A stretch of 64,000 bases of DNA from Miscanthus floridulus (taxonomy: Eukaryota > Streptophyta > Magnoliopsida > Poales > Poaceae): contig NC_089598.1 in the NCBI RefSeq assembly GCF_019320115.1, forward strand, positions 32,445,983 to 32,509,982, read 5' to 3'. Shown piece after piece: positions 1 through 64,000 of the stretch (position 1 is its first letter; each line of letters begins with the position of its first letter). Both the position numbers and the translations under genes were made by a program. Under the pieces are notes generated by a model. The model had not been told where the DNA came from, searched no databases, and worked only from the letters and a program-made list of their open reading frames with translations.

Positions 1-2157
1 GCATTCTCTTCTACTACTAATATGTTAAGTTAACCTATCTTATGAAATGCTTCAAAGATACACCAAAGCTTTACGATTTTTTTAATCACACTTAAAGCGA
101 CACTTGCTTAAACCCTAATTAATAATAGGTTTGAATAGCAACCTATATTTCTGATGCTCCTAAAAATCTGAGAAAATTACAGTAGCATACTACTACTCTA
201 AACAGACTACCATAAAAATTTCATGGCATTTGGATAAGTAAACCATCCTACACAAAAATGACAAGCTATAGCATGAAAATGAGCATGAAATTACTTTGTA
301 CTATGAAAAGTGTCAAACAACAGAATTAATATTTTTCCTAAGTTCTTCATAGCATATAATGACTGTACAAAAATTACCGCATGCATGTTTTATACAAAGT
401 TTGCTCTCTATCAAAAATAACAAAAATCAGCCCTTAAAGGCACTTGAACTACACCTCCAAAGTTTTCCACAGCACATGCATGAAACATATTTTCCTTAGG
501 AAGTACATGACATAAGAAGATTAACAAACTTGGAATCATATTTTTCTGAAGCCTATATATTTTTCTACATATTTTTCAAGTTATCAGCAATATTCAAGAT
601 TGAATAAAATCCTATAGAAAAGTATATCAAAATGACATGCAATAATTTTTTCCAAGTAGATCTGGTAATAAGGAACCTAGAAAAATTTGTTTCAACAAAT
701 TTGGAGCAACTTTGAGTATCCAAATATTTTGCAAACCATTTCTGTTTTCAAATAAAAATGAATAAATGGAAATCAATTCTTCAAAACTCTACTGGGCCGG
801 CCTGCGGATGAACTAGCCCATGGCCACTTTCGGCCTGCGCGGCCCGAGCGAAAAGGAGGAGCGCGGCGGCCTGGCAGGGCTTCGGCCCACGGCCGCTTTG
901 CCTGGCCGGCTTGGCCAGCCGAGGCGAGGCGCCATGCCGGGGCGCGCGCTGGCGCGGCGGCGCGGCTCGGCCAGCGGCCAGCGGCCGTCTCCGGCCACGG
1001 CAACGCCAGAGAGCGAGCGTAGGAGACGCGCGAGGAGAAAGCGAGCTCGGCAAGGTCGCTATGCGAGGCTGGAGAGGGAAGGAAAAGGGCGCTCCACGGC
1101 GGCCGTGCATGGCGGTGCCATGGACGCCGGTGGCGAGGCGCGGGGAGGTCCGACCTGTGCTCGGAAGGCGGAGCAAGTTCGAGCACGACTTCGAGGAAGG
1201 CGAGGCGGAGCTCGGGGCACGAGGAATTGGAGAATGGTGCGGTGGTGCTTGAGTTGGACGCCGGCGGAGCTCGAGCGCGGCGACGGCGGAGCTCGGAGCT
1301 CGCGGCTGTGGAGGAGAAGGGGAGGAAGTGCAGGGCGCGAGTGAGCGAGTGCGCGGACACCGGCAGGTGAAGGCGGGCGTGTGGGCGCAGTGCCAGGCCA
1401 CGGCTGCCGCGCGGCGGGCGACGCCAGCGCAGAGCGGCCACGCGGCGGGCAAGCTCTGCCACGGCCGGGACGCGCGGCGCGCGGGAGGAGAAGGCAGCGC
1501 GCGGTGGACTGGGCCGCGGCGAGCCAGCTGGGCCGAGGCAGGAGCGGGTGAGCGGGCGACGGGCGCGGAGGCAGGCCGGGCCGCCTGTGCGGCTGGGCCG
1601 AAAGCGAGGCGGCGGCCCAGGAAAAAGGAAATGAAGATTTTCAATTTATTTTCAAGAAATTTTTAAATGCCACCATTCAAACATTATTTTGAGCAAGAAA
1701 ATGACCTCTTTTGAAAATGTACCAAAAATGAAAATTGCTTAGAATTCAATTCCCTACAACTTTGCTTTTATAACCAAAGTCCAATCCTATCTAGATTTTA
1801 AATTATAGAATCAAAGTTAAATTTTAACTCAAAACCCTAATTTTTGGAATTTACTTTAGAAGCAAAATTTTGAATTAATTTAAATACAAACCTTGCTCCA
1901 AAAATTGTGCTAAACCATTCTAGATGATTTACAAGCCTAACCAACAATTTCTACTCAACTAGCAAGCAAGAATCAGGGCAAAACAACTCTAATAAGTGTA
2001 TGCATCATTTTCTTTTCACAAACATGTTTCGTATGTTTCGAAGAAATGTTTCAGTTGTTATATGCAAGATCATGCATGTAGGATTAGGATGCTTGATGAT
2101 GCATGACAGGTATGATTTAGCAGTGCCTAGATGTAGGCATAACACCGGGGTGTTACA
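1..2157 (-). repeat. Element A 3' LTR (partial)
   Basis: This matches 10572-12728 almost base for base. On the minus strand the LTR begins TGTAACACCC at 2157, directly after the polypurine tract. Only the first 2157 of about 3904 bases are in the window. Visible differences from the 5' LTR are single transitions near 743, 1020, 1380 and 1531. The stop codon of gag-pol lies inside its first bases. Confidence 0.95.
790..1625. other. GC-rich block inside element A 3' LTR
   Basis: About 835 bp of very GC- and CpG-rich sequence is set sharply inside AT-rich LTR sequence on both sides. On the element strand it is C-rich with many CTC/CCG runs, like grass 5' UTRs and first exons. Long ORFs occur on both strands because stop codons are rare at this composition; none resembles a known protein. 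An equivalent block sits at a similar offset in the LTRs of element F. Confidence 0.75.
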
Positions 2158-5100
2158 GCCCTCCCCCCTTATAAAAATCTCGTCCCGAGATTTGGGTTAC
2201 GAACCATTTGTTATAAAATTCTTCATAAGCTTTTTGTAGATACTCTCCTGTTTCCCAAGTTGCATCTCCCTCATCATGATGATCCCACTGTATCTTGTAA
2301 GTTTTCACCACACTATTCTGAGTAGCACGTTCCTTCGTGTCTAACACTCGGACTGGTTGCTCACGATACACCAAATCTGATTTGAGTTGAATACCTCGAG
2401 GTTCTATTCTTTCCTCCGGAACACGCAAGCATTTCTTGAGATGTGATACATGGAAAACTGGGAAAACTGTACTCATTGTCTCAGGTAACTCTAGCTTGTA
2501 GGCTACCGGACCTCTTCGTTCCAAGATCTTGTATGGTCCTACGAATCTTGCGGCAAGCTTTCTTCGGATTCCAAACCTTTTCTTCTTCATTGGTGTGACT
2601 TTCAGATAAACATAATCACCAACTTCAAACACAAGGGGTCTCCTTCTTTTGTCTGCATAGCTTTTCTGACGTGATTGGGCAGCTTTCATATTCTGCTGAA
2701 TAATATGAACTTTCTTCTCGGCTTCTTCTACAAAGTCAATGCCATAATACCTTCTACCACCAGGCTCGATCCAATTCACTGGTGTTCTACATTTTCTGCC
2801 ATATAAAGCTTCGAATGGGGCCATCTTGATGCTTTCTTGATAGCTATTATTATAAGAAAACTCAGCTAACGGTAACCATGACTCCCATGATCCCTTGGAA
2901 GACAATACACAGGCTCTCAACATATCCTCCAAAACAGCATTTACTCGTTCAGTCTGACCATCTGTCTGAGGATGATAAGCGGTACTGCGAATTAAACTAG
3001 TTCCTAAGCCTTTGTGTAAATGTTCCCAAAAATGAGCCGTGAACTGTGAGCCTCTATCAGATATTATGGTCTTCGGTATACCATGCAACCTCACAATTTC
3101 TGCGATATACTTCTCGGCATATTGAGGTGGTCGATAATCTGTTTTGACAGGCAAGAAATGAGCGGTCTTGGTAAGACGGTCCACAATTACCCAAATCGAA
3201 TCATGTCCTTTTTGAGTAGTGGGCAAACCCGTGATAAAATCCATACTGATATCGTCCCACTTCCAACTAGGGACTGATAAAGGTTGCAACATACCGGCAG
3301 GTTTCATGTGAATGGCTTTCACTCGACAACATGTGTCACATCTGACAACATATGCTGTAATTTCTTTCTTCATTTTGGTCCACCAATAGCGAGATCTTAG
3401 TTCTTGATACATCTTACTACTTCCGGGATGGATAGATAGCTTAGACAGGTGAGCTTCATCCATGAGTTTATTCCTAAGCTCTCGATCCTTGGGAACCACA
3501 AGACGGTTGTCAAACCACAACACGCCCTGTTCATCCACTTTAAAGTGTTGAGACGGCTTTTCTTTTATTTTCTCTTTGATGTGGAATATTCCCTTGTCAG
3601 TTTTCTGACCTTCTATTATCTTACTCTCCAAAGAGCAACTAATCTGAATACTATTTAACACAGCAGGATGCATTAGATCGAATCCATCTTCAAATAATGG
3701 CTGCACAGTCAAGTAATGTGACTTCCTGCTCAAAGCATCTGCCACTACATTGGCTTTGCCAGGATGATATTGCACATTCAAGTTGTAATCTTTGATCAAT
3801 TCCAACCATCTACGTTGTCTCATGTTTAGCTCTGGTTGGGTAAAGATATACTTAAGACTCTTGTGATCCGTGAAAATATTGCACACATTACCAAGTAGGT
3901 AATGTCTCCAAATTTTTAGGGCGTGCACAACTGCAGCAAGTTCAAGATCATGTGTTGGATAGTTGATCTCGTGCTTTCTCAATTGACGTGATGCATAAGC
4001 TATGACTCTCCTTTCTTGCATAAGAACACAACCCAATCCAGTCTTTGATGCGTCGCAAAACACATCAAATGGTTTCTCTATATCCGGTTGTGCTAGAACA
4101 GGAGCAGTGGTCAACAGTTTCCGCAAAGTGTGGAAAGCTGCTTCACACTCCTCTGTCCATACAAACTTGTGATCCTTCTGTAGGAGACTCGTCATCGGTT
4201 TGGCGATCTTTGAGAAATCTGGTATAAAGCGACGGTAATAACCCGCTAGTCCTAAGAAACTTCTAATCTCAGGAACTGAGGTCGGTGCTTTCCAATTCAT
4301 AACTTCTTGCACCTTACTTGGATCGACTGAAACTCCATTCTCTGACAGAATGTGACCAAGGAAAGGGACTTCCTTCAACCAGAATTCGCATTTGCTAAAC
4401 TTAGCATACAATTGATGATCTCTCAGTCTGGTCAAGACAATTCTCAGATGCTCTTCGTGATCTTTCTCATTCTCGGAGTACACCAGAATGTCATCGATGA
4501 ATACTACCACAAACTTATCCAATTCTGGCGTGAAAACTGTATTCATCAAAAACATAAAATATGCGGGAGCATTTGTCAAGCCAAAAGACATGACAAGATA
4601 CTCATACAACCCGTATCTGGTGGAAAATGCAGTTTTTGGTATATCCTGTGGCCTAATCTTGATCTGATGATAACCGGATCTCAAATCTATTTTTGAGAAC
4701 ACCTTGGCCTTGGATAATTGGTCAAACAGAACATCAATATGTGGCAAGGGATATTTATTCTTGACGGTCACAGCATTGAGTGGCCTATAATCTACGCACA
4801 TTCTCAACGTGCCCTCTTTCTTTTTCTTCACAAACAAAGCTGGACATCCCCATTCAGACTTGCTTGGCCGAATAAACCCCTTTTTCGACAAATCTTCTAA
4901 TTGCTTCTTTAGCTCAGCTAACTCGTCGGGAGGCATCCGATAGGGCCTCCTTGAAATCGGAGCTGTTCCGGGGACTAACTCAATTCCAAACTCAATCTCT
5001 CTATCTGGCGGAAGACCAGGTAGCTCATCCGGGAATACGTCCGGGAATTCACACACTACCGGAATCTGATGAATAGGAATGACTGCCGTAGCGCATGTAA

Positions 5101-6685
5101 CACTTATAAGGTCTGTTCTTCGAGGCAATGGTACTTGGAAAGTACCCTCACCCAGGGGATCCTTAAGGGTAAGTACTCGACCTCCAGTATCTATGACTGC
5201 TCCCCAATCCTTCATCCAATTCATCCCTATAATGACATCCAAGACTAACCCAGGCATAACTATCAAGTTCACTCGGAACTTTCTGCTACCTAATTCAAGG
5301 GTTGCCCCTCGAACCATCCGGTTGGTCAAAACATCAGCCCCTGCTGAACTTATACGGTAACCATAACCCAATTCTGTGCATAGTTGTTCATATTTCTGTG
5401 CAAATGCTTGACTCATAAAAGAATGCGATGATCCGGAATCAAATAGAACAACTGCAGGGTTTTCATTGACAGTAAACTTACCAGCAGTGACGGGCTCTCC
5501 CTCTGGAATTTCATCCACTATTGTACTGTGCACTCTAGCATTATAAGTCTGCTGCTTCTTCTTGGGCGGGTATGGACAAAACCTCGAGAAATGACCGGGT
5601 TGATCGCAGTTATAGCAGGGTCCTCTCACTGTCCCGGCAGATCCCACAGCTCCCTTGGAACTGCCTTGTACCGCAGTTGCGGCTGCTTTGTTGGGCTGTA
5701 CTGCCATCTTGTACGGCTTTTGAGGTCCGCGGAAATTCTGGCTTCTTGGCTGAGGTGGCCTGAATCTAGCGCCAGGTGCCGATGGGCGATAAGGAGGACG
5801 ACCTCCCATAGGTGCTCTAGCTTGAGACAGCCCACCTTCGAAGGCTCTCTTGCGTGTCTTGGCTGCGGTGCTAGCGTTGTTATTCTTCTCCTGCTTCAGA
5901 CAGTCACTGATGAAATCGTTGAATCTGACGCGGTTGTTGGTACCAACATGCTTCATCATTTTTGGATTGAGACCCCTCTTAAAACTGGCTATTCTCTTAG
6001 CATCTGTGTCAACCATGTCGGGAGCATAGCGACATAAGTTGTTGAAAGCATGCAGGTATTGCGTCACGGTCTTGGTACCCTGGTTCAATGCCAGAAACTC
6101 TCCCAACTTCATCTCTGTCAGCCCGGGTGGAATATAGACTCCGCGGAAGGCCTCAGCAAACTCTCTCCAAGAAATCTGAGCATTTGGAGGGAAGGTGGTG
6201 CGATGGTGCTTCCACCACATTCCCGCCGGTCCTTGCAATTGAAGTGCAGCATACTCCGTTTTTAGCACCTCAGTCATTCTCAACACACGGAATTTATCTT
6301 CCATCGTGTTGATCCATTCCTCAGCATCAAGTGGCTCTGTTGCTTCCTTGAAGACTGGTGGCCTGGTGTCCATGAAATCTTTGAAGCTGCTATATTGGTT
6401 CACTCCCATGCCACCACCTTGATTGTTACCACGTTGAACGTTGTTGGCGATGGTTCTGAGAAGATCCTCCATGTTCTTCTGAGATTGTTCTGTGTTGCGC
6501 TGACTCCCGAGTAGCTGTGCGAGGAACATTTCGGGGGTAACCGGGGGCGGAGGTGGCAAATGCGGTTCATGGGGAGGTTCATTGTTGTTGCTGTGGTTTC
6601 CACCACCACCACCACCAGTCCCTGCACCGTTGGCACCGGGCTCAGCGGCCTCATACGTGGTTCGGCGAGTGTTTGTCATCTGCAT
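2153..6685 (-). CDS. Gag-Pol polyprotein of element A with C-terminal chromodomain-like module
   Basis: This is a single uninterrupted frame of 1510 codons. It holds a gag domain (roughly residues 100-270), a CCHC zinc knuckle [14 protein letters not shown] (about 357-370) and an aspartic protease with LFDSGSS (about 416). Reverse transcriptase has [10 protein letters not shown] near 729, and RNase H has DVFCDAS near 875. Integrase has an HHCC zinc domain (about 1083-1120) and a D, D-35-E triad: D in MDFITGLP, D in IISDRGSQ and E in GQTERVN, with 35 residues between the last two. The C-terminus (about 1435-1490, including a DATWE motif) resembles a chromodomain, which in chromoviruses steers integration to chromatin. 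Translation may start at the third codon, ATG at 6679, because a splice-acceptor-like TGCAG precedes it. The frame runs through the polypurine tract and stops at the TAA in the first bases of the LTR. All catalytic motifs look intact, so the element may be autonomous. Confidence 0.95.
2158..2193 (-). promoter_or_regulatory. Polypurine tract and adjoining hairpin of element A
   Basis: On the minus strand a purine run (AAGGGGGGAGGGC) abuts the TG start of the 3' LTR and would prime plus-strand DNA synthesis. Just upstream, 2175-2193 is a perfect 8-bp inverted repeat, AAATCTCG and CGAGATTT, around a 3-base loop. Both parts lie within the gag-pol coding frame. The same hairpin and tract occur in element F at 36553-36588. 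Confidence 0.85.
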
Positions 6686-7046
6686 TTTTCAGCAACAAGT
6701 ATGATTGAGTGAAGCTGTAATAATTGCGAGTGAGGGAAAAATTATGCCATACTGAATTTACTGGAGAGAATAAATTCATACAATAAAAACAGAGGCACAA
6801 CAATCTCAATTCCAATTAAAACAACAGCACTTAATCGAGTTACTTAAACGGCAAACATCGCGTCCATACAATCACATTGCCAGTATACATACACTGGACT
6901 TTTTATGCGTTCAGATATCGCATTCGAAAATCAAGTTCCAAACACATGCCAATTCTCATACGTTCGAAGCAACATACGATAGATTACATGCCAACAAAAG
7001 AAAGGTCATCGCGACAATACCTAGATACTAGCGCAAAGCTACTAGC
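6680..7046 (-). other. Spacer between ORF1 and gag-pol with splice-acceptor-like site
   Basis: This 367-bp non-coding spacer ends in a TGCAG just before the ATG at 6679. A short conserved stretch (AGTAAATTCAGTATGGC) also occurs upstream of gag in element F around 32095. I infer a 3' splice site that would give gag-pol its own spliced mRNA. Confidence 0.5.
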
Positions 7047-8036
7047 CTACTCCTCGGGGCCATCGTCGGGATCGGAGACATCACCATCGCCTCCAGGTGA
7101 AACTACAGGCTCATCTTGGTTGTCGTCGTCGATGTCCATGCCAGCGGCGTTTGGTGGAGCATATGGGCCAACCCCATTGTAGAGCGCGTGAAACTCCTCG
7201 TGCAAGTAGCCGTTGTATTCCTCTAGCTCATCGACTCTCTGCAACAGAAGGTTTCTTGCGTTCCAGGCTTCATTCCTTTCCTGGACCAACTGTCCAATCA
7301 TGCGGTCTGCATTGTTGTTGGCTTGAGTCAACGTATGCACTCGCTGCATAGCTCTATCACCTCTTTCAACCGCCTGATCTCGCTGTAGATTCATATCAGC
7401 CAACTGCTCCTGCAAGCTAGCTATATCTCGAGCCTGTCTCTTCTTCTGCTTCTTCCCTTTGAGCTTATCCTCACTACGCAAGCCAGTCAAAGTCCAGTAG
7501 GTACTCTCAAGACCCTCATACGCTCTGATGGCGGCGAACATAGCACTCATTGCCTGGTTGTCGCTAGCCTGTCCCTCAGCTGGACCTCTGACCAATGCGC
7601 TTCCTTCAGGCTGAACCCAAATGGCATCGCGGGGATCATCCCTAGGAAAAGTACCAGCTAAAGCTGCTGCAAGCTCACTGGGAAATCTGCTCATAATGTC
7701 CCTGATGACACGGAAGGCTGCTCCCTCTGCACCCTCAGCTGGAGTGCGACCCTCAAACTCCAAATGCCAACCATCCCAATCTGGAGCATCACCAAGAGCA
7801 GGAACCGTGATCTCCACCACTGCAAGTCCATCATCTGCTAACTGGCTCTCATTCCAAGAGTACACCGGCTCTTGACCCTCTGGGTACCCCACATCATGGA
7901 GCACTCTCCAAAGCAAAGTCGGCATGCCAAACTCGCTCAAGAAGGTGTCCGTGGTGCGGTGCTCCCTCAGGGCCAACGGACGTCGGGGTGCTCTTCCTCC
8001 GGTGGACTTACGGGCGGTCTGCTTCGTGCGGGCCAT
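7047..8036 (-). CDS. ORF1 of element A: histone H3-tail mimic with coiled coil and acidic C-terminus
   Basis: This is a 329-residue open frame upstream of gag-pol on the same strand. I chose the ATG at 8036 rather than the in-frame ATG at 8099 because CTACAG, a splice-acceptor-like sequence, precedes it and because the protein then starts MARTKQTARKSTGGR. After Met removal residues 1-13 equal histone H3 exactly. K14 and K18 are arginine, APR at 15-17 is kept, and 18 of the first 21 residues match. No histone fold follows. Next come a novel globular region (MPTLLWRVL at 38-46, about 40-195), a basic KLKGKKQKKRQAR patch, a coiled coil (about 205-290) and an acidic tail (MDIDDDNQDE to the end). 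A homologue lacking the H3 tail occurs in element F. The coding capacity is clear; the role is unknown. Possibilities are recruitment of H3-tail writers or readers, or binding by the element's own chromodomain. Confidence 0.85.
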   Translation of the reverse strand: MARTKQTARKSTGGRAPRRPLALREHRTTDTFLSEFGMPTLLWRVLHDVGYPEGQEPVYSWNESQLADDGLAVVEITVPALGDAPDWDGWHLEFEGRTPAEGAEGAAFRVIRDIMSRFPSELAAALAGTFPRDDPRDAIWVQPEGSALVRGPAEGQASDNQAMSAMFAAIRAYEGLESTYWTLTGLRSEDKLKGKKQKKRQARDIASLQEQLADMNLQRDQAVERGDRAMQRVHTLTQANNNADRMIGQLVQERNEAWNARNLLLQRVDELEEYNGYLHEEFHALYNGVGPYAPPNAAGMDIDDDNQDEPVVSPGGDGDVSDPDDGPEE

Positions 8037-8824
8037 CTGTAGCAAAAGTTCTCTTATTACCTCGGGGAAACATATTTTAGGTGATACAACTTTTATCAAA
8101 ATGAGATAATCAATTTATAAGGGGAGGTATGCATGAGATGAATGAGATGCACAAGTACATGATGTATGTGCGGGTCGTACGTTCTCACAAACTTAGGAAA
8201 TAAATAATTTCTAACGACGAATTCGGTGGCATAACAACGATCTCTCATTTACGTAGCTAATACGTTCTACACGATAGCGTTGTTATGTACCTGCAGAAGA
8301 TTCATTTCAGCCCAATTCCCAATGAATGCATAAAAGCAGTAAAATTTTATCTACACGCTCTACACGAATCCCCAGATACGTGTACAACGGTAGTAACTAC
8401 CCGAATCATCATCCTAATGATGGCATCGCCTCCACAGACGGAAGACCCTCACATGAGATACCTTGGTAAAACATGCGTAGAACATGTAATTACTCCAGTA
8501 TCATATAAGCATTCACCCTAGATCGGCGGTGTATCCGATCATGCTCTCACAACTCACACTTACCGAGGCGTAGAGGCAATTGATCCATTCATTACCACTC
8601 AAACAAGTGGCACTCATACAATAGCACGCCGTATGAGCGACGAAAGAGAAATATGATGCAAGAACCCCGGTCAGTACTTAATTAAGCCACCTAAAGTCCT
8701 TAACTGGGCATAAAGGATATGATCACTGGCACACTTTATAGTTTTAAAATCACGTTTTCCAATGCCTTTTTGTTTTAAATACACTTGTGAACAGTAACAC
8801 GCTAAACCATGCTCTGGTACCAGC
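8037..8824 (-). other. Element A leader with tRNA-iMet-type primer-binding site
   Basis: The 5' untranslated internal region lies between the LTR and ORF1. At 8811-8822 the minus strand reads TGGTACCAGAGC, one base from the plant initiator-tRNA-Met complement TGGTATCAGAGC, two bases after the LTR end. The rest is AT-rich with no supported gene and ends with the acceptor-like CTACAG before ORF1. Confidence 0.85.
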
Positions 8825-10257
8825 TGTGGCAGAACCGACCAATTATACGAAATTAAGTAAGAAAATCATCCGCCAGAGCAGACGCTTTAGCAAACTTAAG
8901 CCCGTATAACCCGGTAGTCCGTGAAATCACGAAGGATTTCCAAACCAACTCATGTCCCAGCCATGATCGTAATAAGTTTAGCGGTCACCAATCACATATT
9001 ACATAAAAGTTTGCATAACAGATACATCAGAGTTTAAACATAGTTATTACAAAACAAGTTCGAATAAAAAGTAGCGGAAGTCATTTGTTAAAACCACACA
9101 CTCACACGGAGTTCAAATATAGTGCCAGCGGATGATCGTCTCCAACAAAAGCATTAGATGAGACGTAAGGAATGACCATGCCCATGGTCCTAAGCATCAC
9201 CCATCGCAGGATACAGGCAGTTGATACAGTAGCCATAGTACATCTGCCCATCTGCAACAAGTGGGAATAAAACCCTGAGTACGAGAAGGTACTCAGCCAG
9301 ACTTACCCGACATAACCGAAATTAATGACACCAAGGATTATGAAGGGCTTTATAGTGGGGTAGCTGACTCATTTGCAAAAAGAAGCATTTTTAGCAATTC
9401 AAGAACCTGTCTAAAAGCATTATTGCCAAGTTAATTATTATTAACCTGTCAACTAGGTTTGCACCTATGCTAGAGTAAACATGTGATTAAGCAGAGAATG
9501 ATAACCAATGATCATTAAACAACTTCCATACTGTCATATTCACTATAACTGTCCAAGTGTTCCATAACATTTACTACGATGAAGTAACTCAAGTCAAGTG
9601 CTCACTATCCAGGAGCGATGGCGATTCGAATCGATTCCTAACCAGCTGGTGATTTATTCCTTACACAAACCTCACTCACCCGCTAAAGTGAGATATTGAT
9701 CACCGAGTCAACTTTCCAGGAATCTCGAGTTTGCCAGGAACCACATGTACCCGGGGGCCGACCGACTGCACTTTGGTCTTATCATCCCGCCCCCGTGTCC
9801 TACCACACCTGCTCTGGTACAGTGCGTTGCGGGCAATCTACTCGGCCCGAAAAATCTCCCAGCTTCGCGGTCGGAAGGTACTTTATTCCGGCCAGCTAAA
9901 TGTAAGGCATGCGTTCAACATGACTCGAGGCCCAACAACGGTCGGTCCTTAATCGACACAGACGGAAACACTACAGTCCAAAACTCTGCAAGTCTCCGTC
10001 CGGTCTCAACTTCATTTAACACTTAGTTATACTATGACTTCATAGTCATCCAAGCAGATCCAGGTAACCACCTATAGCTCGCAGGTGACAGGAAATCACC
10101 CGACTTCTACCGGTCTAAGCCAGCTAAGCATTGACTCGACTGCGGATACCAGGGTAACAAGGATATAGTATAACAAAGGTAAACAAGGTATAATGCAGCA
10201 ACGGTTGCAAACAACTCCTAAACGTAATGCATCAAATAAAGTAAAGCATTTAATTAA

Positions 10258-10442
10258 TTAATTGCAAACCGGGAGAAAAATGCTCCGGGGCTTGCCTCTC
10301 TCGAAGGAGCTCGGACGGTGATCGGGGCACTCCGGAAGTTCCTCAACGTCCTCCTCGTTGACTTCTGGCACTTCCTGCTGCTGCACCTTGAGCTGCTCCT
10401 CTGGCTCCTCAGGTATGACGACTGGGTTCTCGGTTTGCGATC
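10258..10442 (-). CDS. LTR-encoded small acidic peptide (ELPECP exon), element A
   Basis: A putative exon in the LTR begins after an acceptor-like CATACAG (acceptor G at 10443) and runs to a stop at 10258. The continuous ORF reaches back to an ATG at 10503. The protein has a Glu/Gln-rich variable part, then EELPECPDHRPSSF (10303-10344) and GKPRSI. Elements F's LTRs encode the same residues at 28381-28422 and, with one change, at 39753-39794. Between A and the F 5' LTR, 9 of the 14 core codons differ and all the differences are synonymous, which points to selection on the protein. The function and any upstream exon are unknown. I recognise no family. Confidence 0.6.
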
Positions 10443-11360
10443 CTGTATGATGCAATGCACGTAAGTGATTATGCAAACGGTGCATCGAAGGAGATGAATG
10501 CAATGGATCTGTTGAAATGCAAGGTAGTCAACATCATCTAAGAACTATACTACAAATACATGTCATCTACTGCATTCTCTTCTACTACTAATATGTTAAG
10601 TTAACCTATCTTATGAAATGCTTCAAAGATACACCAAAGCTTTACGATTTTTTTAATCACACTTAAAGCGACACTTGCTTAAACCCTAATTAATAATAGG
10701 TTTGAATAGCAACCTATATTTCTGATGCTCCTAAAAATCTGAGAAAATTACAGTAGCATACTACTACTCTAAACAGACTACCATAAAAATTTCATGGCAT
10801 TTGGATAAGTAAACCATCCTACACAAAAATGACAAGCTATAGCATGAAAATGAGCATGAAATTACTTTGTACTATGAAAAGTGTCAAACAACAGAATTAA
10901 TATTTTTCCTAAGTTCTTCATAGCATATAATGACTGTACAAAAATTACCGCATGCATGTTTTATACAAAGTTTGCTCTCTATCAAAAATAACAAAAATCA
11001 GCCCTTAAAGGCACTTGAACTACACCTCCAAAGTTTTCCACAGCACATGCATGAAACATATTTTCCTTAGGAAGTACATGACATAAGAAGATTAACAAAC
11101 TTGGAATCATATTTTTCTGAAGCCTATATATTTTTCTACATATTTTTCAAGTTATCAGCAATATTCAAGATTGAATAAAATCCTATAGAAAAGTATATCA
11201 AAATGACATGCAATAATTTTTTCCAAGTAGATCTGGTAATAAGGAACCTAGAAAAATTTGTTTCAACAAATTTGGAGCAACTTTGAGTATCCAAATATTT
11301 TGCAAACCATTTCTATTTTCAAATAAAAATGAATAAATGGAAATCAATTCTTCAAAACTC

Positions 11361-12196
11361 TACTGGGCCGGCCTGCGGATGAACTAGCCCATGGCCACTT
11401 TCGGCCTGCGCGGCCCGAGCGAAAAGGAGGAGCGCGGCGGCCTGGCAGGGCTTCGGCCCACGGCCGCTTTGCCTGGCCGGCTTGGCCAGCCGAGGCGAGG
11501 CGCCATGCCGGGGCGCGCGCTGGCGCGGCGGCGCGGCTCGGCCAGCGGCCAGCGGCCGTCTCCGGCCACGGCAACGCCAGAGAGCGAGCGCAGGAGACGC
11601 GCGAGGAGAAAGCGAGCTCGGCAAGGTCGCTATGCGAGGCTGGAGAGGGAAGGAAAAGGGCGCTCCACGGCGGCCGTGCATGGCGGTGCCATGGACGCCG
11701 GTGGCGAGGCGCGGGGAGGTCCGACCTGTGCTCGGAAGGCGGAGCAAGTTCGAGCACGACTTCGAGGAAGGCGAGGCGGAGCTCGGGGCACGAGGAATTG
11801 GAGAATGGTGCGGTGGTGCTTGAGTTGGACGCCGGCGGAGCTCGAGCGCGGCGACGGCGGAGCTCGGAGCTCGCGGCTGTGGAGGAGAAGGGGAGGAAGT
11901 GCAGGGCGCGAGTGAGCGAGTGCGCGGACACCGGCAGGTGAAGGCGGGCGCGTGGGCGCAGTGCCAGGCCACGGCTGCCGCGCGGCGGGCGACGCCAGCG
12001 CAGAGCGGCCACGCGGCGGGCAAGCTCTGCCACGGCCGGGACGCGCGGCGCGCGGGAGGAGAAGGCAGCGCGCGGTGGACTGGGCCGCGGCGAGCCAGCT
12101 AGGCCGAGGCAGGAGCGGGTGAGCGGGCGACGGGCGCGGAGGCAGGCCGGGCCGCCTGTGCGGCTGGGCCGAAAGCGAGGCGGCGGCCCAGGAAAA
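11361..12196. other. GC-rich block inside element A 5' LTR
   Basis: Second copy of the block at 790-1625, with a few transitions. On the element strand it lies about 530-1370 bases from the LTR start, upstream of the AT-rich intron-like stretch and the ELPECP exon. That order (GC-rich, AT-rich, short exon) resembles a grass gene with a GC-rich first exon and a long first intron. No TATA box is evident nearby. Confidence 0.7.
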
Positions 12197-12728
12197 AGGA
12201 AATGAAGATTTTCAATTTATTTTCAAGAAATTTTTAAATGCCACCATTCAAACATTATTTTGAGCAAGAAAATGACCTCTTTTGAAAATGTACCAAAAAT
12301 GAAAATTGCTTAGAATTCAATTCCCTACAACTTTGCTTTTATAACCAAAGTCCAATCCTATCTAGATTTTAAATTATAGAATCAAAGTTAAATTTTAACT
12401 CAAAACCCTAATTTTTGGAATTTACTTTAGAAGCAAAATTTTGAATTAATTTAAATACAAACCTTGCTCCAAAAATTGTGCTAAACCATTCTAGATGATT
12501 TACAAGCCTAACCAACAATTTCTACTCAACTAGCAAGCAAGAATCAGGGCAAAACAACTCTAATAAGTGTATGCATCATTTTCTTTTCACAAACATGTTT
12601 CGTATGTTTCGAAGAAATGTTTCAGTTGTTATATGCAAGATCATGCATGTAGGATTAGGATGCTTGATGATGCATGACAGGTATGATTTAGCAGTGCCTA
12701 GATGTAGGCATAACACCGGGGTGTTACA

Positions 12729-14606
12729 CTTTTCTCGCTTGATAGAGACGTTTTTGGCGCTCAACCTTTGGCTCACCACGTCACCGAGATCCACCCAGAG
12801 AGAGCGGACCACCTCGATGTCCTCATCCACCTTCTGCTGAAGGGCCATGGCCCTACTCTCGGCCTTCCGCCTGAGGTCCTGCTCCATCTCTAGCTCCTTC
12901 AGGACCTCACCGGCCTTCTCATTAGCCGCGGCATTCCTCTGCAGTAGCTCATCTCGCTCCTTTCGGAGCCTGGCGATCTCCTCCTCATCCAGCTTTGACC
13001 TCGCTGACAAATCCTCAAACATCCCGTGGGCCTCCTCCATGTCCTGACGCGCCTGGGCCTCCCGCTCCTAGGCGGCAGCAAGCTGTGCGGCCATATCTGC
13101 TCGCAGCCGGGCCTCCTCAGAAAGCCGATCCCACTCCGCCTTTTGCTCGTGGAGGAATCAGGATTTATTCCGACTACGAGCAACAAGAATCTGAAGAGGA
13201 AGAAGACTGGTATTAGAAATATGAAAACACAAAAACATGCGAAGAAAGAAGAAAACCAAGCGAATACCTGGGTAGTAGGAACAATGATTTCACGTAGGGC
13301 TCCTCTGGCCTGGTCCAGGGCATCCAGCATGGTTGAGATCCCGACGTAAAGACCCTCCCACTCCATGCTCTCGGCATGATCTTCGAGCGAGAAAAGAGCC
13401 GACGTCGGATCCTAGGCGGCCATCCATTGGAGCGGCGGCTCCCCCCGCACGAGGGAGCGGCTTCATCCCGACAAAGGGGCCGGGGGCGGCTCTCTCCTGA
13501 CCCTATGCGGCACCACCGCCACGCTCGAGGACCCTCCGACCGGACCCTCCTCCATCTGGGTTGCTTCGAGCATCATGGGCGGATCCACCTGGGCCCCTAG
13601 TGGCACGGACTGCACTGCGCCCTCAAGCACCACCATGGCGGCGTCCGACTGAGCCTAGCTCAGCGTGGTCGCAACCACCTCCATCGGCATCACCCGACCC
13701 TTCGGTCGGCTGTACCACGCCCACCATGAAAGATGCCTCCTGCTTGGCAACCACCGAGGGCGTGGGCGCCACCATAAGCGCCATCGGATCGACCAACATG
13801 GCCCCAACATCAGCACCGCTCCTACCCGAAACAGGGGTGATGCCGGGCAGCACCATCCGTCCTGCCTGTATGGTGAGGCTCTTTTTGGGCACCAGCCCCA
13901 GGGGGTGACCCATCCGCAAGAACCTACACAAAGGTAATAGCCATTAGGTCAAAATAGAAATGGAAAAAGAATGAAAATAGGGGAATCAGCATCTTACGCT
14001 GACACCCTCGGCCGGTGGAAGCGTTTTGTGGATGGATCCCCAGATCCCTGCCCTGACTCATCTGGGCGGGACCATTTTGAGCCTGCCCCCTGCTCCGAGG
14101 TAGGGGGGCTCATCTCCCTCACCTCATGGGGCGCAGCACTAGAGCCGCTCCCCTCCATCGTCTCATGGGGCGTGGCACAAGAGCCACTCCCCTCCACCAT
14201 CACCTTGGGGTCAGCGGCGGTAGGCCCACCTTCCCCCATCCACTGATCCTTGGTCGGCAAGCCGTGCAAAGCGGCAGACTCTCCGGCCTCCACCGACCTC
14301 ACCGACTCACTTCCCTCCACGTGGAACGGGAAGGGTCCCTGCACGGACGGGTGGGCACTTGTCAGTGTGTCCTCATCCTCCAGGATGCCCCAATCCACGT
14401 CGATGACTACCTCGTCATCATCATCATCGTCATCGTCGTCATCATCACTGCTCATGTCCTCTCCCCAATTCCGTGCCTCCTATTTCAGTCGTTTCTTCTT
14501 CTTCATCTGCTCCCTTGCTTTCTTGTCCCGCTCGGCCGCGAGTCGATTTGTTGCCGCCACGGCCTTGTCCTTTGGCAGCGGAACCGGACTATCTTTGAAG
14601 ACTAGC
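12729..14606 (-). pseudogene. Element B antisense gene, downstream exons (acidic and coiled-coil parts), truncated by element A
   Basis: This continues the antisense gene whose first exon is at 20278-21186. After the C insertion the frame encodes a basic KKKKRLK stretch (with a TAG), then an 11-Asp run and acidic sequence (about 13998-14455). It ends at a donor-like CAGC|GTAAG at 13998/13997. A further exon runs from an acceptor-like TTTGTGTAG (exon start 13923) to a donor-like CCCAG|GTATTC at 13268/13267, and contains at least one stop. The last piece (to 12729) is a Glu/Lys/Arg-rich coiled coil with EEEIARLRKERDELL. It is then cut by element A. Exon edges are inferred from GT and AG sites. 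It is decayed but still recognisable, with the family order of domain, acidic linker and coiled coil. Confidence 0.6.
14602..14606. other. Target-site duplication of element C (left copy)
   Basis: CTAGC at 14602-14606 is repeated at 20185-20189, exactly flanking element C. A 5-bp duplication is the usual product of a Ty3/gypsy integrase. Confidence 0.85.
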
Positions 14607-15785
14607 TAATGGAGACAGGGATCCCGATCTTCCGTCAGGTGATGGTAACTATCGTTGTGGCGGAGAATGACACACCGATCCGGCTTCAGATCGAAAGATC
14701 GAACCCTACAATCTTAGCACCACAGCTCCTCTAGTTATCAACCAAGTCATGGACCAGGTTGACCTCGCCAATAAGGCTAATCCTTGCCTGCGCAACGAAG
14801 AACACGAGCAAGAACAAGAAAGAAAGCAACCAAATTGCAGATGAAAGATTAATCTCACGAGTTGGGGTCTCACATACCGAAGAACGGCGAAACTGTTTCT
14901 TGACAGAATAATCTAAGCAAAACCCAAACCCTAAAGTAGGTGGTGGCTACTGATTATATAGCCTAAATGACATCCAAGGATCCCTCTTCACGTCCTAAAG
15001 GTGTCCCAACACGTTACAAGGCCCAACGGCCCAAAAGAAGGTGTCGCAGCACCCTGACAGATTCTGGATGCTGACTTGTTTCAACGATTCCCATTGATTC
15101 CGAAGAGCTTTTGATGTGAAACCACTTGAATTGGCTTCCTTATCAAATTATCTTTCCATCCATATGTGGATCATCAAAAACGGAGTTTGGATGCGTCCTA
15201 GGCGTCCGTTTTATTGTAGACTGTTCCTAATGGCCGAGGCAGACTCAAACTCGGATTGGACTGGGCCTCTGGCTTGGCTTGGACATCCTTGCTGGCCTCC
15301 TAAGGTGGTGGCCAAGGAGGAGGACGTCCAAGGGCTTTCTTGGTGGGTTCTCCAAGTCCTTGGGGTGTGCTCCCACTTGGGCCAGGGTCCCAAGGATGAA
15401 TAACAAGCCCATAACGACAGTGTAGCTCCCAGTAGAAACATTGACAGAATATATTGGTGATTTGGAGGCCTTGCTGACATGATATTGAGATGGAACCAGA
15501 TCTATTTGAAAGCTTATCAAATAAGCTTTCCATCAAGTGCTCATTGACCTCAGTCGCACTCCGGATGGATGAGTTATGGCCTTCCCAATGAGGTACATCG
15601 GGCTACCGACGAACCGAAAGTTCAACTTTGATGAACTTCCATTATGAAACATATTTGAACCTACAATCAAATAGTGACATGTACATGTGGAACCAAGTGA
15701 ATTCTAACCAAAGCCATTATGCAAATGTAGAAACGAGCGCACCTTATAATCATTGTTCGTATCTGAGGGTGTCATGTCCTCATCA
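14607..15785 (-). repeat. Element C 3' LTR (1179 bp)
   Basis: It matches 18056-20184 apart from two insertions in the latter. A TATA-like CTATATAATC lies on the element strand near 14952-14963. The 95-codon plus-strand ORF here and its twin in the other LTR are antisense shadows. Confidence 0.9.
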
Positions 15786-16927
15786 TCCTCCCCTTCTTGA
15801 CAACAAACCGTCCTCGGTTTGGGATTAGATGAAGAAAACATTGTTTGTAGTAGCCAACATTGCTCTCCTTCTTGAAATTTAACATGTTTATTTATAACAA
15901 AACTAGGGGAACTTGACATGACAAGATTATAGCAATTGCAATCCTTTGGTTGATCATACTTTTGCACAATATAAGGAGATTTCAGATTTGAACAAATATA
16001 GACACGATGCACCATATACTCTCCTTTACAATTATATTTTCCAATAAATTGATATGTATGTCTAGAGAACCATGGCAAATCAGCATATGCATAAAGTTTC
16101 TCCTCTAAAAAACTAAGATTACACGGAACATCAAATTCAATGTAACCCAAAGTATTTAAAGAAGACAATAATTTCAGCTCATCAACTTCACTAGCATTAT
16201 GAATAACAAGTCTATTTTCAGCACAAGTGCTCATTTTCAGCACACATACAGCATGATCATTCTTCAATGATTGCATGGGTATAACATAAATATCATCATG
16301 CAAGTCATCTTCGTCACAAGAAACATCAAGCAAATCATCTTGTGACAAAGGTAAATCAAGCGAATGCTCCACTAAAATTTGCTCTATCATAGCATGATTG
16401 GTGGAAAAATTCAGCACATCAAGAGAACTCTCACCTTCTATGAGTTTAGCATCATGGGCATTACCTTTGCTCTCATGTTCAGCAGGGGTAATAGTTGATG
16501 GTTTTGAATTTTCACATGAGGCTGTGAGCTTCTCATTTTCTGTCACGGTATCCTTGCTCTTTTCTATATTGTCCTGCAAAAGGTTAGGCATAGCAGGAGG
16601 AATAACAACAGACTCTTCCTCTAAATGGTGCACCTCATCATATGAAGTCAAAACAGGAGGTGGATTAACAAAGGTTTCTCGCATAAGAAGTTTCATATCA
16701 TTCCAAGTTTGAGGCTTATCAGAAGGATCTAAAGACTCCCACCAAGATAAAGCAAAATGTCGCAAAACACTAACTGCATTTTTTACCTTCCTTCTTGGAC
16801 ACATAAGGCGAGTAGCAAATATGTTATCGATAGCAATTTCCCACTCCATGTACTCATCAGCACCTATACCATCATAAGTCGGTGGATACGAACAACCTGT
16901 CATTGTAAACACAAAAACAAGGAACAA
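15704..16927 (-). CDS. Gag-like protein of element C
   Basis: This 407-codon open frame has no stops. Translation more likely begins at the second Met (MTGCSYPP, about 16903), where the gag domain starts. The N-terminal 110 residues match the plant retrotransposon Gag family (YDGIGADEYMEWEIAIDNIF, then RHFALSWWESL and WNDMKLLMRETF). The remaining 270 residues are acidic and have no zinc knuckle or protease that I can see. The frame reads through the polypurine tract (about 15786-15800, AAGAAGGGGAGGATG on the element strand) and stops 82 bases inside the 3' LTR. It is the only protein of the element, so it could package its RNA but not copy it. Confidence 0.75.
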   Translation of the reverse strand: MFLVFVFTMTGCSYPPTYDGIGADEYMEWEIAIDNIFATRLMCPRRKVKNAVSVLRHFALSWWESLDPSDKPQTWNDMKLLMRETFVNPPPVLTSYDEVHHLEEESVVIPPAMPNLLQDNIEKSKDTVTENEKLTASCENSKPSTITPAEHESKGNAHDAKLIEGESSLDVLNFSTNHAMIEQILVEHSLDLPLSQDDLLDVSCDEDDLHDDIYVIPMQSLKNDHAVCVLKMSTCAENRLVIHNASEVDELKLLSSLNTLGYIEFDVPCNLSFLEEKLYAYADLPWFSRHTYQFIGKYNCKGEYMVHRVYICSNLKSPYIVQKYDQPKDCNCYNLVMSSSPSFVINKHVKFQEGEQCWLLQTMFSSSNPKPRTVCCQEGEDDEDMTPSDTNNDYKVRSFLHLHNGFG

Positions 16928-17491
16928 ACAGTGAAGGTTATCCCTAATAATCCTACTACGCAGGTGGAGTGGTGTTGCCTCTCAAGATCACAGCAAAAGG
17001 AAACACCTTATCAAGCTCTTACAAGGTTCTTACCAACGCAAAGCAGTGGACGGTACAACCGGTGGCTGGTACGTGATACCTGTGAGGGTATGACACCAAG
17101 ATTGCAAGGGTCTTTTTCTGTACCAATCTGAAGTATATGTGGAGCTTGGGAGGCACGCAAAAGAACAAATATGTATATGTGGCACACAAGTCAGTGACAG
17201 ACAGCAATATTGAATAAATGTCTAGAGCACTTGTTCTAGTTGCTAGCCTATACGTGTTCCTATCACCAGTTGTGATAAACAAGAGAGGAAACAAGGATGA
17301 AAGAAAACAAGTATTAAAGGTAGCAACGGATATGAACAAGGCAAAAGGTACCACAAACAATAGAGCTATTGAGTGTTCCTTATGTGCTCCTTTTCGATAT
17401 CTTCTATTCTCTTTTACTATTTTTTCTTTTATTTTTTTGTCCAATCTTTTTTTCTTGCTTTTGCTCTTTTGATATTTTTTTCTCAGCAAGG
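16672..17491 (-). repeat. Inverted-repeat arm 1 in element C (leader and gag start)
   Basis: About 820 bp covering the start of gag and its leader. It reappears in reverse complement at 18231-19063. The two arms are nearly identical, with a 739-bp spacer between them, so the region can form a large foldback. Confidence 0.9.
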
Positions 17492-18040
17492 AGCACACAA
17501 GAATAAACCACAAAAAATTTGAGCTCAATTGAATAAAAGATGTGGTCTATAGAAAATTAGGACTGTGCTCTAAAAAGCATATCAAAACTTGTGGGCCCAG
17601 AAACTCAATTTTTCTAATCGAATTTTGCAAATCTAATTTTTGCAAACCCAGCTTTGCTGGGATGAAATAGATCTAAAATTTTCTGGCGTTCTCCGTAGAT
17701 ATAAAATTTTCCCCGTTTCGAGTTCGGATGCAAAAGTTACGACTGTTTTAAGGAAGCTGCTCGAATAAGGGTTTTAGTGGACACAACATGCAAACCGATG
17801 GTGATACGGAATAGCGGCGGGTGGAGGGATCAACACAAACTAGAAAAGAACACAATCTAAACCAGCAACAAGACTTTGACCTAGGACATAAACTCAACAA
17901 AGCGGACTCTGAAACTGAAATATGCAAAGGCTATGGCGCGGAAGGTTCTAGGACAGGAAAAATAAGTATGGCACTGGACTATGAAACGAATGCGAAACAC
18001 TCAAACGAGGGAATAAATGTGAACCTGATGGTATACCTTA

Positions 18041-18053
18041 GCTCTGATTACCA
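18041..18053 (-). promoter_or_regulatory. Primer-binding site of element C
   Basis: The minus strand reads TGGTAATCAGAGC, close to the initiator-tRNA-Met complement TGGTATCAGAGC with one extra A. It starts two or three bases after the 5' LTR end at 18056, which fixes the orientation of the element. Confidence 0.75.
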
Positions 18054-18055
18054 CT

Positions 18056-20184
18056 TAATGGAGATGGGGATCTCGATCTTCTGTCAGGTGATGGTAACTA
18101 TCGTTGTGGCGGAGAATGACACACCGATCCGGCTTCAGATCGAAAGATCGAACCCTGCAATCTTAGCACCACAGCTCCTCTGGTTATCAACCAAGTTATG
18201 GACCAGGTTGACCTCGCCAATAAGGCTAATCCTTGCTACAAATCGAATATCAAAAGAGCAAAAGCAAGAAAAAAAAGATTGGACAAAAAAATAAAAGAAA
18301 AAAAATAGTAAAAGAGAATAGAAGATATCGAAAAGGAGCACATAAGGAACACTCAATAGCTCTATTGTTTGTGGTACCTTTTGCCTTGTTCATATCCGTT
18401 GCTACCTTTAATACTTGTTTCCTTTCATCCTTGTTTCCTCTCTTGTTTATCACAACTGGTGATAGGAACACGTATAGGCCAGCAACTAGGACAAGTGCTC
18501 TAGACATTTATTCAATATTGCTGTCTGTTACTGACTTGTGTGCCACATATACATAATTGTTCTTTTGCGTGCCTCCCAAGCTCCACATATACTTTAGATT
18601 GGTACAGAAAAAGACCCTTGCAATCTTGGTGTCACACCCTCACAGGTATCACGTATCAGCCATCGGTTGTACCGTCCACTGCTTTGCGTTGGTAAGAACC
18701 TTATAAGAGCTTGATAAGGTGTTTCCTTTTGCTGTGATCTTGAGAGGCAACACCACTCCACCTGCGTAGTAGGATTATTAGGGATAACCTTCACTGCTTG
18801 TTCCTTGTTTTTGTGTTTATAATGACAGGTTGTTCGTATCCACCGACTTATGATGGAATAGGTGCTGATGAGTACATGGAGTGGGAAATTGCTATCGATA
18901 ACATATTTGCTACTCGCCTTATGTGTCCAAGGAGGAAGGTAAAAAATGTAGTTAGTGTTTTACGACATTTTGCTTTATCTTGGTGGGAGTCTTTAGATCC
19001 TTCTGATAAGCCTCAAACTTGGAATGATATGAAACTTCTTATGCGAGAAACCTTTGTTAATCCTTGCCTGCGCAATGAAGAACACGAGCAAGAACAAGAA
19101 AGAACGCAACCAAATTGCATATGAAAGATTAATCTCACGAGTTGGGGTCTCACAAACTGACCTCACCAATAAGGCTAATCCTTGCCTGCGCAACGAAGAA
19201 CACGAGCAAGAACAAGAAAGAACGCAACCAAATTGCAGATGAAAGATTAATCTCACGAGTTGGGGTCTCACAAACCGAAGAACGGCGAAACTATTTCTTG
19301 ACAGAATAATCTAAGCCAAACCCAAACCCTAAAGTAGGTGGTGGCTACTGATTATATAGCCTAAATGACGTCCAAGGATCCCTCTTCACGTCCTAAAGGT
19401 GTCCCAACACGTTACAAGGCCCAACGGCCCAAAAGAAGGTGTCGCAGCACCCTGATAGATTCTGGACGTTGACTTGTTTCAACGATTCCTGTTGATTCCG
19501 CAGAGCTTTTGATGTGAAACCACTTGAATTGGCTTCCTTATCAAATTATCTTTCCATCCATATGTGGATCATCGAAAACGGAGTTCGGATGTGTCCTAGG
19601 CGTCTATTTTATTGCAGACTGTTCCTAATGGCCGAGGCAGACTCGAACTCATATTGGACTGGGCCTCTGGCTTGGCTTGGACATCCTTGCTGGCCTCCTA
19701 AGGTGGTGGCCAAGGAGGAGGACGTCCAAGGGCTTTCTTGGTGGGTTCTCCAAGTCCTTGGGGTGTGCTCCCACTTGGGCCAGGGTCCCAAGGATGAATA
19801 ACAAGCCCATAACGACAGTGTAGCTCCCAGTAGAAACATCTACAGAATATATTGGTGCTTTAGAGGCCTTGCCGACATGATATTGAGATGGAACCAGATC
19901 TATTTGAAATCTTATCAAACAAGATTTCCATCAAGTGCTCATTGACCTCGATCACACTCTGGATGGATGAGTTATGGCCTTCCCAATGAGGTACTGTTGG
20001 GCTACCGACGAACCGAAAGTTCAACTTTGATGAACTTCCATTATGAAACACATTTGAACCTACAATCAAATAGTGACATGTACACGTGGAACCAAGTGAA
20101 TTATAACCAAAGCCACTATGCAAATGTAGAAATGAGCGCACCTTATAATCATTGTTCGTATCTGAAGGTGCCATGTCCTCATCA
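18056..20184 (-). repeat. Element C 5' LTR carrying an inverted internal insertion and a tandem duplication
   Basis: Removing 18231-19063 (inverted copy of the leader and gag start) and one of two copies of a 118-bp unit (19059-19176 and from 19177) leaves about 1178 bp, which equals the 3' LTR. Both insertion edges fall at the same LTR point, in a TAATCCTTGC context. Confidence 0.9.
18231..19063 (+). repeat. Inverted-repeat arm 2: plus-strand copy of C gag start inside its own 5' LTR
   Basis: This is the reverse complement of 16672-17491. It includes a 5' fragment of the gag frame (ORF 18798-19124) that ends by running into LTR sequence at 19063. Junction microhomologies are CCTTGCT on one side and TAATCC on the other. 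Both motifs are present in the LTR target and in the source arm. The gag copy is truncated and not expected to function. Confidence 0.9.
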
Positions 20185-20277
20185 CTAGCCCCCCCAGCTG
20201 GTCCCAACATCGCAAAAGCAAGTATCAAAAAAATGGAGATTCAGGAAAAAGAAAGAGCACAGGAGAAGAAGGCTTAC

Positions 20278-21186
20278 GAATTCGAAGAACCCAGGTTCCG
20301 GCCGTATTGGGGGATGTCCGGGCATCGGATACACAATGTCGAGGACATCGCCTTTGGAATCCTTCATTGGCTCCGTCGCCTCCTTAATGCGTTGCGCCAC
20401 TTCTGAAAAAGGGAGCGCCTCGTCAACAAGCACCATCCCCTCAAACAACATCCCGGGCATCATCCGATGTAGGGGAAGCGCGCGCGCCATCAGTAGCGCC
20501 ACCCTCCTCGCATGATAGGCGCCGATAATCCCCACCCCCTTTATGCCCCATTCCTTCAGGACTTGGAGGGCGGAAAGAAGGTCGAAAAGGTGTTTCTTGT
20601 CTTTGAACTGGACGCCCCAAGCCCACGACTCCGGAGCCTCTTCGATAAGGCACCCGGTGTACCTTGGCAGGGTGGCACTCACATCATCCCTGACATAAAA
20701 CCATTGCGAGTGCCATCCCTTGTTAGAAGTCGCCAGACGCATGAATGGGTAACCCCTCGACCGGGTATGGCGCAGATGAACACTAGCGCATCCCATCGGC
20801 ACGCTCACATTCTTCCCCCCAATCTTCCTCTTCGATAAACTGACGGTAAAGAAATACTGCCACAGATCAAAATGGGGATCGATCCCTAGGAAACCCTCAC
20901 ACAGGGCAACAAATGCCGCCATATGTTGAACCCCGTTGGGAGTAAGGTGCTGCAGCTCCACCTCATAATAATCCAGCAGCCCCTGAAGGAATCTATGCAT
21001 GGGTACCGCAAATCCCCGCTCATGGAAGATGGCGAAAGATACGACATACCCTTCGGGTGGCACCGGCTCACCCTCGTCACTAGGTATCAGCCACTCCTGG
21101 ACGACAGACAATGGATGGAGGAGGCCATGGCGTACGAGGCCCTCCAAACGCTGAGAGGTGATGCTAGATCTGCCCCACAACTCCAT
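20278..21186 (-). CDS. Element B antisense gene exon 1: Transposase_28-type (putative gypsy-type transposon) protein
   Basis: The 303-codon reading frame is fully open. The ATG at 21186 (MELWGRSS) is preferred, though the frame stays open up to an ATG at 21273. The sequence VSFAIFHERGF, HRFLQGLLDYYEVELQHLTPNGVQHMAAFVALCEGFLGI matches the plant family PF04195, found in extra ORFs of Ty3/gypsy elements and of unknown biochemical role. The exon ends GAATTC|GTAAGC, a good 5' splice site at 20278/20277, and the next exon begins near 20197 after GGACCAG. It runs opposite to the element. A TATA box lies upstream at 21381-21390. The gene is interrupted downstream by C and truncated by A, so only exon 1 is intact. 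Confidence 0.75.
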
Positions 21187-21380
21187 TAAAGCGATTGGGG
21201 AGAAGGTGGGCGCAAGCTCGATGGCGGCTATGGGACAGGTGCAAGCTTGATGATGGCTGCAACACGGATGCAAGCCGGTCGATGGTGGCGGTGCGAGCGT
21301 AGGAGGTTGGGGCGATTGGCGGCGGATGTCTCAGACGCAAAGGCAAGGGAGCAAAATACAGAACCTTGGGGCGAACCCCA

Positions 21381-21390
21381 TGGTTTTATA
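21381..21390 (-). promoter_or_regulatory. TATA box of the antisense gene in element B
   Basis: The minus strand reads CCCCTATAAAACCATGG, a canonical plant TATA element 195 bp upstream of the ATG at 21186. It lies inside element B but faces against it, so the antisense gene appears to have its own promoter. Confidence 0.55.
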
Positions 21391-21399
21391 GGGGCGACG

Positions 21400-21973
21400 G
21401 ACGTGAGAAGGGCAACTATCTGCCTCGATCTTCAGGCTTGCCACGCGCACCGCCGCGTCACATCGTGGGACACGCGCCCGTGGTCCCTATCCTCCCCCAC
21501 CAAAAATCACGGAGGACGGTTTACCTTCCCCAGGCAAATCTGGACTCTCTACCCATCTGGGAAACACAGGTCACGAAGACTTTTTTCTCTTTGGCCCACC
21601 TAGGGCCCAAAAGCTCGGTGGCCGGCCCAATTGAGGATGGGTTCGTGAATGATCCAAAATCAAGGGCGCAAGAATTACTGAGGTCTCGATCCATGGTCAA
21701 GCCCTAGTTAGGTTAGCCCTGAATGAGATCCCCATGAATGGGATACCACGACCCCCTCGAAAAATATCTAGTAGACAAAAAACTAAGTCCTTCAGCCTTA
21801 CCCGCGGAGGGTCCGAAAACACCCTCCAGGCAATTCTATCCGAGTCACCTAGAGGCTCTGGGGCTACACCCATCGGGTGCGCTCGCGCGCACCCTCTGGC
21901 AATGTAACTCCGACGAAATCGAAAACACCCTCTAGGCGGTTCTATCCGAATCACCTAGAGGCTCGGGGGCTAT
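21400..21973 (+). other. Element B 3' non-coding region with duplicated polypurine-tract-like units
   Basis: No gene is supported. Near its right end a unit of roughly 100 bp occurs twice (about 21815-21895 and 21920-21973). Each contains ACACCCTC, TTCTATCCGA, TCACCTAGAGGCTC and a GGGGCTA purine run; the last run abuts the LTR. A similar arrangement precedes the 3' LTR of element E. Confidence 0.6.
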
Positions 21974-22082
21974 TGTTGGGGACCTAATACTAGGGTACCT
22001 CAGAAGGTGGAACCTATAACCATCGAATGTTAAAAACTTCTGGATGGACAAGGGCCGCTACGTTCCTTGCTCGAATGATGGG

Positions 22083-22510
22083 AGTTTGGTTCTGCCTTGC
22101 CCGACACCTTTGGGATAGCTCTGCCTCACCCGAGGGCTAAGGGCTAGTCTCCGTCTTGCCCGATGCCTTTGGGCTGGCCTCGCCTCGCTCGAGGACTAAA
22201 GGCTAGTCTCCGTCTCGCCCGATGCCTTTGGGCCGGCCTCGCCTTGCCTAAGGGCTAAAGGCTAGTCTCCATCTCACCCGACGCCTTTGGGCCGACCTCG
22301 CCTCGCCCGAGGGCTAAAAGCTAGTCTCCTTCTCGCCCAACGCCCTTTGAGCCAGCCTCGCCTTGCCCGAGGGCAAGGGGATAGACTTCACCTCGCCCAA
22401 CCCCCAAGGGGTGGGCTCGGCCTTGCCCAAGGGATAAGGACTGGACTCTGCCTCGCCCGATGACCTAGGACGAACCTCACCCCGTTCGTTGTCCAAAGAC
22501 TAGTTTCATC
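22083..22510 (+). repeat. 59-bp tandem repeat array in element B LTR
   Basis: There are about seven imperfect copies of a unit containing GGCTAGTCTCC, TCGCCCGATGCC and TTTGGGCCGGCCTCGCC. Unit starts at 22142, 22201, 22260 and 22319 give a period of 59 bp; the outer copies are more diverged. It is GC-rich and lies upstream of the TATA box. Confidence 0.85.
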
Positions 22511-23202
22511 TTACCTGATAACTTCTCTCCCATTCCCTCATGATGATGGGTACAGAGTAAGACAAGACGTTTGGGTCAACCATGGCTTCAAGGACAATAC
22601 CCTACGTCTCGGCAGGAAAGGTACTACCAGGGAACGACTGGACAGGTGCTTTAGACCCTTCTGGGCACCATAGAGCCCAAAAGGTATTGTAGGTGCGTAC
22701 TCCTCGCCCTGTAGAGTTGTAGGCGCCGCCTTCAGCCCTAGAACATGGAACCCAATGAAGATACATGACAACCACTACACTCCAGAAAAGGATTTGTGAT
22801 CTCCACGAATGATGGACATGCCGTCACCACGTTATGGACCCAAGGGAGCGGCGCTCGCTTCCTGACCCCTCAGGTCCACCAAATCAAAGGACCTTGCCCA
22901 CAGTGCTACTCCAGACCTCGGCTCCGTGTCCCTCCAACAAAGACTCATAGAAGCCAGAAGGCGTGCGGAGCAAGGCTGGGCAAGGTTCATAAGTCAAAAC
23001 CACTATACTACAGCCCATACCCTGCGTAGGGCACTATTCTGTAACCATCCTAACATTCTATAGAAACATCGATAGTGTTGTAGGCGCTTATCATCCTTTT
23101 GCACCCATCAGAATGGGTAATGAGGCTGGGTAGACGTGAGCCACAAGGCTAGGTAGAGAACGCATCCTAAGCCTTGACCCTTGTAAAGCTGTCCCCTTCA
23201 TC

Positions 23203-23210
23203 TATAAAAG
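23203..23210 (+). promoter_or_regulatory. Core promoter of element B LTR
   Basis: TATAAAAG is flanked by CCCCTTCATC and GGGATGCGCT. The same 28-base module occurs in both LTRs of element E (24655 and 50171 regions), although these LTRs are otherwise different. Confidence 0.75.
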
Positions 23211-23515
23211 GGGATGCGCTTTCTACAACAAGGGGGACAAAAACAACACAACACACACACATAGTCAAGCTGCTACCAAGCTCTTGGCTTCCTTTTGACC
23301 CTTCCATCAGAGACTTAGGACCTGTCCCTCTCTCGATCGTTTGTATCCCCTACTACGAACCATTCACGGTGCTAATAACACGAGCAGCAACAGTAAACTG
23401 GACATAGGGATATTTAGCCCGAACCAGTATAAATCTTGTGTCCTTTAGCGCACCATCCGAGCCTAACGTGCATTACTATAAATTTACTTGCCGGTGCTTG
23501 TACGAAACACCGACA

Positions 23516-23825
23516 CATCGCTTGCCAAAAAAACACTCAAAATCTTCTAGTTCCTAATACATTGTGTCAGCTGTTGCTATACTCATAGAATCATCAGCAT
23601 GAACTAGCTCAACATCATCTCCATGCCACTGAATCAAGCATTGATGCATAGTCGATGGTACACAATAATTTGCATGAATCCAATCATGACCAAGGAGTAA
23701 ACTATATGAACCCTTTCCATCAATAACAAAGAATGTAGTGAGCAAAGTCTTACTTCTGATTGTCAATTCAACGTTTATTACCCCCCTAGTCTTGGATGCA
23801 TTACCCCCAAAATCCTTAAGCATCT
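23516..23825 (-). pseudogene. Element D protease region, downstream part
   Basis: The minus-strand frame 23823-23554 encodes MLKDFGG followed by ELTIRSKTLLTTFFVIDG, then SYSLLLGHDWIHANYCVPST and HQCLIQW. These are typical of plant Ty3/gypsy aspartic proteases downstream of the catalytic site. The upstream part with the catalytic DGGAS motif is at 50601-50880, separated by element E. The last codons there and the first here are contiguous in the family, so E inserted within the protease. The frame is cut again by the B insertion at 23515. Confidence 0.75.
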
Positions 23826-25082
23826 TGTGCTAGGTTCATAAACCTAGGGTCCCTCGTGGACTAGCTTCCCTACAAAGGGTCGACCCAAGTAGACAGCGCG
23901 CAACTCATAGGCCGGCCCAAGTATCTAAATAGCAAGCCACAAAGGCGATCCAATCACCGACTGGAAGGTCTGACCGCGAAGGAGCAGCGCTTGTTTTTTG
24001 ACTCTGGCCCACCTCTCTGACCAGAGCACTCACTTTGGTCTCTAGCCCGCTTCCGGATGGCCTGTTCGATCGGAAGGCCTAGCCAAAGCACCACTTCCAA
24101 CTCCAACCCCACGTCTCCGACCAGGGTACGCAAAACCATGCTCACTGTTCTTCTTCGACTAGCACAATTAGAGCCGACTAGAACCAAACGACCAGGGACG
24201 CCCACTCGGAAAGGACCAGGAAATGAATGGAGAAAGCAAGACAGGGCGCGCAAGTCAAACCATGATACCAGGGACCGTACCCTATACGCCTGCAGAAACA
24301 ATAGTCTACAACCTCCCTAACACAAACAATGTTGTAGGCGCTGACATTTTCCCTATAGTATTGTGGGTGCCATTAACTCTCATATGGTAAGGCTCCCCCA
24401 CATGCCTCTGGGCATCGACAATGTTGTAGGCGCCGACATTTACCGTACCAAGTGAACATAGTGAAACTCCACCTCTAGGCATCAACAGTATAGCAGGTAC
24501 CGACATCTGTCATACCCGAACAAAACGATGGAACCTCCCACATGCATCCAACATCTAACAGTATCGTGGGTGCCTGCCATCATCCTATACCCGCCGATGT
24601 GGGCAACAAGGCTCAGTAGCATACGTACTCTCTCCCTCTCACTTGTAAGGCCATCCCCTTCATCTATAAAAGGGGATGCGCTCTCTCCCAAAAGACTTAG
24701 TTAATCTAGGTTGATCGAAGTGATCCTAGATTCATTAGATCAATCAAGTTCGCTAGTTCACAACCACAGAACTGCTAGGTTTGAACCTCAAGCATATGCT
24801 TGAACACTTAGCTCATAGCGGGGCTCCTATTTCTTTCGGTCCCTCTGACTAGAGTTCGACCGGACCTTTTGTACCCCCACCTTTCTCCTTCTTGTTTGTA
24901 ACCCCACTACAAACTTTGAGCACCTAGGCTCAGGAATAAAGTCATCGATCGACTCAAACTAGATGTAGGGCATGTTGCCTGAACTAGTATAAACCCTGTG
25001 TCATTGAGTGTTAGGCCACCTCCGATCACAATATATGACAAAACTACAAATATTTACTTGTTGGTCACTTTCTACATCGACA
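23826..25082 (+). repeat. Element E 5' LTR (1257 bp)
   Basis: It starts TGTGCTAGGTTC and ends ATCGACA. It contains a TATA box (TATAAAAG at 24665-24672) in the conserved module also seen in element B. Many substitutions separate it from the 3' LTR. Confidence 0.85.
24665..24672 (+). promoter_or_regulatory. Core promoter of element E 5' LTR
   Basis: TATAAAAG with CCCCTTCATC before it and GGGATGCGCT after it; the 3' LTR copy is at 50181-50188. The flanking C-run and G-run can pair with each other across the TATA box. Confidence 0.75.
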
Positions 25083-25221
25083 GTTGGCACCGTCCATGGG
25101 GAAGATGTTGTACGTTCAACACTTTTTGGTCATCGGATGGCCCACTTATCCACTACCCTCGCCGTGGCAGACTCACAAGATATGACTCGTTTTGGCTCAC
25201 TAGAGTTTCCCACACTCCCAC
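25083..25221 (+). other. Element E primer-binding site and leader start
   Basis: TTGGCACCGTCCATGGGGA begins two bases after the LTR and resembles the tRNA-Asp-type site TGGCGCCGTTGCCGGGGA used by Tat-type elements. The leader is then interrupted by element F; CCCAC at 25217-25221 is the target duplication. Confidence 0.7.
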
Positions 25222-25939
25222 TGTAACACCTCAGTGTTATGGTTGCACTAAAACACTTGCATCACATGAGCATGTGCATCATCATCACATTCATAAGAAT
25301 CATACCATGATGCATGTTATCATTTCATGTGTATTTCTATTTGAATTGCTTGGTTTTATGCTATCATTTATGTGTGCTCATGTGTGGTCTATGCAAATGC
25401 ATGTCAAATGTCCTCTTAAACAAATTAGCTACACTTAGAATGTCATTAAGAACAATGTCCATGTTGACCATATTGCCTAATTATGCTTCCAAGTAATAGT
25501 TTGACTTATGTTGACCCCTAGAGCTCTTTTGTTTGACTATTTCAAAAGTACAACTTAGATTATTTGCATGGCTATGCACCTTTAAGCAAAGTTGTAGGAA
25601 ATTTTATAAGGAACAAAAGTTATTTTATGACCATCTCATGAAAATGTGCAGAACATGCTCAAAAAGGGCCCATAAGTTAGTTTTGGGGCCTAGTTGGAGA
25701 CTTAGAAATTTTCTAAGTCTGAGAACTGGTTTTAGTTTCATGTGTCGATGTTTGGAGCCCTATATCTCCCTATCAGGCCGAACCAGCTCTAGCTCCAATT
25801 ATCAAAGTTGTAGTCCTCACTTAGATCTCCAACTTTGTCAACTACGCCATGAGCTAGATCATCACAGTTTAGGAGTTATGGGGCAAGGAACTTGCTTTGT
25901 TAGTCAGCACCAATGAACACTGAATCAAAAAAATTCAGA

Positions 25940-26815
25940 CCGGCGCAGTGGCCGACCGCCCGCCATGTGGCCACCATGCACCATGGCTGGCCTAGTGCTA
26001 CTGCCACTGTCGACCACAAGAGGCCGTGTCCATCTGCCCTCCCACTCGCTCTCATTCACTCTCTCTCCCTCTCGCGCACGTCTAAGGCACCAAGAAAACG
26101 GAGCCGCCGCCATTGCCATTGCTCCGCCAAGCCATGCACCCTTGCTGTCATGTCGTTGCTTGCTCTAGCTAGCCCACAACTCCATAGTAGTCTCTGTTAG
26201 CTCATCCACCTTGCCATTGAGCCGAGGAGTCAAGGTAGAGGCCGCATTTCTTCTTCCCTGCGGTGGGGCACCATGGCCACCGAGAGTTCCATCGAGCTCT
26301 CGCGCACTAACCACCATGTCTCACCTCGCACCATCTCACCCATAGCCCTACATTGAGCTCCTTTATCATGTCGTCATCTCCACATAGCCGCTTGACCTCG
26401 GTTGTGGCTGCATTATCATTCCCGCCACCGTCCGGACCTCATCGAAGTTGGAGCTCGCTGTGGCCGACCACCATCGGAGCCCTCTCACTCCCTTTTCTAC
26501 CCTCCATCATTTCCCCATGAGCCCTTGAAGCTCGTACCTAAGCTTAGCTGCGCCCTACATGGCCGATACCTCACTGGAGCACCAGTCGGATTCCCTCCGC
26601 CATCCGCCATGCACGCCGTCGTCCTAGCTAGAGCTCGGTAGCGGTTGAGGGGAGGGCATAGTTAGGTGCGTCTCGTCGAGGCGAGCACGCCGGTGCCCTT
26701 GGCCTCGCCGAGTCCTCACCGCCGGCGAGCAAGCGCGGGTCAACCGCCGCTCCTCTGCTCTGCTCCCTCTGGCCGGTGGGACCGTTGACCCCGCGGGTCC
26801 CGCGCGTTAGTGAAC
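25940..26815 (+). other. GC-rich block in element F 5' LTR
   Basis: GC-rich, pyrimidine-rich sequence (CTCTCTCCCTCTCGCGC and similar) lies between AT-rich LTR sequence. The second copy at about 37320-38190 differs by frame-breaking indels, so the ORFs in it are not conserved as protein. The position matches the GC block of A, but I see no sequence alignment between them. Confidence 0.65.
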
Positions 26816-28288
26816 CATATTTAGGTTTTTGGTGATTTAAATGCAGATTTTGATGCTATTTTGTAAAATTCATAACTAGGAGTTTGGTAGATCCAAATTG
26901 GGTGGTTCCAATTTTGTTAGGATCTTGGTGAAGTGTAGTATTTAGTAAAAATATAACATGAGCACTTGTAGTAAGGTTTCTAGAAGAATTAAATTGTAAC
27001 TTGAAATGTGTTTTTAAATGGATGCAAACTTGCTTAACTCATATCTAGAGTTCCTGTGATCCAAAAATTATGAAATTTGGATGGTGATCTCTTCTTGATG
27101 AGTAGAAGCTCTGGTAAAAATTTAGAGTCATTGCATGAATAGTTTTTGAGTTATTAATTTCCCTTTTATCATTAGATGATCCTTGGGTGAATTTTAATAA
27201 TTAATCTATGAATCCAATGCCCATGAAATTTATTGGAGGTTGTCCTGGTTCCTTTAGGATGCTAAGAAAAATATGAAATCTGTTGTTTGACACTTTTCAA
27301 TAGGGTTTCTAATTTAGGCCAAAATCAGCCTCGCTGCCTTGTTATTTTTGTGTAGATGTTTTCTATTGGTAACTTTGGGTGAAATTTTTACAGTAGCCTA
27401 CTTGGAGCATGTAGTACCTACTGTAATTTTTGTAGATTAAATGGTGCAGTTTTCATATATGTTTATTATTCCTCTTAAATAATTAAATAAATTAAGAAAG
27501 GCATTAAAAGAAATGAATTGGTAATGAGCACCTTACTTTCTGGTGTTCTTTTGATATGTGTGATGAGTTAGTAAAGTTGGTTTTGTCCATTTATATGTTT
27601 GCAACATAAGTTAATAATTATTTTCTTGCATTATGTCTTTCTGGATAGTTCTAGAAACTTTGCAAAGTTCACCATGATAATTTGGTTTGCTAGGAAAGTG
27701 GTGAATACAAAGGTTGTAGATAACTTATGTATCTAGCTCCTAGTTAAAATTTGGTGGCATTTGGCCTAGTAGTTTAGGAGTTACAGTCATTCAAAGTTGG
27801 ATCACAGTTTTGCTTGCTCTCTGTCTTGTTTAGACCTGATTATATGTTTATGTAAATTCGACCTGCTAAACTTTAGGAATCATGCCTTGAGGTCTGAAAA
27901 TGAATTTTAGTCAATTTCATAAGCTTTCCAAATTGTCTTGTTGCATGTCATTTGGAGTTGTAAATCTTCAGTTATGGTCAATTTACTATGCTGCGGTATA
28001 TTCCTAGTTTTGCTGAAATATGAATGATGGTGTGAATGATTTGTAGCATCGTTCTTGTTGATTGTTTAGGTGTTAGGCTAACTTGAGAAAATGCTTAGGT
28101 GCAGGTGCTAGGTCCTTAACTGAAGATGAGCAATTGTATATTAGGTTGTCTAAACTTGGTAAGTTAAAGTGATTTGAATAGAGCTCAAGTTAGAATATGT
28201 GTACTGCAGTAAGCATGTGCATTCCTCGAGCATCCCTAACTTCATTCATGTACATCCATGATATTTATCTTGCGCATACATGCAATAG

Positions 28289-28479
28289 GTGTGCCGGAGG
28301 GAGTGACGCTTCTAGAGTTCGAGGGAGCGAGCCAGGAGGAGGAGCCCGAGGTTCAGGCAACCGATGAAGCAGCCACCGAGGAGGAGTTGCCCGAGTGCCC
28401 TGACCACCGCCCATCCTCTTTCCTTGAAAGGCAAGCCCCGAAGCATATTAAGTCTCCCATGTTTTTACAAATATCTTGA
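28289..28479 (+). pseudogene. LTR-encoded ELPECP peptide exon, element F 5' LTR (frameshifted)
   Basis: It follows an acceptor-like TGCAATAG with a CTAAC branch-point-like motif about 55 bases before. It encodes an acidic stretch (EGASQEEEPEVQATDEAATE) and then EELPECPDHRPSSF at 28381-28422. One extra C just after the core shifts the frame, so the GKPRSI segment found in A and in the 3' LTR is lost here. Confidence 0.55.
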
Positions 28480-29959
28480 GTATCTTTTATTGTTGCTAAT
28501 GCATTAAGTATAGGAACTGGTTGGAACCAATTGTTGCATTATATATCTATCCTTGTCCAGATATTGCACTTGAATCCTATTTAAGTTCAGCAATGGGTTA
28601 AATGCTTAGCCATGCTTAGTGCAGGTAGAAGTTCGGGTGATTTCCTATCACCTGTGAGCTTTAGGATGAGGTGGGTCATGGTTGGCTATATTTGCTATCA
28701 TGGAAAAGAACCATGTTAATAATGAATTAAGATCGAGTGGAGTCTTGTGTAGGGTGAGACATAGTGACTCCATCTGTGTCATTTAAGGACTGATACAGTG
28801 TACGTCCTCATGTCATGTTGAACGTAGCCTAACACTTAGCTGGCCGGATAAGTCACTCTAACCATGAACCCTAGTAGTTCGACTCAGGCCAAGGAACCAG
28901 GGGGACGTGCACATTCTGGAGGAAGTAAGGATGTGCTTGGGGACATTGGCATGAGTCCAAGGGGTCAGGTGTTTAAAAGCTCATGCACTTCCTGGCAGAG
29001 TGTCACCCTTGAGAATGCGGCGCTGTCCGACCCACGGACTTTTCTTTTTTTTCTCCTGAGTTGTACCAAAGGTGACTTGATTGCGACCCTGATGGGGAAG
29101 CAGGGTTTGTGTTAGGAATACCCCTCCAGCTGGATAGGAATCGATTCGAGTCGTCGTCTCTCCCGGATAGTGAGAACTTGACTAAGCAGCGGCAACGTAG
29201 ATTCACTTAATTTAACGATATGGTTAAATGGAGGATGATGATAATGTTGCCACAGTTTATACCTGCTATGGTTAATAATGTTTGCATCTTAATCAAGTGA
29301 TTGCTTAGTACAGGTGCTAATATAGATGACAGGTTAATGGCTAAAAGTCACTGCTAGCTCAGGTTAAGAGTTGATCATTATTACTTATGCTTTTCCGCAA
29401 AAAGAAAGTGTCAGCCAGATCCACTAAATTAAGCTATGCATGATCCTTGGTGTCAATTATTTTTGGTTTCCGACGGGTAAGTCTAGCTGAGTACATTCTC
29501 GTACTCAGGGTTTATTCCCTCTTGTTGTAGATGACCTTCTTTATCAGGGCTTCTATAAGTACTGTCTCCACCCGGTGGGTGACGAAGACTAGATCACTGG
29601 GCATGATCTCTGTTTATCTTATCCGAATGCTTTTGTGGGATGTGATCGGCAAGCTGGTACTTGTATTTGAACTCATGTGTGTGAGTTAAACTATTTGCTT
29701 CTGCTACTTTACAAGACTTGGTTTGTAATAACTATGACTCCTGATGTGTTGTAATCTATCTGCGAACTGTTGGTGAAATATTGTAACATGTGATGTGTTA
29801 TGTTGAATTACTACGATCTTGGTTGTATGCAAGTTGGTTTGAAATCCTTCGTGGTTTTCAGTTGACTACCGGGTTTATATGGGCTCAAGTGCGAGAATTT
29901 GATCGTTTCGGCGATCATTTTTGTACTTGTGCTCTTATAAATTGGACGGTTCTGCTACA

Positions 29960-30750
29960 GCTGGTATCGGAGCTAGATTCAACACTAAACATGTCATACG
30001 GGTATTTAAAAACAAAAGCTTTTGTTGCAAAAATAGTTTTCCAACCTATAGTTATATATAAGTGTTTCAAAATCTAAAATTTTATAGTAGTGCTGGTGAT
30101 CACATCCCTTGTAGCCCACATAAGGACTTTTAGGTGGCTTATATAATTACTAACTTGGGGGAAAGTGGTTGTTTCTATTTCGTCGTCCATGCGGCAGTGC
30201 TATTGCATGGGTGCCATTCGCTTGAATGGTAATGTATGGATCAATTGCCTCTATGCCAAGGTAAGTGTGAGTTGTGAGAGCATGACCGTCCAACTGTCGG
30301 TCTAGGGGAGAGTTAGTTGTGGTTACTGGAATATTTACATGTTGCATACATGTACATATGAAGGTACTTAATTGTGGGTATATCTATCAGGGTAGTTTTG
30401 GATACCAAAGTATATATATCCGGGGATGTATATATGGAGAGTATCTTAGTTTACTACTTTCATTGTGAGCATTATATCTTGTTGGGTTGGGCTATAATGA
30501 AATTTTCTGCAGGTACGCTAACAATGCACCAGTGTAGATCGACTAGTTACCGCTATCTGAGAGAACGTGTGTATGCCACCGTATATTCCGCTAGAACTTA
30601 ACTTTTCTTAGGTTTGTGAGGACAGTACGAAACATGCATGCATCATATTCACTCATGTCACTCATATTGCATTACTCCCTCCCTTATAACTTACTTATGC
30701 CTACCTTGAAAAATAATCCTCTCATGAGAGTTGCATCCCTTTTGATACAG
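29960..30750 (+). other. Element F primer-binding site and leader
   Basis: TGGTATCGGAGC at 29962-29973 is one base from the initiator-tRNA-Met complement and starts two bases after the LTR. The leader has no supported gene and ends with an acceptor-like TTTTGATACAG immediately before the ORF1 start codon. Confidence 0.8.
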
Positions 30751-31821
30751 ATGGTCACGCCCGTGTTTCCTCCTTATAGCAGTACCTTTTTGGACCTAGT
30801 TTGGTATGCCTACCTTGCTCTGGAGGGTGCTAAGCTTAGTTGGGTACCTAGAGGCGCCCCGTTATACATGGGTGCAGACAGTGCCATTTGGTGATGTGCC
30901 ATGGTACAATGTGGCCTTGGTGGTGCCGCAGAACCCCATGAGACCGCTGTGGCGTGGGTGGAGCACCGAGTCTGATGGGCAAAGCCCATGGGAAGCCACG
31001 CAAGTTGCTGCTCTTGATGTGCTTATGGACATAGCATAGAGTTTCAGAGATGAATTAGGTGGGGGGACCAGCTGCATCCATTCCCCTAAGTGGCTCCTAC
31101 AGATGCTAAGTGGACTCAAGAAGCTGGCCATGCCTTGGTTCAAGGCCATGGTGAACGTGTTCAAGAGCGACAATGTGGAAATGAGTGCTATGATGGCCGG
31201 CTTGAAGCTCTGTCGAGTCATGTAGGACACCCTCTCTAGTGTATTAGAAGAAGCTGGCAAGGCAACTGGCAGCCTAGCGCAAGTTCAGGATTGCGTGCTC
31301 GCAAGTATCGTTGTAGGGTGGAAGCATGTGGGCAAGCTCAGCTAGAGGTAGATGAGATTTGGGGCATTGCAAATTATTGCCTGCAACAGTGGGGGCAAGC
31401 AGCACGCGAGAGAGATGAGCTTCATAACCATCTTATGAACCTCACCATAGAGAGAGATGAGGCAGTATAGGAGTTGGACCGTGTGACCCATCATAGAGAT
31501 ACAGCCCTAGAGTTGGCAGAAGAAAGGCATCAAGGATGGATCATGGCTAACCACAATGCTTTTCAAAGGGAGAATGCACTCTAAGAGCAGCTAGAGGAGC
31601 TTCAGGTTGAATACCATCACCTAAACAATCACCTATTTCCTATTCCTCAGCCCATTCCAAGGTATCCTAATGTGGGTGGACCTCAAGTGATTAAGGCCGA
31701 TGAAGAAGAAGAGGACATGCAGATGAATGTCAATGCAGCTGAACCTGCAAATGAAGAGGAAGAGGATGACCCTGAAGAAGTCTAGGGCGTCTCCGATGTG
31801 GACAGTGACCACTTCAACTAG
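30751..31821 (+). pseudogene. ORF1 homologue of element F (no H3 tail), degenerate
   Basis: It begins CAG|ATG at 30751, as ORF1 of A does, but the N-terminus reads MVTPVFPPYSSTF and has no histone-like residues. One frameshift later MPTLLWRVL, VGY and PLWRGW align with the body of A ORF1. A Glu/Arg-rich coiled-coil region (about 31380-31630) and an acidic end (DEEEEDMQMN, NEEEEDDPEE, to the stop near 31819) follow. Several TAG stops interrupt it. So this extra gene is ancestral to both elements, while the H3 tail is found only in A. Confidence 0.7.
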
Positions 31822-32176
31822 TAGTTAGCTAGCAAGTCTCACTAGTTTAAGCTTTTGTTGCCATTATGTAATGGACTCTATACTAGGGCAGATGTTGGAA
31901 GTACCTTTTAATTCGGACGTGGCATGTAATGTACCTTAATCTGCTCCCTTTGGGATGCTTATCTTAGTTGGTGAATTTTAAAACTTGTCATGTTGGAATG
32001 CACTATGAATGGAGCTCATAATTTATTGATGATGTGGTGATTGGAGAATAATTATTACCTCTGTTTTATTGCATGAATTTTACATTATCTCCAAGTAAAT
32101 TCAGTTTGGCGTAACTACATTATTCCTCTCCAATATTCTAACATCACCAATAATTGCTGGTTGCGCATTGTTGCAG

Positions 32177-35100
32177 ATGCCACGCACTCATGCTACTGGT
32201 GTGGCTGGTGATGATGATGATCCCCCACTACCACCACTACCCACACCAGTGGAATTGATGGCAATACTGGTTGAAGGACAGCGCACTATGGCAAATGCTC
32301 TCCGCACGATTGCAAATCATGATGGCCGTGGTGCACGCCAAGGACCTGAACCAAATCAGTATAGTGACTTAAAGATTTCCTTGACACTAAACCATCGATC
32401 TTCAAGGAGGCTGAGGAGCCCCTCCAAGCTGATGAGTGGTTGAACACTCTCGAGCAGAAATTCTGTCTGCTTCGCTTGATTGAGGTGTTGAAGACTGAGT
32501 ATGCATCTCACCAACTGCATGGGCCAGCTGGTATTTGGTGGAGTCATCATCGGTCCACTATGCCCTGCTACGCCCAAATCACTTAGGATCAGTTCAAGTC
32601 TGCTTTCAGAGGAAATTATATTCCTCCTGGTCTCATGGCAATCAAGCACACTGAATTTATGAAGCTAACATAGGGGAACAAGAGCTTGAATGAATACATA
32701 TAGGCTTTCAATAACCTTGCAAGGTATGCTACTGAGTTTGTTGACACTGATGCCAAGAAGATCGCTAGTTTCAAGCAGGGACTTAGCCCCAAGTTGATGA
32801 AGACTATGGGAAATTGTAAGTGTGCTACCTTTAATGAGTTTGTTAGTGATGCTTTATCTCAAGAAAACAACAATGCTATTTATGCTGCTTCAAAGAATCA
32901 CAAGAGAGCCTACGAGGCGGGTGCCTCACAGTCCAAAGCTCCAGTCACATCTAAGGCTCCATTCCATCCTCCGGCATCAGCTGCTAAGTTCCATCCACTG
33001 CTGAAGAAGAATCCAGGCAAGACTGGATTTCGTAAGGCTTTTACAGTTGCTCTTCCAAAGGGCACTACTAGTCAAGGCAGCTCCAATGTTCCTCCAAGCA
33101 ACATGCCATGCTGGAACTGCAACAAGCCAGGGTCACTAGGTGAGGAAGTGTCCTTATCCCAAGAAGAATAACAACCAAGGTGGCCGCCAGGGGCAGGTGA
33201 ACTACACTAATATTGCTGATATTCCTTCAGGAGAGGTAGTCACTGCTAGTAAGTTTCTGGTTGATCAACACCCTGCAGTTGTACTATTTGATTCGGGTGC
33301 TTCCATTCTTTTATGAGCCCCGCATTTGCATCCAAGTTTAAATAGAAAACATACACTGTAGAGGGTGAGGGTTATTGTATTAGGGCTGCCAGTGGTAATA
33401 TCCCAACAAAGCTAGTAGTCGGGGGTGTGCAACTTGAGATAGAGGGACGAAGTTATTAGGTGGATCTGGTAGTTTTATCGGGGCTGGGTATTGATGTGAT
33501 ATTGGGAATGAAATGGATGAGCAGTCATGGGGTGCTTATTGATACATCGACTAGAGTAGTCATGCTCAAAGACCCTAGTAATCAGGAAGGTTTTCTAGTG
33601 CAACTACCTAGGGACATCAATCTCTCTTGTGCGGCAAATGCGGTGCAAGCAAAGGCTATTGATAGATATCCCTATAGTGTGTGATTTTCTAGATGTTTTT
33701 CTCGATGATTTGCCTAGATTGCCCCCGATCGGGATGTGGAGTTCAAGATAGAGTTGCTACCTGGTACAGCGCCCATATCTAGAAGACCTTATAGAATGCC
33801 TCCCAATCGAACTAGCCGAAACTTAAGACCTAGTTGAATGAACTTCTAAAGAAAGGCCTTATCCATCCTAGTTCGTCTCCGTGGGGGTGTCTGACTATTT
33901 TTGTGAAGAAGAAGGATCACTCACTAGCGCATGTGTGTAGATTATAGGCCTTTGAATGCAGTCACAATCAAGAATAAGTACCCTCTGCCACGCATAGATA
34001 TCTTATTTGATCAGTTGTCTAAAGCAAAAGTCTTTTCCAAGATTGATTTGAGATCTGGTTATCATCAAATCAAAATCTGGCCTGAGGATATTCCAAAAAC
34101 TGCCTTCTCTACAAGATACGGTCTTTATGAGTATCTTGTTATGTCTTTTGGATTGACCAATGCCCCCGCACACTTCATGTATTTGATGAATTCGGTGTTT
34201 ATGCCTGAGTTGGACAAATTTGTGGTGGTATTTATAGATGATATCTTGGTCTATTCTGAGAATGAAGAAGATCACATTGAACATTTGCGAGTGGTTCTCA
34301 CTAGATTGCGTGAACACAAGCTTTATGCAAAGTTTAGCAAGTGTGAATTCTAGCTTCATGAGGTACCTTTTCTAGGACACGTGTTGTCCGATGGTGGAAT
34401 TATGGTGGATCCCATCAAGGTGCAAGAAGTGTTGGACTAGAAGGCTCCAATCTTGGTGCATGAGGTTCGGAGTTTTCTGGGGTTGGCTGGTTATTATTGT
34501 CGCTTCATCCTAGATTTCTCTAAAATAGCCAAGCCTATGACTCGGTTGCTGCAAAAAGACACGAGGTTTGTCTAGGACTTCCGAGTGTGATGCGGCTTTT
34601 CACACCCTATGAACCCTTCTAACTTCGGCTCCAGTTTTGGCGCAACCAGACATTAAGAAACCTTTTGATGTGTTTTGTGATGCATCTGGCATAGGTTTAG
34701 GAGGTGTTCTTATGCAGGAAGGATGAGTCATTGCTTATACCTCTCGCCAACTTCAGGAAGCATGAGGTGAATTATCCTACGCATGACTTAGAACTCACTG
34801 CAGTCAGTTCATGCTTTGAAGGTCTGGAGACATTATTTGCTTGGCAATGTGTGCCACATCTACACTGATCATAAAAGTCTTAAGTACATCTTCACTCAAC
34901 CTGAGTTGAATATGCGTCAGAGAAGATGGCTCGAGTTGATCAAGGATTATAACCTCCTAGTGCACTATCATCCTTGGCAAGGCAAACAGTCGTTGCGGAT
35001 GCCTTAAGCAGGAAATCTCATTGCCACTCTTTGATTGAAAGTGACCTCCATTTGTCAAAACTCCTACATCCTGCAGTCCTTCACAACATCACTAGTCAGT

Positions 35101-36593
35101 TGTACTCTATAGAGTCAAATTATTGAGCTATAGAAGACAGATCTAGGTGTGTTCCACATCAAGCGCAAGATGAAAGAGCAAGAAACCAAGCATTTCGAGT
35201 AGATGAGAATGACGTGTTATGGTTCAAGGATAGGTTAGTGGTCCCAAAGGATAGAGAGCTTAGAAATCAAATCATATCTGAAGCACATTCCTCTAAATTA
35301 TCTATTCATCCTGGTAGTAGCAAAATGTATCATGATTTGAAGCCTCATTTTTGGTGGACCAAGATGAAGAAAGAGATAGCCGCTTATGTGGCTAGGTGTG
35401 ACACTTGTTGTCGAGTTAAAGCTGTGCACATAAAAGCTGGATTGCTTCAGCCACTCTCTATTCTAGGTTGGAAATGGGAGGAGATAAGTATGGATTTTAT
35501 TGTTGGACTCCCTACTACTCAGAGGAATTTTAACTCCATTTGGGTGATTGTAGACCGTTTGACCAAGTCTGCACACTTCATTCCTGTTCGCATAGACTTC
35601 CGTCCAACTGACTATGCTGAGTTGTACTTCAATCAGATAGTCCGACTTCATGGGGTACCTCGCACTATTGTCTCTGATCGAGGGCCACAGTTCACTGCTC
35701 GCTTTTGGGAGCACTTGCATGGGTTATTGGGAACTAAGTTAGTAAGAAGCTCTGCCTATCATCCGCAAACCTCTAGGACAAACTGAGCGAAGTGAACCAA
35801 ATCTTAGAAGATATGTTGAGAGCGTGTGTCATCTCATCTAAGGGTTCATGGGAAAAATGGTTGCCCCTAGCTGAATTCTCTTATAATAATAGCTATCAAG
35901 AGAGTATCAAGATGGCACCGTTTGAAGCTTTGTACGGTCGGAAGTGTAGAACCCCGTTGAATTGGGTTGAAGCTGATGAAAGGAGATATTATGGTATTGA
36001 TTTTGTTAACGAAGCCGAAGAACAAGTCATACTATCCAAACCCATATGGCCACAGCTCAAGCTAGGCAGAAAAGTTATGCTGATCGCCGTAGAAAACCTA
36101 TCGAGTTCGAAGTTGGAGACTTCAGTTTATCTAAAGTCTCACCCATGAAGAGTGTCCAACGCTTTGGTGTGAAGCGAAAGCTTGCGCCGAGATATGTCGG
36201 TCCATTTCAAATTATAGGACTAGAGTGGTAAGGTAGCATACAAGATCCAATTACCTCCTAAGATGAGTGCTATCTTCAATGTCTTTCACGTATCTCAGTT
36301 GAAGAAATGTCTTCGCTGTCCCTGAAGAGAGAGTTCCACTAGGGGATATCAAGTTAGAATCTGATTTGACTTTTGAAGAAAAACTCGGTCCGAGTAATTG
36401 ACACTCGTGAGCGAGTGACTTAGGAGTCAGGGTGGTCAAGTTTTACAAGGTCATGTGGAGTAATCAGGGTAGTGAACGCGATGCAACTTGGGAAAGAGAA
36501 GATTATTTGAGGGAAGGTTATAAGGAATTCTATCAACAATGGTATGCTTGTCAAATCTCGGGACGAGATTTTTATAAGGAGGGAGGGCTGTAA
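32177..36593 (+). pseudogene. Decayed gag-pol of element F
   Basis: The start codon at 32177 follows TTGTTGCAG. Recognisable in order are gag (32177-33100), a broken zinc knuckle (CWNCNKPGS, 33110), and a protease with LFDSG (33285) followed by a deletion. Reverse transcriptase (33931-34353) has [13 protein letters not shown], and RNase H pieces lie at 34650-35000. Integrase (35214-36148) has the zinc domain, MDFIVGLP and VSDRGPQ. A C-terminal piece ends GRDFYKEGGL with a TAA in the LTR. At least seven nonsense codons look like TGG to TAG or CAG to TAG, and there are several frameshifts. It cannot make a functional polyprotein. Confidence 0.9.
36553..36588 (+). promoter_or_regulatory. Hairpin and polypurine tract of element F
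   Basis: AAATCTCG, a 3-base loop and CGAGATTT (36553-36571) are followed by AAGGAGGGAGGGC next to the LTR TG at 36589. The arrangement is identical to that of A, although the two elements are well diverged elsewhere. Confidence 0.85.
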
Positions 36594-39500
36594 CACCTCA
36601 GTGTTATGGTTGCACTAAAACACTTGCATCACATGAGCATGTGCATCATCATCTCATTCATAAGAATCATACCATGATGCATGTTATCATTTCGTGTGTA
36701 TTTCTATTTGAATTGCTTGGTTTTATGCTAGCATTTATGTGTGCTCATGTGTGGTCTATGCAAATGCATGTCAAATGTCCTCTTAAACAACTTAGCTACA
36801 CTTAGAATGTCATTAGGAACAATGTTCATGTTGACCATATCGCCTAATTATGCTTCCAAGTAATAGTTTGACTTGTGTTGACCCCTAGAGCTCTTTTGTT
36901 TGACTATTTAAAAAGTATAGCTTAGAGTGTTTGCATGGCTAGTGCACCATTAAGCAAAGTTGTAGGAAATTTTATAAGGAACAAAAGTTATTTTATGACC
37001 ATCATCATGAAAATGTGCAAAACATGCTCAAAAAGGGCCCACAAGTCAGTTTTGGGGACTAGCTTGGAGACTTAGAATTTTTCTAAGTCTGAGAGCTGAT
37101 TTTCAGTTTCATGTATCGATGTTTGGAGCCTTGTATCTCCCTAACCAGGCCTGAACCAGCTCTAGCTCCAATTGTCAAAGTTGTAGTCCTCACTTAGATC
37201 TCCAACTTTGTCAACTATGCCATGAGCTAGATCATCACGGTTTAGGAGTTGTGGGGCAAGGAACTTGCTTTGTCAGTCGGCACCGATGAACACTGAATCA
37301 AAAAAATTCAGACTGGCACAGTGGCCGACTGGCCGCAGGCCGCCGCCACTGCATGGTTGCCATGCGCCATGGCCGGCCTGGCACCACTGCCGCTGTCGAC
37401 CACAAGAGGCCGCATCCATCTGCCCTCCCACTCGCTCTCATTCACTCTCTCCCTCTCGCGCGCATCTGAGGCACCAAGAAAGCGGAGCCACTACCGTTGC
37501 CATTGCTCCGCCGAGCTGTGCACCATCACCGTCGTGTCATTGCTCACTTTAGCTTGCCCACAACTCCATAGTAGTCTCCGTTAGCTCATCCACCTCGCCG
37601 TTGAGCTAGAGAGTCAAGGTAGAGGCCGCATTTCTTCTTCCCCGCGGTGGGGCGCCATGGCCACCGAGAGTTCCGTCGAGCTCTCACGCGCTCGCTGCCA
37701 CGTCTCACCTTGCTCCATCTTGCCCATAGCCCTACATTGAGCACCTCTATCATGTTGTCATCTCCGCGCAGCCGCCCAACCTCAGTTGTGGCTGCATTGT
37801 CGTTCCCGCCACCGTCCGGACCTCACCGGAGTTGGAGCTCGCTGTGGCCGGCCACCACCGGAGCCCTCTCACTCCCTTTTCTACCCTCCCATCAGTTTCC
37901 CCATGAGCCCTTGAAGCTCATACCGAGCTTTGCCACGCCTACATGGTTGGACCTCACCAGAGCACCATCGAATTCCCTTCGCCGTCCGCCATGCACGTCA
38001 TAGTCCTAGCTAGAGCTCGGTAGCGGTTGAGGGGAGGGCATAGTTTGGTGCGTCCCATCGAGGCGAGCACGCCGGTGCCCTTGGCCTCGCCGGAGTCCTC
38101 ACCACTGGCGAGCAAGCATGGATCAACTGTCGCTCCTCTGCTCTGCTCCCTCTAGCCCGTGGACCGTTGACCCCGTGGGTCCCGCGCGTCAATGACCCAT
38201 ATTTGGGTTTTTGGTGATTTAAATGCAGATTTTGATGCTATTTTGTGAAATTCATAACTAGAGTTTGGTAGATCCAAGTTGGGTGGTTCCAATTTTATTA
38301 GGATCTTGGTGAAGTGTAGTATTTAGTAAAAATATAACATGAGCACTTGTAGTAAGGTTTCTAGAAGAATTAAATTGTAACTTGAAATGTGTTTTTAAAT
38401 GGATGCAAACTTGCTTAACTCATATCTAGGAGTTCCTGTGATCCAAAAATTATGAAATTTGGATGGTGATCTCTTCTTGATAAGTAGGTAAAATTTAGAG
38501 TCATTGCATGAATAGTTTTTGAGTTATTAATTTCCCTTTTATCATTAGATGATCCTTGGGTGAATTTTAATAATTAATCTATGAATCCAATGCCCATGAA
38601 ATTTATTAGAGGTTGTCCTGGTTCCTTTAGGATGCTAAGAAAAATATGAAATCTGTTGTTTGACACTTTTCAATAGGGTTTATAATTTAGGCCAAAATCA
38701 GCCTTGCTGCCTTGTTATTTTTGTGTAGGATGTTTCTATTGGTAACTTTGGGTGAAATTTTTACAGTAGCCTACTTGGAGCATGTAGTACCTACTGTAAT
38801 TTTTGTAGATTAAATGGTGTAGTTTTCATATATGTTTATTATTCCTCTTAAATAATTAAATAAATTAAGAAAGGCATTAAAAGAAATGAATTGGTAATGA
38901 GCACCCTTACTTTCTGGTGTTCTTTTGATATGTGTGATGAGTTAGTAAAGTTGGTTTTGTCCATTTATATGTTTGCAACATAAGTTAATAATTATTTTCT
39001 TGCATTATGTCTTTCTGGACAGTTCTGGGAACTTTGCAAAGTTCACCATGATAATTTGGTTTGCTAGGAAAGTGGTGAATACAAAGGTTGTAGATAACTT
39101 ATGTATCTAGCTCCTGTTAAAATTTGGTGGCATTTGGCCTAGTAGTTTAGGAGTTACAGTCGTTCAAAGTTGGATCACAGTTTTGCTTGCTCTCTATCTT
39201 GTTTAGACCTGATTATGTGTTTATGTAAATTCGACCTGCTAAACTTTGGAATCATGCCTTGAGGTCTGAAAATGAATTTTAGGCAATTTCATAAGCTTTC
39301 CAAATTGTCTTGTTGCATGTCATTTGGAGTTGTAAATCTTCAGTTATGGTCAATTTACTATGCTGCGGTATATTCCCAGTTTTGCTGAAATATGAATGAT
39401 GGTGTGAATGATTTGTAGCATCATTCTTGTTGATTGTTTAGGTGTTAGGCTAACTTGAGAAAATGCTTAGGTGCAGGTGCTAGGTCCTTAACTGAAGATG

Positions 39501-41328
39501 AGCAATTGTATATTAGGTTGTCTAAACTTGGTAAGTTAAAGTGATTTGAATAGAGCTCAAGTTAGAATATGTGTACTGCAGTAAGCATGTGCATTCCCCG
39601 AGCATCCCTAACTTCGTTCATGTGCATCCATGATATTTATCTTGCGCATACATGCAATAGGTGTGCCGGAGGGAGTGACGCTTCTGGAGTTCGAGGGAGC
39701 GAGCCAGGAGGAGGAGCCTGAGGTTCAGGCAACTGACGAAGCAGCTACCGAAGAGGAATTGCCCGAGTGCCCTGCCCACCGCCCATCCTCTTTCTTGAAA
39801 GGCAAGCCCCGAAGCATATTAAGTCTCCCATGTTTTTACAAATATCTTGAGTATCTTTTTTTGTTGCTGATGCATTAAGTATAGGAACTGGTTGGAACTA
39901 ATTGTTGCATTATATATCTATCCTTGTCCAAATATCGCACTTGAATCCTATTTAAGTTTGGGAACGGGTTAAATGCTTAGCCATGCTTAGTGCGGTAGAA
40001 GTCGGGTGATTTCCTGTCACCAGCGAGCTTTAGGATAAGGTGGGTCATGGTTGGCTATGTTTGCTATTGTGGAAAAGAACCATGTTAATAATGAATTAAG
40101 ACTGGGCGGAGTCTTGTGTAGAGTTGGACATAGTGACTCCACATGTGTCGTTTAAGGACCGATACACTGTACGTGCTCATGTCATGTTGAACGCAGCCTG
40201 ACACTTAGCTGGCCGGATAAGTCATTCCGACCACGAAGCCTAGTAGTTCGACTCAGGCCGGGTAACCGGGGGGACGTGCGCATTTGGAGGAAGTAAGGAG
40301 GTGCTTGGGGACATTGGCATGAGTCCAAGGGGTTAGGTGTTTAAAAGTCCTGCACTTCCTGGCAGAGTGTCACCATTGAGAATGCAGCGCTGTCTGGACC
40401 CACGACTTTTCTTTTTTTTTCTCTTGAGTTGTACCAAAGGTGACTTGATTTCGACCCTAATGGGGGAAGCAGGGTTTGTGTTAGGAATACCCCTCTAGCT
40501 GGATTAGGAATCGATTCGAATCGCCGTCTCTCCCAGATAGTGAGAACTTGACTGAGCAGCGGCAACGTAGATTCACTTAATTTAACTATATGGTTAAATG
40601 GAGGATGATGATAATGTTGCCACAGTTTATACCTGCTATAGGTTAATAATGTTTGCATCTTAATCAAGTGATTGCTTAGTACAGGTGCTAATATAGATGA
40701 CAGGTTAATGGCTAAAAGTCACTGCTAGCTCAGGTTATGAGTTGATCATTATTACTTATGCTTTTCCGTAAAAAGAAAGTGTCAGCCAGATCCACTAAAT
40801 TAAGCTATGCATGATCCTTGGTGTCAATTATTTTTGGTTTCCGATGGGTAAGTCTAGCTGAGTACATTCTTGTACTCAGGGTTTATTCCCTCTTGTTGCA
40901 GATGACCTTCTTTATCAGGGCTTCTGTAAGTACTGTCTCCACCCGGTGGGTGACGAAGACTAGATCATGGGCATGATCTCTGTTTATCTTATCCGAATGC
41001 TTTTGTGGGATGTGATCGGCAAGCTGGTACTTGTATTTGAACTCATGTGTGTGAGTTAAACTATTTGCTTCCGCTACTTTACAAGACTTGGTTTGTAATA
41101 ACTATGACTCCGATGTGTTGTAATCTATCTGCGAACTGTTGGTGAAATATTGTAATGTGTGATGTGTTATGTTGAATTACTGTGATCTTGGTTGTATGCA
41201 AGTTGGTTTGAAATCCTTCATGGTTTTCAGTTGACTACCGGGTTTATATGGGCTCAAGTGCGAGAATTTGATCGTTTCGGCGATCATTTTTGTACTTGTG
41301 CTCTTATAAATTGGACGGTTCTGCGACA
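36589..41328 (+). repeat. Element F 3' LTR (4740 bp)
   Basis: It starts TGTAACACCTCAG and ends CTGCGACA, followed by the CCCAC duplication. It carries a GC-rich block (about 37320-38190) and the better-preserved ELPECP exon (39661-39878). Confidence 0.95.
39661..39878 (+). CDS. LTR-encoded ELPECP peptide exon, element F 3' LTR
   Basis: It is open from the acceptor-like CATGCAATAG to a stop at 39878. The core reads EELPECPAHRPSSF (39753-39794, one D-to-A change against A), followed by LKGKPRSI. The GKPRSI matches element A at the protein level, with synonymous codon changes. The acidic N-terminal part is variable. Whether it is translated, and from which upstream exon, cannot be told from sequence. 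Confidence 0.5.
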
Positions 41329-41333
41329 CCCAC

Positions 41334-42900
41334 CTGTTGGGATGTGGGTTCCACCCGTCTTCGAGCCATCCAAGGCCTTCCTCCTCGAAAGCCTGGACTT
41401 CATCGCCGACTGGTTCGGTGTACTACACCTCTACAAGGAGGCACCTATTCCGGCGCCCATCGGAGGGGCACCGTCTATCGACTCTAGGACGCGCGATGAC
41501 TTCAACAACGAGGCATCTACGCTTCATTCCGAGCAAACTCTCTGCTCAAACCTCGCTGTAAGTAACATACATACTGTTATTTACTTGCTATTATCTATCT
41601 TCCGCTGATTACCCTTAGAGACCCCATTGTCCCCACCGAGGCCGCCATATGGCCGGTTCCTTTATGGCCTCGCATCTCCCATGAATGCGTATGCCCGGGG
41701 GCTCCAAAGGATGCCGACGCCGCCCCCTCTCACATCTGAATTTGTCGGGATGGCGAGCTATGCTCCCACCTATTTTCTCGACCTCATGGATGACGATGTT
41801 GAGAGTGACAGCTCCAGCATCGGTGACATGGCGCCTAGCCACCGTCCCTCCTAAGAATGTGCTATGGCGAACGCTCTAGGACAGCCACCAGTGGTAATAG
41901 AGTCCTTGTAGACTCACACCCCTCTAGACCCTCATGCGGAAACCCCCGCACTCTCATGGGAGCATGGTGAGGAACTACGATAACAGTGGTTGCACCAGCC
42001 ACCAACTACGCCAGCACGCTTGGCGCACCACACGGTGCCCAGTGCACATAGATCGGCGAGTGGCGCCTAGGGTCATGCCCGTTGGGTCCAGCGTAACACC
42101 ATGGATAGGGGGAATGATCTCCCATAGTTCACTCAGGCCAATCAGAACATCACTGCTGCGGCAATGCTTCTACGAGGCCTGCCCGGGCTGAAGGACCCTC
42201 AGGAATAGGAGATTCACCAAAACCTCCAGGCACTAGTGGAGACCGCCACCATTCAACAAGCAAAGAGCTCTATATCGAGACACCGACTCGTGACCTCACG
42301 CCCCACCAGGGGAATGGGGACACATCAAACAAGTCACTCCACCCGCTCACCACTACAACCGCCAGGCGCGGTACAAGAGGCCACATTGGCACCTCATCTT
42401 GACTTGATGACCACTCTGCACCTACCACCTATGCACAAGTGGCTCGGGCCAAACCGAGATGCTCGCAGTAGTGACCAAAGTCCCAGCCCGAATGGCCCAG
42501 GACCATGGGCCTTTGACCAACGCATCTAGCGAGCGCCGCTCTCACTGTGCTCCAATGGAGGCCGAGGCAAAGGCAAGGCCAAGCGCCAAGATTAGGATGA
42601 GGGCCCCTCCACGCAGAGGGGGAAGAAGAACGGAAGAAATCGCCACCGACCGGCCAACTCCACATTGGTCGCCACGGCTGATCACACGGGCAAGCAGCCC
42701 TAGCAGGACCTTTCGGGCCACTTCCACGAGCTCATGGAGAGCCCGTGCACCAACCACACCTACCCTATCAAACACCTCTACAAGGACTGCGAGCTCCTCA
42801 AGCACTTTCTATGATAGGTCGGCGGGCCAAAGGAAGAAAAAGACATAGAAACAGCGGCCAAGAAAGGGGGCATAGCGAACAAGGATCCAGACGACTGAAG
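41334..42900 (+). pseudogene. Gag remnant of element E
   Basis: In changing frames it encodes Tat-type gag features: an N-terminal LESLDFIADWFGVLHL region (41390), a region around NITAAAMLLRGLPGLKDPQE (42140-42210), and HELMESPCTNHTYPIKHLYK, DCELLKHFL (42727-42810). In that family the last of these precedes the C-terminus of gag. Stops and frameshifts are frequent, and no protease or polymerase follows. The 5' part is continuous with the leader before the F insertion. Confidence 0.65.
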
Positions 42901-43500
42901 GTTGAAGTGATCCGACTGGATGTCTGCTGACTGAAGGACGATAATGACAACATTCTAACCAAAAGCTTAGAAATAGCTATGTCATTTTTGTTCCCCTAAA
43001 AATTAGTATTACCATTGTTTACTTAGCGTTTGCTCCTATAAGAGCACCCCGACCCGAACACTTTTCAGCCTGGGTTGCTTAGGGGCTTCATGAGGGTGCA
43101 CTACTACCTCTCTTTTTTGTTTACTATCATATGGTGAAACTCCTTTCTACCTGAACAAAAGGGTACTTTGTTCCTTTAATTTGCCTTACGTAGCTTTGCT
43201 TTAAAACATTCCGACCAATCGCACCCCGCCTTTACCTATGGCTACGAGCAGCTGAGCCTCATGGGCCATGCCCTGGGCTCCCAAGGTTGTAGCCTATGGG
43301 ACAAACAAGCAAGTATGAGAAAGAAAGAATAAAAAACAAAATTATGCTAAGGGAAAACTAAGGAACGAAAGGGACAAGCTTCCCCGAATGTAGTGACTCC
43401 ATCACAAAAACAAAACCAATTGTAGTCGTTAAGTACACAAGAATGTTTACACGGGGGCTCCCCCACAAACTTAAACTTTTTATGTTTACTAAACTACTTA
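42901..43500 (+). other. Non-coding spacer in element E
   Basis: AT-richer sequence lies between the gag remnant and the antisense gene. I see no gene, no polymerase remnant and no strong repeat. Confidence 0.5.
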
Positions 43501-46500
43501 TACTTTACAAGTTATTGGGGTGGCTCGGTGGCATCTGCTGTCAGTGCGACCGGCGAAGGCTCAGGCTGCTCACTCCCCGGTGGGACGACATTCGGCTCGA
43601 TCGAAGCCGGGGCGATGTCCACCTCTGACCCAGGCTCCATGCCGTCCGCAGGTGAGGCAATGTCCTCCCGACGCATGCTTCTGGTCATGTCTTCATGGCG
43701 GACGTCCATCACCCACTGTGTAGAGACTTATTCTGCCACCAACCTTGCGTGTGGCATCAAGCTCTCCCTAAGCGTTTGGATGTCCTCCGTGCTCAAGCCG
43801 TCAGCGTACCCGCTGTAGATAGTGGCAAAGTCCAGGTTCGGGTGGTACATCACCACCAAGGTCAACACCCCCAATGCTCCATAGAACAGCCCACTTGTGA
43901 TAAGGTCTCAGACTGCATCTAGGACCTCCGCCTACTAGACCACGGGCGCGCTAGTACTTAGCACTGACCCAAAGACCTCCGAGACGACGAGCTGGGCAAC
44001 ATTGTGGATTTGGTCAAGTTCCCCCTCGAGAGCATGTCACTCTTCACGAGACTTGGCCAGCACCTCAACATTCTAGCTAAAAGTCGCCTTGACCATCTCT
44101 AGGTCCTGCTCCAATGACTTCACCTTTCCACCTAGCTCTAAAAGAAGGGCGACAAGCTCAGAAACAGGCTAAAGGAAGAAACCGACACGACAAAAAATAG
44201 AAAAGGTATGTACCGACATGAAAGTTCTTGAGGGTGGAGAATTCCTCTGCCTGTCGAGCCACCAACTCACATAGATGGGCGCTCACCTCCTCCGTCCCCA
44301 TCACCCAGCCCCGAAGCGCAAGCACTTCTAGGTCTGCCTCTGACCAGGCCTTTCACTCTGACTCTAGGGCCTTTCGTGCCAACTCCAGGGTGTTTTGCTC
44401 TGACACCAAGGCGCTCCACTCTGACTCAAGGGCCTCTAAGGATTCTTGGAGTGCCGCCTTGGTGTCCGCTAGGGATTTCCGCAACCCCACCTCAATCTCC
44501 GCCTAGCGGGCCTTCGCCGCCTCAAGACCCTGCTCGGCGGTGGTCGCCTGCTCCACTGCACGCTGCTCCTCTGCCCGCACTGTGGTCACCTTGGCCACCC
44601 AGTCCTAGGAATCACGGCAAGTGGACTGTAGCTGATGCTCAAGCTCAACCACCCGGGCATGCTCCATCCGGAGGAAGCAGGACTTACGGGACGACATCAC
44701 CTTTAGACCCTATGAAAACAAAAAGCAACCATGCTGAGGCAACCAACAAGAGACTCAGAAGTTAACAACAAATACGAGAAAACTCACCTCTACAGCAAGT
44801 TCTAGGTCGACCTAAACTAACAGCTAGGTGGACTTAATCTGCTCCTAGGCGTCCTCGAGCTTCATGGATAGGTCGGTGAGTTTGGACACCATGGCAAGTC
44901 CTTTCCCCCCAAGGATATCCTAGAGCTGACACTCTTGGGAATCCTAAAGGACAAAACACACCTTTGCCGGGTCCTTAGGGTAGGGCCACTCTTGGTCACC
45001 ATCCAACAGCCCACCGGAGGGCCCAGCCTCCGACTGAACCACTGCCAGCTCCCGCGATGACACCGACAGCTCGACCATGTCATCAGCCTTGTCGTCGGAG
45101 AGGATATCCACCACCTTAGTTGTGCAAGCCACCGCCAGGCATTCCGACCCTGTCCCAGCCACGTCTCCCCCCGACGCCTTCGGCTCCGACCGTGAGGGTG
45201 AGTTGTGCAACCCTCCACCCGATGAGGCAAGGAGCTCGGTCTCCCTCTCCTCTTCCATCACAGCTGGTGGAGGAGGGGCCATGAGAGTTAACTCTGACGT
45301 GACCTCCGCCGTCGGCACAGGATCACCGCCAATGTCGCCACCGCCGCTGTGACTATACCAGCAACTGACCCAGGGGGCACCAACCCTAGAAAGGGAAGGG
45401 TTCACTGCCGCAACCCTATTCCCCTGTCGCTCATCACGACGCGCTATAGGGTGGGCCTCCAAGTCTCCTACATGGGAGTTGGGGCGATGCTCAACCCCGT
45501 CATCGCTCGGCCACTAACAAAAAAGTGTAGGTAAGTCACACTCCAAAAAGACTCAACAGCAAAAGATCAAAAAGAAACAAAGAAAAATATACTGGGAGGT
45601 AAACAACATGATTTTGAAGGCAAGACCCGACGTCGATGGGCCTGTAGGGCAAGGACCGCTCCTAGGCTACGACCCATGCCACCTCACTTCAGTTGGGGCT
45701 GGAGTCGTCCCAACCGGCTCTTGCCTAGCCTATGGGTCACTGCGACCCTCGGCTTGGGACTCCTCGACCAGAGTAGCAAGTGGGGCATCCTTCGGCTGTG
45801 AGTCACGCGCTAGCGCCTGTCCCAACAACTCACGGGTGCTAGTCTGCTCCTCGAACCACCTGGCTTGCTCAGCCGTGTCGGCGGTAGGCGGGGACAAGAT
45901 CGGTGATGCCACTGAGGGGCGCAGTGACCACGTCCGCTTCGCCTCCCGTTCACCGATGGTGTTCGTGCTCACCGCATGCTTCCTCGGCATAGGAACCACC
46001 ACGTGCCTCTCTGCCTCCTGCTCATCACCAGCGAACATCGCCATAGGGTTGCGATGCTCCGATGAGGTCACAACAACCTCCCGACTTTCCTCCTCCTCCT
46101 CAAAGAAGACCATGTCATCCACATCTATGGGATCCTCTGACTCAAGCTCCAACTTGACGTCGCTCCTACGTTCCTAGGCCTTCACACATCGGGTGATCTC
46201 CTACTCCTTCTCTTGCTTCCACTGAACCTCCTTGGTTCTCTTCTTCTTCCTGGCATCTGCCGCCTCCTTCTAGGCAGCCTATCGGGTCATGCCCTCTGTT
46301 CTCTTGGGAAGGTGCGGCCAGGACTTGTAAACTCCAAGCCCCTATGGAACGGGTGGCTCAAAATCAAAAAATAGGAAAGCAGAGGAAGGAGCATAGACTA
46401 AATAGAAGGGAGCATACCAGTCTAAACACGATCATGGAGTTGAAAGGTGTGGGCTTCCCATTGACCTTCTCTTTGGGCCTCAGCTGCAACACCCAGCCAA

Positions 46501-47253
46501 GGTGACTCCAGACCTCATCATCCAATAGCTCCTCCGGTGATGCATGGTCTGGGTCCATCAGGCTATTGTACTTCCACATCGGCTGCGTCCTCTCCGCCAA
46601 CAGCGCAACCCGATGGCAGTAGATGGTGTGGAACACCCACACCCGATCAAGACCATGCCGCATGAGCTTTCACAACTCCTCGATGATCTCCACCTTCTTC
46701 TTCTCCCGACAGGCTCAACCCCATGACCAACTATCCTGCTTCTCCAGCCTCCCACCGGTGAATGCTAGGAACGGCGCCTCCACTGGATTCCTGACATAAA
46801 ACCACTCCCTGTGCCACCCCGGTTGGACTTGCAGGGGATGTACACGGGATATGAGCCTCCCGTGCTCGGTTTCCTCTGCAAGGTGAAACCCACCACCGGT
46901 GCCCCCTCGGGAAGATTCCCCACCGACAAAGCTCGCCCAGAGAACAACCGGCGGAAGAAATCCGTGTGCGGCTCCATCCCGAGGAAGGCCTCGTAGATGG
47001 TGACAAAGCCGGCAATGTGCAGCACCCCCGTCGGATTAAGGTGCTGCAACTCCAGACCCCACTCATTGAGGAGTCCGCGCAGGAACTAGTGCGCTTGGTA
47101 TCCCAACCCACGCTCATGGAAGGCAAGAAAGGAAACCACCTCATTGGGCTGAGGTTGCAGAAACTCGTCCCTCCCAGGAGCCCTCCAATGCTCCACCTCC
47201 TTCGGTGGCAGAAACCCCTTCGCAGCGAAGGCATTCAACACCGACTCCCTCAT
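43500..47253 (-). pseudogene. Antisense Transposase_28-type gene of element E, decayed
   Basis: It reads opposite to the element. The start MRESVLNAFAAKG (ATG at 47253) leads into VVSFLAFHERGLGYQAH, a TAG, then the PF04195-like LELQHLNPTGVLHIAGFVTI and YEAFLGMEPHTDFF, to about 46760. Further frames encode VWVFHTIYCHRVALLAERTQPMW (46663-46400), an acidic DDMVFFEEEEESREV region (46152-45730), a Ser/Gly/Glu-rich part (45462-44944) and an Ala/Glu-rich, probably coiled-coil part to about 43510. The order of domain, acidic linker and coiled coil is as in element B. Stops and frameshifts, and probably introns, break it up. The function of the family is unknown. Confidence 0.6.
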
Positions 47254-48600
47254 GGCGGACGACCACTAGTTCAACATTTCAGTCCAGGATCATGAAAGGA
47301 TTTGTGAGTTTTTTTTCTCTTCTCCCTTGCTCTCTCCCTTTTCTTTCCTACAAACCACCACGGCTCTTAAGAATGCTCTTGGCAAGAAGGAAAAGAAAAG
47401 GAGGCGGCAAATGAGGAATAAGCGAAAGAACAGGGCGAAAACCATCCCCCTTCTCCTACTTAAGGAAAAGGATGCGGCAGTTGGGGAAGGCACGCCGATT
47501 AGGAAAGACGAAGCGGCGGAGCAAAAAAAACCTCTCTCTTTCCCATTTAATGCAGATGGGTCACATCCTGACCGATGAGACGCGCCCTACCCGACGGAAT
47601 GGCGCCTGATCAGACGAGACGTGGCCTAGGCATGGCCCACCACTACCGCACACCAACCACTACCACACAATGGGCACAAGAACCAAAGCGCCACCACATG
47701 TAGGTGGCCCTCCACTTCCCCAGGCGGGACATGGAAAAAACCCAAAAATGGGATCTCTGCCAGGAGAGACCATCGGGCTTCCTAAAAGTCGATCGAATGG
47801 CTCAGGAAAACACACCGAGGGACAGGTAAGGAGCAAAGGGACACCCCATGTGGGCCATGCCAACTCCATCATGAATGATGAGCATGGGTCCCAGTTAGAC
47901 ATTTCTGATTGGAGCACTTCAAACCTGTCACTCGAGTCATCAAGGTAACACTATCGACCCCCGCTATTTCTTTATAAACATTTCATACATCCATACGTGC
48001 ATTCATTCCATGTGCTCATGCCCTCGGATGATTCAGGTCCTGAACCGCCCGGGGGCTCAGGAACTAAGCATCGCACATTCAATGAAATGCATCACAACGC
48101 TCCGTGTTGCATCATAAAGCGGCGGTTGCCTCATTCGACATGAGCAACGACTGACTGGGGTTCAAAGGCTAGCCCATGAAGGGCTCGAGGCCACCCCACA
48201 TCAAATAGAGCTAGGGGAGAAAAACACAGATGAGCCCCATGGGGCCCTCACCTAGTCTGGCAGACATGGTCATCTCAACCTTCTCGTTCGATCCTAAGCC
48301 TCTACCAAGTCCATAGAATCTCCATCGAGGGGTGGCCGTTAGGCCACCCAGGTCTGTCTCCAGAATGACCCAGGCATCTGCCGGATTGCAGGTAAAGGAG
48401 CAGTGGAATGTCACAAGAGGGCTATGTCGACCCCATCACGAACGACGGACCCAGATTCCACTCGATCATACCTGTTAGCGAACTTGCCGAGCGCATCACT
48501 CAGGCCCGAGTGATCAGGACAAGAGACAAAACTTAGGCCCTCCGGTTGTGAGAAACCAAGGATGGGGTAACGCACACAACTCAAACCGACCCCTACTAAA
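47254..48600 (+). other. Element E region upstream of the antisense gene
   Basis: No coding region is supported. The sequence is moderately GC-rich and holds the putative promoter side of the antisense gene (minus strand, about 47300-47500), but I see no clear TATA box. Confidence 0.4.
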
Positions 48601-49341
48601 GCCCAACAGGGCTCGGGGGCTCAAGACACAAAATGCCTGGGTCCGTGACCCCGAACTCGCCCCATCGGGCTATGCTTCGACTGCACACCAAACGCCTGGG
48701 TCTGCGACCCCAAACTCACCCCATCAGGATCCGAGCTTTGGCTCGCCTGATGCCTGAAACTAACTAACTAAACTACCTCAGCCGCACAGGCTACACCGAG
48801 GCCAGGATCCATGGCTTTGACTCGCCCGATCCCACGTTGTGTACCGATGCTAGGATCAGTGAGCTCTGTCTCGTCCGATCCCTATACTAAACCTTCTTGG
48901 CTGCATAGGCTGCACTAATGCTAGGATCCAAGACTAAGTTCCTCGCTTGATCCCACGGCGCACATCGATGCTAGGATCTGCTAGATCCCTCTCACCGAAT
49001 CCATAAAAAACTAACCACTTCGGTTGCGCAACGACGCCTTGGTTGACAACTCCATCTCAACTAAAAAGCACACACACATGCCCACTAACAAAAACCCCCT
49101 AGACAATTCTGCTCGAATCACCCAGGGGCTCGAGGGCTACACCCGTGGGTGCACTCACGCGCACTCGCTGACAAAACAAAAACCTCCCCTGCTGGCAACA
49201 TAAAAAAACCCCCAGATAGTTCCGCCCAAACCACTTGGGGGCTCAGGGGCTACACCCATGGGTGCGCTCGAGTGCACCCGCTGTCGAGACAAAAATCCCC
49301 TAGATGTTTCTATCTGAATTGCCCGAGGGCTCAGGGGCTCC
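48600..49341 (+). repeat. Repeat-rich tail of element E with duplicated polypurine-tract-like units
   Basis: From 48620 to 49030 there are degenerate short repeats with GCTAGGATC and CGCCCGATC motifs. From 49090 to 49341 three units of about 90-100 bp each carry a C-rich CCCCTAGA-like start, a GGGGGCTC purine run and TACACCC.TGGGTGCGCTC. The last purine run abuts the 3' LTR and would be the true polypurine tract. Element B shows the same design. Confidence 0.65.
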
Positions 49342-50600
49342 TGTCGGGTTCAAAACCCAGGGTCCCTCATGCATCGGCTTCCCCACAAAGGCTTGGCCCA
49401 AGTAGATAGTGCACTACTCATGGGCCAGCTCAAGTATCTAAACAGCAGGCTAGAAAGGCGATCCAATCATCGATCAGAAGGTTTGGCCGTGGAGGAGTGC
49501 CTGTTTTCTGACTCTGGCCCACCTCTCTGACCGGAGTGCTCACTTCGGTCTCTAGCCCACTTCTAGATAGCCTTTCCATCTAGAAGGCCTGGCCAAAGCA
49601 CCACTTTCAACTCTGACTCCATGTCTCAGACCAGGGTACTCGAAACCTTGCTCATTGTTCTTCTCTGACTGGCACAATCAGAGCCGACTAGGACCAACCG
49701 GCCGGGGACGCCCACTCGGAAAGGACCAAGAAACAAATGGAGAAAGCAAGGCAGGACACACAAGTCAAACCATGATACCAGATACCATACCCTATATGCC
49801 TGTAGAAATAATACTCTACAACCTCCCTGACACAAACAGTGTTGTAGACGCCGACATTTTCCCTATAGTTTGTGGGTGCCATTAACTCCCATACGGTAAG
49901 GCTCCCCCCACATGCCTCTAGGCATCGACAGTGTTGTGGGTGCCGGCATTTACCATACCAAGTTAACATGGTGAAACTCCTCACATACCTCTGGGCATCA
50001 ATAGTATAGCAGGTACCGACATCTGCCATACACGAATAAAACAATGGAACCTCCCACATGCATCCGACATCCAACAGTATCATGGGTGCCTGCCATCATC
50101 CTGTACCCACCAGCATGGGCAGCAAGGCACAGTAGCATACGTACTCTCTCCCTCTCACTTGTAAGGCCATCCCCTTCATCTATAAAAGGGGATGCGCTCT
50201 CTCCCAAAAGACTCAGTTATTCTAGGTTGATTGAAGTGATCCCATATTCATTAGATCGATCAAGTTTGCTAGTTCACAACCATAGAACCGCTAGGTTTGA
50301 ACCTCAAGCACATTCTTGAATACTTAGCTCATAGCAAGGCTCGTGTCGCTTTTGGTACCTCTAACTAGAGCCCGACCAGACCTCTTGTACCCCCCCCACC
50401 TTTCTCCTTCTTGTTTGTAACCCCACTGCAAACTTTGAGCACCTAAGCTCAAGAATAAAGTCACCGACTAACTCAAACTAGACATAGGGCACATTGCCTG
50501 AACCAGTATAAACCCTGTGTTATTGAGTGCTAGGCCACCTCTAATCACAACGTACGGCAAAACTACAAATATTTACTTGTTGGTCACTTCTGCACTGACA
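49342..50600 (+). repeat. Element E 3' LTR (1259 bp)
   Basis: It starts TGTCGGGTTC and ends CACTGACA. It includes the core promoter copy at 50181-50188. It is followed at once by D protease coding sequence on the minus strand. Confidence 0.85.
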
Positions 50601-50880
50601 TCATGTTAGTCTCAATCAAATCTCTTGGTCCCTTACCAAGCTTGCAAAAAGTAGTATAAGGCATATGATTAACAGAAGCACCTCCATCCACCAACATTTT
50701 GCTCATCGGCTTCCCATCAACAAAGCCTTTCACATATAAAGCCTTCAAGTGTCGATGTTTGACTAGCTTATCAAATATAGCTTGTTGTATCACTATCAAT
50801 TTGGCAACTACCTCCTCATATTCCGATTCATCAAAATATGAATATACTTCTTGATCTATTGCAGCTCTAAATTCTGACAA
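50601..50880 (-). pseudogene. Element D protease, catalytic part
   Basis: The minus-strand frame encodes a gag/protease linker and then GFVDGKPMSKMLVDGGASVNHM, where DGGAS is the retropepsin catalytic loop (DTG/DSG type). It continues to DLIETNM, where element E interrupts. The downstream part of the same protease is at 23516-23825. The upstream frame is closed by stops, so it is inactive. Confidence 0.75.
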
Positions 50881-53539
50881 GAAAAGAAAAGCCTATTTGA
50901 ATATTGGTCTATGGTTGACCCTTATCGGTTGTTTGTTTAGCACGCCATATTTGAGGTTTACCAAATTTTTGAGCTTGTTCTAACTCTCTATTCCTTAAGC
51001 ATTGTACCCCTCTTTTCTGACTTCTCGTTAAACCTCCTGGACACCATTGCCCTTCCTACCAAATATACTCTTCCTCATCACCTTCTTCTTCATAATTAGC
51101 CCAATTTTGATCAACAACTCGCTTTCCAAGCTGATCATGAACACTTCTATTTTTTAAGTGCCAATCCATATTATCATAATGATACTCAATTCGAGCATGG
51201 ATAGACCGGCGGTTGGCTTGAGATTGCCTAAACTCCCAATATTGTTCACTACACTCTGGACAATTATTTGTAGTAGGCAATTTCAAACCTTCATTCCAGC
51301 AATGTCTGAAAAAGGATAATTTCAATGTAATTCAGCTTGTTCTCTTTCATACATGTCCTCTTCTTGTTGACGCTAATATTTTTTCTCTTATAACTAACAC
51401 TGATAATCCTTTTCTTTCTGTCGTTGCCATTTATTCAACAAAATTCGAGATGTAACACGTGGCCTCGTCGCCCTATTTCTTGACATCTCTCCCTGCTCAT
51501 ACCGGCTCTTCTATTGGTCATGACGCCTTTTAATTTCTCTATATTTGTTAGTCGATATTTGCATCTCTAGATCAACTATTCTAGTTTCCTTTGCCCTAGT
51601 CGACGTTAGAACTTTAGTCTTCCCTTTGAGCAACTTAGCATCAACCATATTATGATCTTTTGGGAAAGGATTATCAACTTTCATCTTCCAAGGTGTATCA
51701 AATTTAAGCTTCCCTTGCTGAATAGCCCTCTGTATATGTTGCTAGAAAATTCTGCACTAATTAGTAGAATGAGAAGTAGTGTTATGAAATTTGTAGAACT
51801 TCTTATTCTTCAACTGATCAGGAGGTAATATAACATGATTAGTAGGCAATTTGATCTGTCCTTTCTCAAGCAAGAAATCAAAGAGCTTGTTTGATTTTGT
51901 GATGTCAAAATCATAACTTTCTTCAACTCCTTTTCCCCAAGGATTTAGAACCATTACTATCAATTCCATTCAGCCATAGCAATCTCTTCTCCTTCATCAT
52001 CCTCCTCATCATCATCATCAACTAAATATGGATTATAAGCTTCAGCAATTGTGGCATTCTTCTAGAATCAGGTATCTCTACGCATATTCTGGAATTGGCT
52101 ATTAAGTGCTGCTACCCGTTGAGCCAACTAACCTAAATTATCAAACTCTTGCCCAAGCAGTTTTTCTCTCTATGTTGGCAACACTCCTTGACCAACCAAA
52201 GCAGCTAGTTGATCATTAGTCAGATTCAATGAAAAGCACAAATTTCTTATCTCCTGGAACCATTGAAGAAATCAACACCTGATTCATTAGTTTTTTGCCT
52301 TATGGTCGTCAAATCTGTGATTTTCTTTTCTCCTATCCCAATATAGAAATATGTATGAAATTTCTTCTCTAAGCTAGTCCAATTGGCAATAGAATTAACT
52401 GGTAATGATGAAAACTAGGTGAAAGCTGGTCCTGACAGTGACAAAGAGAAGAAACAAACTCGATGAGCTTCTTCAATGGATGCTTCACCCAACTGAGTAA
52501 GATATGGACTGACATATTCTATTTTACTTGTACTATCTTGACCATTGAACTTAGCAAATTTCAGAAGCCTGTAGTTCATAGGAAGAGCAACCAAATCATA
52601 CCACTCTAGATATGAATGTTTGTATGAAAAGGTTTGCCCTTTTGGTTTTAAATCAAACTGATTCTGCACTATTTTAGTTACTCTGAGCAATAATTCATCA
52701 GCATTTGAATTTGGGTTTCTTTGCAATTGTTGACCCATCTGTGGATTAAAATTTTGGCTACCTTGATATCCTGGATTTGGAATCATATGAAGGGTATTAT
52801 AATCTATGTAAAAATGATATCCTTATAGAATCTCTATCTGTTGAGTTCTTTGTTGATTTGCTGCTTGAAGTCTCTGATTGTAAATGTTGAGATCTATATC
52901 TCTATGAATCCTTTGAACTGATGGCACTATTTTTTGAGCCGATGGCGGTATTTAGCCTGATGTGCCAAAATTAACCATTTGATTTTGAACTTGTCCTGTC
53001 GGCTGTTGCGCATGCTGCACTAATGATCCAGGATTATACGATATTTGTTTAGTAGTACCCTGAACTTGCTCATATGAGCTCTGAACTGCATAGACATCAT
53101 CGTTGTCAGCTAGTGCTACTTCTTGATGGCTAGTACCAGCTTGATTAGTCCCCTGAGTTGACGGATGTGGGATGTTATAATAAGCCAGTCCAATCTGATC
53201 AATTGGATATCCATGAAACACCTCCTTCATGGTATTGTGGAATATGTACAAGAAAGTTGTATTATGATTCAACATGGCATCATGAACATATTTGTTGATA
53301 GCATCTACAAAGAAACACCTATCATCAGCTTCATCTATATCTGACTGCCCATGTATCAAAACTCTTAGAAGTGGATATTTCTAAACAACTTTATTGTCAT
53401 GTGTCTTGATATAGGACAACAAATACTTGTTCTGAAACTCTTCTATAGCTTTACTAATGACATCTTTATCCTCATCAGGTAAGTCTTCAAAAGGCACCAT
53501 AAGAATGTCCGTATTGTTGTGAGCTGTCATGATGATTGT
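50881..53539 (-). pseudogene. Gag of element D, decayed
   Basis: Successive minus-strand fragments encode an N-terminal acidic part (53539-53381), a Gln/Asn-rich linker (53359-52952), and the core gag domain (52786-52415). The core has EWYDLVALPMNYRLLKFAKF, followed by LGEASIEEAHRV and FFSLSLSGPAFT. Further on come KFYKFHNTTSHSTN (51757-51969) and a Cys-containing NCPECSEQYWEFRQ segment (51056-51325). Frameshifts and stops separate the parts. These motifs are typical of plant Ty3/gypsy gag. Confidence 0.75.
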
Positions 53540-53561
53540 GGTCCCACTGAGCGTGCCAAAA
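53540..53561 (-). promoter_or_regulatory. Primer-binding site of element D
   Basis: The minus strand reads TTTTGGCACGCTCAGTGGGA, starting two or three bases after the LTR end at 53564. Its placement and TGGCRC start fit a tRNA primer site, though I cannot name the tRNA with certainty. Confidence 0.6.
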
Positions 53562-53563
53562 CG

Positions 53564-54677
53564 TGTGTCGGCACAAAAATGTGGTGATGCGTCTGACACA
53601 CTAAAAGTCGGATGATCTGAGCGGAGTCAAACCAGAGATCTGCTTGGCTTCAACACAGGACCAGTCGATCCTCAAAAAATCCCGAAAGCATGCTAGTCAA
53701 TTTGACCTACAAAATCAAGTCATTAACTAGTGAGTTAATTTAGGATTGAAACATGTCTTTGAATGCATACAATTTTTTATTGGAATAGAGATAAAACAAC
53801 CGATCTAACAGAATCAAGTCATCAATCATAAGATTCAAAGCGTGACTAGACTAGAAGACGACAAATTGTGATGATATTATGCCGATCTATCTCTATCTCA
53901 ATAAGGTGTTTTGTTATAATTAATGGAGTATTAATTATAATAAGATCAATAACTAGTGAATCGGCCAAAAACAGCAACAAAAATCTTACTAATCTTAGCA
54001 GATTCGATAACTGGTGATATTGTATTAAACAACAAGTTGTTTAACACAAGATCGATAACTTTGATATATATTATGATTCGTAAGAGATCAATCAGTTGAT
54101 GCAGCCTTACAAATAATGATACAGATCCATAACTAACTTATATTATACTCGTAAAAGTTCAATCGGCTGATGCAGCTTTACAAGTATGATACAAGTCACG
54201 ATGGTACTCACAGACAAGCCAGAGGTCAATCGGTCGATGCAGCCCTGCTTGATGAAGAACTCATCAAGATCTATGATACTCCTACTCCCAAGGGTTGGTG
54301 TGAAGCCAAAAAAGTAATTATATTGATTGATTGATTTGTTTTTCTACAATAACTAGGGTCCAATATTTATACCCAGAACCTAAACATGAGTCCTATTCAA
54401 ATACGACTCATTACAATTCTTAGAAAAAAACATTCCTAACTTAAAAATAACTTGAACCCTAATATTTTCCCTTTTGTAGAGTCTGACATATTTCCTCCCA
54501 ACGCCATCCATACGTAGTCCATTGATGCTGTCTACTAACGTCATCTATAAAATAGCTAATTCTGACACTGCATCAAACCAGCCGACATCGATTCACACCT
54601 GATTGATTCCTTGATGATACAATCTTAGAAGTTTAGAGTTCTCGCGGTTTTTTCTTTCCTAAATTTTGATGTAAACA
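53564..54677 (-). repeat. Element D LTR (1114 bp)
   Basis: On the minus strand it starts TGTTTACATC at 54677 and ends CCGACACA at 53564. It is followed by a primer-binding site and gag, so it acts as a 5' LTR. It is also preceded by a purine run (TTGGGGGGTATG, 54678-54690), as a 3' LTR would be. Its first 947 bp match 57702-58650. Confidence 0.85.
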
Positions 54678-57600
54678 CATACCCCCCAATTTTGGGATAA
54701 AAATGATTTTATTCCAAAATTTCTATTTACCTGCTCACCGTGTTGCAACCGTTTATTCCAAAATAAATGTGTGACTCCTAACTTTTTAGGCCAAACTTTA
54801 TATAGCATCTCAATAGTATTACCTTCAATCCACTCGGCCAATTTACATTCCCCTTCTTCTTCGAGCAAGCCTCAACAATCAAAGTCGCCACCACCAGAGC
54901 TCCAACCCTAGCAGTTTCTCTACTTTGCTCGAGCTGCTTTTTAAGTTACTCCTCTACAACCCTTTCTTAGATTCAAATCTATTCCAACCAAAATGGTGAC
55001 TAGTGACTACATCTCTGAGGTACGTCACTAAATTTTCTGCCTCTCAACTATTGGCCACTGCTCTGTATTTTCCTTTTTCTTAAGTTTATCTCATCTGGCT
55101 TTCTAGTGATGGAAAATAAAATTTTGATCCCTTCGTCTGTTGTTCCAAATGCTTATTACCTTGGACCCATGGGAGATACTAATTCTTTGGATTTTATCAA
55201 CCAAGAAACTAATCAAATTCCTTTCAGGTAGTCCTTGGTAGATCTATCTTCTTGGAACACCAAAATTCCCTTTAAGAATTGGCCAAAAATGCCTAAGGGA
55301 TGGAGAGACTGGTTCCATAGAGTGTCAAACAAAAAGGATGGAGATTGGGAAGTTTATGATTTAAGCCAATGCCTGACACTTTCACTGTCTGGGATGGAAA
55401 CAAATGATTCACTCCTAATTGTTGCTTCTTACTTCTGTTCCAACACCTTGAATGCCTTTGTCTTTGCTCATGGTCTGATGACTATTACCTTGGCCGATGT
55501 TTATATGTTGACTAGCCTTAGAATAACAGGACCAATGCAGCCATACGAGCTCCTAGGTGCTAGGTGAAAGAAACTGGCCAAAATATCGGACTGCACAGGA
55601 TGGGCAAGCTATATCCAGAACCACATTGGGAATGAATTGACTGTTAGTGAAAGAGAACATGTGGCCTTTCTGAACATGTGGTAAGAAAGATTCATTTTCT
55701 ACGGGTCATCTTATGGTTCGACTTACAATCACAAACTCTTAGTAGAGCATCTAGCAGTAGGCGTTGAGATTCCTCTTGGAAAGTATCTATTAGGATCAGC
55801 TTACCACTTGATGCATCAGGTGGTTGCCCAGCTACTAAAGAATGAAGCAGTGCACACCATCAGCGGCCCTTGGTGGTTAATACAAATGTGGTTAAATTTG
55901 TATATGCATAAGATTGTGAAGCCAAATCTCTAGAATTTAAGTTTTTCCTCTTCCAACTTTGATGAGGAATACAAAGGCAAAGAAGGGAGAACCCGCCAAT
56001 GTATGAACTATGGTGAAGTTGGCTACCCTATGATGAAGATGAGGTCAATGAGTTGGTCTTCCCATTCAAATTTTGATTTGAATCAGGCTTCTCAGACGAA
56101 ACAACAACTGCAATCTTCAATTCTTTCATCAAACCCTATGTTCTACTAGCCAAATTTCATCATGGCCGTGACAAAATGTCTAGGTACTTTTCTTTCGGGC
56201 AACCTTCCAAGCTATGAATTTTACAACCCTTCTTTTGTGGCTCATTAGTTTGGTCTTGGTCAACTGCCCCCCGGCTATTTTTCAAAGATATACTAAAACC
56301 AAGAGAAGGCATCAGTGAGGCAATGGAAGCTTCCAGAATTTTCTAGTTAGGATCAAATCTTCCTTCCCTCTATCTACAAGAATGGACTAGGGCCACCTTC
56401 ACTTTAAATTTATATGATTCCTGGTGGCAAGAATGGCACTCTCATCTCTTTTGTAGGCCATCATAGCTGCATAGCTCTAGATAAAGATTTTGCTTCTGAC
56501 AGTGAGGTAACTAGTTAATTCTTTTCTTCCATAAAGATCATATGCTAAAGTCTCTCTACCAACTCATCTAACAGAAACCCCCTTACAGGATGCTGAATTC
56601 AATCCCCCAGATGTGGACAGAAAAGGGCACACCATAGAGTATTATCCGCCATGTCTAATCTCAAGACTGGGATCAACCGCACCCACAATGAAGAAACTGA
56701 TGAAAACCCAAGTTGTCCCTACAATTGTAACAAATCAATCCTCAAAATGCAAGGCAGCCCAAGGGGTAACCTAGAAAACCATTACTGGGAAAAGACTTTG
56801 CAAAACGAGACCATCAACTGCTCAGGTAAAACAATTCATCCTTTTCCCAAAATGATATTCAATTTCTAATTCTGATTCTTTCCTCACTGTTATCAACCAT
56901 TGCATCCCAATCTGCTCTAGGTGCTAAACTGTTGTCCCAGGCGTTTAAATCAGCACCCACCAAACCTTCATCGGCCGATCCTCAAATGGAGCCAATTTCA
57001 TTTGAAACAACCGATGCTTCTAAGACAGCAGAAGATGAGAACCCTTCCACTTCACTTCCTAATGCTACCAAGGTATCTCCTCAAAACTCTTAATTCTTAT
57101 TCAATTTTCACTCTTCTTTAACCATTTACCATGTCAGACACTCCCTGAAGAAACATTCACGCAAGAGCAGAAGTCTAACAGTCCACCAGATGAAAATGAT
57201 CCTGTTGATGTTGACACCTAGACTGTCGATCCTCATATATCTAGTTTATCTTCCTACAACCAACATCATCTTTTTGAAAAAACTCCCTTAATGTCTGTAG
57301 ATATCATCATTGAAAGTTCAGAGCTGATTCAACAAGATATCGTTGGTGCATCATCAACTATTCCTTCTCCTTAGATAGAAACTAAGCTAGAAAAGGTATT
57401 GTATCTCCTCATTCTTCTTATTTTCAAACAACTTGTTATTTCTTAACCAAAATTTTCCCTTACCCACCTGCAGGCACTTAACTCACTAGCTCTAAGCTAC
57501 TCTTTCAACTTTGAAGAGTATATAGATGAAGATGAAATCAGCTCATCAGCTATCTCTTCCAAAGAAGCTTTGTTAGAGGAGATAAAGAATCAGCTAAAAG

Positions 57601-57701
57601 ACATGCTGCCAATGCTAAAAAAGAATATAGTCGATCTAGCAGTGAGGTTTCACCGGATCGATGCAGCTATGGTAGTGTCATTAGATTGGATCTCATTAAC
57701 T
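54678..57701 (+). pseudogene. Plant-mobile-domain (PMD) gene antisense to element D, decayed, with introns
   Basis: It reads opposite to D. A TATATA box lies near 54799 and an ATG at 54993 (MVTSDYISE), followed at once by a donor-like GAG|GTACG. The next part (55109-56300) encodes NWPKMPKGWRDWF, LIVASYFCSNTLNAFVFAHG and LMTITLADVYMLTSLRITG, a good match to PMD proteins (PF10536), known from plant nuclear proteins such as MAIN and from transposons. At least five in-frame stops are present. Downstream, donor- and acceptor-like sites (for example CTGCTCAG|GTAAAA near 56825 and CTCTAG near 56920) and short acidic frames suggest several further exons. It ends at the truncated LTR. It is non-functional now. 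Confidence 0.65.
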
Positions 57702-58650
57702 AGTGAGTTTATTTAGGATTGAAACATGTCTTTAAATGCATACTATGTTCGATTGGAATACATTTAAAACAGTCGATCTAGCAGAATCAAGTCATCAATC
57801 ATAAGATTCAAAGTGTGACCAGACTAGAAGATGACCAATTGTGATTATATGATGCCGATATAACTCTATCTCAATCAGGTGATTTATTATAATTAATAGA
57901 ATATTAATTATAACAAGATCAATAACTGGTGAATCAGCCAAAAATAGCAACAAAAATCTTACTAATCTTAGCAAATTCGATAACTGGTGATATTGTATTA
58001 AACAACAAGTTGTTTAACATAAGATTGATAACTTTGATCTATATTACGATTCATAAGAGATCAATTAGATGATATAGCCTTACAAATAATGATACAGATC
58101 GATAAATAACTTATATTATACTCGTAAAAGATCAATCGGCTAATGCAGCTTTACAAGTATGATACAAGTCGTGACGGTACTCATAGACAAGCTGGAGGTC
58201 GATCGGTTGATGCAGCCCTGCTTGTTGAAGAACTTGTCGAGATCTATAGTACTCCTACTCCTAAGGGTTGGTGTGAAGCCAGAAAAGTAATTGTATTGAT
58301 TGATTGATTTGTTTTTCTACAATAATCAGGGTTCAATATTTATACCTAGAACTTAAACATGAGTCCTACTCAAATACGACTCATTATAATTCTTGGAAAA
58401 GAAAACATTCCTAACTTAAAAATAACTTGGACCCTAATCTTTCCCCTTTTGTAGAGTCCGACATATTTCCTCCCGACGCCATCCGTACGTAGTCCATTGA
58501 CGTTGTCTACTGACGTCATCTATAAAATAGCTGATTCCAACACTGCATCAAACCAGCCAACATCGATTCACACCTGATCAATTCCTTGATGATACAATCT
58601 TAGAAGCTTTGAGTTCCTGTGTTCTTTTTTGCTAAATTTTGGTGTAAACA
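57702..58650 (-). repeat. Truncated second LTR of element D
   Basis: It matches 53731-54677 in the same orientation, starting TGTTTACACC at 58650 on the minus strand. The last 167 bases expected at its 3' end and any primer-binding site are missing. Instead it joins the 3' part of the PMD gene at 57701/57702. Confidence 0.85.
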
Positions 58651-58659
58651 ATGGCCATC

Positions 58660-58995
58660 TCTGGTTCTTATTGGATCACGTGTTGGGCTCCTGTTGTTCT
58701 ACATGTATGTTTTCTATTAGCACACGTGTCATGTTGCAGTTGGGTGATGTGTCATTTCTTCATTGGACCATGTGTCATATTTTTATTGGTCCATGTGGTC
58801 GTTTCATATTTGACCACGTGTCATGGTGTTGTCCATCCATGTTTTGTTTTTTTATTCAGCCACATGGCTTGACGGCTTCCTTCCATGTGTTGGATTTTTT
58901 TAGCCCACATGCTGTGCCATGGCTATTTCATGTGTCAAGCACTGGTCCGTCCATGTGTCATATTTTTATTTGATCATGTGGCCTGCCCAGGTTCT
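58660..58995 (+). repeat. Degenerate minisatellite of CATGTGTCA-type units
   Basis: About ten loosely spaced units share a CCAYGTGTCAT or CACGTG core followed by a T-rich TTTTTATT stretch, for example at 58790, 58820, 58945 and 58960. The spacing is irregular. ORFs here are a by-product of composition. It directly flanks the right end of D. Confidence 0.55.
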
Positions 58996-59213
58996 ATCAT
59001 GTGCCCAACAATCAATTCATCATAAAAGTAATTCAAGATCATCTCTGCTGCATAGATTGACTACATAATTATTCGACGATGTCTACATAATTATTCAGCA
59101 TGACAATCAAATACAGCAAATTACTGTTTACACATCAGCAGCAACCAGCTGATAATTTCATCACATCAAACCAGCACATGAGTACACACATCAAACCACA
59201 AATGTTCACTACA

Positions 59214-59519
59214 TCAAGCCAACAGAGTTGATGACTGAGAGTTACCAGAAGAAGAGCTGAAGCATATGATATCCTCACGTAGCTTATTGTACTCCTCTTG
59301 TTGTTGTATATTGAACTCCTCAAACTCCCTTTTAGTCTTTTCTGTCTTCCTTTTCAGTTCATCCACTTGTTCGATGAGGTTAGCAAAACTTTTTTGTTCA
59401 GCAACAAGCTGTTCTCGAAGCATTCTCTCCACTGATGTCTCTGTTCTAGCAGAGCTTGTCAGATACCAGCATTCTTCAAAAAAGGGTGTTGTCGCTGACC
59501 GGGGAGTGAACCTGGCCAT
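59214..59519 (-). CDS. Short coiled-coil protein fragment, possibly transposon-derived
   Basis: The 101-codon frame starts MARFTPRSATTPFFEECW. A predicted coiled coil (about residues 30-85, ERMLREQLVAEQKSFANLIE and QVDELKRKTEKTKREFEEF) and a Ser-rich end follow. I do not recognise a family with confidence. Coiled-coil C-termini of this kind occur in plant transposase-like proteins. The N-terminus may be spliced from exons further right. Confidence 0.35.
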   Translation of the reverse strand: MARFTPRSATTPFFEECWYLTSSARTETSVERMLREQLVAEQKSFANLIEQVDELKRKTEKTKREFEEFNIQQQEEYNKLREDIICFSSSSGNSQSSTLLA

Positions 59520-59728
59520 GGGAGAGGCAAAGGACTATGGGAACAACATCAACACTTGTCATAGGTTCGTGCACCTTAGCAATAGGTTTTGCTCACATAG
59601 TTTCCATAGCTTCCTATGAAATTCAAGCAGCAAACATTATGTTACAAATAGTGGAAAAAGACTTTAATTGAAAACCCAAGAGATTAGTTCATAACAAGTA
59701 ACACAGGTTTCATATTGATATGGATTAT

Positions 59729-59935
59729 GGGGCTGTTTGGATCTTGGCCACACATAGCCACGCTGTGGCGAGTTATGGCGGTGGCGAGGTTTTCATCCGC
59801 CACACTCTTGTGACTCATTCTCTACTGAGTAAAGCTATGGCAGCCTCATTTAAGTCACCATACAACTGCTCTAGTTCCCGTGGTGAGCCACAGTTTGTGG
59901 TATAGAGGCTGGTGGCCCTCAACAAAACACCCTCT
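59729..59935. mobile_element. Possible MITE
   Basis: The segment starts GGGGCTGTTTGG and ends near CCCTCAACAAAACACCC. The reverse complement of the end resembles the start only imperfectly, and I cannot fix a target duplication. The internal sequence is GC-rich with short self-complementary CGCCAC/GTGGCG motifs. Confidence 0.3.
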
Positions 59936-60075
59936 ACATATGCACAACGCATAGGTACTGATATGGATTACATATTGTGAAATTCAAGCAATAAACAATA
60001 GGGTAGAGATATGGATTACATAAGCACAATGCACAGGAATTGCAACTTCAAAATTAAATGATGTTGCCAAATTTA

Positions 60076-60396
60076 GGGCCCCTTTGGTTCATAGGATTTG
60101 CAAAGAAAAAATATAGGAATCAGTAATCCTATGGAATCAACACCGTAGAGGCCTTGGGTTCACAGGAAGAAATCGGGGAAGGAAAACCATAGGAAAGTTT
60201 CCTATCCTTCAACTTTCATAGGAAAAACAAAGGAAAAACATCTAGTGAAACCTCATTATATTGGTTTCCTATGTTTTTCCTGTACAAAACCAAACACCCC
60301 TTCTAACAAAATTTCTCTATTTTCACATGCATTCCAATCATATTCCTGTGTTTTTCCTGTTCCTATGTTTTTCAGCTCTATGTTCCAAAGGAGGCC
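60076..60396. mobile_element. Tourist-like MITE (PIF/Harbinger type), 321 bp
   Basis: The ends are GGGCCCCTTTGG and CCAAAGGAGGCC, near-perfect inverted repeats, flanked on both sides by TTA (60073-60075 and 60397-60399). That is the 3-bp target duplication expected for this superfamily. The inside is AT-rich with repeated TCCTATG and TTTTTCCT motifs and no coding capacity. Confidence 0.85.
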
Positions 60397-60631
60397 TTAG
60401 GCTCCTACCACTATTGCTTATATTAACAGTGCACATGAGTTTCTATTTATACAAAGGCTAGAGTAACAATAAAATACAACCATCACTTACAAATGATTGC
60501 AGCTATACAGCATAGGAGCGAGATCCTATAGCCTGGTGGCACTTCACTTTTGCACGGTTTTGCTTGTTCTTCTCAGATCCATAGTCAACTCTCCTGGTCA
60601 TGTTGACTTCACTCTCTTGGACTTCCTTCCT

Positions 60632-61240
60632 CTAGGACTGATATCCGTGCTGCCTTTTGTCCTGCAGGCGGAGCCTCCTCTGTGGCTTCTTTGAACTAGA
60701 TGCTAAAATTGGAGAAACAAATTTAAGCAGAAAGCTTGTACAAATTGCATTGCTATCCAGATAGCAAAGCATTGCATTGCTATCTACACCCCCACCCCCT
60801 GGCCGCTCTCGTCCAAACTCAATACAAGGTAGAACAAGCACCTCAACTGCAAGGGCCACTGGCTCATCTTGTAAATCTGAATATGTTTCATCTGTATCAC
60901 CAAATCCCTCAACAACCATCCCTGGTTCTTCCATCTTTCTATGATTCTTTGTGACTTGTGCCTCCCACTCTCATTCAAAAGCAGTTAGTGGCTGTTTATT
61001 TAGATTACAAAGGTATTTATTAACTAAAGCTTCTAGCGAATGTCAACATAACAAAGAGCAAGAGTATGCAAATAAGCGTCTAACTAGTAACTACAACTTA
61101 TATGGAAGTCATTAATCTAATAAAGCACAAGTCAGCAACACTCAAGTATAGGAAATATGCAACCCCATCGCTATCTACATATCCTAGGTTGAACCTCTAC
61201 AATATAGCACACATAATAAAAGGAATTTGGGTACCTCTTC
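60632..61240 (-). other. Weak multi-exon gene fragment
   Basis: On the minus strand a short frame (PMMKRSRGMRRKR) ends at a donor-like GAAGAG|GTACCC at 61235/61234. A second frame (60934-60632) encodes MEEPGMVVEGFGDTDETYSD, then an acidic and hydrophobic stretch, and, after a TTTTAG site, ASSSKKPQRRLRLQDKRQHG. The pieces could be exons of one small gene that continues to the coiled-coil ORF at 59214, or remains of a DNA transposon. I recognise no domain. Confidence 0.25.
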
Positions 61241-63479
61241 CTCCGCATACCCCGGCTACGCTTCATCATTGGCACAGCCGCCTTGTCATCGTGGTCGCAA
61301 AACTGGTGTGGTCGGCGTTGATGAAGGGGTAACAGATCTAGCTCCAGCTAGGGTTTAGATTTGGCTGGTCATGATAGGTTCCAAAGTAAGGGATCTAGAT
61401 CTAGGTTATACCATCTTCGAGGCGGTCATTCTGCCATCATCTGACCTGCTATCGACAAATCAAAGGGGATCTAGCTCTGGCTAGGGTTCGGAAAGCTATG
61501 AGAGAGGGTGCAGCTGGAGAGTGGAGATTGATGAGTTGAGCTAGCCAATGGCACTTAGGGTCCAGAGAGAGGTGGTAGAGGGGGCGCTAGAGAGTGGAGA
61601 GGAAGGCCATGAGGCTAGGATTTGGAGCGAGAGGAGAGACGGTGGTGGCTAGAGGATGGAGATGGAGGCGAAGGCGGAGATGGTGAATCCTTGCGCTTTT
61701 ATGTGGCCATCACAGTACCACAAATGCCCTTGTCTAAAATCAATGGCATGGTAAACCTAATTTCCTCATGAGGGGCAAAAGAGAGACATCTAATTTTTGG
61801 TGCATGTTGCCGGCACTGCTCGGCGCGGTTCGAAATTTGCATCGAAAATCAAATTTTCGAGTGGGTAGATCTCCCTATCTGTTTGGTGCCCACCAACACT
61901 ATAAAAGGAATCCCAAAAAATGGACAAAAGATACTCAAAAACTTATGGCTCCTTTGGAATGGAGGAGAAGCAGGAATTTTGAAGGATCCAAATCCTATAG
62001 GAAAAAGAATCCTATGAAGCCCTTTGGACAGGCACCTCCGACGAGAACCCTGGATCCACTGCATGCAAGTCTGTGTCTAAATGGAGGTGGGTGGTGGCTA
62101 GGGCTAACGTAGCCCCATTGCGAAGGCCATGCGTCACTACCTCCCGGATCTGCATCGGTAGAGCACAAACGCGCTCAAGTAAGTTTGGCCCTGCCGACAG
62201 CACGAACGCGGCGTTCAGCTACTCCATGATAGTTAAAAGAGCAAGAATGAGAAAAATGTACCAATTAATAAGGTATAGTGCCACACAAAACAAGAAGATA
62301 TGGTAATGATAATGCCTTACCAACATGTTGTGCCTATGCTTAACCCACTACGACTTTAGTTGTGGCCGTCTCCCTCGGTTGCGGCGAGTGCAATCTCCAC
62401 AGCGGAGAGGCACAATTGCAGCCGCTCTGCCTCTCGGTTCTCCATGCAGAGAGCCTGCCTAGTCACGTCCGGGTACCACACCATCATCTCCTCCCTTGGA
62501 TTCTTCTCTGCTGATATGGTTCAAGCTTGAAGAACAAGGTCCTAGGGAGGAGGCGAGTAGGAAATGTGAGTTCGTAAGGTTACAAGGCAACTGTACTGAT
62601 TCCTCTATTTTTATAGCAGGGGGACGTGCACTGTCGATGGACCCAAATTCTAGTAGATGATGGGCGATAGCAGGAGGTAAGGTGAGGCCACATCTCCACG
62701 ATCTCTGAGGAGCATGCCTTTTGAGAAATACACATCAAGAAACAAGCCACTAAAATAGAGCAGCCAGATAGTTGTTCATATTTTATTGAACTCACAAGAA
62801 AGTCTGGATGCGGCACATTTGATCTCATCGGACACTATATAGTACAGAGTTGTGAGTAAAACTATTGCCAATGGAGTGCACTTGGTCACAACATTTGTAT
62901 CAATAGTAGTAGTCATGAGTGGCTTTGATCAATGTTAAACCCAACTCGTCTTATTTTTGTGTATTTGATAAGATTTGTTGAACTTGCAAGAACCATCCAT
63001 CAAAGATAATTTTATTCAGAATTCAGTTTTTATAATCTGATGCGTGCCTCTACAAACCAAGAGAAATTAAAGTAAGTCCCTAGTTTGTCGCTCAACTGTC
63101 GTGACTACTTGGATTAGACCGCACTATCTATACTTCACACGATCACACAAGGTCTGGTCGTCTGAAATCTTGACTACCCAAATGACATGCTCCTACATTC
63201 TTGAGCAGGCACGCATGTGTGGGTGGCATCAGTAGCCTGTTATAGTAGGGGACGTTGCCTCCTAGCCCATCGCATTGACAGGACAAGGCAAAGCGTCGTC
63301 GCCCACCCATGCAAATGTCTTAGTCATGGGGTGGTCGATCGGCCCCAAACTATAGCATCAGAGACAAGGGCACATGAGAGAAGGTTATCCCTACTACCAT
63401 CTCTCTCTAGAGCTCCTGATTCAATCCCAAAGCTTTTGCCTTCCACCCTACTGCATCGCCAATGCCTCCTGCCAGGACC
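61241..63479. other. Stretch with no supported gene
   Basis: Mixed composition. A GC-richer part (61340-61700, minus) looks like an untranslated leader. At about 61949-62027 a short MITE-like relic has GGCTCCTTTGGAA and AAGCCCTTTGGAC ends. A minus-strand frame near 62370-62520 (EEMMVWYPDVTRQALCMENR) is unrecognised. Otherwise I see nothing. Confidence 0.4.
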
Positions 63480-64000
63480 ATGGCAAAGTGGATGAGGTCA
63501 TTTGTTGACTAGGCTGAGTTTGACTAGTTACGAGAGAGGGGGTGATGCTGGAGGCTACCAAGGAGCTCAGGTGGAGAGTCCCAGCAAGAAGCGAAGTGGA
63601 GCTGAGGCCGAAGGAAAATGAGGCCATCTCTTTTGTCCCTTTCCACGTTCTTGTGTTCAGGCTGCCAGCGTACCCCTTACTAAGGTGGTTGCACTACTAC
63701 TACAGGCTCCACCTCCATGACTTAACCCTAGAGGGGCTCCTCCACCTCTCGGTCTTCATCATGTTGTGCGAGGGCTTCCTAGGAATATCTACCCATTATG
63801 ATCTATGGTGGTTTCTTTTCTAGGTGGTTCTATCAGCGTCGTCTTGGCACCATCATTGCCCAATGGGGGTGCATCGAACAAAGTTTGTCCTAGGTTGGAG
63901 GAGCGCTACCAAAGCCTTGACCACCACTATGTCGTAGACCTAGATTGGGGGCATAGGTGGCTCTATGTCCCCAATAACGAGCGGTCATCGCTACTGACTT
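63480..64000 (+). pseudogene. Transposase_28-type gene, partial at right edge
   Basis: From MAKWMRSFVD (63480), through two TAGs and a one-base frameshift near 63541, the frame continues MLEATKELRWRVPARSEVEL, FVPFHVLVFRLPAYPLLRW and LHYYYRLHLHDLTLEGLLHL, then SVFIMLCEGFLGISTHYDLW. This is the same PF04195-like domain as in elements B and E, but in plus orientation. By analogy it would be the antisense gene of a further minus-oriented Tat-type element lying to the right. It runs off the window. Confidence 0.65.

Follow-up and report, generated by a model that had tools for sequence, protein, structure and literature searches.

The first open reading frame of a young LTR retrotransposon of Miscanthus floridulus begins with a near-identical copy of the N-terminal tail of histone H3. 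The element, element A, lies at the start of the window (the whole 64,000-nucleotide stretch of DNA analysed here), and the frame in question, ORF1, lies upstream of its gag-pol frame. The tail stands at the very start of ORF1, it has survived in relatives whose bodies have diverged, and between two groups of copies it shows a clear excess of silent over replacement change. What might such a tail be for? The preferred reading, in which our confidence is about evenly poised, is that a host H3 tail would have been captured early and then kept by selection as a mimic for the proteins that read and write H3, its likeliest role being that of a multivalent anti-silencing decoy.

ORF1 is a 5' extra ORF of 329 amino acids (7047..8036, minus strand), and the mimic comprises its residues 1-24 (7965..8036, minus strand). 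The N-terminus reads MARTKQTARKSTGGRAPRRPLA and the extended start MARTKQTARKSTGGRAPRRPLALREHR; positions 8036 to 7947 of the window, on the minus strand, read MARTKQTARKSTGGRAPRRPLALREHRTTD. The original prediction held that, after removal of the initiator Met, 18 of the first 21 residues are those of H3 and that K14 and K18 have become arginine. Both statements are correct: residues A2-A22 of ORF1 agree with H3 at 18 of 21 positions, and K14R and K18R are joined by a third change, Q19P. The identity takes in K4 and ARK9S, the kind of likeness by which a histone mimic is recognized in sequence. Among PDB chains, 131 distinct ones match ORF1 at E <=1, the best 60 of the 131 being all H3 or H3-type, with a top match of 26.6 bits (E 3e-5). 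When an alignment of relatives is used, there are 193 PDB matches, the best 60 of which are again all H3 or H3-type, and the top match rises to 36.4 bits (E 4e-8).

No histone fold follows the tail, as had been predicted, for Pfam gives no PF00125 match in ORF1; this also disposes of a histone pseudogene. The C-terminal half is coiled-coil-like (residues 196-286; 7179..7451, minus strand) and holds an LHEExH motif common to distant tail-bearing relatives, with coiled-coil Pfam matches that are weak and under the cut-offs. For the 5' extra ORFs of maize and sorghum, a weak fold likeness to a dsRNA-binding protein has been described (TM 0.35-0.37; PMC11728184). Pfam searches up to E 10, with filters that drop most matches above E 0.1, gave no DRBM family match for P0001, P0016, P0042, P0053, or P0019, and dsRNA binding by ORF1 is left here as that weak likeness from the literature.

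Element A is 14.47 kb long (1..12728, minus strand, its 3' LTR extending ~1.75 kb past the window start) and is bordered on both flanks by the 5-bp target site duplication AAAAG (12729-12733). The 5' LTR (8825..12728, minus strand) has 3,904 bp, and the 3' LTR is cut by the window (1..2157, minus strand). Over 3,903 aligned positions the LTR pair has 3,893 matches, 10 mismatches and one 1-base indel. This divergence of 0.26% dates the element to ~0.1 My at an assumed substitution rate of 1.3e-8 changes per site and year. The primer binding site TGGTACCAGAGC, which we take to be that for initiator tRNA, adjoins the 5' LTR (8811..8822, minus strand). Long open frames of up to 293 aa run through the G+C-rich part of both LTRs (773-1662 and 11344-12216) and are probably without coding meaning.

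The gag-pol ORF (2153..6679, minus strand; 1,508 residues) contains, according to Pfam, gag, CCHC, protease, RT, RNase H, integrase, and a chromodomain. The last is of group II type (2210..2353, minus strand; PF00385 E 0.01, under the curated cut-off), and the alignment shows that Trp alone is kept out of the three residues of its aromatic cage. Such a reduced cage is usual in plant group II chromodomains, the partner of which is given as unknown (PMC3350952). The order gag-PR-RT-RH-INT with a weak C-terminal group II chromodomain is that of the Tekay/Del chromoviruses, and a sense ORF between the 5' LTR and gag, together with LTRs >3 kb, corresponds to the ORF0/5'aORF of grass Tekay elements. 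Judged by its domain order, long LTRs and extra 5' ORF, element A thus appears to be a Tekay-like chromovirus. The long LTRs and the extra ORF point more closely to the Retrosat2 group, Retrosat-2 being a member of the Tekay clade (PMC6317226).

The ORF1 ATG is the first in its frame, the 27th codon upstream being TAA, with no other ATG in between. The 788-nt leader (8037..8824, minus strand) contains 21 ATGs, which makes plain scanning to ORF1 unlikely. The splice-acceptor-like sequence CTACAG abuts the ORF1 ATG (8037..8042, minus strand) in 86 of 88 copies, the other two having CTATAG, and TGCAG abuts the gag ATG (6680..6684, minus strand) in 27 of 28 copies, with TGTAG in one. An acceptor-like CAG at both start codons suggests that ORF1 and gag may each be reached via splicing. 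A donor scan of the leader gives CGGTAAGT at 8563 as the best candidate splice donor. In the 30 copies of older groups described below, a simple pattern search for the gag start found it in none.

In the genome searched (2.68 Gb in 2,420 contigs, 19 of them >85 Mb), at least 122 places match ORF1, every one from residue 1 (12,801 first-look candidates, 122 scored), so that an artefact of assembly or of a single copy can be rejected. The 88 best-scoring of the 122 were examined, the window copy included, and hence represent the youngest kind. That other copies keep the tail in frame, as predicted, is seen in this family A: MARTKQTARKSTGG is unchanged in 81 of the 88, and the remaining seven differ at A1, R2, T3, A7, or R8. 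K4, Q5, T6, K9, S10, T11, G12, and G13 are invariant in all 88. Since these copies are young, their likeness alone tells little about selection, and changes within the tail are too few to test (3 replacement to 3 silent among shared changes, 5 to 3 among singletons). Codons 25-329 are more informative. There, shared changes divide into 31 replacement and 81 silent, against 57 and 45 for singletons (p 3e-5), a contrast which indicates that ORF1 as a whole is under purifying selection.

Older copies were obtained through the ORF1 body. With P0016 as the query, 123 genomic places were found, and the best 30 of the 123 were sorted by eye into group B (24), C1 (2), C2 (2), and D (2). All 30 are interrupted by one or more internal stops. 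L118 has a frameshift in its tail and was left out of group B, leaving 23 copies for comparison. Between these and the window copy, 9-13 (median 12) of the 13 residues from 2 to 14 are identical, while the body is only 44-49% identical. K4, K9, S10, and T11 are kept in 23/23, Q5 and R8 in 21, R2 in 20, and A7 and G12 in 18 each. For codons 2-13, the pooled comparison of group B with the window copy gives a pS of 0.41 and a pN of 0.033 (n = 23), and eight of the 23 copies are without replacement or stop. In L105, a clean copy picked by hand and among the most favourable, 5/10 synonymous and 0/26 nonsynonymous sites have changed relative to the window copy (Fisher p 7e-4). The predicted excess of synonymous over nonsynonymous change in the tail therefore holds between groups A and B. 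Together, the copies and this silent excess support the central claim of the original prediction, that selection has apparently maintained a mimic of the H3 tail in an ORF of a retrotransposon. Chance likeness to H3 was rejected on the PDB matches, the 88 copies and the comparison of groups A and B.

Groups C and D are less clear-cut. Against the window copy, residues 2-14 are identical at 11 of 13 positions in L091 and L096, 9 in L092, 10 in L093, and 12 in L103, with 2 to 4.5 replacements in ~26 sites (4.5 in L092 and in L093). C1 and C2 share only 7/13 tail residues while their bodies are 84% identical. Decay after insertion is a contributor to the replacement changes in these copies, and the group C and D results, as read from the sequences, are evidence against perfect constraint on the tail.

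Proteins related to ORF1 extend the picture. A search with the whole of ORF1 gave 17 relatives. P0010 keeps the H3 tail with one change, G13E, P0016 has an altered tail, MARRRLTAHKSTGGRVPRHQLAER, which includes K4R and T3R, and the tail of P0018 is MARTKQTAHKSTGGRAPRHQLAPR. The other 14 of the 17 are database calls that start within the body or with unrelated sequence, and the tail is not visible in them. Searches with the tail itself, in which a length limit excludes ordinary H3 and which thus yield relatives biased toward the tail, brought further coiled-coil-like proteins that bear it (P0019, P0034, P0042, P0053, and P0055-P0060) and a shorter match, P0027. P0019 belongs to another grass, Aristida adscensionis. 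Likeness to ORF1 is seen in the C-terminal halves of some of them: BLASTP against a set of 15 proteins, with composition correction off and a coiled-coil bias therefore possible, aligns P0060 with ORF1 at 34% over 134 aa (E 1e-17) and P0042 at 23% over 332 residues, tail included (E 1e-10). Among nine lineages, seven of them found through their tails, identity is higher in the tail (62-96%) than in the body (16-46%) for every one of the 36 pairs.

Conservation residue by residue emerges from a tabulation of 19 lineages or copies. In this set, 13 of whose tails were found or chosen via the tail, A1, K9, and G12 are present in all 19, T6 and T11 in 18, T3 and K4 in 17, R2 and A7 in 16, R8 and S10 in 15, and Q5 in 13. 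The six tails found through the body have K9 in six, K4 in five, and T3 and R8 in four each. P0059 carries both K4R and R2H. A7P occurs in three of the 19, a change that should weaken binding by HP1-type chromodomains. The K18 position is Lys in 0/19. The claim that K14 is arginine stands for all 13 GG-type tails among the 19 but does not extend to every tail: the single copy L114 has Lys at H3 position 14, and a second tail type, TGPKGVPRHQLAPR, carries Lys near it. This second type is also present in the Miscanthus genome (L120), where P0057 as the query gives 299 matches from 150 scored places; among the matches listed, two N-terminal rows cover residues 1-75. In viral contigs, two stretches fit a pattern for relatives, of which none was confirmed.

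The tail searches also turned up H3 tails on other kinds of protein. P0020, P0023, and P0036, the two named of which are from Xylaria and Podospora, combine an H3 tail start with a precomputed F-box domain and have no PF00125. Other non-histone proteins that start with the tail are P0021, P0029, P0033 (Talaromyces), and P0048, the named ones being fungal, and the fungal P0044 and P0051 (Oleoguttula, Cryoendolithus). P0022, P0024, P0026, P0030, P0031, P0032, and P0041 have H3 tails on unrelated bodies, with an AAA domain in P0030 and, by eye, a SET-like C-terminal end in P0031. Pfam found nothing above cut-off in P0021, P0022, P0026, P0031, or P0032.

The tail is not universal among related ORFs. 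The genome holds a numerous set of P0042-like ORFs (122 matches from 123 scored places), of which many are open, and in none of the 122 does the match begin before query residue 21. Some related ORFs thus seem to do without an H3 tail, as a tail that was present would, we think, have matched. In the window itself, an old decayed relative (30788..31719, plus strand) matches ORF1 from residue 32 on, with no tail match.

Where did the tail come from? The genome has 18 places that encode the full query H3 protein unchanged. Several of its H3 genes split by introns have a first piece that comprises residues 1-25 (at five places) or 1-26 (at two), and ORF1 ceases to resemble H3 near residue 24, about at the edge of these pieces. 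Other split genes have first pieces of 1-30, 1-32, 1-37, and 1-76, and in several of them a later piece overlaps the first, which leaves the exon edge loosely defined. The tail, ~21 residues at the protein start, looks captured rather than convergent. More tentatively, the capture may have been of H3 exon 1.

The preferred reading, a multivalent decoy, can be set out in steps. An ancestor of the Tekay-like chromovirus would have acquired the N-terminal tail of host H3. Once the initiator Met is removed, A1-R2-T3-K4 would form a free N-terminus like that of H3, K4 and K9 of the mimic would be acted on by host enzymes as they are in H3, and the coiled-coil C-terminus would present several tails together. 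The ORF1 protein might then occupy host H3 readers and writers, most likely SHH1, SUVH4-6, and CMT3, and thereby weaken the silencing of element A. SHH1, a possible recruiter of Pol IV, is described as recognizing methylated K9 where K4 is unmethylated, CMT3 as reading K9me2, and the H3K9 methyltransferases SUVH4-6 as writing most K9me2 (PMC7617993). A coiled-coil protein with many free K4/K9 ends and no K18 should be a good multivalent ligand, which is why the decoy is favoured.

A bolder version makes K18 decisive. The maize CMT3 orthologue ZMET2 is reported to bind K18 as well as K9me2 (PMC7617993). With the residue sensed by the ZMET2 BAH domain replaced by Arg, His or another residue in the mimic, binding might occur without full activation of the enzyme. 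In a large grass Tekay lineage, the host-derived tail of an oligomeric protein would be methylated by the plant at K9 and sequester SHH1 and CMT3, the lack of K18 making it a true decoy. We regard this full version as speculative and, on balance, doubtful.

The main rival to the decoy is chromatin targeting, in which the tail would dock a nuclear complex of the element on chromatin via H3 readers and so steer integration or retention. We consider it possible but rather unlikely. The same H3 readers would do, and a fungal chromovirus is known to be directed by its chromodomain to H3K9-methylated chromatin (PMC3350952). Furthermore, a group II chromodomain short of two of its three cage residues might make an extra chromatin contact useful. 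The separation of ORF1 from gag-pol counts against this reading.

Could the tail be merely a basic arm for nuclear import or nucleic-acid binding, derived from H3 by happenstance? The tail is certainly basic, and H3 tails bind importins. A nuclear location has moreover been predicted for grass 5' extra ORFs (PMC11728184). However, this leaves the kept A1, T3, T6, T11, and G12 unexplained, as well as the low pooled pN (0.033, against a pS of 0.41) between family A and the 23 group B copies, and it strikes us as improbable. The original prediction had also offered the chromodomain-like C-terminus of the element's own integrase as a binding partner, in cis or trans, by which assembly or integration would be regulated. 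One element does encode both tail and chromodomain, but a cage that keeps just Trp makes this very unlikely, and tails with A7P occur as well. Least credible of all is a passive relic, by which the captured stretch of H3 would do nothing today and would be alike merely through the youth of its copies: family A is indeed young (LTR divergence 0.26%) and some related ORFs show no tail, but the tail is kept in the protein of another grass genus (P0019) and in a diverged group with silent far above replacement change, a contrast that already strains this reading.

Grass Tekay elements are already known to carry a 5' extra ORF, and the H3 tail on one appears to be the new aspect. Such ORFs have been described in Retrosat2, RIRE3, RIRE8, FRetro3, maize Tekay, and sorghum Sb7, where, like ORF1, they are separate and upstream of gag; Retrosat2 and FRetro3 also share long LTRs (>3.2 kb) with element A (PMC3485330). 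The maize and sorghum ORFs have a long C-terminal helix, in which they may be likened to ORF1 (PMC11728184). In contrast, the descriptions of these ORFs, on which the comparison is based, report no H3 tail. The word "histone" occurs nowhere in the main texts of PMC3485330, PMC11728184 or the extra-ORF review PMC7264820. A literature search at the level of titles and the starts of abstracts, mostly in journals outside subscription, found no LTR retrotransposon reported to carry an H3 tail.

Viruses provide the closest parallels in kind. Influenza H3N2 NS1 (ARSK), SARS-CoV-2 ORF8 (ARKS), adenovirus VII, and the HDV antigen are described as H3 mimics, non-histone proteins that each have a short H3-like stretch and engage chromatin factors of the host (PMC10208167). 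Their motifs have ~4-5 residues, however, whereas ORF1 has ~21 at the protein start and belongs to a plant LTR retrotransposon. Ty3/gypsy elements of orchids likewise carry a host-like regulatory domain as an extra ORF, an AlkB m6A demethylase (PMC9289625). That ORF is an enzyme acting on RNA, whereas in ORF1 a peptide imitates chromatin and is probably too small to be caught by domain profiles. The anti-silencing proteins of VANDAL elements are extra proteins encoded by a transposon against silencing, as proposed for ORF1 (PMC11728184). VANDALs are DNA transposons, unlike the LTR element A. To our knowledge, their anti-silencing proteins are not histone-like.

In plants, the silencing of retrotransposons depends on how K4 and K9 of the H3 tail are read. 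That an abundant family displays just this tail, and retains it as the body diverges, would suggest an arms race over the histone code. The tail suggests a testable function for a known yet unexplained class of extra ORFs and would widen histone mimicry from viruses to transposons. On the practical side, tail-bearing proteins could mislead mass spectrometry or antibodies directed at the H3 tail. Should the K18-less decoy be true, a retrotransposon would for the first time be known to counter host defence with a histone tail.
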